From NCBI GenBank assembly GCA_021904315.1, contig CM038920.1:10106001-10170000 (forward strand): a DNA stretch of 64,000 bases. The letters run 5' to 3'. Both the position numbers and the translations under genes were made by a program. Below are positions 1 through 64,000 of this stretch, piece after piece. The notes below the pieces were generated by a model, which ran no database searches, was not told where the DNA came from, and saw nothing but the letters and a program-made list of their open reading frames with translations. The stretch is from Sphagnum magellanicum (Eukaryota > Streptophyta > Sphagnopsida > Sphagnales > Sphagnaceae). The stretch's first letter is position 1, and every line of letters starts with the position of its first letter.

Positions 1-671
1 ATAGTGAGAAAAAACAAGAACAATAAACAAGACCCATGTTGAACATTACAAGTTGACATTGCTATGAGTTGTTCCCAAAATAAGTGCCCGCTTGACGAGC
101 CCTTGGCTGTAACCTTGGAGTGTTCCCTGAAATAATTGCTTGCATAAGGTGCTCGAACCAGAGCTAAGGAGCGCTTATCTTTGAGAACACCCCCCCCCAC
201 TCCTAGGAGTGTTACTTTAAGTAGTGCATCGGCACAAAATTATATTAAAATTATTTTTCCCTGTGATACTCGGCAAGGAAAAGATTTTTTTTCAAAATGC
301 CCTGCCCTTTGCTGAGGTGAAATTCTACTGGATATGGTTACATGAGGAAATGCTTTACCTGTGGTTTAGGAGAAGTAGGAATCTTTATAAAACCCTAACT
401 TGGTCGGAGGTGTGAATCGAAAATTGTGAAGTTAGCTACCAATGGTCAGTGTTTCTTGGTTGGGCCAAGTTTCGCATCCTGAAGACAAAAAGGAAACCCA
501 GTGGGACATATACAACGGCTTTTTCTAGGGGAAAAAAAGGCCCAAAAAGTCACCACATCATGGAAAAAAAAAATCATTGAATTTATCATATTTAAACAAT
601 AGTTTCTAGCATGTTGGCAGGACACAGGTAGCATGAAATTCCTAAACTTTTCTAGGTTCCTCTTTGACCTA

Positions 672-687
672 TAGCCAATTTTGGCTA
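672..687. repeat. Dispersed near-palindrome, copy 1
   Basis: TAGCCAATTTTGGCTA is one base away from the perfect 16-bp palindrome TAGCCAAATTTGGCTA. It is followed by AAATCATCTTGTG. Related copies lie at 23888, 25212, 25534 and 29088, and the sequence 90-100 bp upstream is also shared with the 29088 copy, so this is one repeat family. Confidence 0.55.
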
Positions 688-985
688 AATCATCTTGTGA
701 ATACGGGTCTTGAAAAAATATTTCAAGTTTCGAATTCAGTTTTGGACTCAATTTCAGTTGATTAATTAACCCTCAGTCTTACTCCCATTTCAACTTCAGG
801 GAACATATTGGGAACCTGATGGGAACCCATTTGGGACTTGAAGGGAACAAAAGAAAAAAGAAAATAAATCAGGGCACTTAATAAACTTGACTCAGATTCC
901 AGTTCCAAAAATCAAACCCATTTCCAATTCAGTTCTGGGTAACCGGAATCAGAACCAACGATTGGTAACTGCCCAATCCGGGTAA

Positions 986-999
986 CCACCCAACAATGG
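986..999 (-). repeat. Possible hAT-like element end
   Basis: On the minus strand this reads CCATTGTTGGGTGG, one mismatch from the CCAGTGTTGGGTGG end seen at 28587-28600 and 30113-30126. The neighbouring DNA is rich in GGAACC-like words, as inside the other copies. No partner end was found. Confidence 0.25.
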
Positions 1000-1229
1000 T
1001 AGTTAGTAGTTACCTCTAATAACTAGGTGTTAGGATAGTTACCACTAACGAGACTAAAATAACAGTAGGAGTGTTTGGAGTATGCATTAATAATTAGTGA
1101 ACCGACGGGAGGCCAAAGTCGGTCTACGTTACGTTACGCTCTTTTAATGTTCGCTAGGCGTAAGGGTAGGTATAAGTTACCACTAACTGGAGTTAGGGTA
1201 GTTAGTTAGCGTTCAGGACACTAAAATAA

Positions 1230-2609
1230 CAGTATGTGGTATGTTTGGGAGCTTTTTTAATTAGTGTTAACGGTCGTAACCTAATTTCGTCGAGAAATCG
1301 CTGCCGAGAACGAGATTCACTGCGCAAGAGAGAGAAAGAGGGAAGGAGAGACGCAACTCGCATGGCGCCGTCAACTTCTCGTTTTCCGACACATACGGAC
1401 TTCTTCGGCAAGAAGCCTTGTGCTATATTCTCCTTCTTCATCCTCTTGCTCAATAACTTATTTATTTATTTTAAATTCTTTTTTCTTCTTGTTTCTGTAT
1501 GGTGATGGTTGCTTGTTCTTGTTGTTGAATCCGTCGCGGAACTACGATTCGTGGAATTTGAAGAGAAGAAGAGGTTTGAGCATTCAATCGATGTTTGTAA
1601 TTGCCGTTATTTCTACAGCGGGGTCTTTCCACATTCGAAGAAGGCGAGGGGTTTTTGTTTGCCCGGCTCATTTCGCAATTTTTTTTGGTTTGGAGTTTTT
1701 TGAAGGATTCTGGTGGATTGTGATGAACAATAAATAGCGGCGGCTCAAAACTGTACTCGTGTTTTTTCCCTTCTTGCTTCTGTTGTGTAAGATTTGGAAT
1801 TCTTCGACGTATCAAAAGCGGTCTCTCTATGATTGCAGTGCAGGTTGTGATCTCGATATTCTGTTACGACGGTCATTTGCTTATGGAATTCTTGTCGCTT
1901 TTGCGGAATTCAATTCGAGAGTCAATTATTGCTTTCTCTTTTGCTGGTAGTCGAAGACCATGAGATTTGCTGTTTCTACGGTGCGGAGTTTAGAAGTGAA
2001 AACTATGCAAAATTGCTTGGTGTTTGCGTCCAACGGCGAGTTTGTTAAGTTTCAGAAATATCGGTTGCAAAGATGTCTTCATTTGCTATATTGAAGATCT
2101 TGTAAAGTGTGAGAAGTAGAACAAACTATTCTTGATAGAAGCCGGTTTATGCGTTTCTGTATGTTTGGATCGTTTTAGAGGAGCAATTTTGGATTTACGT
2201 AGGACAAGTTTCTACTTGTTGCCTTGTCGCAGTCATGTTGTTTCTTTTGCGGAAAGGCTTCCTTCCACTGTTGTCCTAATGTGTGGTTCTTGAATCAACC
2301 GAACACGGGGCGATGGTGCAAACTAGAATATCGGAATGTCAATACACTTGCTGGTAGCGCAAAGAACCTTTATAGGATAATATGAAGCAAACCAGCTCCT
2401 CTATTGTGATCTTTTATAAGGAAGGATCGGATCTATGAAGGCTGCGTGTTGCTCCATCTGAGAGTCCTTTCTGCAATTGTATCATACTTTGTTGTGCAGA
2501 TGTTGGTCTGCGGCTGATCAGCTTCTTTGTAGTATGTTTTCGTCCTGATCGCGTCCTGTAACGAAGTCATCTTTCGTTGCTGGGAGCGATTTGCACGTCT
2601 GGCTGCATC
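1230..2609 (+). promoter_or_regulatory. Promoter and 5' leader region of the Dicer-like gene
   Basis: Less AT-rich than the DNA upstream, with a purine-rich GAGAGAGAAAGAGGGAAGGAG-like stretch near 1330-1350 typical of plant leaders. No helicase motif (DExD/H box, SAT or QRxGR) is seen in any frame. An in-frame TAA (2559-2561) lies 17 codons before the chosen ATG. A leader intron is possible, but no donor/acceptor pair stands out. Confidence 0.4.
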
Positions 2610-5600
2610 ATGGAAACACCGTCGGTTACTGTAGAGCCGTTGCGCTACGAGCGGGCGATTCCAGGAGCATTTCAATCACCTGCGGCTGTGGACGCGTCTG
2701 GCGCGTCGAGATTCTTCATGTATACGATCGTATTCTCGCATTTTCACGCGGAAGGAACGGATGCAGCTCTACAGCATTTGGCGTCAGATTTTCTCTTGCT
2801 GGCTCCTCAAATGCTGGACGGGGAGATTTCAGGCATGTCAGTGAACCTCCATCTCCCGAACTGTGCCTCCGTGCAAGCTCACGTAACCTACTGCGGCGGT
2901 CCCGTTTTCTTTGACAGTGAGAAGGTATGCTCAAGTACTCTCTCCTATTGTCTTATGCTGTTTCTCGATCCGAACTAGTCCTGTGCTACATACGTGATGC
3001 AATGTTTGGGAAATTCTGCCGATTTGCTTCTTGCATCGCTTACGGAGACATACATAGTTCTGTTTGTTCATGAGCGTTTGACGACAGGTGCAAACCATGA
3101 AGCTTTTCACTGCTTGGATCTTTCACTTCCTTACTGGAAAATCCGTCCAACAACAATCAAAATCCAGGGACAACCATGGACCAAAGTATTACTACATTTT
3201 GCCATTGCTTTGCAGCGGCAATGGACAACAGAGCCCTGAAACAATTTCAGCAAAGCTCATTGACTGGACTGTAGTACGGGCAAGTCTCGGCTCTAGTCTT
3301 GTCTACAAGAGGAAGTCGGAGTATGCCGATCTTCTAGCGGAGCTCAAAGATGCATATGCTGATGGTAGTGAAGCTGTATGTGTGCCGGTCGAAGAGGGGG
3401 AACTCAGAATGCGCAACGGAACATTCAACGTGCATGAGATGGAAGATGCGGTTGTCTCTTGTACCAACAACGGGTCGTCTTATTTCGTTCATGGTTCCTT
3501 GCAACGCTTCCCTGACAACACGCTAGTTCAACAATCTTCAAGCCGATCACCACTCACCTATACTGAGTACTATGCAAAAAAGTACGGTTTCTTGTCCCGT
3601 CTCAATACAGTCTGGTCGAGCGCCCTCTGTACTACTCTGGCTTGACATACGTTTGAAGAAAAAACTGCAGTGCATATATCTCATCTTCATTGGATTACAG
3701 ATGAATCCTGCCACAATCTGAATTTTGGTGGTTTTGTGATTGTTCAAGGATGCCAAATGGGTAGCTCAGTTGCTTGAATTTCAATACTCAAACATTGAGG
3801 AATCATGGACTATATTCCTCTTACTTAATGAAGTTTTGGGGGTGTATGATTTAGGTGGAAGTACAAGTTGCTGTTTCCCAACCAGCCTCTTCTGAAGGGA
3901 TATCGACTCCTGCAAGCTGCTAACTACCTGCGCAAGACATCTTCAAGCTCCTTCAATGGTATGTCTGTATTGTCAAGAGTTCTGGCTTACGGTATTGCAG
4001 CTGTGGTTATTGAATCTTGTAGCTATGAGAATTCATGCTTTTTATTAATTTTAGACAACATAATTCAGTGCCAAGTGATGCTTTGATCAAGCAGATTTAG
4101 TTGAGGAACTTATAGCTTCTGTTCTTTATCAAGTCAATGATTCAGGACAAGGTGTGCCAAAGGGTTGGGAAAACATGGAGCTTCCTGCTGAAGTATGCAC
4201 ACTCCATGTGGGTATGTATGGAAAGCTGTTTCGGGGAGCTATGCGGTTGCCATCTGTGCTTCATAGCCTGGAAATGACACTTGTGGCTGCTGATCTGCGC
4301 AACACCATTGGTCTCCCTCTATCTTGCTATAAGGTTGAGTGAGTGCTCTTGTTTGTGATGGCATGCACTTGGAAGAAATACATTAAGTTCACACTATTTT
4401 ATATCAAAGGAATTGGCTGCAGGTGATTGCATAATCCCTACTGAAATTTTTTGTAAAATTCCTGCCAGCAAGATCTTATAAGCAAAAGGGTGCATGCAGA
4501 TGCAGGAAGCTTTGACATCTGGAGCTTGTGAAATCAACATATCTTACGAGACACTGGAGCTACTAGGAGATAGTATACTCAATTTTGCTGGAGGGGCTTA
4601 TGTGTTTATGGAACATCCATGTTTCAATAGGGAGCAACTCCACCTCACCCGTTACAAGTTAGTCTGTAATAAGGCACTTCATCAGTTTGCTCTCTTGCGC
4701 GGCCTCACACCTTATGTTTTTGCTGAACTTTGGAACCCAAGGTTATGGGTTCCTCCAGGTCCTGGTATGGGAAATCATGGGTCCCAAGAAGGCTTGGTAA
4801 GAGTTACCAAAACCTCTGCTGCTGCTGAGATGATGTGCTCAATTCCACATGTGGTCACATGGCTACACAGAAGCACTTGATTGAATTTTCTGTTGCTTGG
4901 TTCGACTGAGCAAACAACTGTATGAAAATATCATGCAGGAAGGTCAAATTCTAGGAAGGAAGACATTAGCTGATGTGGTGGAGGCTATTGTAGGAGTGTA
5001 CCTCATGAATGGCAGCCTGGAGGCAGCACTGAAGGCAATGACCTGGCTTGGATTGCCCATGTACTTGCCTTCAAAATTTCCTGAAGCTCCTCTTTTGGAA
5101 AGGTTGAGTGATATGAACTTGCTCGGCACAGCTGACATTGCCTCACTTCAAAACAAGCTTGGCTATCAATTCAATGATGCTAAGCTGTTGGTCTCAGCTT
5201 TTGACAATGGGCATGATGAGGATAGGACCAAGCAGGAAGAGGGCTGTGAATTTCAAAGGCTTTCCTTCTTAGGTAACTAGGTTACCTAGCATCACTAGCT
5301 GGGCTGACTGTAGAGGGGCAATGCAGTAAGAAGTTCATGTTTTATGTTTGTATTATATGTTCCTGATTGCATATCTTCAGTCTTACATTGGACTGTGCAG
5401 GTTTAGATTCTTGTGTGATTATTGCTGGTTTTGACTCTCAGACCTTGTGGGGAAGGTGTTTTTAGCAAGGCTCTTTGCTCTCTTGTACATTTAAGAAAAC
5501 TCTCTCAATCATTGTTTTTTTGCATTTGGGCTGAGGAATGTTTGCCTTTGTGAACAGGGAATTCAATATTGGACTTCTTGATTAGTCGACACTTGGTGCA

Positions 5601-6727
5601 GTTGTACCCACAACTTGATCCTGCTAGCCTCACACACCTCAAACATGCAACAGTGAATATAGAGAATTTTGCTTCAATTGCACTTCACCATGGGCTGCAT
5701 GTGTACCTGCAGAAAGTGTCACCTAAGCTAACATGTCAGATCAGGCAGTTCGCAATTTTATTCTGGCAAGAAGGTGGCAGTGCATTTGGTATTGGAGGGC
5801 AGAGCTCTCCAAGGGTTTGTCTCTCTCTATATCACACAATGCTTTCTCTGCAGATTTTAAAACCATAATTCTACTTTGCTACAGAGAGCTGATGAATGCA
5901 ACCTCATCCTGTACTTCCTGAGTTCCAACCAATCTGTGTGGTGCTGGTTGCAGGCCCTCGGAGCACTGATACAAACAATAACGGGTGCCATATTTCTGGA
6001 TTCCTACCTTGACATTGAGCTTGTTTGGAAGGTTCCTTACTCCACTTGAATTTCAAAAGAAACTCTGCATATGTTTTTGCATAGCCTTCACCAGTTTTCC
6101 CTTGATGCTGTCTTTCTTCTTATATTTCTGGCTAGTTTGCTGAGTATTTGTATCACGTATGGTTTAGGGTACATGCATGCATCAAATTCTGAAGCCTTTT
6201 GAGCTGTTTCCAGATACTTGAACCTCTACTGCAACCTCTAGCAACACCTGAGACTGTGATGCTGCACCCACTACGTCAGTTGGAGATTTTATGTCAAAAA
6301 CAAGGTCGAAAGTTGGATGTTCGATCTGAGCAGTCCAATGGAGTGGTGCAGGCCCATGTGTTCATTGACTGTATCCTGCTGGGCACCTCTCAAAACAAGG
6401 AGAGGAATGTTGCTAGAAGGCTTGCTGCTTGCAAGGTAGATTGATGTGTAAACACACCTCTGGCATTTTGCAGACTTTTTTCCCTCAATGCTTTGTGTTC
6501 GTGGTTCTGCCAATCTTTTCTGTGAATCTGTATTTCACTTTGCTAGGAAAAGAAGCATACTTTCCACTTATATGTAAACTATTCCTCTCTTGTTGGGCCC
6601 CATCACAAATCAAGGATGTCTCAGTAGGTTCAATGGTTTCTCGCAGGCACTTCGTTCACTTTCTCATCAAGCCTGTGGATTCCACCATCATGACATGAAG
6701 AAAGCTGGTATGCTGATGATGCTCTAA
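2610..6727 (+). CDS. mDCL: Helicase-less (minimal) Dicer-like RNase III, mDCL type
   Basis: Small-RNA processing enzyme. Inferred exons: 2610-2924, 3088-3581, 3855-3958, 4095-4333, 4500-4796, 4939-5272, 5558-5814, 5954-6031, 6214-6435, 6647-6727. All use GT..AG introns with agreeing phases and give 806 aa. Order: Platform/connector (about 1-165), PAZ (about 166-290, ending in the usual NQPLLKGYRLL region), RNase IIIa (about 385-520; LELLGDSIL with E404 and D408, ADVVEAIVG with D495 and E498), RNase IIIb (about 553-706), C-terminal dsRBD (about 723-790, HPLRQLEILCQKQG). Helicase and DUF283 regions are absent, and the frame is closed by a stop upstream of the ATG. In RNase IIIb the four metal ligands are replaced (S592, N596, A684, Q687) although the surrounding fold sequence is well kept. 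Known: Physcomitrella mDCL also lacks the helicase and is needed for 23-nt siRNAs. Orthology is inferred. Ten open exons argue against a pseudogene. Exon 5 has tandem acceptors 6 nt apart (4499 and 4505). Confidence 0.87.
4500..5030 (+). other. RNase IIIa domain, active site complete
   Basis: Encoded by exons 5 and 6 of the Dicer-like gene. The signature LELLGDSIL carries the first Glu/Asp pair (E404, D408), and ADVVEAIVG in exon 6 carries the second (D495, E498). In human Dicer the matching residues are E1316, D1320, D1561 and E1564. This half-site should still bind Mg2+ and cut one strand. Confidence 0.85.
5146..6031 (+). other. RNase IIIb domain with all four catalytic acids replaced
   Basis: Encoded by exons 6, 7 and 8. 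The fold is well kept: LGYQFNDAKLLVSAF, QRLSFLGNSILDFLISRHL, NIENFASIALHHGLHVYL, ALGALIQTITGAIFLDS. The family signature is RLEFLGD and LGD(I/F)xES. Here E is S (TCC), D is N (AAT), D is A (GCA) and E is Q (CAA). The codons are read directly from the DNA. A structural pseudo-RNase domain that still pairs with IIIa is the simplest reading. Confidence 0.85.
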
Positions 6728-8460
6728 AGATTACACAACAAATGCTTTACCAGCTCCCTTGCAGCAGCAGCCACTTCTTTGTGGATTGAGTGTGCAGTTT
6801 CTTATTGCCTGCCTATTTCTGAGGGTTGCCCGCTTCTTATTGACTCTCCCTCTCTGCTGTGACATGTTCTCTGGTCTGCCAACTATGATCAAAGATCCAG
6901 TAGTGTGCGGCAAGGCTGACAGCATCTGCAGCAGCATAACAGTTGGAAAGTGCAACATGGGCATTGCTACAACTTACCCCTACAATCTTTCAGGTATCTT
7001 ACTGCTGCCATTATACTAAAATCCTTAGATTTGTTCCACTTTACTTATGATGTTACTACAACCTCACTTCCTCTGATACTCTCTCCTGGATGAATGGGTA
7101 TAGATTAAATTAGGAATGGGAAACTTAAGATTTTGAAAGTTAGCATGATGGGACTGAATATCCCAATTTTAAATGAAATCTATGTTAGTGAAATTATATT
7201 TGTAATTTGCCTGTTATAAAGATTGTCTTCATAATTTTTGGTTTGACTTTGAAATCTTGTTATGGTGATGGTTGGGGTTTTTTTTTCCAGGCCAAGGAAT
7301 GTGGCAGAGAATTTCCACATTGGGACATTTGTTCTTTTTGATCCTCAAGTTGTTGTTTGCAAGACCTCAAATGACAGCTAGAATGCGCCCATCCATTTCT
7401 GTTATGCCGGAACTTGAACTGGACTCCAAGGGGGTGTAGTGCAACCAAAGAGTAGATTCCTATTAAGGACTACTTCAGTGGAGATGATCACACTAGATTG
7501 CCTTTTCACAAATGTGGGGGCATAAACATTCTACTCTTGTTTTAGAGAACTCTTGTTGCTTGCTTTCACCCCCTGGTGAAGAGGGCAATTTTCAAGCCTT
7601 TTTTAAAGAACTAAAAAGAAGCTTGAACCACCTAGAGTTTCTGCTCAGCCCTGTGGGTGCAGGGTTTGGAGCGATTCTGCAAGATGGCAAAGGGTGCTGA
7701 TGTAACCAACTGTGATACTGTCATTTGCCTCAAGTTGACACTCCAAGTGATGGTCCTTTCTTTCTCTCTTCACTCTCTTGAATTGCTTGCTGGGAATTTG
7801 CCTGCTAAATATTCTGTTAACTCAATGCATTTTCTGCCACACAAAAGTTGAGAAGATATCAGTTGCTGAACACTTCTAAGTACAAAGTATGCTTCATATG
7901 ACTATAAGGAAGAAACAAAAACAGGAAGCTAACACCAAAAATCAATAATTGGGCAAGAAAAAGTTCATGGAAGATTGGATTTCTCCTTTCTCACATCCCA
8001 TTTGCAGTTGGATCTGCAGAGAGCTCCAGGAGAAGCTTGTTTTGGGTGTTACACAAATGTTTTCCAGTTCTTCATCTTGTATGGCTGGCCATACTCACAG
8101 GGTTGGAGTTGAACAAGTGAAGTCCTATTATTGCCGAGAAAAGATAGTTTCCAAAGAAGAGTAGAAGAGAGGACAAAAGAAGAGGTGATGAGAGAGCGAG
8201 ACATCTGTCTCTGCTTGAAGCACTTGTGGGAACGCTGTCACTTTCTAACAGTACTTGCGACACACCAAAGTTACCTTTACATGGATCAAATCCAGGGAGT
8301 TTGATAATGGTGGAGCTTCTTCCCTACTGTCCTCAACCCTAAACCCGTGTCCATATATTATTGGGTTGTTGTAATGTGAACCTTCAGTATGGGTCCTTGT
8401 CCAAGGATTTTGCAAAGACAAAATGATGCATAACATCTGTCAGTGGTTCAATGGGAAGAT
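6728..8460 (+). other. 3' flank of the Dicer-like gene
   Basis: Non-coding as far as I can see. It has the base composition of transcribed DNA (less AT-rich than 9-13 kb) and probably includes the 3' UTR. A pyrimidine tract plus CAG at about 7282-7292 could be an acceptor for an alternative last exon, but what follows reads only about 16 codons and resembles no Dicer tail. Confidence 0.35.
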
Positions 8461-9884
8461 AGATACTGAAGAAGTTTACTTATACTGAGAAGGTCAAGGA
8501 AGAAGTCAGGTTTAATTACATCATTACCTTGCCCGTCAGTATCAATTAGCATACTTGACCTTCTTCAGACTAGAGAGGTCTATGTAAATATTCACTGATA
8601 CTAACCAAAGTTAGGCATTGATCATTTCATGCGCAAAATCTGTTCTTCATGTTCGCTACAGAAATTTTTGAGCTCAAATTACAATGGAAGCTGCAGAGTT
8701 TTAAGAGCTCAGATTGTGTTTTAAGTTGGAGAGATTCTGAACTCAGACCTTCTTGTAAGCTATAGAGGTTTTGCTACTGTATTGTATGCTGCAACTTTAA
8801 ACAAATACTAGCAGAGCACATCAGGCACACATATCTAGAATGACCCACAGTCTCTTTAAGATTCACCAAAAGAGATACCTGGAGCTTCTACTGTTGTTGG
8901 TCGTGTGCTAGGTTTGAACATGAGACTGTAAAATCTCAAGAGTTAGAGAGCATAATGCTGACTGATATGAAAAAGAAGTTTCAAAAAAGACTGGTAAACA
9001 AACATCAGCTGGGGTGTACCAAGACAGATCTGATTCTATACAAGTGCATATGTCTAGTGCAGCTTTGCAACAATAACTTCTCTGTGGAGGTAGATGGATG
9101 AATCATAGTGTGCAGAATTGCCAGATGAACTTATCCAAAGGCCTCAAACACAGGAAAGATATCCAAAGAAGGGCAACTATAGTGGTGCAATTGAATTGCA
9201 CCCAAAACTCCAAATGCATTGATTAGAACAACTTCGTGAAAATGTTTAAACTTTCATGAAATGATTCAAACAGATACTCTACATATGGATCTTTGTGATA
9301 TGAATCATAACCTTTCCATATCCTAAATCCAACTATCTTGATGTATTCTTTGTGTTTGCCATAAACAAATATTAATTCTTCCATGAACCGCATGCTGAAA
9401 TCCAACTCTTGGAAATAAAAATATTTAAACACTTACATACAAAGGATTCTCACAAATATGGATGGAAGCCTTCCATCATGTACATCCCTATTATCATTGA
9501 AAAAACAAATAACATATTTTCTAATATTGATTAACAGTTCTTCAACAATGAAAAAGGGTCAATGGATCAAAATTAGTAAGTTGAAGAAATTAGTTGATCT
9601 CTATGTGGTTGGTTTTGAAGTAATAAAAGAAGGGTGAATTTTAATTGTTTGATAAAAAAAATGTCAAATGTACACATCTACCATTGAACAAGAATGGGCT
9701 GTAGAACATTGTGATGGTGGTAGTTGGTATATGGATATGCCTAAAAGCTCTATCCCATATGAAGAGGTTTCTCTTCACAAAGAGTGTGGTGCTAGTTGAT
9801 AAGTGATGCAGAAGGTGTCTCGATTAAACTTCCTCCCCAGATTTGGAACAAGCGTAACAAATAGTTTCACAAGTAACCATTGCT
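8461..9884. other. Intergenic, nothing recognised
   Basis: AT-rich. An imperfect inverted pair around GAAGGTCAAG (about 8489 and 8560) could form a weak stem. No open frame with coding character was seen. Confidence 0.5.
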
Positions 9885-11664
9885 ATGGCCCAAGCGGTCC
9901 CTTTGTCCATGGGTGGGGCAAAAGGATGTAAAGGCAAAGGTTGGAAAAGGAAGGACATGGTACCAAATGTAAGTGGTTTCACTATTGGTCCTACTAGTGA
10001 TTTTATTCAAGCAAAGTCCCCAATGCAAGTGGTGGTTTTTGCTGCTACCAATCCCAAGCAAGGGGGTCACCCATATAATGCAAAACCTTTTGGTTCATGC
10101 ACATTTGGTCACTACCAAATGAAGATAATCCCAACTCATTTCTTAGCAGTCGTGGAAGCCCTTGAATCCCCATGTCCAACCCTCAAAAAACTAATGGAGT
10201 TCATTAAAAATGTATGCATTTTTCCCTTGTTGGATTATTTGCAGTAGATATTCAATTTTTTGGTGTTTGGTGTGTTTGTGAGTGCAGGTACCAGGAATGT
10301 GGTGTGGTGTTGTGAATGGTGTTTGTGTTTAATTGTCTATGGACATGATTCTTATTGATTGTCCAACAAGGATGCATGTCCAAGGTTCCCCAAATGGTGT
10401 ACAAGTCCCACCTTGGAATGAATTCAACAAACATTATTGGGAAATGTTTCCATGGTCAATGATTTTTTGGACAACAATGGTTGTTTCGTTCTCTTGCAAG
10501 GTTTTGATGATGTTTCTGCCATGGGGTTATTTTCTTTTGCAAGGGGTAGTAAGGTGTCCATCTTGGCCAAAAATTACACTTGCATCAACAACATCCTTCT
10601 TTGCACTAATCGAGAAAAGGTAATAATTTGAAGGTCCAAATCCTCCAAACTCATCATTCAATATTTTTCATTCATAAGCATGAATGGTATAAATGACAAT
10701 TAATGCATGATAATAGATTGTGTTATCATGACAAACTTTGTTTTTGCGTGCAAACGTCATCACACAATCCTAGGGAATCATTCAAATTTCATGAATATAG
10801 TGATTAATAGACCCACTTGCAAATCCTATTAAGTTGGATGTCATTTACAACTACATTCTAGATGGTATTTTGCCCCATGAAAACTACACAACAAGTTAGG
10901 AGAGGTGCATAAAATCATAGTCCTACATTTATGCAAGTGTTGTTGGAAACATGTTCATCATTTGATTATCAAATATTGGATCTCACAATTGCCACAAGTT
11001 TGCACTTTGAATATTTCTTTTGGATGATTTTTCATGTAAAATGATTTTCAAACATTTACATTTGATGTTTCCATTGTGTTGTAGATTCAACTTTCAATGT
11101 TACTCGTGAATTGAGTTGTCATGTGTTTGGTTTGGAAGGAGATAAAACAATATATTCTATGTGTTTGGTAACATTACAACAAAATGTTGAGACTAATAAA
11201 GGCATTTATCCATTGACTGACCTCCATCACATTCATTGGAACCCTCTTTTCCCAAACTTGGGTTGAACTTAAGTAAGACTTCATAGTGAGTACATCCCTT
11301 AATGCAACAAACACCAAGTTTTCTTTGCACCAACATATTCCATAGTTTTATTTGCATTTTTTAACATTTCAAATACTAACATTCATCTTTTTCTTTGGTG
11401 ATGCAATTGGATTGTGTAGTCCATGATGTAGAGTTGCCCTTTAGTTCACCTTTGTCTTTTTATCTCCTTGAATATGTAAAGCAAGTGGCTTTAGACTCTA
11501 TTGAACAAAAGGCGAATGAAAATTATAACAATCTTATGTTATCTAGAGATAGAGGTTTTTCATTTCGAATGGGTGTCCTATGTGGAGTCAAAACTTTTAC
11601 AAACATAAATGCTAATGTGAGTCTAGTAGATGAAGAGGTGTTTTCTAATGAGGCAATGGACTAA
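9885..11664 (+). CDS. Unidentified exon-like open stretches; possible gene or old element
   Basis: Four stretches on one strand look coding-like. 9885-10211 starts at ATG (MAQAVPLSMGGAKGCKGKG) and ends before GTATGC. About 10437-10619 contains NNGCFVLLQGFDDVSAMGL and ends before GTAATA. 11085-11262 follows TTGTAG and contains TRELSCHVFGLEGDKTIYS. 11420-11664 follows TGTGTAG, contains LPFSSPLSFYLLEYVKQVA and ends in TAA. I do not recognise the protein. The predicted splice phases do not all agree (the second stretch ends in phase 0, the third needs one extra base), so the model is incomplete, or the locus is decayed or part of a mobile element. Coordinates span all the stretches. Confidence 0.3.
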
Positions 11665-14480
11665 CATTCCATTTTTTGACCATATAAACATACTTATTTT
11701 GGTATACATGCACTTGACCAAACCCACAAAAATATTGGATGAGATGTAGGATTGGAAATTGTTGTGTTTTTCCAAATGAAAGCTTGCCCTTTCCAACTAC
11801 ATGAGCAACTTTTGTTCAATAAAGTGGGAACCATTAAAAATAACAACTTTATCTTGTTGATATTTTTTTCATCTTCATTTGGTGTCTGCAGTTGTGTTAA
11901 AAAAATTCATTTGAAATGGAAACCGGAATCAATTTGAAGGAAGCAAATTGTTTTGTTTAATAGTGATCCTCACACATATTATAAGGACATCATGTTTTCC
12001 CATATCAATCTAATGATTTTCCTAAGGGGACCAAAATAAAATGAATGGCCCCAAGAGACTTTCCATTGATCATTCATCCATCCATCATCCATTTATATTC
12101 ACCATTCATCCTTGTACAACCTTCTACTATTGTTTTGAATTTTAGGATATTTGGTTCAATGCTTACTGCTCATAGCTCACTACTCACGCACTAGTAGAAA
12201 AATTTCTCACCCAAAATTTGTGAGCTACCAAAACCAAAACAAAGCCTCAATATGCATTTGTGACCTCCCAAGATCAAAATAGTCTTACATTATGTATACT
12301 CATGAGCTCCCGAGATCAACACAAACTTCCATTATGCATATTCGTGCTAAAGATCGTATATTCACAAACCCAATAATCCAAAGCTAAAACTAGGTGAGGT
12401 TGTTGGGTAAGAAAACATACAAAAAAAGAAAAAAAATGTTTATTATGATCTACCTAGCTTTGGGTAGAACTGCCTTTCAAGGAGTAAAATAAAAATTATG
12501 AGCACAAAAGAGTAAACAAACAAAGAAAACAACCAATTTGGTACAAGAAAGTAATTACCTTCTTGGTTTCCTGATGTTAACCATGTTGTAAACTATCCGA
12601 GGGGGGACATAATGCCTTATCTCCTTGAACAACCCTTTAGCAATGTTGCTACCTTCCATGGCCGAAATTATTGTGCAATAAATACAAATGCAACACATAA
12701 TTCCAAAGAGTTACAATCTTCTATATCAAAAGAAAAATAAGTACATACACTTGCAAACAACACAAATGGACACTACATTCCTTCAAACATCACATATGTT
12801 GTATTTCAAACTCCAAGTACATCTCCCCAAAACTCCTCGAAACTAACATAGAGAGTATGAAGAACCAAAGAATGCATAGCCTTGGAAGCCATTGTGCCAT
12901 GTTGAAGGCATCTCTTTACAATTCTACTTTCATTGTGAGTCCGATTTGTTTCAAAATTCAGTAAGACAAGTGATTTGAAGAATGACAAATGCATGTCCCA
13001 GAAACATTTGTCTATGCTGCAGCCTAAACTTATGAATTGTTCCTTGCTCTGCAGATGCTGAACAGGATGAAGGAACAAGTGGAGAAAGCTATCTAAAAAA
13101 GATGCAGCTCTACAACAATCAAGGTGCGCTTGGCTTCAGGTTATTTGCTCACTAGACCCCAAGCTTGCATATTTTGTTAAAGATCGCTGAACCGATTACT
13201 GGATTGGAAGATTGGGTGGTCGTGCAAAATGCAAACAAAGACTGCAAATTTTGATAACCAAAAAATTGCTAGAATGTGAAGAGAAAAGGAGACACTCAAT
13301 GAATTGGGCCCAAAAATATAGGCAGCCAGTACCCACCTCATCATAGAAACATTGCATTCTCAAACTCGTTTTGTGTGAACATTGTTGTTGAAGTTGCCAA
13401 TGAATCTGTCCAAGTGAACTACTGAAATTGTGTTCATGAATGATTTGTGTATCACATTTGCCATGGTCTTTGGATACAATGTGACCTAGCTTTCATCACA
13501 TTTGCTGGACAGCAGCCATGGAAACCATGACCACCTACTGAAGAACAAAAATGATGTCGTCAATTGTTTGTCAACATCATCAAGAAATTGAGATGCAAGA
13601 TGCCTGGGTTTGTCACACCACACAAATGTCGAATTCCTCCAAAACCATGCATCTCTTTAAGGATGTCCCTTTTGTGTTGACCTGGAGACCCAAAAAAATG
13701 GCCGAGTGAGCTCCTATAGCGGTATTAGGGTACCTTTGAAAGTGCTAAGACCAAAAGAGAGATATAAACAGCAGCTCATCCACCTGATGATACAAAACCA
13801 TCATGAGACTATGGGAAGGCTGAAGACAAAACCAAGGCTCTAATTATGCATCAAACCCTACTCATGGACTTCAGTGAGCTTTGCTTCCTCACACCATCCT
13901 CAGTTTCCTCACACCATCATAGCCTGACAATGCAGTTCACAATCCATCCGAACCCTCATCAAACCCTAAGTTTACAATGGAGCAAGCATGTATGTCAGTT
14001 GGAGAAACCATTTGAAGTTCTCTAATGTTTACAAGATCAGCAATCAGCTTGAAGAAGGTTCGTTGAATTGGTTGGAGTGCTGAGAGATTCAACAGTAGTT
14101 TGCTGTTTCCTGATAGGAAAACAGAATTTTCTCAAGAAAACAAAAAATCCAGACCTTCTTCTCCAGCAAACCTTCAGCAGCACACATTTCCTGGTGCATT
14201 CGATGGCAACTCCGAGCTTTTGAAAGGATCACAAACCTCATTATTGGCTGTGTTTTGCTTTGCTTGGACATCATTCTTATAAGCACATGAGACGCAAGGA
14301 CCTTCGATCAAGATGCAGCAGGGATCTTCTAAGATCTAAGATCCTTACATGTTATGCGCTTACAAGAATGGTCAAGAGAAGGAAAGGCAGGTCAATAACG
14401 AGCCTCCTGATTCCACACGAGCAGCCTCCAAAGATCTCAGAAAGGCGAACTGTGAAGAGGAAGCCCTAGCTGCTTCGTCG
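11665..14480. other. Intergenic DNA upstream of PWP1
   Basis: AT-rich up to about 13 kb, then more balanced. No gene recognised on either strand. AAACCCTA-type words appear from about 13850 on (for example TCAAACCCTAAG near 13970), which may belong to the distal PWP1 promoter. Confidence 0.45.
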
Positions 14481-14523
14481 TCGTGGTCGTCGTATTCTTC
14501 TTCTTCTGGTTTAGGAAGGGTTT

Positions 14524-14567
14524 AAACCCTAAAGGAAGCCCTATCGGAGAAGCCCGTAAAACCCTAG
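14524..14567 (+). promoter_or_regulatory. Telo-box pair in the PWP1 leader or promoter
   Basis: AAACCCTAAA (14524-14533) and AAAACCCTAG (14558-14567) lie 92-135 bp upstream of the PWP1 start codon. Telo-boxes are known in plants from promoters of ribosomal-protein and ribosome-biogenesis genes, which fits this product. Confidence 0.55.
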
Positions 14568-14658
14568 AGGAAGAGCGGGTGGCCGATGGTGCAAATGCTT
14601 TGTGGATTCTTCCTCGTGCAGCAAAGGCGTGAGTGTTTTGGATCTTTGCGGTAGCACG

Positions 14659-16305
14659 ATGATAGCAGCAGTGTGCTGGGTGCCCAAAGGTGCGGCCAAG
14701 GCTGTGCCTGTTGTGGCTCCGCCTCCGTCTGAGGCTGAGCTACGAGCCCTGCTAGAATCCCAAGCTTCTGTCCTCCATGGTGATCATTCTGATGAGGATG
14801 AGGAAGAGGAGGAGAATCAAGACCTGGAGATGGAGGAGGACGAGGAAACCGAGACCGCTGATGATCCTGTAGCAGTGGCTTTGGCAGCTGCGGTTGCCGT
14901 TGGAGCTTCCGTGCAAGGTAAGAAAGCCGCAAGCAATTCTGGTATAGATGGGGTTGTTGATGGTCTTGCAGAGCTGGATATGGAGCATTATGATGAAGAA
15001 GACGATGAAGGAGTGGAGCTGTTTGGTAATGGAGGACTGGGTTCTGCTTATTATCCGAGTAATGCGGATGATCCTTACCTGGTAAACAAGGACGACGAAG
15101 ACGACGAAGAGATAGAGGACATGACTTTGAAATCCTCTGATCTCATCATCCTGACGGCCCGCAACGAAGACGACGTGAGCCATATAGAGGTATGGGTTTA
15201 CGAAACTGAAGGTGGTGATGCTAGTGAAGAAACGGAGGAGAAGAACATGTATGTGCATCATGACATTATGCTGCCTGCTTTTCCTCTCTGTCTAGCATGG
15301 CTGGATTGCAGCCCGAAAGGTGATACCATGGGGAACTTTGTGGCTGTTGGAACCATGCAACCAGATATAGAGATTTGGAACCTGGATGTGGTGGATGAGG
15401 TAGAGCCTGCAACTGTCCTTGGTGGAGCTCTGCAGCCAGCTCTGCAAGAGGAGGTCAGCGATGAACTAAAATCGAAGACAACAACAAAGAAGAAAAAGAA
15501 CAACAAGAAGAAAAGCAAAGAAGTGAAGTACAAAGAAGGGAGTCATACAGATGCTGTGTTAGGGCTTTCTTGGAATGCAGAGTATAGGAATGTGATTGCA
15601 AGTGCAAGTGCTGATCGGACTGTGAAGATTTGGGACATTGTGAAGCAGAGCTGTGAGCACACTTTACAGGTTCATACTGATAAGGTCCAAGCTGTTGCTT
15701 GGAATCGGAAAGAAGCTCCAGTTCTCCTGAGTGGGTCGTTTGATCGAACTGTAGCCTTGATGGACATGAGAGCGCCAACTTCTGCAGCAATTCGGTGGCC
15801 TGTTTCAGCAGATGTAGAATCCCTTGCCTGGGATCCTTTTACTTCTCACAGCTTCCTTGTGAGCATGGAGGATGGGACTGTTCGAGGATATGATGTGCGT
15901 AGTGGGGGCTCTACAATGGTTTCTAGCAGCACAGCAGCTCCAAGAACAGGAAATTCCACTGATGGAAAACCCATCTTCACAATCCATGCTCATGAGAAAG
16001 CTGTTTGCAGCTTGACCTACAATCCTGCTGCACCAAATCTGATTGCAACTTCCTCTACAGATAAGACAGTGAAGTTATGGGACTTGACTGGAAATCAACC
16101 CACATGCATCGCATCCAACAACCCTAAAGTTGGTGCAATTTTCTCCTCAAGCTTCTGTAATGATGCTCCCTTCTTGCTTGCTCTCGGAGGCTCTAAAGGT
16201 AATTTGCATGTTTGGGACACCTTGACTAGTGCTGAAGTCTCACGCAGATTTGGAAAATTTTCTTCTTCTAGGCCACGCACACAACCTAGTAAAACCAAGG
16301 TTTGA
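14659..16305 (+). CDS. PWP1: PWP1-like WD40 ribosome-biogenesis factor
   Basis: Nucleolar WD-repeat protein that supports rRNA synthesis and pre-rRNA processing in yeast and animals; 548 aa in a single open exon. The ATG at 14659 gives MIAAVCWVPKGAAKAVPVV, matching my recollection of the plant PWP1 start; codons further upstream in the same frame have no ATG. An acidic segment covers about residues 43-160, with the family block DEEDDEGVELFGNGG and YYPSNADDPYL. A lysine-rich NLS-like stretch lies near 272-294. WD repeats include SASADRTVKIWD (about 317), SGSFDRTVALMD (about 355), SMEDGTVRGYD (about 397) and SSTDKTVKLWD (about 464). No intron is needed. A retrocopy origin is possible, but the frame is complete and the promoter has telo-boxes. 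Convergent with RPAC2. Confidence 0.93.
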   Translation: MIAAVCWVPKGAAKAVPVVAPPPSEAELRALLESQASVLHGDHSDEDEEEEENQDLEMEEDEETETADDPVAVALAAAVAVGASVQGKKAASNSGIDGVVDGLAELDMEHYDEEDDEGVELFGNGGLGSAYYPSNADDPYLVNKDDEDDEEIEDMTLKSSDLIILTARNEDDVSHIEVWVYETEGGDASEETEEKNMYVHHDIMLPAFPLCLAWLDCSPKGDTMGNFVAVGTMQPDIEIWNLDVVDEVEPATVLGGALQPALQEEVSDELKSKTTTKKKKNNKKKSKEVKYKEGSHTDAVLGLSWNAEYRNVIASASADRTVKIWDIVKQSCEHTLQVHTDKVQAVAWNRKEAPVLLSGSFDRTVALMDMRAPTSAAIRWPVSADVESLAWDPFTSHSFLVSMEDGTVRGYDVRSGGSTMVSSSTAAPRTGNSTDGKPIFTIHAHEKAVCSLTYNPAAPNLIATSSTDKTVKLWDLTGNQPTCIASNNPKVGAIFSSSFCNDAPFLLALGGSKGNLHVWDTLTSAEVSRRFGKFSSSRPRTQPSKTKV

Positions 16306-18769
16306 GCATATTTTTAGTATTTTTGCTTTGCAACCTCCTAGTGCAGATGTTTTCATTATCTATTTCCACACGTGACATAGTGAACATACAGAGGCCCCAA
16401 GCTTTATACAAGTGATGTTGATGCATGCTTTGTTTGATAAGGTGAATCTGATGTTGAAGGGAATGCTTAGTTCAACTGAACTTCTCATCTGTCACTGTGG
16501 AGATTTATCTGAAATCTCACAGATATGAAATGCTCATCTGTTTTGCTGGGACAAACATTCTTCTTCTTCAAAGGACATATTGTCATGAAATTGATTTCTG
16601 GCTAATAGTAGTCACCTGCCTACAATAGGAAGGGAAATGGGAAGTAGGGATACTTGTAGTTGTTGTAGCTTATAAGGGTTCAGCTGTTGCAAATTGTTTC
16701 AATCTTCTCAAAGCATGACAGTTGGGATGTGCTCTCTCTGGGAGTCTATATGGTCTTAGTCCTGACTGCCAAAGCTTGTCTGGGTCGTCACAATGTTGCC
16801 CAAAGCATTGCTGATGGTCTCTGGAGCAGGTGAATGCAGCATCTTGGGCCAATTTGCTTTGGTTTCAATGGTGCTATACAACTCTTTCCAGACATGAAGA
16901 AAGCCACATGTAAGTTCAGCTGCTCTTTTCTGCTTGTGGATTGCATTCTGCACATAGATTTAGGCCCTGTTCATTTCCCCCTTCACCCCTAAACCCTAAA
17001 TCCTAATTCTTCTTCCACTTCAATTTTGCACTGTTCTCTTCATTCTTTCATCTCACCAATTTGCCTGACTAAGCTCTGCCTTTTTGCATACAGCAGTATC
17101 AGGTCAATGAATTTCACCTGGCTGAATTCTCCCATGGTTTTATCAAACTAAAACCCAACTCCAAAAAGCAATAGGAAGTCATTCCTGGAATATCTGAAAG
17201 GCATGTCATGAATGAGCAAAAAATCCTGAGCTTTTCAATCCGACACTTTTGGAAACTCTAATCTCTACAGACTATCTGGGATTAACAACCAAGGCCATGA
17301 AAATCACACAACAACTACACTCCTAGCTTTGAAGCTTCTTGTAAGATCTGCAGGTGCACCTGGATCTACATCTTATTCCAAACAAACGTAAAAACTCTAA
17401 AAAAAGCCATTGCAAACAGAAAGAGCGCATAATATATCATGGTCATCAATTGGGCATTGTGGTACATTTAATGGACGTGATGAATATGAACAATTATGGA
17501 GTGAGACAGATGGACAAAATTTGAATGGGTGATGATTGTAGACTGCATCCAGAAAAGTGATCAAGTGGATGCAGAGTAATCAGCAATCATGCCTGGTAGG
17601 GAAAAGTGGCAACGAACATCTTACAAAGTGGAGATGGAAGAATGCATTGCAAAAGAAGTTCTTGAAGTGGACCCTAGTCATGTTGACATGCCATGTTGCT
17701 AACAAGGGGGATCTCAGTGGATATGTCAGCAACCAATGTTGGAAAAGGGGTGTGGAGAAACAGCCAGAGTGCACCTGGGTTGGGGTAAGTAATGAGATGT
17801 ATAAAATGTCATTCTGAAATTGTTAGAATCCATGGAGAATTAGCATGATGGTTCAGGCACATGGACGATGGTGGGTACCAGATTTGTCCTACACAAGTGT
17901 TGTGATGTCACAACAGTGAGAGGCTGGCCATGGCATTTGAGCTTATCAGCACACCTTCTGGAACTCCACTTTGCATTTTCCAGGATTTACAGGTATGGGA
18001 TGACTGCCACAATGCCATCAAGATCACTCCCAGATAGTTGGGAGAGTGAACACAATAAGGAATGCCAGCCATTTTCATCAATTTGAACATGAGCTCTGTT
18101 CTTGCATCAATTACTGGTGATGGCAGCAGTCTGTGTCCTCCATCATCTCTGAAGTAGGTTCACTGTCACAGTATGGAGAGGGTTTGTCTCTCATACTGCA
18201 GAATTTGAAATGCAAATCAGTTGTGAATGATCAAAATAATCTGGGTACATTGCTGATGGGTTGACTTTGAAGGATGGCCAATCATGAATAGGTCCATTGC
18301 TTCCTATAAATTTTGCAATTTTTCAAGGTAAGAGGTATTTTGGTTCAGTGACAGCATGATATATATAGCACACTATTGGACATGTTGCACCAAATGAAAT
18401 GGAAGATTAAAGGTGGCCTACTATAGAGAAGACATCAGTTTTTGTGAGCCTGTTGGAATCCCCATTACCTTTGTTGCCAGTGTAGTGAAGTCATAATGAC
18501 CATATGGGCATGCTAACAGGCTAGGCTTTTGGCTTTTTAAAAGTATGTGAATTCTCATTAGATTCTTGCGCAGATTGTAGAATGCAATAGGAGCTGCGTT
18601 TGATGGCATCAAGTTGAAGTTGGGTATCAAGGAGTCTGGGAAAACATGAAGGAAGACAAAATGACCATGTAATTCAAGCTTCTAGAGTGTTGCAGAATCT
18701 TTCTTACTTGACATCATGAGTCAAAAGAACCAAGTACATGATCATTACCAGTAAGATTGCTACTGATCT
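16306..18769. other. Gap between convergent PWP1 and RPAC2
   Basis: About 2.5 kb holding the 3' UTRs of both genes. Short open frames on both strands show no domain. No repeat or RNA gene recognised. Confidence 0.5.
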
Positions 18770-19669
18770 CTAACTGCCAGAAGTGTGCTGGGAGGTCAAG
18801 CCAGATCTCATGCTCATTTCATTCATGCTGCGTGTGACTTTGTGCTGCTCCAGTGTCCTCTCAAATGTTGCCCTCACATGCTCCCCAATGGCCATCAAGT
18901 CATGTAATGCATCTTTCAACACATCTCTTGCCGGTGCCCCTGTTATCAGATTGCCATTGTTGCTATCAGAATTCCAAGAAAACTGCAGCTAGTGTAAGAA
19001 CAAACATAGTGTTTTGAGAACTGAAATAATTCTTGTCTCTTAGCCCCGTTCATCAGAGCTACCACCTACATGCCCAGGGGCTCAAACCTGTGAAACCCCT
19101 CGAGTGGGTGCCTCTTACCCTACACAATCACACATTAGCTCAAAGTGAAGTCATAATGCTCACCTGTAGTTTGAACCCGGATGTTGACACGAGCTTCAGA
19201 TGGGTGAGGCACACTATACCCACAAAAGGAAACTCGAGGACTGCAAGTAGCAACAACACACCCACCTCTTGTTACATACACACGAAGTACAACCTAGTCC
19301 ATCCATCACCACAAAGCATTGAATTGAACTCAAGTTCCGCCCTTCAAACCCTAATCCACCAAATCTGGCGCACCTGTTGTTACTTGCTTTGTTTGTGCTG
19401 CAATAAACTTGCTTGGAAAATTTCCTTGACAGAATGGTTACATAGAAGACTCATCCTCAAGAAGAGAATGTGTACGAGGCTGTACTCCGGAGGAAAAGCA
19501 CACATGGATTGCATGCATCCAAACAAAGGGAGAGCTGGAAAGTGAAGCAAGCTTACTCTTTGTTGAGAATATATCGAAGGGAATTGCCCAGGGTGTGATC
19601 TTCGTCAGTGAGGGAAAATGTGGCAGAGCTGGGATCCACTTCAGATCCAATCTCCATAGCTGTAGCCAT
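18770..19669 (-). CDS. RPAC2: RNA polymerase I and III subunit AC19 (RPAC2)
   Basis: Small alpha-like subunit shared by Pol I and Pol III; it pairs with AC40 during polymerase assembly. Minus-strand exons 19669-19557, 19240-19164 and 18939-18770 give 119 aa, the family's usual size (about 120). Exon 1 carries SATFSLTDEDHTLGNSLRY, exon 2 carries PRVSFCGYSVPHPSEARVN and IRVQTT, exon 3 carries GAPARDVLKDALHDL. Donors are GTAAGC and GTGAGC, acceptors TGCAG and AACAG; split codons resolve to D (NK-D-PRV) and G (TT-G-AP), exactly as the family requires. The start is the first in-frame ATG of MATAMEIGSEVDPSS; M5 is an alternative. The leader is GA-rich on the coding strand. The exons are short and easily missed, because longer spurious frames overlap them. 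Confidence 0.93.
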
Positions 19670-19749
19670 AGCTTCGTCTCTCGCTCCCTCCCTCTCTCGC
19701 TCCGTACCTCCCTCTCTTTTGCCTTTCAGCCCTGAGAAAAACAGTGCAG

Positions 19750-19757
19750 AAACCCTA
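19750..19757 (-). promoter_or_regulatory. Telo-box upstream of RPAC2
   Basis: AAACCCTA on the plus strand (TAGGGTTT in RPAC2 orientation), about 80 bp upstream of its start codon, with a GA-rich leader between. This agrees with the telo-boxes of PWP1. Confidence 0.5.
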
Positions 19758-19759
19758 GG

Positions 19760-20215
19760 ACGATTCCACTACGAGCTTGATGATTCTGATATAGAATTTA
19801 CTTGTTATTCCTTGCCTCCACATATAGGTTGAGCCATTTGATGATATAACCTATATCCGGCGGGTATATCTGGGTAAAACTGCATAAGTGGGCAACACCA
19901 ATTTGCACACGTTGGGGAGGGATTTTTGCTTTTCCCCCTCCCCCCCCCCCCGTTTGTTCCCAATCTGTTCCCTTGTTAAATTAATTATGAATTTTTTTAA
20001 ATAATTGAAGTTCATTTTTAAAGACAAAAATAATTCTATATTCAATAACTTTTGTTCTGTTAATGATGAAACCCTGCCAACCATAAATTAACCAAAGCAC
20101 CCAAAACAATGAGACATTTTTATTGGCTTGTCATTTTTTTTTAAAAATCTGAAACTTTGACACTTCATTAAAAAGAAGTTTGCACTCCAAAAAGATAATT
20201 ACACAGGGTATGAGT
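19760..20215. other. Intergenic, nothing recognised
   Basis: Contains a run of 12 C (19940-19951) and AT-rich sequence. It marks the edge between the PWP1/RPAC2 pair and the repeat zone. Confidence 0.5.
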
Positions 20216-20230
20216 AGTGTTGGGCGGGTA
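20216..20230 (+). repeat. Possible hAT-like element end
   Basis: AGTGTTGGGCGGGTA; 14 of its 15 bases match the start of the 27373-28599 element (GGTGTTGGGCGGGTA). No matching inverted end was found downstream, so it is either a solo end or an eroded element. Confidence 0.3.
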
Positions 20231-20460
20231 AATATTTTACCTTGATATATTGATGAATATATCACAAGGCAAAAACATACCCTACTCAACTTATAAAACG
20301 AGTGGGTGCCCGTGACCTTCAGCCACTATGAAGTCCCCCGGTTTCTTTAAACTTGGTTCGCGTTTTAGTTTTTTTTAGAAACTTTTAACTTTTTTATTTT
20401 TTTATTTTTATGTGTTTTCTATTTTTATTATTATTTTGTGATCATCCAGCTGGATGGACA

Positions 20461-20850
20461 TTTCATCCATCCCCTTAATCGGGACGGACAGTAGCTAAAA
20501 GAAAAAAAGCTTCTCCAAAATTCGTCCCGTCATCAAGTCGCACGAACATTTCATCCATCCCCTTAATTGGGACGAACAGTAGCTAAAAGAAAAAAAAGGT
20601 AATCTTGGTCAATACAAAAAAAAAAAAAAAAAAAAAAAATTGATTCTAGGCTGTCCAAGGCCTAAATTTTTTTTTTCTGGTCTTGCCCTAAATCTGTCCC
20701 GTCATCAAGCCGGACGAAAATTTCATCCGTCCCCTTAATCGGGACGGACAGTAGCTAAAAGAAAAAAAAGGTAGTCTTGGTTAATTAAAAAAAAAAAAAA
20801 AAGATTCTAGACTGTTCAAGGTCTAAATTTTTTTTTCTGGTCTACCAAAT
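20461..20850 (+). repeat. Three-copy module inside a 170-bp tandem duplication
   Basis: The module TTTCATCCATCCCCTTAATC plus GGGACGGACAGTAGCTAAAAG occurs at 20461, 20549 and 20721. The last two belong to longer units (about 20522-20690 and 20693-20850) that also share TCCCGTCATCAAG before it, and after it a GGTAATCTTGGTCAAT-like block, an A-tract (24 A at 20616-20639; 16 A at 20787-20802), GATTCTAGGCTGTCCAAG and a T-tract. The paired A- and T-tracts suggest insertion and slippage. Origin unknown. Confidence 0.7.
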
Positions 20851-21266
20851 CTTTTGCCTCAAAAAATCAGACTGCTCTTGATTTCTTTTTTCTTTGGAGT
20901 CAGTTACATCTGAGGAAGCTCCACAGAGAACGGGCAGTGACTGAAAGAATCTTCCAGGCACTACCCACACAGACAGACACCACCAGTGTTGCTTTTCCAA
21001 GTGTAACTGAAAATGACCTGCTGTGGGCGAGTGTCTGCCCTGCCCCTGCCCTGTTTGTCGCCACAGACAGACAGACACCATGCTTGCTTTTATATATAAG
21101 ATGGTAGACTATGCAGCCCAGGGCAGACGACCAATGCACCATGATGACAAACCTAAACCTGTTATGACAAAGCTCTCAATGAACCACGACTGAGTTACCA
21201 AGGTTCCATCTTGATAACCCATCCTCCAAATATGTACATGTATGTTACCCCTTCACACTACCTATG
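20851..21266. other. Intergenic, nothing recognised
   Basis: Two short CAGACAGACACCA copies (about 20969 and 21063). No gene. Confidence 0.45.
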
Positions 21267-21269
21267 TAA

Positions 21270-21638
21270 GAGCATCTCCAACGGTGCTCAGTTTACATAA
21301 CTCTGGATAGTAAAATTAAATGTTTAAGTTCAGCTGTGTTTTTCAGGCAACCCCACCAATAAAACTGGAACTGCATATACACGGGGTACTACTAATAGCA
21401 AACCACCTGGACCAATCATTGTGATCGACCAATCAAAAATACTGAGCTTCAGTCAGGTGCAATTTATTACACTCTTTTTGGGAGGTGAACTACTGTGTTG
21501 CGCCTTTTACCAGCCACAGCAAGCTGCACGAATTTGGTGCAAAAAAACCAATTTCCTGAGCTAAACCGGCACATTTTGACCTTTTCGCAATAAATTTTAC
21601 TGTCTGGAGTCACACACTGAGCACCGTTGGAAATGCTC
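21270..21638. mobile_element. Tourist-like MITE (PIF/Harbinger type), 369 bp
   Basis: Non-autonomous DNA transposon. Terminal inverted repeats of 23 bp start GAGCATCTCCAACGGTGCTC and differ at one base (C or T at position 7) between the ends. The element is flanked by TAA direct repeats (21267-21269 and 21639-21641), as expected for the TWA target of PIF/Harbinger elements. It has no coding capacity. The near-identical ends suggest a fairly recent insertion compared with other repeats here. Confidence 0.85.
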
Positions 21639-21641
21639 TAA

Positions 21642-23887
21642 ATCAGTAAGTATCATAGATACTTTGGTAGAATGTAAGTGGTTATACCATAGAGGTTATA
21701 GTTATTCTGTGGGTAAGTGAGTAGGTAAGGCACTTTGTGGCTACTAGGTAGGTAGATGCATGTGCATAGTTAGTACATACCTAACAATGGTGGTTCACTA
21801 TGTGTCAAGAATACAACCAACAAAATGTGTTTCAGTACACACACCAACCATCCTACATGGTGCCCTGGTGGGTGCTGGTTCACTCTGGCCACAACAACCC
21901 TGGCAAAGGTTGAAAATGGGAGTGTAATCTTCAGGAACCTCCCCAAGCATAATTTGTCATTCCAAGGCCAGCACAGGGAAATTTTGCATAACCTCTCCTT
22001 AAGTGGGGGCGATTTCCGGGGATGGAACCTCAACTGTTAAATTGAATGCATCGCAAGTCATCTCAGCTGTAGACCTGACAACCTTCTCAGTTGTTAGGTC
22101 AGGGAAGGTGATGCTGCTTGTCACAGCATTGCAGGTTGGACCTTTGGCTCCACCCTCAATTTGTGGGGGCAAATGCCCTGGGAGTAATGCATTCCCCTAT
22201 ACATAAATCCCTGCAGGGCAGGTTTCACTGAACTCAGACATGCCCTCAGCTCCCACTGGGGAGGGCCTTACCCTACCCAAAATTTCAGTATGTAAACAGT
22301 AAGACCTGATATTAATTATTTGAACAAATGAATCACAAACCACGATTACAACAAATTACTTCACAGACGAAACTGATCCACCCTGATTTTTCCTTATGAA
22401 GTGCACTAATTTACAGAACCTGCCATGGAGCTGAAGATTAGGTTTAGGATTCTTCCTCTTCCCTGCAAAGCTGCTGTTGTTCTTACAGCTTGCATTGATA
22501 TCTGCACATTAATCAAGCTAGCAGGGTTCTGTTTGCTTGCCTAATGGGTTCCAAAAATCAGACATTCATCTTCTAATATTAGACACAGCGGCAGCTTCTG
22601 CCCCTCCCTCCATCCATCGTCAACAAGTCGTGCATGGACTTTCTAACTTTGGTGGCAGCACAAGAATCGACTGAAGAAGGAGCTTTTTTCCCTGTTTTGT
22701 AGCTTCAAGTCAAAGCAAATATCTCGCTGCCAACAATCTCCCACTAGGCTACTACTTACTTTCTGGAACAAATCACCCTCACCCAGCTGAGAATTCAAAC
22801 TTCCACTTAACAGGTTCCAAATTTGGGCTTCTATGACATCGCAGCAGCCGCAAACGCATGGACAGCCACTGCTACTTACGTACCCTCTGTGCACTCTTGG
22901 CAGCAAAAGCCTCAAAACCTGCATGGGAGCTTTTTAAACTTTTCTCGCCGCCACATATAAATCTTCTAGTCATGCATGTACCCTCTCCCTCTGTAGTAGT
23001 GGCCCTATTAAACCCAAGAATGGAATCAGCCATTAACCTCTGGTTAGTTCTTGATTTCAGTCTTTTTTATTTTAAAAAATCAAAAATATTGGTTCAAGTT
23101 CCAATTCTGATTCCAATTTCAGTTCTGGATTCACACATAAATGGAATTGAGAATTTGTCTTTGGGTCTGGTTCTTCAAAAAAATAAAAATAAAATTGATT
23201 CTGATTCTACAACCGTTCCAAAAATCAGACTTGATTCTAGTTTGATTTTTTACTAATTGAAACTGGAACTGGTGGTTTTAACTTCTAACCTCCAAACTGG
23301 GTACTCGTCAAACATTGGTTTTTAGTTTTTACCATGGTACCTGTGTAGGTGTTTGGTCCCGTACCACACTAATACTAGCACGAGGTTGTCATTGCCTCAT
23401 GTTGGACCCAAATGATATGTACTTCAACAGCACTACTCATACCAGTACTATATACCCACATTGCACCCAGTATCCTCATCAAATAACTCAAATGAATTTT
23501 GAGAAAATGTGACAACGATGTGTTTCGGAAAGGGTCATAAATTATCACAGGCTATGATATGAATCATTTCTTTACTCATATGACAATATTTGTTAGTGAA
23601 GTTCTCTTGTAGATTATGAGAACGTAATAATTTCAAAAGTTTGAAAATCAAAATTCTAGGATCAACATGTTGATTATGGGTAAGTAAATTATTTCTTACT
23701 AGTTCAACGTTTTTTCTATTGGCAACAAGAAGAGAAATTAAAATTCAAAAATTCAAAATTGAAGTGAGCTTGGAAGATTCCAAAGTGAGAAAAAAAATAG
23801 CAAAACTCCCCAAATTTTTATATGTGGTTTTCAATGTGTAACAATAAATACAGAGTGTTAATTAAAGGTACACTCATATCTGATTTA
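21642..23887. other. Gene-free DNA with a degenerate AATTGG segment
   Basis: Open frames near 21770-22210 and 22640-22930 have near-balanced composition but no recognisable domain. About 23040-23310 is a low-complexity segment built from variants of TTCCAATTTCAGTTCTGGATT, like 880-960, 28130-28390 and 43140-43330; it ends in AAACATTGG, close to the hAT-like end motif. Confidence 0.4.
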
Positions 23888-23903
23888 TAGCCAGATTTGG
23901 CTA
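23888..23903. repeat. Dispersed near-palindrome, copy 2
   Basis: TAGCCAGATTTGGCTA, one base from the perfect palindrome and identical to the copy at 29088. Confidence 0.55.
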
Positions 23904-25211
23904 CATTAAAAAACCGTTAATGTTTTTTTGATTGCTACATCCTAAAATTTCGTTGAGCATCATCATCAAGGTCCCAAATGAAGGAAAGTTACAAGTCTAG
24001 GTCAGTTATCAAACAGAAAACTTTTTTTTTTTTTTTTAAAGCAATTTTGTTTTGTCAATCTTATTATTTTCATTCTATTCACATTAAGCAAAGGTTTGGT
24101 ATGATTAGGTGTAACCAAAATTGGCACACTGGCAATCATTTTGAAGGCTCCAAAAACCACGTTTATAGCCCAAATGTTTTTAATAACCTACCCAACACCC
24201 ATTTTTATATTGATATTGATAACTTGTGTGGTCTCAAAAAAAATTTCAAAAAATAGCCTATGTGATAATTATTTTTAAAATGAAATAACCAGCAAACATT
24301 GGTTACTACCCAGATTTCCACCACCTCCACCACTACTACATATTACGGGTACATTCACAAATAAAAGAGCTAGGGGCACACCTTGAGTAATGACTTAGGT
24401 GATTGTTTTTTTTTTAATATTCTTAAAATATATTTAAATATTCCATTTGTAAGTTGCAAAAAAAATATCACAAATTTTTATGATTTAAAAATGTTTTGCA
24501 CTATATTATTGTGTAAAGATATGTTTTAATAATTTCCCCAAAATTATGTTATTTTTAAATCTTTTTAAGTTCATTTATGAGTCCATTAAATAATTAAAAA
24601 CACTAGTGATAGTGCTTGATGAGTGTTTTTGAAATTTCTATTGTCATTAAATTCATTTCAAATTATTTCACATGTTTGCATAACATATTAAAAACATTAT
24701 CATTTAAACACATTTTAAAAATTCAAAATATTAGCACTATTTTTTACATTAAAACATGAAAAACCAAGCATTAGTTATGTGTTATATGGCTTGTTTATTT
24801 GTGAATGTACCTTTATGCACTAGGATTGTGCCTACAACTAATAATTAGCAAATTTTGTTGAAGTATTTACCATATTATCTAATCTAGTTCAAGAACAAGG
24901 TGCCCGATAATTTTTTTTTTTTAAATTTCATTTACATAAGTGATAAACATAAAAATGTTTTACAACTCAACATTATATAATGTGCTTGAAAGTTTCTTTC
25001 AAATGTTTGGCATGGCAAACAAGTATTTTTCAGAATTTTTGACAATTTAAAAAAAAATCAATTGGTGCCTAACCAGCCAAGTACTATGGTAATTTTTTTT
25101 TAAAATGGGTTTGGTAACCTTAATTAAAATATTTAAGGGTTTGGAAAAGTTTTTTTTTCTTTTTTTCTATTTTGTGATGTTGTTCAAGTGGTGATCATCT
25201 ATATATATATT
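23904..25211. other. AT-rich gene-free DNA
   Basis: Very AT-rich with many A and T tracts. No gene or structured repeat recognised. Confidence 0.5.
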
Positions 25212-25227
25212 TAGCCAAATTTGGCAA
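25212..25227. repeat. Dispersed near-palindrome, copy 3
   Basis: TAGCCAAATTTGGCAA; 15 of 16 bases match the perfect palindrome. Confidence 0.45.
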
Positions 25228-25533
25228 TATCAAAAATGTGAAAGTAAAAAATCTTAAGCACATGTTCATATTGTAAGCAATTGTGGCAATTTTGGCGATT
25301 TTAGATTCTAAATATTCTTTATTCCCTTTTTTGTGTTTCTTCAAATAGAGAATGTGTCATAGAAAAAATCATTGATTTGGAGCGAAATCCCAGATTTATC
25401 TAGGGTGAATTTTCACCATTTGACAAATCACTTTCAAAAAAATCTTTAAATTGTCATGTTTCTACACATTGTTCAAGCAAGTAACCAAGACATAACAACA
25501 TTTCAATAAAGTTTTAATTTCATAGCTTGTCTA

Positions 25534-25549
25534 TAACCAAATGTGGCTA
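25534..25549. repeat. Dispersed near-palindrome, copy 4
   Basis: TAACCAAATGTGGCTA followed by AATCTTCTTGTG, the same tail as copy 1 (AATCATCTTGTG). Confidence 0.45.
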
Positions 25550-25623
25550 AATCTTCTTGTGGAAGATCACACACACACAAATGGGTTGGAGAGTCAAATA
25601 TAAGTCCCATGCAACCTCTCCAT

Positions 25624-25639
25624 AAACCCTAAACCCTAA
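25624..25639. repeat. Short plant-type telomere motif
   Basis: AAACCCTAAACCCTAA, just over two units, 75 bp after palindrome copy 4. A similar motif sits about 140 bp after copy 5. Too short to be a telomere remnant on its own. Confidence 0.5.
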
Positions 25640-27372
25640 TCTTTTGACTTAGGTGCGGGGTTGTTTTTTATTTGTGTGTATTTTTCCTGATCTGCCAGCC
25701 TCTTGAGAATTATTGAATGCTGGAGCGATGAGATGTCAGGTTCTCTACTTTTCAAAGATCCATTCCACCCCTCTCCCCCCACCACCAAAAATGGGACCCA
25801 GGAATCATCAAAAGTTCAACAAATGTGTATCAAGCTCACATGCAGAACCACCACCGCCCTCATGATCATGAGTATGGTGCCATGTGCACGATGGGCCGTC
25901 ACATTGGAAGGCGGTGCAACTTGCAATATTGGTGAGTCCTCTACGGCAACAAATCAACCAACTCACTCACTCTCTCACTAACTCACTCATTCACTCAACA
26001 AAAATGCTCCGCCCATGAACACGATTCTCCTCTCATCAGCCTGTTGGAGAGAATCTCCAAAGAGATCCCAACTGATTTTCACGTACTTATACTTTTCTAG
26101 GTAGCCATGGCTTGAGTCACTTCCATTCTTCTACAAAAGTGATGTCAGTTCAAAACAAGGGGTGTGTCACACTGTGACCTTGCCATTTACATTAAAAAGT
26201 AAGTATCTTAAGGCAAAAGAATAATTAATGAAAACTCAAATATTTCACCATGCAAAAATATAATCTTCAAAAACATCCTCTAAAAGAAACCAAAATCCTT
26301 CAAGATATTATTATAACTCTATAACTAATCTCAAGTTTCAAAACAAGCCAAAATATCATCTTTAAAAAATCCTCGTATAAAAATAGACCTATTATTACTA
26401 CCTAGGGGCCAAAATCCGTTAAGCTGCAATACTCTATAATGAATCTAAACACAATATCCTTGCCTTGGCAGGCAATGCCACTATTGTGTTTTTTCAAAAA
26501 AATTATTGCTTTGAGTCCTGCAAGGTAAAAAGTTCATGAACATTAGAATATAAATTAGGCAGGCCTTAAAAAAAAAATCTTGAAATTATTTATGAAATAA
26601 TTAAGCCATTTGCAAATGTAATTAAAGATGTCTATTTCATTTATACATCATTTTAGATATTTATCAACTGCCTAAACAACCATGTCTATTAAACAAGGGT
26701 ATATAATATTTCATTTTTAATTAGGTAGCAAAATAACACCCTTCAAACACAAGGGGTACCCAAAATCTACAAAGTTTGAACACTCTCACCTCCAATTGCC
26801 AAGATTTCTTCCATGCGTGATGTGTGTGTAACAAGAATGCTCAGCACAGAATGGAGATCAATGGGGGGAGTTCAAACTCCAAACAATGGAGATTCAAAGC
26901 AAATTCAGCTGAAAGTTTCCTCCACGTTGCAGAATGTAAACTCTTTAAAAAAATTAAAAAAACATTTCTGGAAAGATAACAAAGATAAAACACTAAACAA
27001 GAGCAACCAATTAAATGCAACACCAGGCTTAACATGGTTGCAAGACAATGCCAAGCAAGAAAGAGATAAACACTAAACAAAAGCAACAAATTAACACAAC
27101 ACCAATCTCAACACAGTGGCAGGACAATGCCAAGCAAGCAAAAGAAATGACTCATTACAAAGAATGACTCTGCCCCTGGTGGCAAGTTCAAACCAGAAGA
27201 GGTCAAAAGAAGAAGATGATCATGAATATCCCAAAAAGTGAACTCACAGTTTGCAGTAAGTAAGTAAACACTTGCTGAACATTCCTGAAAATGTGGGACC
27301 CAAATTTACATGGTGCTCCAGTCTCTTTCCAGGCAGAACTGATAAAAGGGTAGTCACATTTGTGCTCGGTAC
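25640..27372. other. Gene-free DNA
   Basis: Runs of CTCACTCA near 25960-26000, and a short local repeat (AACACTAAACAA and CAATGCCAAGCAAG words) between 26990 and 27140. No coding domain on either strand. Confidence 0.45.
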
Positions 27373-28599
27373 TGGTGTTGGGCGGGTATCTACTTTTTAA
27401 ACATACCAGCTGGTCCTGGTATTGTATCTTCTTCTTTTTTCAAAATCATAATACCAGCCTTGTGCTCATGTTGGATCTTTTCTAAAAAACAAATACAAGC
27501 CTGGAGGCTGGTACTGGTATTGGATTTATTTTTCAAATAATTCATATCAGCCTGGTACTGGTATTAGATTTTTAAGATAATTCATATTAATGTGGCATGT
27601 GCCTTTTGCCCAAGTGTTACCACGTCCTCAACTGATTTTTCCTTCCAAAACCTGGTTTTTTGGAATTTATTTGAATTTTCAGTGGCAGAAATCACTTAAA
27701 CATCAATATCTCCCACATTCTGAATCCAAATCTTACCAAATAAATTCCATTAAATCCTGCTCATCAAGATCCTTCCAACGACACCAAAGGCACATTCCAA
27801 TTCCTCTAAAATTTTCAGCTACGATCTAATTTAATTTTCAGTGAAGAAATCATTCAATATTCAAGAACTTTTGCACCGCAAGTCCAAATACCATGGAACC
27901 AAGCCCGTGCACCCCTCCTTGTTGAGAGCTTTCCAAAGACACCAAGAACACAATCTGAATCAGCCCGGTTCGGTGGATCTCATAACTACAAAACAAAACA
28001 AACTACCTTTCTTTATAGATAGATAGATGCCTGATCCTAGTATTAGGATCCAATGCTGATTTTTGGTGGTATTAGGCATATGTATCAGCATTTGAGTGGT
28101 TGTTGGAAACAAGAACAGACCCCAATGGTTATCAGGGCGGTTCTTAGGATTCAGAATCACGATTTTCAACGAATCAAAAAACCCACTTTTTCATATAGCC
28201 ACAGTTCTCAAAATGTTGAAAAATCAAATAACCAGTCTGAAAAACCCCTGGTTCTTTACCGGTTCTTTCATGAAACCCACAGGTTCTTCAAAGTTTTTTA
28301 AGTAACCAGGACTGTTGTTGGTTGTTTCATTCTGATATTTGCCAAAGAACAGGAACTGATGCTTCTCTGATTTTGAAATATTTTTAAAACTGAAAACTGA
28401 TGGGTCTTTGAAATTTCAAATAACTGCACAACACTAAGTATATACTATATACATCACATTGAGACTTATAATCAGGATATGAAGATGGTATTACATTAGG
28501 CTACTCAAATGAGGCTGATATTGCCTCAGGTTGTGGGATTAGTAGCCAAACTTATATAGGCTATATGGGGGCCTGGTATCCACTATCCACCCAACACTG
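27373..28599. mobile_element. Possible hAT-like non-autonomous element, 1.2 kb
   Basis: The left end TGGTGTTGGGCGGGTA and the inverted right end CAGTGTTGGGTGGATA agree at most positions. Flanking 8-mers CTCGGTAC and GTCTATAC agree at 5 of 8. CAGTG-type ends and 8-bp target duplications are hallmarks of hAT elements. The inside has no transposase and is full of CTGGTATTGG and GGTTCTT words plus an internal diverged duplication (about 27660-27830 and 27835-27990). It is old, or possibly two nested pieces; 28100-28440 has its own GGTTCTT-rich character. Confidence 0.35.
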
Positions 28600-28779
28600 G
28601 TCTATACAATGCAGTGGCAAAAGTTGTAGAACAGAAGGTCTTTTAAAAATGTGCTAGATAATTCTGTTTTTGACAAATCTTCACCATCTTGGTGACAAAA
28701 AAGAAGCCAATGTGGCTGATTACAAAGGCTTTTGGGGGGGGGGGGACAGGGGTGGGGGAAGCCACAAAATCATCAGGTC

Positions 28780-29110
28780 ACAAGGGGAAACAACCTAAAA
28801 TCATCATATTTAGATAATAGGTTCTGGCATGTAACCAAAATATAGCAGGATTCTTAAACTTTTTTTCTGTCCTCTCTGACATGGGAAACAAAAATCCAAT
28901 AAAAATTGATGGCCAGAATCATCACACAGAAGGCCGAAGAAAGGCCAAATGATGTGTAGGCCTGCATGAACCAACGAAGGAGAGACCTAGTCCTCCTTGT
29001 GGTAGGAAGCTATCTCACCCACGGCCCCTCTAATGTCGTCGGCATGAAAATCATGAGATCTAATAGAAATAGGAGGTCTAGAACGTGTAGCCAGATTTGG
29101 CTAAGTTCTC
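28780..29110 (+). repeat. Diverged copy of the 541-700 repeat
   Basis: TCATCATATTTAGATAATAG and TTCTGGCATG match TTATCATATTTAAACAATAG and TTCTAGCATG at about 583-612. CTTAAACTTTTTTTCT matches CCTAAACTTTTCTAGG, and both copies lead to a TAGCCA..TGGCTA palindrome. Family unknown, non-coding. Confidence 0.45.
29088..29103. repeat. Dispersed near-palindrome, copy 5
   Basis: TAGCCAGATTTGGCTA, identical to copy 2. Confidence 0.55.
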
Positions 29111-29241
29111 TTGCTGATGATACCAACTCACATATTTGAAAATAAAATACTGGTGTAACACCTCCACCCACCCACTCCTACTTAGTACCCTTCCACCCAC
29201 ACCCATATTTTTTGGCTGTTTGTCGAGGAAGATTCCAAGAA

Positions 29242-29258
29242 AAACCCTAAACCCTAAA
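29242..29258. repeat. Short plant-type telomere motif
   Basis: AAACCCTAAACCCTAAA, about 140 bp after palindrome copy 5; compare 25624-25639. Confidence 0.5.
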
Positions 29259-30112
29259 CTCTAGTCTCATGATAAGGATTCACTCCAGAAGAATGTTGTG
29301 CTGAAGGAAGACAAAGGACAACCAGAAAGCTGGCCAACAACTAGTAGAATAAGTAGTGCAACAGCAAACTGCAACATAACCCCTTTGTGTCTGGAATCTC
29401 TTCATTGGTTTTTCTTAATCCCTCCCTCCTGCAAACAATTTCACAACTCCACTTTTGACTCCAAAGTTTCCAATATTTCTTCAAGACCTGGAACACAACA
29501 CAGCACATATCATGCTTGACAACAGAAAAAGTATGTGTTCCTCTAATATCTATCTACAATCCAAGAAGAAAAAAAAGGGAGATCCTGTCACTCCATGCCA
29601 TGACTTCTCATTGGTTGCACGGAAATTGTATTCCTGAAATCAGCTGCCACTATTTTTGGCCTGGACTAATAGCCCTTCCGAAGAACACCCTACCTATCCA
29701 CCCCATGGTAATGCCTGGGCAAGGCTTGCAGATCTTCGGGTTTTACTGACCCCAATCCTAATAACCTTGGGAAGCAAGGATTTCATTTGTGAAAAGCCCT
29801 CCCTTGAAGGGGGGCCTGGGCCTCGCCCTCTACTTTTACAGGCGAGCCTTGTTGGTTATGAGGGGTAAATGCCTTGTTTCCAAAAGTTTACCCGACACAA
29901 AAAGCCAAGGCAAAAAGGGTGCTCAACACAGTTAGGAAAATATTTTCTAGATGTTCAACTGTCAACGAGATTAGCCAATTTGTGTAGAGAGAGGGAAGGG
30001 GGAACTTCAAAACTTTTTGGATTAATGGTTTTCTTGTTTTGTTCTCCAACATGTTCCTACTAATGTTCCTCATGGTGTTCCTGGTTTATTGGCTCTGCCC
30101 ACAGGCGAGAGA
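29259..30112. other. Gene-free, locally GC-richer DNA
   Basis: 29640-29870 is unusually GC-rich for this zone (GGGGGGCCTGGGCCTCGCCC) and stays open in more than one frame, but no domain is recognised. Possibly a piece of an unknown element. Confidence 0.35.
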
Positions 30113-30126
30113 CCAGTGTTGGGTGG
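30113..30126 (+). repeat. Possible hAT-like element end
   Basis: CCAGTGTTGGGTGG, identical over 14 bases to the inverted right end at 28587-28600. GGTTCTT words follow, as in the other copies. The partner end was not found. Confidence 0.4.
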
Positions 30127-33100
30127 TTCTTTGATTTTTCAAAGGACCGGCAGTTTTGGGTAGATTTAAAAAAAATTCATAAGACCGGTTGGTTCTGGGT
30201 CTTTAAAAATCTTGTTTCCAGATAATCAGCCAGTTTCAGTTTTTCTTTTTTTCTTTTTTTTTTCCTTTTTCCTTTTTTTTGTGAGAACTGGTACGTTCTG
30301 GGGATTTGAGAATCTAGACCCTAGAAAATACAATGAAGCAATGAGTAAGCTCCAAAAACTTGGTCGTGGGAGGAATGAGGAAATCTAAACTCTAAACAAA
30401 AAGATTTTCAAAGAGGGAAGTCACAAATGTATGAAAAAAATTCTGCTCAATCTCATCTTCAAACTTTTCATTAAGCTCTTTTATTAAATTTGATTCTGCC
30501 ATGCATGCAACTACAAGATCACCTACAACATCAAAATGCTTAAAACAAATCCTTGGATCATCAGACCAATTTTTGTTCACAAAAATAATCTAATCTAGGT
30601 GATCAATTTACAATCGACACCTTTGATGTGCAATGAAAACTTTAGCAATGAAAGAAATCCTCTCCATCTTGATTTGGCTTGTTGGAATTCCAAGAACTTG
30701 CAGTCAAGCCAACAAACTCATTACTAGAAACTTGTTCTCCTCCCCATGCCACCAAAACAATGCACATTGCAATTGTCCACATCAACATGGTAGCAACAAA
30801 TGCATTAAACTCTTGCGCCACAAGTGTAGTCAAAGCTTTTGCACTAGGTTTTGTGGTTTGAAACAAATCCTTGCACTAGGGATCTAAGCTTTGCACCTAA
30901 ACACTAATGCTAGTAGGAGTTGAAGAACCCATGGCAAAAAACTTTGCAAAAGGAAGGGTGAGATTAGTAAATTGCCAAGAGCCATCAAAAGAACTTTAGC
31001 AAATGAAATAGCACTGGGAGAAGATGAGATGATGATCTATAGTAATCAACAACCTTTTTAATTCTCATTTTTGGAATCCGAAAAACAAAAAACATAAATT
31101 GCAAGTTATAGCAAAAGACATGAAACATGGAACAAAAGACATTGAGCATAGATAACAAATAGTAGAGGTTGAATGAGGGAAAAAAAACAAGTACATCACC
31201 TTCATCCATATCCATGCAAACCATCTTGAGTAAATGTGTCAAAATATAAACAAAAGTGGCAACATCTTCTTGCCATTTTGAGGTCAAATTCAAGGAAAAA
31301 AATTGCAGCAAGCTTTTTCCATCATTGTGATGGAAGTTTGAATTCAACAACTACAAATTGCAAACCCTAATCCTCACAACAAAAACATTAGGTTTTTGAA
31401 TTCCACTATGGGTTTCAATTACAAAACTAAAGGTATTTTGTTCCATTAATGTCAAGTTACAAACAAAGAACCTTGAGTATTTGAATCATAAATGCTTTAG
31501 GTTTTTGGCAAAAAACCTTGTTGACTTTTTGGACTCGGGTCAAAAGCAAAGTTGTGAGTTAAAAAATTTTAAATGCCAAGTTGAAGGTGGAGGCAAGTTT
31601 TTTTTTCGACAATTGTCAGGTCATAGGTGGAGTTGGGGTTTCATGAACTTAAAACTGAAGCTTATATACCCACTTAGTATACAAATTGACAAAGAACTAA
31701 GTGTGTTTTAAAAAATTGCACAACATTGGAAAAGACCAGGTATTGGTATAAATTCTTGGCTCAAACTTGACACGATGTGTGAATGACCTCTGAAGTATTA
31801 TGTGTGGATCTAATGGATGGGCATGTTTCATAAAAGTGCATGCATTTACATGAGGAATTTTTTAATTAATGACAAAAAAAATTAATATGAAGTTTGAATG
31901 TACTCATTAAGGGCAAAGTCATTATTCAATAAATTGTTTGTTCTTCATATAATTTCATTCCATATGTTTTGTCAAATTTTTTTTTAAAATTTTCACGATT
32001 CCTCCTTTATTTTATTTTGTAGGATATGGTTTATGGTTATAACTTAGTTTAGTGTGAATGAGATTCAAGTTATTTTATGTGCTTAGGGTTTATCTTAAAT
32101 GTGCAATTATGTAGTCTCAAAATTTCAAAATACATAGAATATGAGGTGTGGTTGATCTCAAGGTTTGTTGATTTTTTATGTTTTGCTTTGAATTTGGATT
32201 CTTGTAATTACACATGTCTACATTTTGTAATGCAAAAGATGAATTTCATTTTTTAGTGCTAGAACTAGATTTATTTGTGTTCAAACATTGGTATTTGTGT
32301 TCGAAACAAATGTGTTGCAATTAGGGGTGGGAGTTGATATAAGACAAATTATTGATATATTAATGATACTTCACATGTGAAAGTTTTTATTTTGGGGTGA
32401 TTTTCCATGGATCGACCTTTAAAACATTGAACTTCAAATAGGGCCTAATATATATCAAAAGGCATATCACATGATCAAATGTCTTTAAGCACATAAGGAT
32501 TTTGTACCATAGAAAAGTAGGGTTATGAAGCAAGTATACCATGAAATGCCCACCATCACTATTTATTACGGAACTTGGGGGTGATTGACAACAAATGAAC
32601 ATGTCGTCGTCAATCACCATCGTCAATTGATGTAGAACTCAACTGCAAGGTGGTCCAGTTATTGCAGATTGAGGTTGAAAGGACATTACATCCAACTTAT
32701 GATTGTCATGGCAATAAAAGCTTGAATTACCATTGGCATAGCACAAGAACACATAACCCTTGCTACAACTTGCCCATGGTTGTGGAAATTTGTAAGGCAA
32801 TGCAATTTTGCTCTAAACCTTTGAGTTTAAGCACAAATTAAGTTGCAACTTGGGATCTGAATTTCATGAATATTGGGGAATTTTCAAGGGTTGGAAATGG
32901 TTGCAATATGGTGGTGGGATTGGTGTCAAGTCATGTGTGTAGAAACTTACAATGGGCATTGATGGTGCCCATCACTATCACTTTAGTCCTTCAAGGTTTT
33001 TCCAAACTTCAAAACACCAAGGGTGCACAAGGTTTAAATGTCACACTCTATCACAAGCTTGATTTTTTTCCTTATGATTTTTCATCCACTAATAGTAGGC

Positions 33101-36059
33101 ACGGACATCAATAAATTGGATGATTGTTGGCAATTGTTCAAACAAATGAATCAAATAAATTTGACCTTATGTGTATATCAAGTAGCTAGATGGTGAATGA
33201 AGGTTGGTAAGCAAACATAGTTTGGAGCATATAAATTTGGTTTTATTACTAAATGTATCATGGACATTTCTAATATTGTGACATTTTCTTATTCCATGAT
33301 ACAATATGACATTTTTTATGCACATCATAATCTGCATTCATTGTATCCAAATATTTAATAAATATCATGTAAATACCACTAAAGGAAAAAAATTTAGCCC
33401 CAATATAAGAAAACAACAACAACAACAAGTTTAGTTTTGAAATTTGAATTCAATTTTGGAAATTCATTATAGTCCTTCATATAAGGTTAGATTTGCACAT
33501 TTTTTGTGCCATTGGATTCTTGAAAAAAACACCTCTGCATGTGGAAAAAATGAGTAATGTCTAAACTATAATTTTTTGGAGGTTATTCACAAGCACAAAA
33601 AATGGGTGGAATTAGTAAGTGCACAACAATTTGTCAATTCAACAATCAAACATCCATGTGGGTAAACATTACTTACTATCATCACATGTTAAAAGGAATG
33701 TTACTCCATCAACAAACATGGAAATTCACTCCATTAACTTTTTATTTTTCTTTGATAGCTTGTTGTAATAGGTCAAAAAATGAAGGGTAATAATATCCAT
33801 GTTAGTTGTTTAATTATAATGTGATTCCCCCACTATTGTTTGTTGGGTTATATGCATGTGCTTCCTATCATTATGTTGGTTGGGATATTGTTTCTTTTAA
33901 GAAGTAAAGGGATTTATTAAGTTGTGTGTCATTGACCTACAACTTAGAATAAAAACATGTTATTGAGTTGATAACTTGGTAGTGTGTGCTTACTGTGTAA
34001 GATGGGAAACCCAAGGTGAAAGGTTACAAACCTTCCCATTTGTGTTAATTGTCATAATGAACTTGAAGAATTATAATTGGACCTTGATGTGATTCATAGT
34101 CAAACATGGGACAAGGCTAACAACCAATTCAAACCACTCATGTAGGTCCTACTTGTCATGGGCATGAAAACTACCACAACAATGAAATTTCCAAATTACA
34201 CAAAAATGTCTAAATCTAAATTCAGCCATGAAATATGATATTCAAAGATAAACACACAAGGTGTGCAACAAAAAGGTTAAAATGAAATTATATTATGAAC
34301 ATGCACTAGGAGGAGATGATGCCTAGTTCACCATATAATTTATTAGGTTGTGTAGCGAATTAAGTAGACCTTTGTCACACTAGAAGCAACCTTTTGCCTA
34401 TTGATCAATGACCAATATGACCACTATGGACATGTTATAATCATTACAAGTGAATAAAATTTGGCTGCTTGAATTAAGGATATGGTTTAAATTTATGGGG
34501 CATAATGTATGTGAACTTGAAAATGGTACAACTCACCATCCTTAGAAAGATGTGTTCAAAGTTTTGAAAAAAACAACTTAGACCACAAAGTCATTAGAGA
34601 TTTTTCAAAAAATTCACATTCTTGTGATTTCCTTTGGGGAGATGGAGGATGATATTGATGACCCTAGGTCCATTAAAGATCAACTTTCAAAAAACAAGTG
34701 GGCATTGTTTTGTTCTAAAAATGGAAGTTACATTTCAAGACATGAATGTGGGCCAAAAGGTTAAAGAATTTGAAATTTAACACTCTCTTGGGCCTATTTC
34801 CCTTGTCATGACTTAGCAAAAGACTTTTTTTAATGGCATATCACACATTCCAATTGGAGCTTATTTGACCCTTTCATTAAACATTTTAGTGATGAGAAAT
34901 TGAATTGCCAATTCATCTAGCCATAACTAAGTAAAAACACATATTTAAAGCATATCCACTTCAGGAAAAAAAAATGTCACAATGTTTAAAATAATTATAG
35001 TATTTTTAATGAGATATAGTTGTAGTCAGACATTGTAAATTGTTTGAATGATCAAAATGTAAACAAATGGTTAAAATGTAAATTTACTTACAACCAATTT
35101 AATTTTGATATCACGGTCAATACCATCTAAATTGATAACATGTACAATGTATATGTCACATATCACATATACTTTGAAGCTATTTTGTGATGCCAAAACA
35201 ACATTCTTACTTCTGGTTCCATGTCATTTTCATAAACAAAAGTTAAATGAAATAAAAAAACACAATGCCCCTTTCATATATGTACTCAAATCTTTCACTT
35301 CAAGGTGGGGTCCTGATGTATTTATGGATAGGAAAACCACACATTTGATGAATGACATACATTGAAAAAATATCACAACTACAATATGTGGCCAAGTTCA
35401 CTCAATGTTTCATTAAAATTTGAGTGGACTTGGACAAATTTACCACGTTGAAAGTGGCTAGCTACCAACACCTTAATGAACATGAACCAATTGTTATGGA
35501 CATAATGAATTCATTAATGGCTACTTTGCTTCACTATGTTAGCCTCCCATTTTAAAAGTAGGTTAAAAGCCTAAGTTAGACAACCTAGCGTACCAACTTG
35601 TGTTAGGGGTCCTAGGCTAGGCCACCTAGGCTAAAAGGATGGGCAATTTGTACAAGTTAGAATTTGATCCTTTCACCTCTACTTTAAAGGACAAATTGTT
35701 TACCATTGCATCTATTTTTTTATGTGAAATAGTTTGTCATCACATTTTTATCAACTTTGTTTTTATCCTACTTAAATAGCCTATTCAACCTACCTTAATT
35801 AACGTACCTTAATTTATATAAGCCTAGGGCCTACTTAAGTATACCTAAGGTCAACATAGGTCTATTTATGTTTTATTTAAAGACCTGCCTAGTGTCAACA
35901 TAGGCCTATTGAATGGTTACCAAAGGCTATCAAAACTTATTTAAGTAGGGTTATGTAGACCTACCTAGGTGTATCGTACATGAAAAATCAAATACTAATT
36001 ACATTTGTTATGGTACATGATAATGTGACTACACCCATCATCCATTAGGTGTTGAAAAA
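30127..36059. other. AT-rich gene-free DNA
   Basis: Almost 6 kb with no recognisable gene. Near 35590-35990 variants of CCTAGG, GTCAACATAGG and TACTTAAG recur and form a degenerate repeated patch. Some reading frames stay open for 60-120 codons by chance or as decayed element pieces; none shows a domain. Confidence 0.5.
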
Positions 36060-37560
36060 AAACAAATGCATTGGAAAGGCTAAAAGGCATCACAACATAC
36101 TCAAAATAATATGTTCAAAATGTTATCTTCCATTCATGACCTTCCTTGATATGCATTGAATTGTACATTCCATGTAAATCAATCTTGGTGTACACCTTGG
36201 TGTGATTTAACTAATCCAACAACCTTGAGATCATAGGTGAAAAACATTAGTTCTTGATAGTAAGCTAATCGAGTCCATGATAATCAACACACATCCATAA
36301 AAACCATCCTTTTTAACAAGTAAAATTGGGGCACAAGTTAAAGATTTTGAATGTCAAATGAACTCTTTTCAAGATTTTCTTTGATGCATTCTTGAAGTGC
36401 AACAAGTTCGTTTTGTAATTTGTTATAAATGGGTCCAAATGGGAGTTGCATGACTTGTTCAAGGTTGGTCACACAATCATATGGCCAATGTTTAAATAAA
36501 GTGTCAACATTATTTTTTTCCAAAACATAGCCTTTAGATACTAACAAAAAGATTTCATGATGTTGTGTCATAGGATCTTGTGCTGAAAGAACATGTATTA
36601 AGAATGGATCTCCTTTCTTCACAACTTGCATGAAAGTTTTTGTTCCTACAAACAAAAGCCTTGAATGTTTAGATCATTGCGTACCACGAAGGTTTTTATT
36701 GTGTTTGAAGTTTTGCATGCATTGACCACTCCTTAAATCATTTTCAAGTGCACCTAGGTGATAATCATGGTATTCACCAAACATGCTTATGGGAAGGGCC
36801 TTACATTTCAATGTTTCTTCCTTTGATGGTTCAAAATGAAAATTCTTAATATTCAATCTACTCATGAGTCATGTAAGGTGAACAAAAGTAACCCAATGAT
36901 GATAAAGTTTGTTGAGGCTAAAATGACATTGAAGACAACTTTCCTAAAGTACGATTCAACGATAATTTTCAACACCTTTGTTTCATGTGTCATAGGGCTT
37001 GAAGAGAAACTTTGATTATTAATGATTTCAATTACTATTAATGTGCTCTTCTTCACCAAGGCCACCAACTTATGTTGTCATACCAACTCCTCATTAATGA
37101 AACATGTAGATGCACCAAAATCAAACAATGTATAATCAAACAACCTACAAAATCAAATAATGTTTGAGTCTTCATTGTTGTGAAATTGTTACATTTGATT
37201 ATGATCGATAATAGGAAACAAGGTGTTTGGTTTGAAGATAAATTGGGATCATTTTGACTTCATGATGCATTAAGGTCCAATCTTAAGGTTCCTAAGTTGA
37301 GATTATATGTTTTCATTTCCCAATTTTTCAAAATGTAAGGTGGTGAAGGAAGTGGCACACATTGTGTGTTGACTTCACTTTTTTAGACAATTGTCAACTA
37401 TGTGACTTGGTTTTCCACAAATACAGACAAAACTTGTTTGCATGTTAATATATATTCTTTCCATGCGAGTGGCTTGAATCATGTATTGTTAATTTGCATA
37501 AAAGTATTTTGGTGCAAACATCATTGGTTGGGGTTTGGGCATGAAGGGCATGACATTTCT
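36060..37560 (-). mobile_element. Ty3/gypsy retrotransposon fossil (gag end, protease, RT)
   Basis: In minus-strand order: a zinc-knuckle-like motif of gag (about 37445-37390), an aspartic-protease-like segment around FDFGASTCFI (about 37125-37080), and the N-terminal part of reverse transcriptase with LPFGPIYN and ENLEK (about 36460-36370), followed by a VKKDG-like and a KIDLHGMYN-like patch (about 36320-36130). It is heavily broken, with many breaks. No LTRs, RNase H or integrase recognised. The degree of decay suggests great age. Confidence 0.75.
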
Positions 37561-40500
37561 CTAAATTAAAAATATTTTTTAATGTTTCACTCATTTACAT
37601 TCAAAAAGTTTGTCATCACATTAAACAATTTGTGTAATCACTTGACTCACTATTGTAAGATTTGGCATGATAAATAATAAGTCCTTCACATTGATGCATA
37701 ATCAAAATTAATTTATGAATGTTGTTTCATTTAATGAAATGATTCACACTAATTGACTAAACTTAAATAAATACACAACAATTGAACATGATTTTTAACA
37801 AAATGATTGCAACTTGTTTGTTGACATGTGTTTTTTATTTGAATTTCCAAAAACAACATTGAATTTTTCAAAATCATTTTGAAGCATGAAATGCTTCAAA
37901 ATCATTTAAAAGTGAAGATGAACATTCCAATAGAGGTGCAAACCACATTAGAAATGTGTTTAGTAACAATGTGTTGATGAAATCAATTTAAGTTGGGTCA
38001 TTTGGGTAACGACGGGGATGAAGTTGATTCACCAAATGCACATGGTTGCAAATTTTTTGAAACTTTGAAGATGTTTGATCAAACTTATCAAAAAGACTAA
38101 TTCATGGCTCCATTGTTTGGGGTGTTATTATAGGAATACATCCCAATGATGCCAATGCTTGAGTACTTTGAAAATGTGCAATGAACTTAGGAAGTGATTA
38201 AAAATTAAATGGTTATTATTGATGACAATAATATATGTAGGCTAATCAAATGGGAATCTATTCAAACTATCACAAACACAAAAACTATGAAGATGAAAGG
38301 ATTTCCAAGGTACACAAAAATCAATAAAAAATATGGAAAAATAGGTTTTAATTTCATTCTTAACACAAAACATGAAAATCAAAACAAAAACATGAAGTAT
38401 GTTAGACAAAAGTGCAAATGAAATTTTATTATCATGTCATATGAAATCACAAACACAAAATGAAACAAACAAAAATATGATGCAATATCATACCTTGAAT
38501 TAGTGTTGAATAAATTAAAAATAATGGAAGGTTTTATTTTTATTTTTATTCCTTTGGGAACTAAACTTCCATATGCCCATTGTCCAAGGAATTTTATCAA
38601 AAACCTTTCTAAAATATAAATGAACTAAAAATGAACTAAAAGTAAATTAGAAATGAACTACAAGTTGATGGTGGATGAACTCCATCCATTATGGACAAAA
38701 AATGGATTAAATCCGTCCCTTGTGATGTTGTTGATGATGATGGTGATGGTGATGGTGATGTTAACCAATGTTAACATCCATGATAATTATATTCATTACA
38801 TCCAAATCATCATTCCAACAAATCTACCAACACCAATGGTAAAAACAAAAAAGGAAGTGGAGAGGAAGTGGTTTTTAAGCTAGAAGCAAAGCCACAACAA
38901 ACAAAGCCTTGAGTAAAGCCAAAATCTTGTCATGGCCATTACTAAATATCAATTTATTTGGAACAAAAGAATTGATCATAAGCATGATAACCTAGAAATT
39001 GGAGGAGAAAAATGCAATATTAAGTTCTTCAAATGTGTTCATCAAATTGTTTTTTGACATTATTTTGTGAAGTTGTATTTGTTGGTACCATTCACATCAC
39101 CCATGATGCAAGTGCTTTGGGGCAAAACACCATGTTACTTTTTCTAATCCATTTGAAATGAATTCATCAAGTATAATTACACATTTGAGTTTATATGCCC
39201 CAAAACCACATGGAATTAATAAAGGACTTATCCTCAAATAAGGAAGGCTAGGTGCCAAGTGCATATTCCCTAATGGTGAAAACATGATATGATGATTAGA
39301 AGATGCCAAGGTTGAAGTCATATACCATAAAATGCAATTGACATGTGACATTCATGTGTTGGTGTATTGTTCCAAATTTTGCAAATCTTGATCCTATATC
39401 ATATATATTATGCATCCATGTTCTTTAGCATTTCAAAATGAACAATTTTTTTTAATACACATTTTCAAAATTCATGAAGTTTAGGGCCAAATGCACCTAG
39501 ATGTGTTATAAACATGAATTACATCAATTTACACTCATGTTGTTATTTTAATCATTAATATTAAACTCATGTCCAATTTTGGAAAGAAATGGTGCAAATT
39601 TGATATAAAAAACAAATGCTTGAAAAAAAAAGATTATCCACAATAGATTTTTAACCCTAAACATGGCAACCCTTGGGGTGTGGCAAGCAACCATTTTTCT
39701 ATTTGCAATCACTATATGTGAGAATGGGGAAGGTCAAGGTTGACTATGGATTCAACATCAAAATTGTTACAAAGAATTAAGAATAAACAATTTTATGATG
39801 TATCACATTCTAAGGTGGACATTCAGGTGGAAGCACATTAAGGTGGAACAAAAAAAATGTTAAAATATGTTTTAGCAAATTTGAAAAATTCAATTATAAT
39901 TCATTCCAATTTATGTGTGCAAATAATGGAATGGGATTTGTATTAATTCAATGACTTTAAGTATCAAAACCCAATGTAAATAATTCATGGCAAATGTTTT
40001 GAAAACCCTTTTATAAATATTACAATTTGTTTGACATGGTTTCCAAAATTCATTTAAAATGGACTCATCAAATGCACCACAAGATGTATTTATAACTAAA
40101 AATTTGTGTGTAGTTAATGGATAGATGAATCTAGAAAAATATTGAATCAAATGTGTTTTTCCTTTTGATTTCAACAATTTTTTCACAAGTAAAAAAGGTG
40201 AATTTTCATACAATGTCCTTTATTTTTTGTGATTATTACGTTTGGAATCTTTTTTGTTGATAAATCAATAAAGGAAAAATAATACTATAGTTACCCAAAC
40301 TAATTTATTATGAATGTCCACCAATTCATTTTACCATCCATTTCTCCGTAACATTTCTAAAATTGGCCAAAAATTCATTGTATTTTTTTTCAACTATGGA
40401 CTTTTATGAAATGTTGTTTTTGTTCCATTGTAATGTACTTTCACCCATTCATTTTTCATGGAGAGCTACAACTACCAAATTATCCAACCTTCCAACTTGA

Positions 40501-41533
40501 TATGCCATTGATGAAATATCGATGACACTAGGAATGGTTTTGGTGTGTAACAAGGAAGGTATTTTTCAACTTAAGAAAAATGAATTTAACAAACATTTTA
40601 CTTTAAAAAGGTTTTATTATATTTTGGTGCCCAACCAATGATGTTGGTCCAATAAATGTTTATGGGTCTTGGCACGATTAATGATAATCTTGAACCATGT
40701 CCATATAAGATTCAAACATCAATTGATGCATTAGAAAAAGGTTCATGGGTTTAAAACATTATGGTATAATATAATTGAATCCCAACCACCCAAAAAACTA
40801 GTTATCCATTTGATTTCAAGCACTAATGACAAATGTTACATCATATGATATCTTGGTTATTAGTGGTATTGTTGTATCCTATGGGATTTGTATTAGATTT
40901 TTGGGAGGAGATTGTTTTTTATAAACATGGATGGCAATAAAAAATGGGTGTTAAATTCAATTCCTTGTTGTGTTATCATGTTCCTTATATTTGAAAGCAT
41001 GTGCATTACCTTGGGGGTTGAGGTTATTGGTAGGAAACTTAGATGTAAATGTAATCCCACAAGTCCATTTCAAGATATAACATGGGAACTTTCGTCCCCT
41101 TTTGTTTTGTGACCAACCACCATTGTTGATAACAACATTTCAATTGGGGAATTAAACATCTAATTAATGTGTCATGCAAGCATGTTCAAGTTTACCACTA
41201 AAACCCCAAAAAAAATTAACAAATGTGCCATTGAGGGGACCACCAAGTTACATTTTAATACAATGTACACCTTTTCAATCGCAACTTCATAAAGAAGGGA
41301 TATATGTAAATGTTGGGTAGGTATTCATATTATTGAATAGGGAAGTGGTTTTGGTTTCGATTGATATTTGGAACCTACTTAAAACTAGGCTCGATTTTTA
41401 GATCAAACATGAATTGAAATTAAGTTTATGGCTTGGATATAAAATTATGGGTGAAACCAAACCTATGATGGATGTGAACATTGGACACCATCTTCCAATA
41501 GATGAAATTCATCCATAATGTTCACCCATAACT
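37561..41533. other. AT-rich gene-free DNA
   Basis: No gene recognised. A short GATGGT repeat lies at about 38729-38758. Other parts of the gypsy fossil may extend here beyond recognition. Confidence 0.5.
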
Positions 41534-41741
41534 CTTAGTTAAGTCTTAATTAATTCTCAATTAAATCCCAATTAAGTCATAGTTAAGTCCCAACTAAGTA
41601 TTAGTCAAGTCTTAATTAAATCTTAATTAAGTCCTAGTTAATTTTAGTTAAATCCTAGTTAATTCCCAATTAATTCCTAATTGATTCCTAATTAAGTTTG
41701 AATTAACTTTCAGTTAAGTTTCAATCAATTCATAGTTGACC
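41534..41741. repeat. 11-bp minisatellite, 19 degenerate units
   Basis: Units such as CTTAATTAAGT, CCCAATTAAGT, CCTAGTTAATT and CCTAATTAAGT keep an 11-bp phase over 208 bp (one unit is a base short) despite much substitution. The period is close to one DNA turn, so the AT cores face the same side of the helix. Confidence 0.85.
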
Positions 41742-41831
41742 CTCGGTTATGAAGGTTCTCAAGAAGCTTTCTTATTTTATGCACACATAAAGCTTCCTTA
41801 GAAGCTTGTTTGAACTAGGTCCCCAAAGGGG

Positions 41832-41840
41832 TATAAATAG
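41832..41840 (+). promoter_or_regulatory. Possible TATA box without an attached gene
   Basis: TATAAATAG, 90 bp after the 11-bp array, followed by pyrimidine-rich sequence (CTTCATTTCTTTTAGTC). No gene follows for 3 kb. It could be an orphan promoter, for example from an old LTR, but no LTR boundaries were found. Confidence 0.3.
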
Positions 41841-44176
41841 GAATAGGACCCTTCATTTCTTTTAGTCTATTCAACATTAGTCTTAAACACAATCTTACAT
41901 CATAACCTTGTCATGTTCTTTTCATATTCATGTTTGCATATGTTAGCATAATACATATTGATTTTCACATTTGTTTTGCACATCTTGTGTTCTTATTCTT
42001 AATTTTTTTGTGTTCTTGTTTTTGAATGACATAATCTTGTCTTGTTCCTTGTTTGAAAGTTAGACTTAGACCTTTCCTTTAACCTTTGTTCTCATGGTTT
42101 TTCCTATCCTTGACAAAACCATGTGTTTGATTCTTGAATGAGGTTGAACTCAAAACCAAAATGAAAAATTAAAAAAATCCAATTTTAGTTGCAAGTGGGT
42201 TAGGGTTTGGGGCATGGGATGAAAAAATATATATTTTTCACATCCTCCTCTTGTTTATTTTTATTTACGATTTTGGACTTTGCACTTTTTAAGGGTGTGC
42301 TTCCCAAATTAAACTTTTTGTTTTTGTAATGAGCCATTTTGATTGGCCCATCACAAAACATTAAAAAAAAAACTTTTGAAGAGTCTCGAAATAGAAACTT
42401 CTAATAAAAGATGGAGTGCCTATCTTTTAGCTAACCTTTTATGACAAAAGAAAAACTTTGGGCAAACATAAGGGATAAAAATGTGGTGTTATTTATAATA
42501 ATTTGGGAAAAAAATTGAGAAAAATAGAAAATCAAATGGCCCCTACCCTCCCCAAAAGATAAACCTTGAGCTTCTTGGGTCCATGTTTTATCACCTCATT
42601 AGCTAAATAGAATTTGTATTTTCACATTGTTTTTCACCATTTTCAATATAAACTAATGGAAGGAAAGGGGAATATGAATGTATATGAGGGTGTTTAAGGT
42701 ATAAAATTGGGGTATAAGTGAAAGTTTAAGGGCATAAATATAACAAACTTTGGGGATGAATGGTGGTGGGGGGGGGGGGGGCGTTTGTGTTTTTTGGGGT
42801 AGATTTCGAGGTTGTTTAAAAGGTATTTAGGGTGGAAGGGATTGTTTTGAAAAAAATAGGGCATATTTCATCATATATTAAAATTGAATTCAAAGGTGTC
42901 AGGATGCCATATTTCAAAGTGGTAGATACAATTGCATGAAACCCTAAATACGAAATCACATTGTAATGGAAAAAATGGTTTTGATCCTCAAAAAATCTAT
43001 TAACACAATTTAAAAATTAATAAGTTAATTTAATAAGTTACTTTGTATTATTTGACATCATCAAACCTTTGTAATAATCTTTTTTTCCTTTGGAATAAAA
43101 GTTTTGATTTTTTTTAGTGTGAATTTTGGTGTTTTGAAGCTTGGAATTGGAATTGGAGGTTATCCAAAATTGCAGGTCATGGGACTTGAAATTGGAACTA
43201 GCCAACTAATTTGAAAAATAAAATTGGAATTGAAATTGTCCCTTAAATTTAAAAAAATGAATTGGAACTAGAACCTATATTTGGGGGGAGAAAAAACCAA
43301 ATCCAAACCATAATTGATTCCTTCAAAATGTTAGGAATTGAAATCAAAGGTTCTTCCTAAAACCTTAGAATTACCAAACAATATATGTTTATGGGAATTG
43401 TTTAAAGGCACTAACTTTGAATTAATTATATTGAGTCAAGCAGGTAAAAAGGTTTGTAAAGACTTGTATGTGCATTCAAACACCATAATTCAAAAGGTTT
43501 TCATGCAACATGTCAAAATGTTGTTGGAACATTATCCAAAAATATTGTTCACTATAATTGTTTGTAAATATTTGGAGCTTTAGTTCTTGACATCATATCA
43601 TTGGCGGTACATTATTGAAAACTTGGTGTTTTGATGGAACATTAGAAAGTTGAATTAATAAGTTAAATTACATTATTTATTTAATGACTAATCCTTGTGT
43701 TTATGTCATCTAAATTTATAGAACTTTTAAACTTCCAAACTTTATCATGTCAACTTTTTGAGGTGATAAATGAAAACATGGAAAGTCAATTGATTTTGAA
43801 CTTATTAAAATGATGAAATCATATGAATCATATATATTTGAAAAAGAAAGGTTTTCAATCAATGATAATCTTATTAAGTTTGTGATCATTGTTTTCTTGG
43901 GGCGCAATTTCAACTTGTTTTAAAAAGATTATCATTTTGCATACATTGTTTATTCCAACACTTTTTGAATCTTGCTTTTTGCACATAAAGTAAAGGACTC
44001 TTTTTGGAGTTTTTGACCTTGGTATTGATGTTAATATAGTACTATGGTTGTTGAATACCTAAAGAGATTGCAATTGATACATTGCAAAATGTGTTTACCA
44101 CATATAGTTTTGAAATTATTGTAGTCATATGATGATGTAATTTTATATTTTATAATTTTTTGTATTGTGTTGTCAT
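41841..44176. other. AT-rich gene-free DNA
   Basis: Contains a 12-base G run near 42770-42781 and a degenerate AATTGGAATTGGAA segment (43140-43330) of the same style as 880-960 and 23040-23310. No gene. Confidence 0.5.
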
Positions 44177-44314
44177 GTCTCTTGGTGTCATTAGTGATTG
44201 AATGAATTGCTAGATGAACACCATTTGCTTATATTATTAGCAAAAGTCTCTTGGTGTCATTGGTGATTGAATGAATTGCTAGATGAACACCATTTGATTA
44301 TGTTATTAATAAAA
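44177..44314 (+). repeat. 69-bp tandem duplication, two copies
   Basis: GTCTCTTGGTGTCATTAGTG starts at 44177 and again at 44246, with few differences through GAACACCATTTG. It is a recent local duplication compared with its decayed surroundings. Confidence 0.85.
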
Positions 44315-45290
44315 TTATACTACATGTTTCTAATGCAAAGTTCAAGTGTGTAAAAACATATAAAATATTTCATTTGGTTAACCTAAAAGAACTCCATTTT
44401 TACCAAAAGTGATGTTTGTAAGTCTTGATCTTACAATTATTAGGCATTTAAATGTTTGATGCATTGTGTTAATCAATCATAGCTTTCGCAACTTTATCCA
44501 TTGCATTATCACTTTTGTGCTTTGGATATCTAGGCCGGTGCATAAACTATAGACTGGACGATAAAGTTGAAAACATGCTAAGGAATTACACAACAAACCT
44601 AGCAAACACTCAAGGAGTTGCTATAGCAATGTGATAAGTTGTGTACATTAATATCAATAGCTTGATATTATACAATACATATGTATACAATGGACCTTTT
44701 TTTATTTGAAGAGGATCATCCTTTAAAGATGATTTAACACTTTTTCTAATCCTTGAATGTCTTTCGTTACAACAATAATATTAGTAAAATTGCATTAAAA
44801 TTTGAATGTTGTAAAAATAAACTTCTTTTGGTCGGTGGATTGCTATGGTAGTACCTATCCCTAGTTTGGTAGCAAGGTGTTTAATAAATATATATTTTAA
44901 TGATTTCATTTACATTCAAAAATAAAAAAATAAAATTTTATAATTTGGCATTATGTGAAATAGTGAAGCTAATGTGTTTGAGAGTTTCTTTCCTATTTTC
45001 AAGATGGTTACAACTTATTACCACACCGCAAGTAGTTAATTTTCAAAAAAATTCAGCAATTCCAAGATATAAATTAATTAGCACCTAATCAAGCTAGGTA
45101 TTAAGGTCCATGTAGAGGTCTTTTATTTGGATCTTCAAAAATTTCCTCAAATTAAAAAAAAAGAAAATTCAATTTTCCTAAGAAAAAGAATTTCTTTGAG
45201 GTTTTAAAAAAAAATTATGATTTTTTTTGGGGAGATTAATTTATGTAGGTAGATTTCCATTTCTATCTACATACCATTACAGACACAATA
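44315..45290. other. AT-rich gene-free DNA
   Basis: Nothing recognised up to the GC-rich promoter of the ABC transporter gene. Confidence 0.5.
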
Positions 45291-47027
45291 ACGGGTGTGA
45301 AAAATCCACACCCGGCCCGGGCCCGCCCTGCCCCGTTACAACCCCCGCTGCCCTCCCCGAGTTCCGCCCTCTCTCTTCGTCCGTCCGTCCGTCGTCAGTC
45401 TGGCCGCGTGCGTGTGCTGTCGGACATTCTTCGATCGAGCATTTGATGCAGTCTTCTTCTTGTTCTTCTTCATCTTCATCTTCTTAGGTCGTTAGATTCT
45501 CGGGAAGAGTGGTTCTTTCTTTTGCGATTCGCATCGTTAGAACAAATACATACATCTACTACTCACTCGATCGAGGGTAAGTTAAAGTACCATTTCTCGC
45601 ATGATCGTGCTTTTGGGCTTACACAAGTTTGACTCATTCTTTCGTCAAAAGGTCGCTTTGAATGAATGAGTGGGGGGGGGGGAAGTGGGGGAATGAATAA
45701 ATCATTTTGTCAGAAAGAGTTGGTATCATGGTTGTTTGTTTTTGTGTCATTTTTCGTACCCCTATTTTTACAACCAGCACCAGCAGCAGCAGAAAGAGGG
45801 GAGACTACTAGTGTCGTCCCTGAGATTATAGCTTATAGATTGTTGCTGCCGCAGTTGAACTTTTCTTCTTCAAGTTTTTTTGTCTTTGTAGTGATAGCTG
45901 GATGTTTGTTTGTTGATTACCTGCCTGCAATCCACCCATCAATCTTTTTTTTTTTGTTTTTTTGTTTGCGTAGTTTGTTCATCCCTAGTTTTGGATCCTT
46001 GGGTTTTCTCTCCTTTGTCGTCATCTTCCCTATCCGACGAGAAAGAAGAAGAAGAAGGAGGAGGAGGAGGGAATGTAGGAGAAGAATCTGTAGAAGGGAT
46101 GTGTAGTTTGTTGTTGCCGAATTTGATTTCACGTATTGGGTTGCTGATGATCGGCAGACGCGGGTGGATCGTTGGAGTTGGTGCAGACAGCGAGCGGTAG
46201 TAGTGGTCGTGGGGTTGGGGGTGGGGGTTTCCGTTGTATGTGCATCTCTCCTCTCGAGAATCCTGTCTTTTGGATTTTGTGCTTTTTTGCCAGTCCTTGG
46301 GTTGTCTATGCCTACATTGCAGGTTCGGTTTGGGATCATCGGTTCTCAAGAAGTTGGATCAATTCAGGTGAGCGCCATCATCCCATCTCCTTGGATCTGG
46401 TGCAGGGGGGCTCTTTGTCAAGTGTTTGACAGAAGAGTGCAAGCCCTTGTCTTTACAGATGTGGGTTGGTCTGGTTGATTCGAGGTTCTTCGTCTTCTTG
46501 ACAAGAAAGAGAAACTCCTAGTATTTTAGGAACGAATGAGGTGATTCAATTCACGGGAATGAAATGCAATTTTGGAACAAGTTTCGTGCGTATTTTCTCT
46601 ACGAAATGTGCATGAGATCGACCGTCTCCCTATGTTTGACGCTGGATTTCGCAATGGGTATCCTATTCCTAGTCGCTGAATGCATGTTCACGATCTAGTA
46701 TTCGCTTTCTTGTGGGACACATATATGTGGTGTCTGTTTGTGAGATGCAAAGCTTAGTTTTAGACGAACAAAAGAGATGATTGATTTGTCACCATTTTGT
46801 CAAAGGTTCTAGAAACACTCGACTGCCTCTAGAAGATTTTGTTGAGTAGTCTCAGTGTGGTGGATCTGAAGCTCCTCCACTTGTGATATAATTGCCCATG
46901 ACTTTCTGAAGACTTTGTCTCTGAGAAATCATGACCTCATTAATCACTGGCTGGCTTTGCTTTTTTTTTCCTCCCCTAGGGACAATTGCAACCTTGTGGG
47001 TGATCTGGAAGTGAGCTGGTTTGCTGG
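45291..47027 (+). promoter_or_regulatory. Promoter and 5' leader of the ABC transporter, with probable leader intron
   Basis: A GC-rich block with CCCGGCCCGGGCCCG (45310-45325) and pyrimidine repeats such as CCGTCCGTCCGTC breaks sharply from the AT-rich zone and marks the promoter or transcription start. A strong donor AGG|GTAAGT (GT at 45577) and an acceptor with a long T tract, CCCCTAG (ending 46979), predict a leader intron of about 1.4 kb. An in-frame TGA (47001-47003) lies nine codons before the start ATG. The intron keeps incidental open frames, including an Arg-rich one near 46040-46100. Confidence 0.5.
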
Positions 47028-50000
47028 ATGGGGGGGAAGAAGAGCGGGTACTTGCCCGAGACTCCTGTGTTTCTGGGCACCACTAATGTGAACCAAGCTC
47101 GACAGGAACGACAAGGACGCATCACGCTCTTGATTCTTTTCTTCAGCATTGACCTATTGTTTGCTTCGGTACGTGTTGTTGGTATGTGTTGATATGCTTA
47201 GATCAGCATTTGGGAGATGAGGGAGCTGGGGATGACAACCCTATCCTGCATCTTGAATGAATGCAAAGATCAGGCACTTGAGGAAGGAAGAATTTTGCTG
47301 CTCTTTGAAGAACATTTCTTTGGGTGGGTGATGATGTGTGGACTCAATTTGGGAGGAAACAAGATGTGGTTTGGGGGGGGGGATGCATCTCATCATAAAC
47401 CTTGGAGGTGTATTCAAGTAGTGACCATGGATGCTTCCTGTGCATGCCATGGGCTGTCATGCAGCTGAATTTGCAAGGCTTATGAAACATTTGCTTGTCA
47501 ACTTCGCTCAATCTGCTGCAGAAAGATTTATTCTTCGTTTGTTTCTGTGTTCAGAGTATGAGCTGTTTCAACTCAGAATTGCCTTTGATGTGCTATTGTT
47601 TGCAGCTCTTGTTCACCACTGTGCATCTGTGGAGTGCCGACAATGATTTCACATTGCGAGGGTTCTGGATTTTGCTTTCACATTTTTCTACAGATACATT
47701 GGACCTAGTTCTACTCAGCATTTTGCGCTTGGCAAGTCTCTCAGGCCTGGCTTACATTGGGAGTTCACTTGCTTGGAGTGAGGGTGTTACCAAGGAAAGG
47801 GTGCAAGAGAAGGTGAGAGCTGGCAAAGTGCAACCAAACACAGATGTGTACACTAATGGGAAGCCACAGACCAATGGAGGAACTGTAGGTAATAGCAATC
47901 CAAGTGTCGGAGTAAGGGAGCCATTGTTGCCAAAGAAGGACCTAAAGACTGCAAAGCATCCTACTACTATCTATGAAGAATGGTTTTCTGGCTCCTCCAA
48001 AAAGGATGTACTGCTGTTTGTTGTTTTCCTGCTCTGCACTGTCTTCCAGGTATGACCTTCCTTGGCAATTGAAGCTGTATGCTACTTGGGGGTGTACTTG
48101 AAATTTCATATTGCTTCTCTCTCTGCCTCTGTCTATCTCTGTCTCTGTCTCTGTTTCTGTCTCTCAGAGAGTGCTCTTGAGACCTCTCTGTGTGAATCTC
48201 ATCTCAGTTTCATGATGTAGTCTTGTCCTGTGATTTTGCTACTGCCGTTTTGCCACTAATTTCTTGTCTAATACAGGACAATGCATGTGAACTGCCCCTT
48301 GGGATTGTGTGATGTTTGATGGTTGCAAATGACAATGTGGAGTGCAGGCATATGTGGGCGCCAAGTGCGTGGGTTTCTATTTTGATGTCCAGCATAGGTT
48401 ATTCAATGTGCGCGCGGAAATATGGCAAGGCATTTTGATGGGCTCTACTGTTCTGTGGATAAATGCAGAGAGTACCACAGTGACACGTGTTGTGGACTCC
48501 AATCGTGTGCTTGCTCGTGCCCTCTTTTTGGAGGCGAAGCGAGCTGCCAGTAATCGTCGTGATTCCCAAATTGCCATCCATGCTAATGAGTAATAACAAG
48601 ACCTTCCCCCTTCACTTTCAGCTTGAGTTATATGGAAGATGACCAGGATGGTGGATTGAAGCATTAATAATGTTAAAACAAACATAAAAGTGCCTCATGG
48701 TGAAGGGGAAAATCTGTATTAACTCAAGAAACCTTTGGATTTGGTCAAGCAATAATCCTAACTGTGGTGGGTGGGTTTGTACTGGTTGGCAGTGGTCCTG
48801 CCACTGGGCAACCAAGTTCTCAAGAAGGTGCCTTGAGAGGGGACAAAGGAGTAAAAGAGGAAGCTGAGGTGGGCCAGACAAGCTACTTGTTGCGTGCAAT
48901 ATCACTTGCACGTGGGGAAATTCTTCTGCTGTCCTGTGCTTTTTTTTGTCTTGCTGTATCCTCTTTCTCCAGCTTGATACTACCCAATTATCAGGTGGGA
49001 CGTTTCTCCCTTTTTCAATCTTCTTTTGCAATCTAGGCAGACAAGTTTGTAAGTGCAATAGGAGGAGATTTGCAAGGGGGTGACACCATGGAATGAGCAG
49101 GCTGTGACTAGGACTTGAACCAAACACTTGCTTTTCATAGAAATCAGATAAAAGAGAGCACAGGAGAGTTTGTCTTTGTACTTTTGTGTTAAGTATGAAT
49201 CTATGTTTCTAGCATGTGAACTCAAGGATTGGAAATTTTTTCTGGCTTGCTGTTGGCTGTTCACTGGAAGTGATGTTCATCTTGACTTGCTGTTGCAGGG
49301 TCGAATACTGGACCATGTGATACAAAGGGCAGTAGGTCTGTTTAAGAGGGATGTGGTGTTGCTGATTGTCTTCAGCTTAGTCACAGGCCTGTTTGAGGCG
49401 GTTCGTAATCTCTGCTTTGCAGTGGTCGGCAAGCGTGTTCTGAAAACTTTGCAGGACAAACTTTTTACTGGCATCATTATTCAAGACATTGCATACTTCG
49501 ATGGCACTACTTCAGGCGAGGTGTGCATGCTACTTCATAACTGAGACAAAAAAATGTAGCTTGAACAGTTCCAGGCAAGAAATGGACAGACTTTCCTGCT
49601 AGAAACAGTGTTCCAAGTGCATTCTATTTTGTGCTTCATCTACCAGAGCAAGACATACTCATCTCCATTTATGCCTACTTGGGATTTCCTCCTGCAAGGT
49701 ATGAGTGTGTGTGCAATGTATAGTAGGATTGCACATTTACAGTAATTTAGACAGGATTGCTGGGTTTCAGGTCAACTCATGAATTGAGTTAGTCAAGCCT
49801 GGTTGATTTGGATGCCACATTCTTGTGCCCTGAAGTATTGGGGGTTTGTGGAAGTTTGTAATTCCCTCAAGACTTGAACTGTTTTATGTTGTGGGTGCTT
49901 TTGGACAGCTCACCTCCAGGCTCACCAATGATGTGGCCTCAATGGCTGAGCCAGTGAATTGGATGCTCTCAGCATTGTTGCGGAACTTTCTGGCCCTTGG

Positions 50001-52306
50001 TGGTGGGTTTTTGATGTGCTTCATTATCAGCTGGAAACTGAGCATGCTTGCCTTCACAACCATGGCCCCTATTATGCAAATTACTGCTGTCTATTCACGA
50101 TGGTCCAGGGAGCTTAATCGCAAGCGCTATGCTTTGCTTGCGGAGGCCAATTCTGCTGCTGCTGAAGCTCTTGGAAACATTCGTACAGTGCATGCCTTTT
50201 CTACAGAGGATGTGGAGATTGAGCGTTTCAAATCTAAAACCTTTGCTGCCATGCAAAAGGGAGTGAGGGATGCTTTTGCATATGCTGGAGCTGTTGCTAT
50301 TAATGATTGGCTGGATTTGGGTGCATCTGTACTGATTCTTTGGTGAGTAGCTCTTCAGCAGACCTGTTTCCTACTGTACAGAGATCCTACTCTATGGCTG
50401 AGAAGATGCTGAAACAGTAGTATTTGAAGTCAGATTTGGTATAGTACAAGGCAGCTGCAGTAAGTTGCAGGACATTTATTGAGAGGTTTCATGAAGTCAG
50501 TTGAGGAATGCTTTCAAAGACACTAACGTTGAAGCCTGTATGCAAAGGTATGGAGGAGTGTTGGTGATGAATAATCGGCTGTCAGCTGGCAAGCTTATCA
50601 CATTCCAGTTGTATTGGAACCAAATACAAGGAGCATACAAAGGTATAATGTCAGTGTTGATGTCACTGACACGGGCAGCAGGTGCAGCCCAGCGTGTTCT
50701 GTCATTGGTCGATGCACTCCCAGACATTGATCCAAATGCTGGGACTATGGTTTCCTCTTTGGAAGGAGAGGTTAAACTTGAGAACGTCTATTTCTATTAC
50801 CAGATGCGTCCCCAGAATCCAGTCATATGTGGGGTTAACTTGGAAGTGGATAAAGGCCAAGTTTGTGCACTGGTGGGGAGAAGTGGTGGGGGCAAGTCCA
50901 CCATTGTGCATTTGCTTATGCGGTTTTATGATCCCACACAAGGGCGTATTCTACTGGATGGCTGGAATTTACGAGACCTTAATCTGAGGTCTGTCCACAA
51001 ACACATGGGGTTGGTCGCACAGGACACACAAATGTTTGCATGTTCAATAGAGGAGAACATTACCTATGGGTTGCCACATTATCATCCTGAGGATGTGGAG
51101 GAGGCTGCCAGGTGAGTTCTGAAAGAATTCACCTATAAACTGACTTGAAATTTTCACACAGCAGTCACCATCCCGTCTCTCTGGTTCTTTGGTTTCAGTC
51201 TGGCTGTAATTGAGAAACTCTAGAATGGAGTTGGTAACCCGTTGAGCTCTCTATAACACTTGCATCTTGTTATCCAGGTATGCCAATGCTCATGACTTTA
51301 TATCGAGGTTTCCTGAAGGCTATGCAACTCGAGTTGGGGAGCGAGGGGTTCGACTTTCTGGTGGACAGCGCCAGGTACTATTCATCATGGCTTTTTTTAT
51401 GGAGTTACTTTTGTAGAGTTTTCTGCAACAAGATTTCCATTTAGTTCGAGTTTCCATTTGTAATGAGCACGTTTGTGTTCCATAGGACATTGAAGTATGA
51501 GGTGCCTCTTCCTTCCCCTCAGCAATCCATGAGCCTTAACTGATTGTATCTGTCAGTGGGAAATGCTTGGAGATGTTGGGATGTTGGGCTCTGATGGGTG
51601 CTCTCTATATGAACTCAGCGAATTGCAATTGCTCGGATGCTGCTGAGGCGACCAAAGGTATTACTGCTGGACGAGGCAACAAGTTCACTGGATACGGAGA
51701 GTGAGGCATTAGTGCAACAAGCCCTGGATCGGCTCATTGGAGAGGGTGGTCGTACTATTATTTTAGTTGCACACCGCCTCTCTACTGTACGCAATGCTGA
51801 TAACATTGCAGTTCTGGACAAGGGTTCCCTTGTCGAACAGGGGACACATGAGCAGCTTCTGGAGAGGAGTATGTGACATTTCTCCAGTCCTTTCATATCT
51901 TTTAATCTAAAGTTTGATAACTTCAGCTCAGTGCAATGACAGTTGTTCAAGATTCCAACAACTGTCTTATTATATTTGTTATTGATACCATTTATAGAGA
52001 TTAAAACACATGAGTGTCAGTTGGTCAATTTTCTCTAGGAAGCTACCTACTGTTGTTAGTAATGCTCCTATCTTTGTTTGAAAGCTACTGTTGATGGTCT
52101 AAGATCTGTGGGTTGGGTTGCCATGTACCTATGGCAATTGTCTGCTGAGCTGTTTGTGTTGTTGATGATCTGCAGAAAGTGGGGTGTATGAAAGGCTTGT
52201 GCGAAGACAGTTGCACAAGACAAGCAACCGCATTGTGGAGGACCCAGAAGAGGAAGATGGGGCTGATCTTGACACCCTCTTGGAGGATGAATTGTCTCAA
52301 GCTTAA
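47028..52306 (+). CDS. TAP-like ABCB half-transporter with N-terminal extra membrane domain
   Basis: ATP-driven exporter subunit expected to work as a dimer in an internal membrane; the substrate is unknown (peptides in TAP/TAPL relatives). Exons: 47028-47168, 47606-48049, 48348-48589, 48793-48994, 49299-49520, 49909-50342, 50548-51111, 51278-51374, 51619-51868, 52176-52306; all phases agree; 908 aa. About four hydrophobic segments (residues 30-57, 66-105, 178-207, 217-233) form an N-terminal domain resembling TMD0 of TAPL/ABCB9. The core membrane domain (about 314-610) follows, then the ATPase: Walker [10 protein letters not shown] (672-680), Q loop VAQDTQ, signature LSGGQ (776-780), Walker B VLLLDE (796-801), D loop SSLD, H loop H834. 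All catalytic residues are present. It ends in an acidic tail [12 protein letters not shown]. Plant TAP-type proteins exist; which subtype this is remains unsure. Confidence 0.9.
48115..48166 (+). repeat. CTCTGT microsatellite in ABC intron 2
   Basis: Imperfect TCTCTG/TCTGTC repeats within the 48050-48347 intron, on the coding strand. Simple repeat, likely variable in length. Confidence 0.7.
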
Positions 52307-55207
52307 ATAAGTCTTGCTATGGAGGGTTGTCAGGTGACTCCCTCATTTTCTCTTTGTATGAAAACAGTGTTCATTGGTGAGACAAGTGTGTTGGAGTGAG
52401 TTCTCACTACACAATGTGCAACACTATATGCCAATGTCTCTCACAGCCTTTGCGCATACCTCTGGCCTCTCCAAGAGATGGTGACCAGGAGGAGGGTGGT
52501 TCTGCACTGGAGATCTTTGGAGAGAAGATAGACTGAAATTCCATGTGAGTAGTGGGGTTGTGCTCTTTCTGGGTGGATCAGCATGCAGGTCATCCCCATA
52601 ATGTGGGTGAATATCCACGATTCTGTTTGGATCACAAGTCTGTGTAGTAGTGTAGTTTTCATGGCATGTTGCAGCAGCTTGCCAAAGGGTTGGGCTGCTA
52701 CATTTGCTTCTCTTTCTGATGAGCAGTCTCATGAGAGGTGGAAATTGACCACTGGAATCATTTGCTGGATACTTCAATCAAAGGCATGTTTTGTTTCTGG
52801 ATACTGAGCCTGAGGAGTTCTCTTTGTCTTTGTAGTTTTGTTGCCCATTGATGTGGTTGAAATTTGCTTGTCCTCCATGGTCAGTACTTGTGCAAGAAGA
52901 CGTGGATTTACAGTCTTATTTCTCTTGCACTACTGATGTTTCTCTATTATCTGGTATGTTTAGTTTTTGTTGTAAGATGGAGTTGATTTTGCTTGTGGTT
53001 CTGGCTTTTTTCTATTAGCTATGGCTCTTAATTCTTAATTCTATCCAATTTTATTGAGCTGAGTTTTGTATACTTATCTACATCCACTGTCAGGAACTAC
53101 AGGAACTGACAAAGTCATTGTGGAGCAATGACATCTGACTTTGTGGAGTAATAGCAGTGAGTGACTGCCAATGATGACAAAGGTAACAAAGTCTGGGACA
53201 CAAAGTTATGATTCCTCTTCAGCAAAGCAATGACAAACCTTTTACAGTAATTGTTTTGTTTGTTTTGGTTTGTCTAGAAATGATACAACATTTGGTTTTT
53301 CCGTGGAGTTTCTCAACACAAACCACATTGATAGTTTCCTTTTCCTGTGGTCAGACATGCACCTGAACATGTAGCTCATTCATCTAGCATCTGTGGGTAG
53401 AAGCATGAGCAATATGTTCCATTCAATTTCTGATTGATATCCTAGTACAGTCATGGCAGTTTTTTCGAGCTCTACAGGATTCTGGATGGTCAAGCTTCAA
53501 GTTCTCAAGCTGTGAAGTGCTACAGTACTTTGTGGATCATGTGCATACAGAACTTTGCAGCTAGTTTTGTAACATTTAAACACAGTGCAGTTGTGTGAAG
53601 AACCAGAATTGCCATGAAACATTCTTGGACTAGACAGTAAGTTGATACTAATGAACACACAAAGGTTCACAGATCTCTAGTCTCTACTGGAGATTTGCTT
53701 TGGGGATCCTCCGCATTCATAGAGGAGGAAAGTGTTATATATCTCAAAGCCTTACCAGCAAACAGTATTGTCAAAAGTTGACTTAAACCTTATTTATGAA
53801 CAACTGTGCTTTGTGCACTTAATGAAGAGATGGATAGGGTACAAAAGAGTTCCAATATAGCATCTGGTAAATTAACTCTGTTACCTGGCTGCCTCCCATC
53901 TGTTGTTGTCTCAGGTTGATATCTTCAGCAAGCAATGACAAACCTTTTACACTTCTTCTATGCTGCATTTCTTGGACCTTTTGTTCCTAGGTTTGTGTTT
54001 GAAGGCAACTAAGGTCATCAGAGTCTGATACTAATCATCTTGCATCCACAAAATCTTATGCAAGAGATTTAGGACTAATCCTTTTGCGTAAGCAAAAACA
54101 CAATAACTAAATTAGTTATAGCAGATAGAACTTCAATACAACTTTTATCAGAGGCATAAGATCTTTAAGAAGGCTATAAAGGGATATATCTTTCATAAGA
54201 ATAGAGAAATCTCTGTTCTCATGATGACAAAGAAACAGCAAGGCTAACAATTCCTCAGGAAGCCACAGAAAGAAGGCTATAAAGGGAAGGATAAATCTCT
54301 CTCATTGCAAACTATCTCCAATGCATATCAATTCTGGTGATATTTAGGATCTTCCTTCCACTGCCTGGATGATCCTATCCTTAATACAGGGCCTTTGGCA
54401 TTTGAAACATTACACATTTAATTGTCTTCAATAGATGCTCAATAGAATTAGATTTGAAGATCATTGCCACAAAAGTTTGCATTGAAGTTTACAGTGCAGT
54501 TCACATTCCAAAGTAAGCTGACTATACAAGATCCTTCATACCCTGCAACTTTGCAAATGCGTAGAGCATCCCTTCACTGCCACCATCCACATTTCATCTG
54601 CTCACACAACATGGTGAAAATGCTTTGTGTTAAAACACCAATAAGATTCAGCACTTCAGGAACTCAATCATCACATGGCCAGGGGAAAAGAAAGCTCAAT
54701 GAAGAAGCAAAGAGGACCTGCTCTTACGTGGATGCATGGAGTCCTTAAGAGAGAACATGGTGAGGGTGTGAGGACGGTAGGAATACCAGGAAACACTTAC
54801 TTGAAGAGAATGAGGACCCCGCTCAACCAAGAAATATGTCTTCAACAGCACCCCCTGCCAATGTGGCAGATTCCATCCTCTGATCTCCCTGCTAGCAAAT
54901 CCATGTCTACCTTTATCTGCACTAACTCGACTGGTTCATGTCCTAATGTCATCATGTGACCTACCACATCATCCTTGAAAGAAGCCCATAGTATGTTGAA
55001 GACTTCTCAAGTGCATACCGTGGTACCTGACTTCTGATGTCCTTTCCAGATAATGTTGCAGCAGTGCATCACCAAGTATAGTCCAGGCCAAAACTCAAGG
55101 ATGAGGAAACTATGGGGACTGCTGTTGGTTATCAGAGACAATGACACTATCCTGTCCAAAAATAATTGGCCTCCATACCATGTGAAAAAGCATAAACAGG
55201 ATGCCTC
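52307..55207. other. Gap between convergent ABC and HAM genes
   Basis: Holds both 3' UTRs and about 2 kb of further sequence. Direct repeats: AGAAGGCTATAAAGGGA at 54168 and 54271, and GCAATGACAAACCTTTTACA near 53227 and 53933. No gene or RNA recognised. The frame at about 54464-54959 has no domain. Confidence 0.5.
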
Positions 55208-57420
<2,213 letters not shown>

Positions 57421-57969
57421 TTTAAAACTAATTTAACCAGAGAAATCATATAATTTCTTAAATCATAATATAATTTCTTTAGGAGTAGGAGGTTTTTTTT
57501 TTCTCAATTTTGAGATTGAAAGTTTGGCAAATTCCCCCCGCCCACATTTATCGAAATTTAAGAACCATTTATTGAAATTTTAAATAATCAAACCCAACTC
57601 AAAACACACCATAACTTTGACACTTAGTCGTAGACTTAGCATATTTCAAGATTATTTTTGAAAATTTGAAATATTTAGATTTAGGCTGTCAGACCTGTTT
57701 TTTTTTTTATAAAATGAATTAATTTGGCAATATTTGCCAAACATGCTAAGTATGGTATGAGTGGTACTATAACATGATAATGATGAAATTCGAAATCTTT
57801 TTTTCCTTTTGTGTTTCTATGATGAAATGTTGTGCCATGCCAATTTGTATGGTCTAGTCAAAATAGACCAAATATGAATACACCTTGTTTGAAGGTTTGT
57901 AGTCACAATTGATGGTCATTGGTGCATCATTTCATCCCTAAATTTCCTTAAGCAATCTTTTATTCAGAT
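57421..57969. other. AT-rich DNA, nothing recognised
   Basis: Short A/T tracts; no gene or clear repeat. Confidence 0.5.
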
Positions 57970-58870
57970 TATTATGCATGTTGATTTTGTAAGGCCATGT
58001 ATTTAGCTTCCGTGGAAGACTTGGCTACACATTTTGGACTTTTATTTTCATGAAATGAGGCCATTGCCAAGGGTTATACTATAGTGGATTTCTTTCCATC
58101 TAACTAACTAACATGGTCAAAATTGAAATAACCATTTGAAACAAGTTATACCCCTTTTGATAAACAAACAACTATGAGATAGATGGTGTTTTTAAGGTAG
58201 TAGAAAATTTGTTTGGCAATATTCAACCAAGGTTGTTGAATGGATTGCATGAATTGAAACACAAGTCTAATAGCAAAGCATATGTCAAACTGACTAAGGA
58301 TCATGATATGCATTTTGTCACCAAAGACAAGGTATTTCTCAAAAATCTCAAGATATAGTTTGAATCCTTCAAGCAAAGGGACAAGTGAAGGCCTAAAATT
58401 TGACGTCTTCATGTTAAAGAGATATTTCAAAATAAAATTCTTGTGACACATGAGGATGCTCCAATGGTCACGATGAAACTCAACACCATAGTAAATGAAA
58501 TAGTTGAAGAGACCAAAAGGACACATGTAAAATCTATTGGACTTGATTGTTTTTAAAACTATTTGATTTTTGAAATATGGCTCCTTTGTGATGACTAGGT
58601 CATCAATGAAGATGACAAGGATTAACAATATACCATTTTCATAATAGTAGTTATATGTTAGGGTGTAATTTTGTTGTACCATACTTTTGAGACTTGTTGA
58701 AGGTCATAGAAAGCCCTATGAAACTAGTGGAGTTTGTGTTTTAAATCTATAGCAACAAACTTGCGGGGTTGAAAATTGTACATCTTTCTTAAAATCCCCA
58801 TTGACAAATGAAATCTTTGTGTCCATGTGAATGAAATCTCACTTGTTAGCAACAAGGCAATGATTTTTTA
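57970..58870 (-). mobile_element. Ty1/copia retrotransposon fossil (RT and RNase H)
   Basis: In minus-strand order: a copia reverse-transcriptase segment (FVNGDFKKD-like patch near 58790, then VIFIDDLVIT at about 58620-58590, the FxGVEFHRD counterpart near 58470, and the C-terminal part ending QIFYYLKNTI near 58180), then an RNase H patch with KSSTEAKYMAL (about 58020-57990). It is broken at several points. No LTRs, gag or integrase recognised. Old. Confidence 0.8.
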
Positions 58871-59099
58871 AATTGTGCTTCACCTCACAATAGGGGCAAA
58901 CATACATGCACAATGTTCATAACCTTTCATTGCAATTCTAACTTTAAGTTTTAAGGGTTATTTAGTAGTGCTTTTTTTTTTATATATACCCATTTGGTGT
59001 TAATTCTTAGAAGAGGCAAGTTTGTGAGTGACCATGTGTTATTCATCAAACACTAAAAGTAGCATAAAATTAAATGCAAACTTAGTTTTTGATGCAAAA
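58871..59099. other. AT-rich spacer
   Basis: Between the copia fossil and the minisatellite; nothing recognised. Confidence 0.4.
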
Positions 59100-59740
59100 T
59101 GGTTGTGTTTTAAGGAACATGGTTGTGTTCCCCGGGGAAATTCCTTTGGTGTGTTCCTTGGGGAATTGCCTTTCCTAGAAGAACATAATCATGTTCTTAA
59201 GGAAATGCTTGTGTTTTCAAAGAATTCTTTTTTCTTAGGACAAATGTGTTGACTTACCCCTTGAGTTTTTGATTGTGTTCCTTAGGAAAATGCAACCTCC
59301 TTGGGGAAACATAACCATGTTCTTGAGGAAAATCTTGCTTTTGTTGAACAAGTCATGTTTTAGGGAAATGTTTTTTCTCAAGACAAATGTGTTGAATTAC
59401 CCCCATGGAACATGGTTTTATTCTTTAAAAGATGCAACCTCTTTAGAGAAATGGTTGTGTTCGTCAAGAAATCAAGTTATTGAGGAATTTTTATCATATT
59501 GCCAAAGGAAATGGTTGTGTGCTTCAAGAAATCAAGTTGTTGAGGAATATTTGTTTATATTCCCCAAGGAAATGGTTGTGTGCTTCAAGAAATCAAGTTG
59601 TTGAGGAATATTTGTATATATTCCCCAAGGAAATGGTTGTGTTCCCTTGAAGAATCCAACTATGTAACCCAAGAAATGCTGGTGTTCCCCAAAGAACATG
59701 GTTGTGTTCATTGGAAAAATGGGATAAACAAGTTATTCCA
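59100..59740 (+). repeat. Minisatellite region with 61-bp core units
   Basis: Regular units start with GAAATGGTTGTGT at 59448 (60 bp), 59508 (61 bp) and 59569 (61 bp), with a partial fourth at 59630. The middle two are nearly identical (GCTTCAAGAAATCAAGTTGT). Around them, diverged units based on GAACATGGTTGTGTTCCCC reach from about 59115 to 59720. A longer two-copy unit (GGACAAATGTGTTGA and GATGCAACCTC/AATGCAACCTC) repeats about 140 bp apart. The plus strand stays open across several units, but the reading is repeat-driven. Confidence 0.8.
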
Positions 59741-59962
59741 AGTTCTATGTGGTTTTATTTTAGGGGGTAGTATCCAACCATATGATTGGGGAGGAAATGA
59801 TTTTAAAGGTACAAGCCACATGTACACATCTTAGTCCATTGAAACAGATCAAACGTATTTAATATATATTTTTAAATATATGGTTTATCCAATATTATTC
59901 TAGTTTTCATGTGTTTCACTTTGATTCATTGAAAGACTTACACATGGTGCATGAATATTGAT
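59741..59962. other. AT-rich spacer
   Basis: Nothing recognised. Confidence 0.4.
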
Positions 59963-61590
59963 GCGTTCCCAAGTTCTTAGTTAGACCCAAGATGGGTCTG
60001 AGTTACTCAAACAACGGAATTATGAGGAATTCGGGGCACGTTCCCATCTCTCAGCATTAGAAGGGGTAGAGGGGTGTGCTGAAGCTCCAGGATGGGACTA
60101 GAAAAAGTGACAAGCTTTAGTTACTTATTCGAACCTGCATCAAACCAACCAACAAGTTGGTTAGTTCACTTTCTAGAGCACCTTTAGTGCAAGTGACGTG
60201 TTCTCAAGTTCTTAGTTAGACCCAAGATGGGTCTAAGTTACTCACACAATGTAATTGTGAGGAACTTGCGGCACGCTCCTAGCTCTCAGCATTAGAAGGG
60301 GTAAAGAGGCATGCCGAAGCTCCGGGATGGGACTAGGAAGTGTGACAAGCTTTAGTTATTTACTCAAACCTACATCAAACCAACCAACAAGTTGGTTATA
60401 TCACTTTCTGGAACACCTTTGGTGTTAGGACAAGCCACGGGTAACTCTGGATTCACATGACTCACCACAGCCCGGACTTGGGGAAGCCACCACCTTCCTC
60501 CATATAGTATTCTCTGCGTTTCTCCACAGCACCTACATCCGAATGGTTTTTTGTCTCGGGACTCCCAAGGAAGAGTCCCGAAATTGTCTCGATTTGCACT
60601 CCCAGGACTTTGCAAAATCATAATTCTTTGTTCGGACCTTCGATTAGGATGAGGTCTGAAGAAAACTTGTAACTCTCCTTGAGAGCTTTCCAGTGGTGTA
60701 TTGCATTCCACCTGCACGCACTAGGGTCGGGTCGATTCCCGACTTTTAGTGGTTAGGAGTCAAATTGCCAGTTTGACTCTTGACCTATCTTTTTGCCATA
60801 ACTTGGGCTACAGATGTCCAAATGCCCCATGCGAAGCCATTTTTGACATTTACACTTCGATAATTTTCCAATGATATAAAGAACACCCTAATGCGAGGTG
60901 TTTTGACCCCTGCAATTGAATTCTAAAATTTCAGGAATCCCAAAGGACTCCCAAGTCCCAATTTCGAGAATGTGAGTTTCATCCTCACACACTCTCAAAA
61001 TAGGGTTGCGACACCTTTAGTGCTAGGACAAGCCACGGGAAACTCTAAATTCATAATACTCACCACGGCCTGGACTTAGGTATTCTTTGCACCTCTCCAC
61101 GGCACCCACATCCAAATGGCTTTTTGTCCCGGGACTCCCAAGGAGCAGTCCCAAAATTGTCCTGGTTTGGACTCTTGGGACTTTGCGAGGTCATAACTCT
61201 TTGCTCAGACCTCCGATTGGGATGAGGTCTAAAGAAAACTTGTAGCTCTCCTCGAGAGCTTTTAAACGGTTTGTCACATTTCACCTGCACGCACCGAGGT
61301 CAGGTCGATTCCCAACTTTTAGTGGTCGAAAGTCAAATTGCCAATTTGACTCCCGGCCCTTCTTCTTGCCATAACGTGTGCTACAGACATCCAAATGGCC
61401 CATCCAAGGCCATTTTCGACATCTACACTTTGATAGCTTTCTAATGATATAAAGAACACCCCAATGCGAGGTGTTTTGACCCCTACAATCAAATTTTAAA
61501 GTTTTGGGAGTCCCGAAGGATTCCCAAGTCCTCATTTCGGGAGTGTGAGTTTCATCTTCACACTCTCTCAAAGTAGGGTTGCAACATCTA
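59963..61590. repeat. Nested tandem duplications A-A-B-B, GC-richer block
   Basis: Unit A (about 235 bp, starting GTTCCCAAGTTCTTAGTTAG) occurs at 59963-60197 and 60198-60413. Unit B (about 590 bp, starting CACCTTTGGTGTTAGGACAA) occurs at 60414-61011 and 61012-61590. The end of the first A already carries the first bases of B (GCACCTTTAGTGC), so the ancestor was an A-B array that lost part of one B. GC and CpG content is well above that of the neighbours. Both B copies hold a similar minus-strand open frame (60717-60370, 61290-61060), which I regard as incidental. It could be LTR- or satellite-derived; no proof. Confidence 0.8.
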
Positions 61591-64000
61591 GGTTATTAAA
61601 TTAGGATCATAACTTTTTTGAATGTGTTGGGGGTGAATGATTAATGTGTGGATTGTATTAAACATTAAAGATAAAATGGTTTTTAGGGCAAGTAGAAAGA
61701 GCTTGAGATTATAGTCAAAGTTTAAAAGATGGGTGAATGGAATTTACTTTAGACCAAAATGATTATAATATTATCAAATTTTACATATGGATTAGGTTTT
61801 ATTGCAATGGTTGTATTTTGTAATGTATGTTAAAATTGGATTTTGGTTATTAAATTTGAGTATGTATGTGGTGTAGGTATTTATAATCCACAATTTGTGA
61901 AATTATAAAAGGTTTGAAATTTTAGAGTTGAAAATAATGGATTATAATTTTGGTAATAATTTGCAATATGGCGGTTAGTGGTAGGGTTTAGTTATGGAAA
62001 ATCCAAGAAAAGGCTTGTGGAGAATAGTTGAATTTTTTTGTGTAAGGTGTCCAAGAGAAAAAAATAACTTCTATTGTTGTGGATAAAGACCGCCAAGAAA
62101 AAGTTAAAGGGATGGTTGAAGGTTGTTGGATCTAATGAAAGAAAATCACATTTATTTAGCAATTGGGACTTCACTTTCCCATTTGGATACACTATTTGGT
62201 TTGAGATTGTGAATGGTGTTCCATTATACAAGTATTATCATTTCTTTTGTTAAACTTTTTTCATGTACAAATATTTTCATTTATCAATTTTTGTTGCTTC
62301 AACATGTTTGTCTTCCATGTTTCCATGTTTCATTAATGTTGTTACTAACATTGTTTTTCCATGAACAGTTTTTGGGCAAGTTTTTTGTAGTTTGGAATGG
62401 CTATGTTTGGTCTGCATAGATTTTGTTGGTGTTGGGGTTCAATTCATATTTTGTTTCTACGTCTTCGCTTGAATGAGTAATAATGTTATGTTTACAAACA
62501 TAAGCTTGGACCAAAGCTCTATCTAGGTATGTGAATGGTAGACCATATTGAACCAATTAACTTGACAATGTTTTCATTTTCTCTTTTCATTTATTTGTCA
62601 CATCCTTTTTGCTTTTTTATTGTTTTTTTGTTTTCTTGCCTTCACATGGCCTGTTGTTCCCATCAACTTATTCATCAATAATTATATATTGTATGTTTGC
62701 ATTTTTTTTCAAACATTTTATAATTTAGAATACTAAGGAGATCAATAGAAGATCTCTTAGTGTAGAAATGGTCATGATAAAAAGTTTGGTTGTTTATTCA
62801 TTTAATTTGTTGTTTTTAATTTTTCTTTTTCCCCCTCATAATTTGCCTATTTTTAGGGAGAAGGGTTCATTCTATAATTGTGTGTAATTGATCTAAAAAT
62901 GTGTGGGGTTTTGTTCATTCAATTTGTTGTTTTCCGCTTCTCTTCTTCCCCCCTTAGTTTGTTTGTTTCCAATAGGGGATTTATTCATATTGTAACACTA
63001 TTTAGTTGGTCTTATTGTATTAACTTGTAAACTTATACCAATAGAAAATTTGGTCCCAAATATCATAAAAGAAGATTTTTTTTCTTTATGTCTTTATGTT
63101 AAAAAATTCCCTTTAGGTCCCATGAAAAATTCAAAATTAATCCATAATTCATCCTTGGTTTATTAAGTTTTTAATTGTTTTGAATAGGTACTTCCAATAG
63201 TTACAAAACCACAACCATGACATCCCAAAATTATTATTGTGATCTATGCGATTGGACTTTTTGCCAAAGTACAAATATTGTAAAACATAGGGCTAGAGTA
63301 ATTCATTAAATGTTGTTGATAGCAGTAGGGTGCATGATAGGTGATGAGATTCGATAGTTCCATGAGGGATTAAATATTAGTGGCCAAAGAACAAAAATAG
63401 GGCTTAAACTCGTTTTACAAGAGTCATTGGAAGCAGCCTATGTTGTCACCATTTTGTTGAAAAAACTAAAAAATTGATATGATGTGCTTTTTCAAATTGA
63501 GGGAGTGGGGGGTGAGGTTTTTTTGTGTTAGTTCTAATTGGAAGGTTAATTAATTTAAATTATTTTTGAACATGTGAAAGTTTTTTTTTGGGTGTAAGCA
63601 CACAAGGTTCTTATCGATCATGCATTGGAGGTAGTAAAAAAGTGCATGGATTTTACAACATTTTCCAAGGCAAGGGTATCAGTATCCTTGATACAACGCC
63701 AAGAGTCATAGGAAATGAAATGGCTATGAAATGTTTTAGGATTTGACAAATAAGGAAAATGGTTTGACTTTGGTTGGGTTTCAAGAGTTGTTGGAAGATT
63801 ATGTATTGATACACGAGTGCATCATAGTGGCCATTCTTTTGAAAAGATTGGTTCCCACAAAAAAAATGCCCAAACACATAGCAACAATGGCTCACATGTG
63901 GGAGTTTGGGGGCTTTGTGATTAAAGCGTGTTTTTAGGAAACATGATGGCTTTTTTTGGGCATAAACATTGTTTCAACAACTTTATGACATCTAGGTTAG
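61591..64000. other. AT-rich gene-free DNA
   Basis: No gene, domain or clear repeat recognised to the end of the window. Open frames near 62213-62419 and 63650-63937 show no domain. Confidence 0.5.

Follow-up and report, generated by a model that had tools for sequence, protein, structure and literature searches.

The locus examined here, in the moss Sphagnum magellanicum, raises the question of what a plant Dicer can do when only one of its two RNase III centres retains catalytic acids, and whether such a gene is still in use. It lies in a window of 64 000 nucleotides, this being the whole stretch of DNA that was analysed. An initial annotation had reported an RNase IIIb domain that had lost all four acids beside an intact RNase IIIa, and had proposed a protein that cuts one strand only.

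Gene structure and domain composition

The mini-Dicer gene, here called mDCL-A, occupies positions 2610–6727 of the window on the plus strand. It consists of ten exons; all nine introns are bounded by GT and AG, and the open frame comprises 806 codons and a stop codon, so that the initial description of all exons as open holds. The span given at that stage, 5146–6031, does cover RNase IIIb, but the gene is the longer interval given above. Exon 1 (2610–2924) carries the start codon and the N-terminal platform region (residues 1–105) in an open frame ending at a GT donor; its RYERAIP motif is also present in a paralogue on contig 17. Exon 2 (3088–3581) encodes platform and PAZ regions, as placed by alignment to DCL1, DCL3 and DCL4 chains, exon 3 (3855–3958) the end of the PAZ region with a QPLL motif, and exon 4 (4095–4333) a connector running from LPAEVC to LPSVLHSLE. 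The first RNase IIIa motif, YETLELLGDS, with E404 and D408, is found in exon 5 (4500–4796), together with a histidine 28 residues past E404. The acceptor of this exon is at either 4500 or 4506, a difference of two residues, and the contig-17 paralogue favours 4500. Exon 6 (4939–5272) contains the second RNase IIIa motif (LADVVEA, with D495 and E498) and, in its 3′ part, the start of RNase IIIb, ending in RLSFLG with S592 in place of Glu. The RNase IIIb core, NSILDFLISRHL, with N596 in place of Asp, is encoded by exon 7 (5558–5814), and the second RNase IIIb motif, ALGALIQT, with A684 for Asp and Q687 for Glu, by exon 8 (5954–6031). Exon 9 (6214–6435) matches DCL1 (chain 7eld) in HMMER, the match extending to query residue 788; we take its counterpart in DCL1 to be the dsRNA-binding part, and no dsRBD match was obtained from Pfam at E ≤ 1 in the mDCL-A protein. 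Exon 10 (6647–6727) supplies the C-terminus and the stop codon. All ten exons are on the plus strand.

Among solved structures the protein matches DCL1 best (E = 1.7e-96), followed by DCL3 (1.5e-73) and DCL4 (3.4e-50). Pfam Ribonuclease_3 identifies two RNase III domains in the one chain (two stretches, 103 bits). The Pfam PAZ match (E = 3e-05) scores 24.4 bits against a cut-off of 28.8, whereas that of the paralogue, mDCL-B, is above it at 39.4 bits; a genome-wide PAZ search listed neither gene. The PAZ region and RNase IIIa of mDCL-A align to DCL1 as one stretch (i-Evalue 8e-30).

No sense-strand DECH or GKT-type motif was found in the 11.6 kb upstream of mDCL-A, where the single antisense match lies beside stop codons, or in the 12.35 kb upstream of mDCL-B; the scan recovered DECH for the two canonical DCLs that it covered, DCL1 and the one on contig 6, and would miss a motif split by an intron. 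Missing upstream helicase exons were rejected for mDCL-A within the same limits. In a genome-wide search Dicer_dimer was matched on contigs 19 and 6 only, and this search also missed the DCL1 on contig 2. Within the limits of the motif scan and the domain search, mDCL-A has neither a helicase nor a Dicer_dimer domain, the layout that defines the moss mDCLs. Judged by its sequence, it is a Dicer without a detectable helicase and not a canonical plant DCL1–4, in which a helicase is combined with two complete centres.

Catalytic residues of the RNase III domains

RNase IIIa of mDCL-A keeps all four acids (E404, D408, D495 and E498), as stated initially and with the same numbering. RNase IIIb keeps none: S592 (TCC), N596 (AAT), A684 (GCA) and Q687 (CAA) stand for Glu, Asp, Asp and Glu, and at least seven base changes separate these four codons from ones for the acids. 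A comparison with DCL3 at the four positions had been suggested as a check; in the HMMER alignment they lie opposite E, D, D and E of DCL1 (7eld), DCL3 (7vg2) and animal Dicers. The claimed loss of all four acids is thus borne out for mDCL-A, while the sister gene has lost one. Q687 aligns with residue 1370 of chain 7vg2, which we equate with E1329 of the 1580-residue DCL3 by our own arithmetic (a chain offset of 41). With four acids in RNase IIIa and none in RNase IIIb, mDCL-A is not a catalytically complete Dicer.

The loss was set against the conservation of each domain in seven reference Dicers. Of 31 RNase IIIb positions invariant among them, mDCL-A has lost 11, including all four acids (hypergeometric P of about 0.010), and mDCL-B ten, one of them an acid. 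The invariant RNase IIIa positions lost number four of 19 in mDCL-A and six of 19 in mDCL-B, none of them acids; few of the 19 come from the second RNase IIIa block, because the contig-19 piece ends early at an intron. The eighth reference, chain 9kby (DCL4), was left out of this count. It has Asn and Gln in the DxxE motif of both RNase III domains, residues that are probably engineered. The other solved Dicers, four chains, keep all acids, and no acid is missing from the three canonical DCLs identified in this genome (24 of 24 kept). The genome searches scored only the best candidates in the assembly (438 994 042 bases, 31 contigs), and further DCL copies may exist.

Two other explanations of the loss were considered. 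Exon joins restoring RLEFLGD or LGDxxE had been named as what would overturn the claim, and alternative splicing of this kind was rejected: a six-frame scan of window positions 2501–9000 revealed no other RNase IIIb stretch resembling LExLGD or GDxxE. Sequencing error is unlikely, since the changes recur in a separate decayed copy on contig 16, which likewise has no acid at any of the four positions; the loss is therefore old. On these residues, RNase IIIb of mDCL-A is almost certainly catalytically dead.

The paralogue mDCL-B

A second minimal Dicer gene, the older paralogue mDCL-B, is likewise open; it encodes 806 amino acids on the minus strand of contig 17 (7688000–7697999). Its RNase IIIa is intact, and its RNase IIIb retains three of the four acids (E, D and D), the last Glu being replaced by Gln. 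The two proteins share 58% identity over 768 aligned residues. Built by homology to mDCL-A, the mDCL-B model can be divided into ten exons that match those of mDCL-A, intron phases included, with all introns GT..AG; at this degree of identity, the shared layout supports the exon joins on which the finding depends.

Two features are common to the paralogues. Both carry Gln where DCL3 has E1329, and both have His at the RNase IIIa residue 28 past the first catalytic Glu, where all eight references have Ser or Thr. This residue corresponds to S1344 of human DICER1, on the interface facing the RNase IIIb centre. The equivalent of T1733, an RNase IIIb residue facing the RNase IIIa centre, is Thr in mDCL-A and Asn in mDCL-B. 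Since mDCL-B has lost only one acid, inactivation may have begun with the Glu-to-Gln change before the two genes separated. The simplest reading of the two sequences is that RNase IIIb may have been switched off before the split, with three more acids lost in mDCL-A afterwards; the same change could also have arisen in parallel. Synonymous divergence between the genes is about 2.0, which is saturated, and exceeds the two peaks attributed to whole-genome duplication in Sphagnum divinum (0.406 and 0.643; PMC9946827), which were obtained by another method.

The NG86 dN/dS between mDCL-A and mDCL-B, calculated with saturated dS, is 0.17 overall, 0.147 in RNase IIIa and 0.142 in RNase IIIb. Branch lengths are 0.30 (mDCL-A) and 0.26 (mDCL-B) for RNase IIIb, and 0.25 and 0.38, respectively, for RNase IIIa. 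Given the low dN/dS, the similar RNase IIIb branches and the exon constraint described below, the acid-less domain looks conserved as a fold. In three short-block trees the paralogues group together at 99–100%, but support for their position relative to other Dicers is 37, 48 and 54, and an origin from DCL1 is therefore not claimed. DCL3-like and DCL4-like serve as provisional names for the proteins on contigs 6 and 19, respectively, because each has DCL1 as its best solved match.

Two decayed copies of mDCL-A sequence

On contig 16 (L020 7369–10000 and L021 1–563) lies a segmental copy, now decayed, that runs from the end of exon 6 of mDCL-A into the 3′ flank and so covers the 3′ half of the gene. 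Its exon-7 acceptor is changed, exon 8 is present about four times in tandem, and exons 7 and 9 contain three stop codons, whereas mDCL-A is open. The RNase IIIb residues are S, N and Q, with the third position Ala in the first exon-8 repeat and Thr in the others. Exon 7 also occurs as an older, decayed copy on the minus strand of contig 10 (about 10292311–10292652), which contains several stops and already shows the Asp-to-Asn change. Hence the acids were lost before the contig-16 copy arose, and Asn had replaced Asp before the one on contig 10.

Between mDCL-A and the contig-16 copy, 38 of 666 exon sites differ, compared with 206 of 2311 non-coding sites (P = 0.008; introns 75/806, flank 131/1505). 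By exon, the differences are 0/30 (exon 6), 9/257 (exon 7), 3/78 (exon 8), 17/220 (exon 9) and 9/81 (exon 10). The RNase IIIb exons 6–8 show constraint (12/365), exons 9–10 none. When differences in exons are assigned to the gene or to the contig-16 copy, the nonsynonymous to synonymous counts are 2:3 in mDCL-A and 10:6 in the copy (P = 0.61; four unpolarised); for exon 7 against the contig-10 copy they are 4:5 and 12:7 (P = 0.43; eight unpolarised). These counts point toward constraint on mDCL-A and are too few for significance.

In both copies, C-to-T and G-to-A changes account for most differences from mDCL-A. For the contig-16 copy, differences with C or G in the gene and T or A in the copy outnumber the reverse by 31:3 in exons and 115:30 in non-coding sequence. 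Such a bias would fit cytosine methylation confined to silenced, decayed copies, the gene itself being unmethylated.

A probable Dicer with one working centre

We consider mDCL-A to be probably in use as an enzyme that cuts with RNase IIIa only, a ‘half-Dicer’. RNase IIIb would be kept as the structural half of an intramolecular RNase III dimer, the platform and PAZ regions would hold dsRNA ends, and RNase IIIa alone would cut, acting on the strand that is not measured and leaving a nicked or one-strand-trimmed duplex. One parallel is the DCL3 mutant E1329Q, which we take to be of the Arabidopsis protein. This RNase IIIb mutant is reported to cut the RNase IIIa strand only, and to yield from that non-measured strand 23 nt when the overhang is 1 nt and 24 nt when it is 2 nt (PMC8846587). 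The changed Glu is Gln in both moss genes; the DCL3 mutant differs in being engineered and full-length with a helicase, and in keeping the other three RNase IIIb acids. An mDCL limited to RNase IIIa would be expected to cut as that mutant does, giving 23 or 24 nt according to the overhang. Support for one-strand cutting thus comes from the absence of RNase IIIb acids, the complete RNase IIIa set, the Glu-to-Gln change in the paralogue and the behaviour of DCL3 E1329Q.

Human DICER1 provides a second parallel. Its hotspot residues E1705, D1709, D1810 and E1813 are the same four positions, S1344 is the facing RNase IIIa residue, RNase IIIa and IIIb pair within one chain, and hotspot and S1344L mutants are reported to keep RNase IIIa cutting and lose or impair that of RNase IIIb (PMC6695490). 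These are somatic disease mutations, usually of a single residue. The His at the S1344 position in both paralogues is in line with a Dicer working on one side. So are the low dN/dS, the similar RNase IIIb branches, the shared exon layout and the open frame beside stop-bearing copies. Against it count the otherwise invariant positions lost from RNase IIIa, the Asn facing the RNase IIIa centre in mDCL-B, the lack of constraint in exons 9–10 against the contig-16 copy and the small number of polarised substitutions.

An unlikely alternative is a non-cutting adaptor, in which the PAZ and platform regions bind and present dsRNA ends, DCL3 or another nuclease is the partner, and the RNase IIIa acids are incidental. 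The absence of a detected helicase and the invariant RNase IIIa positions lost in both paralogues would suit this role, as would the trypanosome editing endonucleases, in which a catalytic RNase III is paired with a non-catalytic partner (PMC9508840); those pairs, however, are separate proteins of mitochondrial editing and not Dicers. An adaptor would not need RNase IIIa acids, yet all four are kept in both genes at 58% identity while RNase IIIb acids were lost, and this disfavours it.

Somewhat less likely again is a dying gene, in which constraint was relaxed after duplication, RNase IIIb was lost first and the other paralogue does the work. Two further copies in the genome are already dead, mDCL-A has lost three more acids than mDCL-B, constraint against the contig-16 copy is missing from exons 9–10 and the polarised counts do not reach significance. 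On the other hand, 806 codons have stayed open with GT/AG introns, even though the acid losses are older than the contig-16 copy and the Asp-to-Asn change older than that on contig 10; exon divergence is below non-coding divergence overall; and the C/G-to-T/A bias runs toward the decayed copy, as if that copy only had been methylated and silent. A two-molecule enzyme, mDCL-A with mDCL-B or an mDCL with DCL3, each giving one active centre, is very improbable: RNase III domains work as dimers and both paralogues are open genes, but the same RNase IIIb centre is missing in both, so that the two would not complement each other, and the paired domains of DICER1 reside in a single chain.

Comparison with other Dicers and the 23-nt siRNA of mosses

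The mDCL of Physcomitrium patens resembles mDCL-A in its described layout, having PAZ and RNase III domains and no helicase or Dicer-dimerisation domain (PMC10721683, PMC5144951); the available portions of these descriptions mention no loss of catalytic residues. Like P. patens, the present genome has mDCL beside canonical DCLs, but it has two open mDCL genes. Variant acid motifs, whether in one RNase III domain or in the two, are listed for Dicers outside plants, namely those of Trichoplax, Naegleria, diatoms and Albugo, in a passage that does not turn to tests of one-strand cutting (PMC4791657). Altered RNase III motifs are thus already published for other eukaryotic Dicers, and mDCL-A adds a plant case without any RNase IIIb acids. 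A dead-IIIb moss Dicer was found neither in a literature search of titles and abstract openings nor in the accessible part of a Dicer review (PMC10328071). Work that assigns a strand to each centre makes use of Dicers in which RNase IIIb is dead, either engineered or from cancers (PMC8846587, PMC6695490). If the present reading is true, a plant gene that retains this state would be a natural experiment, indicating that one-strand dicing can be useful.

The one-strand cutter of the initial annotation was also given a role in 23-nt siRNA production. The residues and the DCL3 E1329Q analogy support the cutting; the 23-nt step is conjectural. P. patens mDCL is reportedly required for 23-nt siRNA, according to a 2015 abstract by Coruh and co-workers. 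Of two secondary sources, one likewise states this requirement (PMC5144951) and the other that the mDCL mutant has more 23-nt and fewer 24-nt siRNAs (PMC10721683). P. patens DCL3 is itself reported to be required for 22–24 nt siRNA (PMC2600652), and purified Pol IV, RDR2 and DCL3 to suffice in vitro for 23 and 24 nt without mDCL (PMC8846587). Any 23-nt output of mDCL must arise beside or after DCL3. On a short dsRNA of the Pol IV–RDR2 type with a 1-nt overhang, mDCL-A would give a 23-nt strand, and DCL3 or another nuclease would complete the cut.

That mDCL-A acts in the 23/24-nt hc-siRNA pathway is a reasonable conjecture by analogy, with the odds leaning slightly against it: the link comes from a different moss, for which the secondary reports conflict, and DCL3 makes 23-nt RNA without mDCL in vitro. 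More speculative is the broader proposal that one-strand dicing is natural to the whole clade of moss mDCLs, with RNase IIIb switched off by an ancestral Glu-to-Gln change together with the Ser/Thr-to-His change in RNase IIIa, and that RNase IIIa-only cutting of Pol IV–RDR2 duplexes is the source of moss 23-nt siRNA. A one-sided mDCL, if true, may help to explain the odd-sized small RNAs of mosses; the question of 23-nt beside 24-nt siRNA then reduces to which strand mDCL cuts and how long the product is.

Other features in the window

At 58146–58703 on the minus strand, a reverse transcriptase of retrotransposon type is weakly matched (RVT_2, below the cut-off), and a MYST-family histone acetyltransferase with a Tudor-knot and a zinc finger is encoded at 55640–56914 on the same strand. 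On the plus strand, positions 49834–51115 hold exons for the membrane region and the ATPase of an ABC transporter, and a WD40-repeat protein is encoded at 14560–16305 in one open frame of 581 codons.
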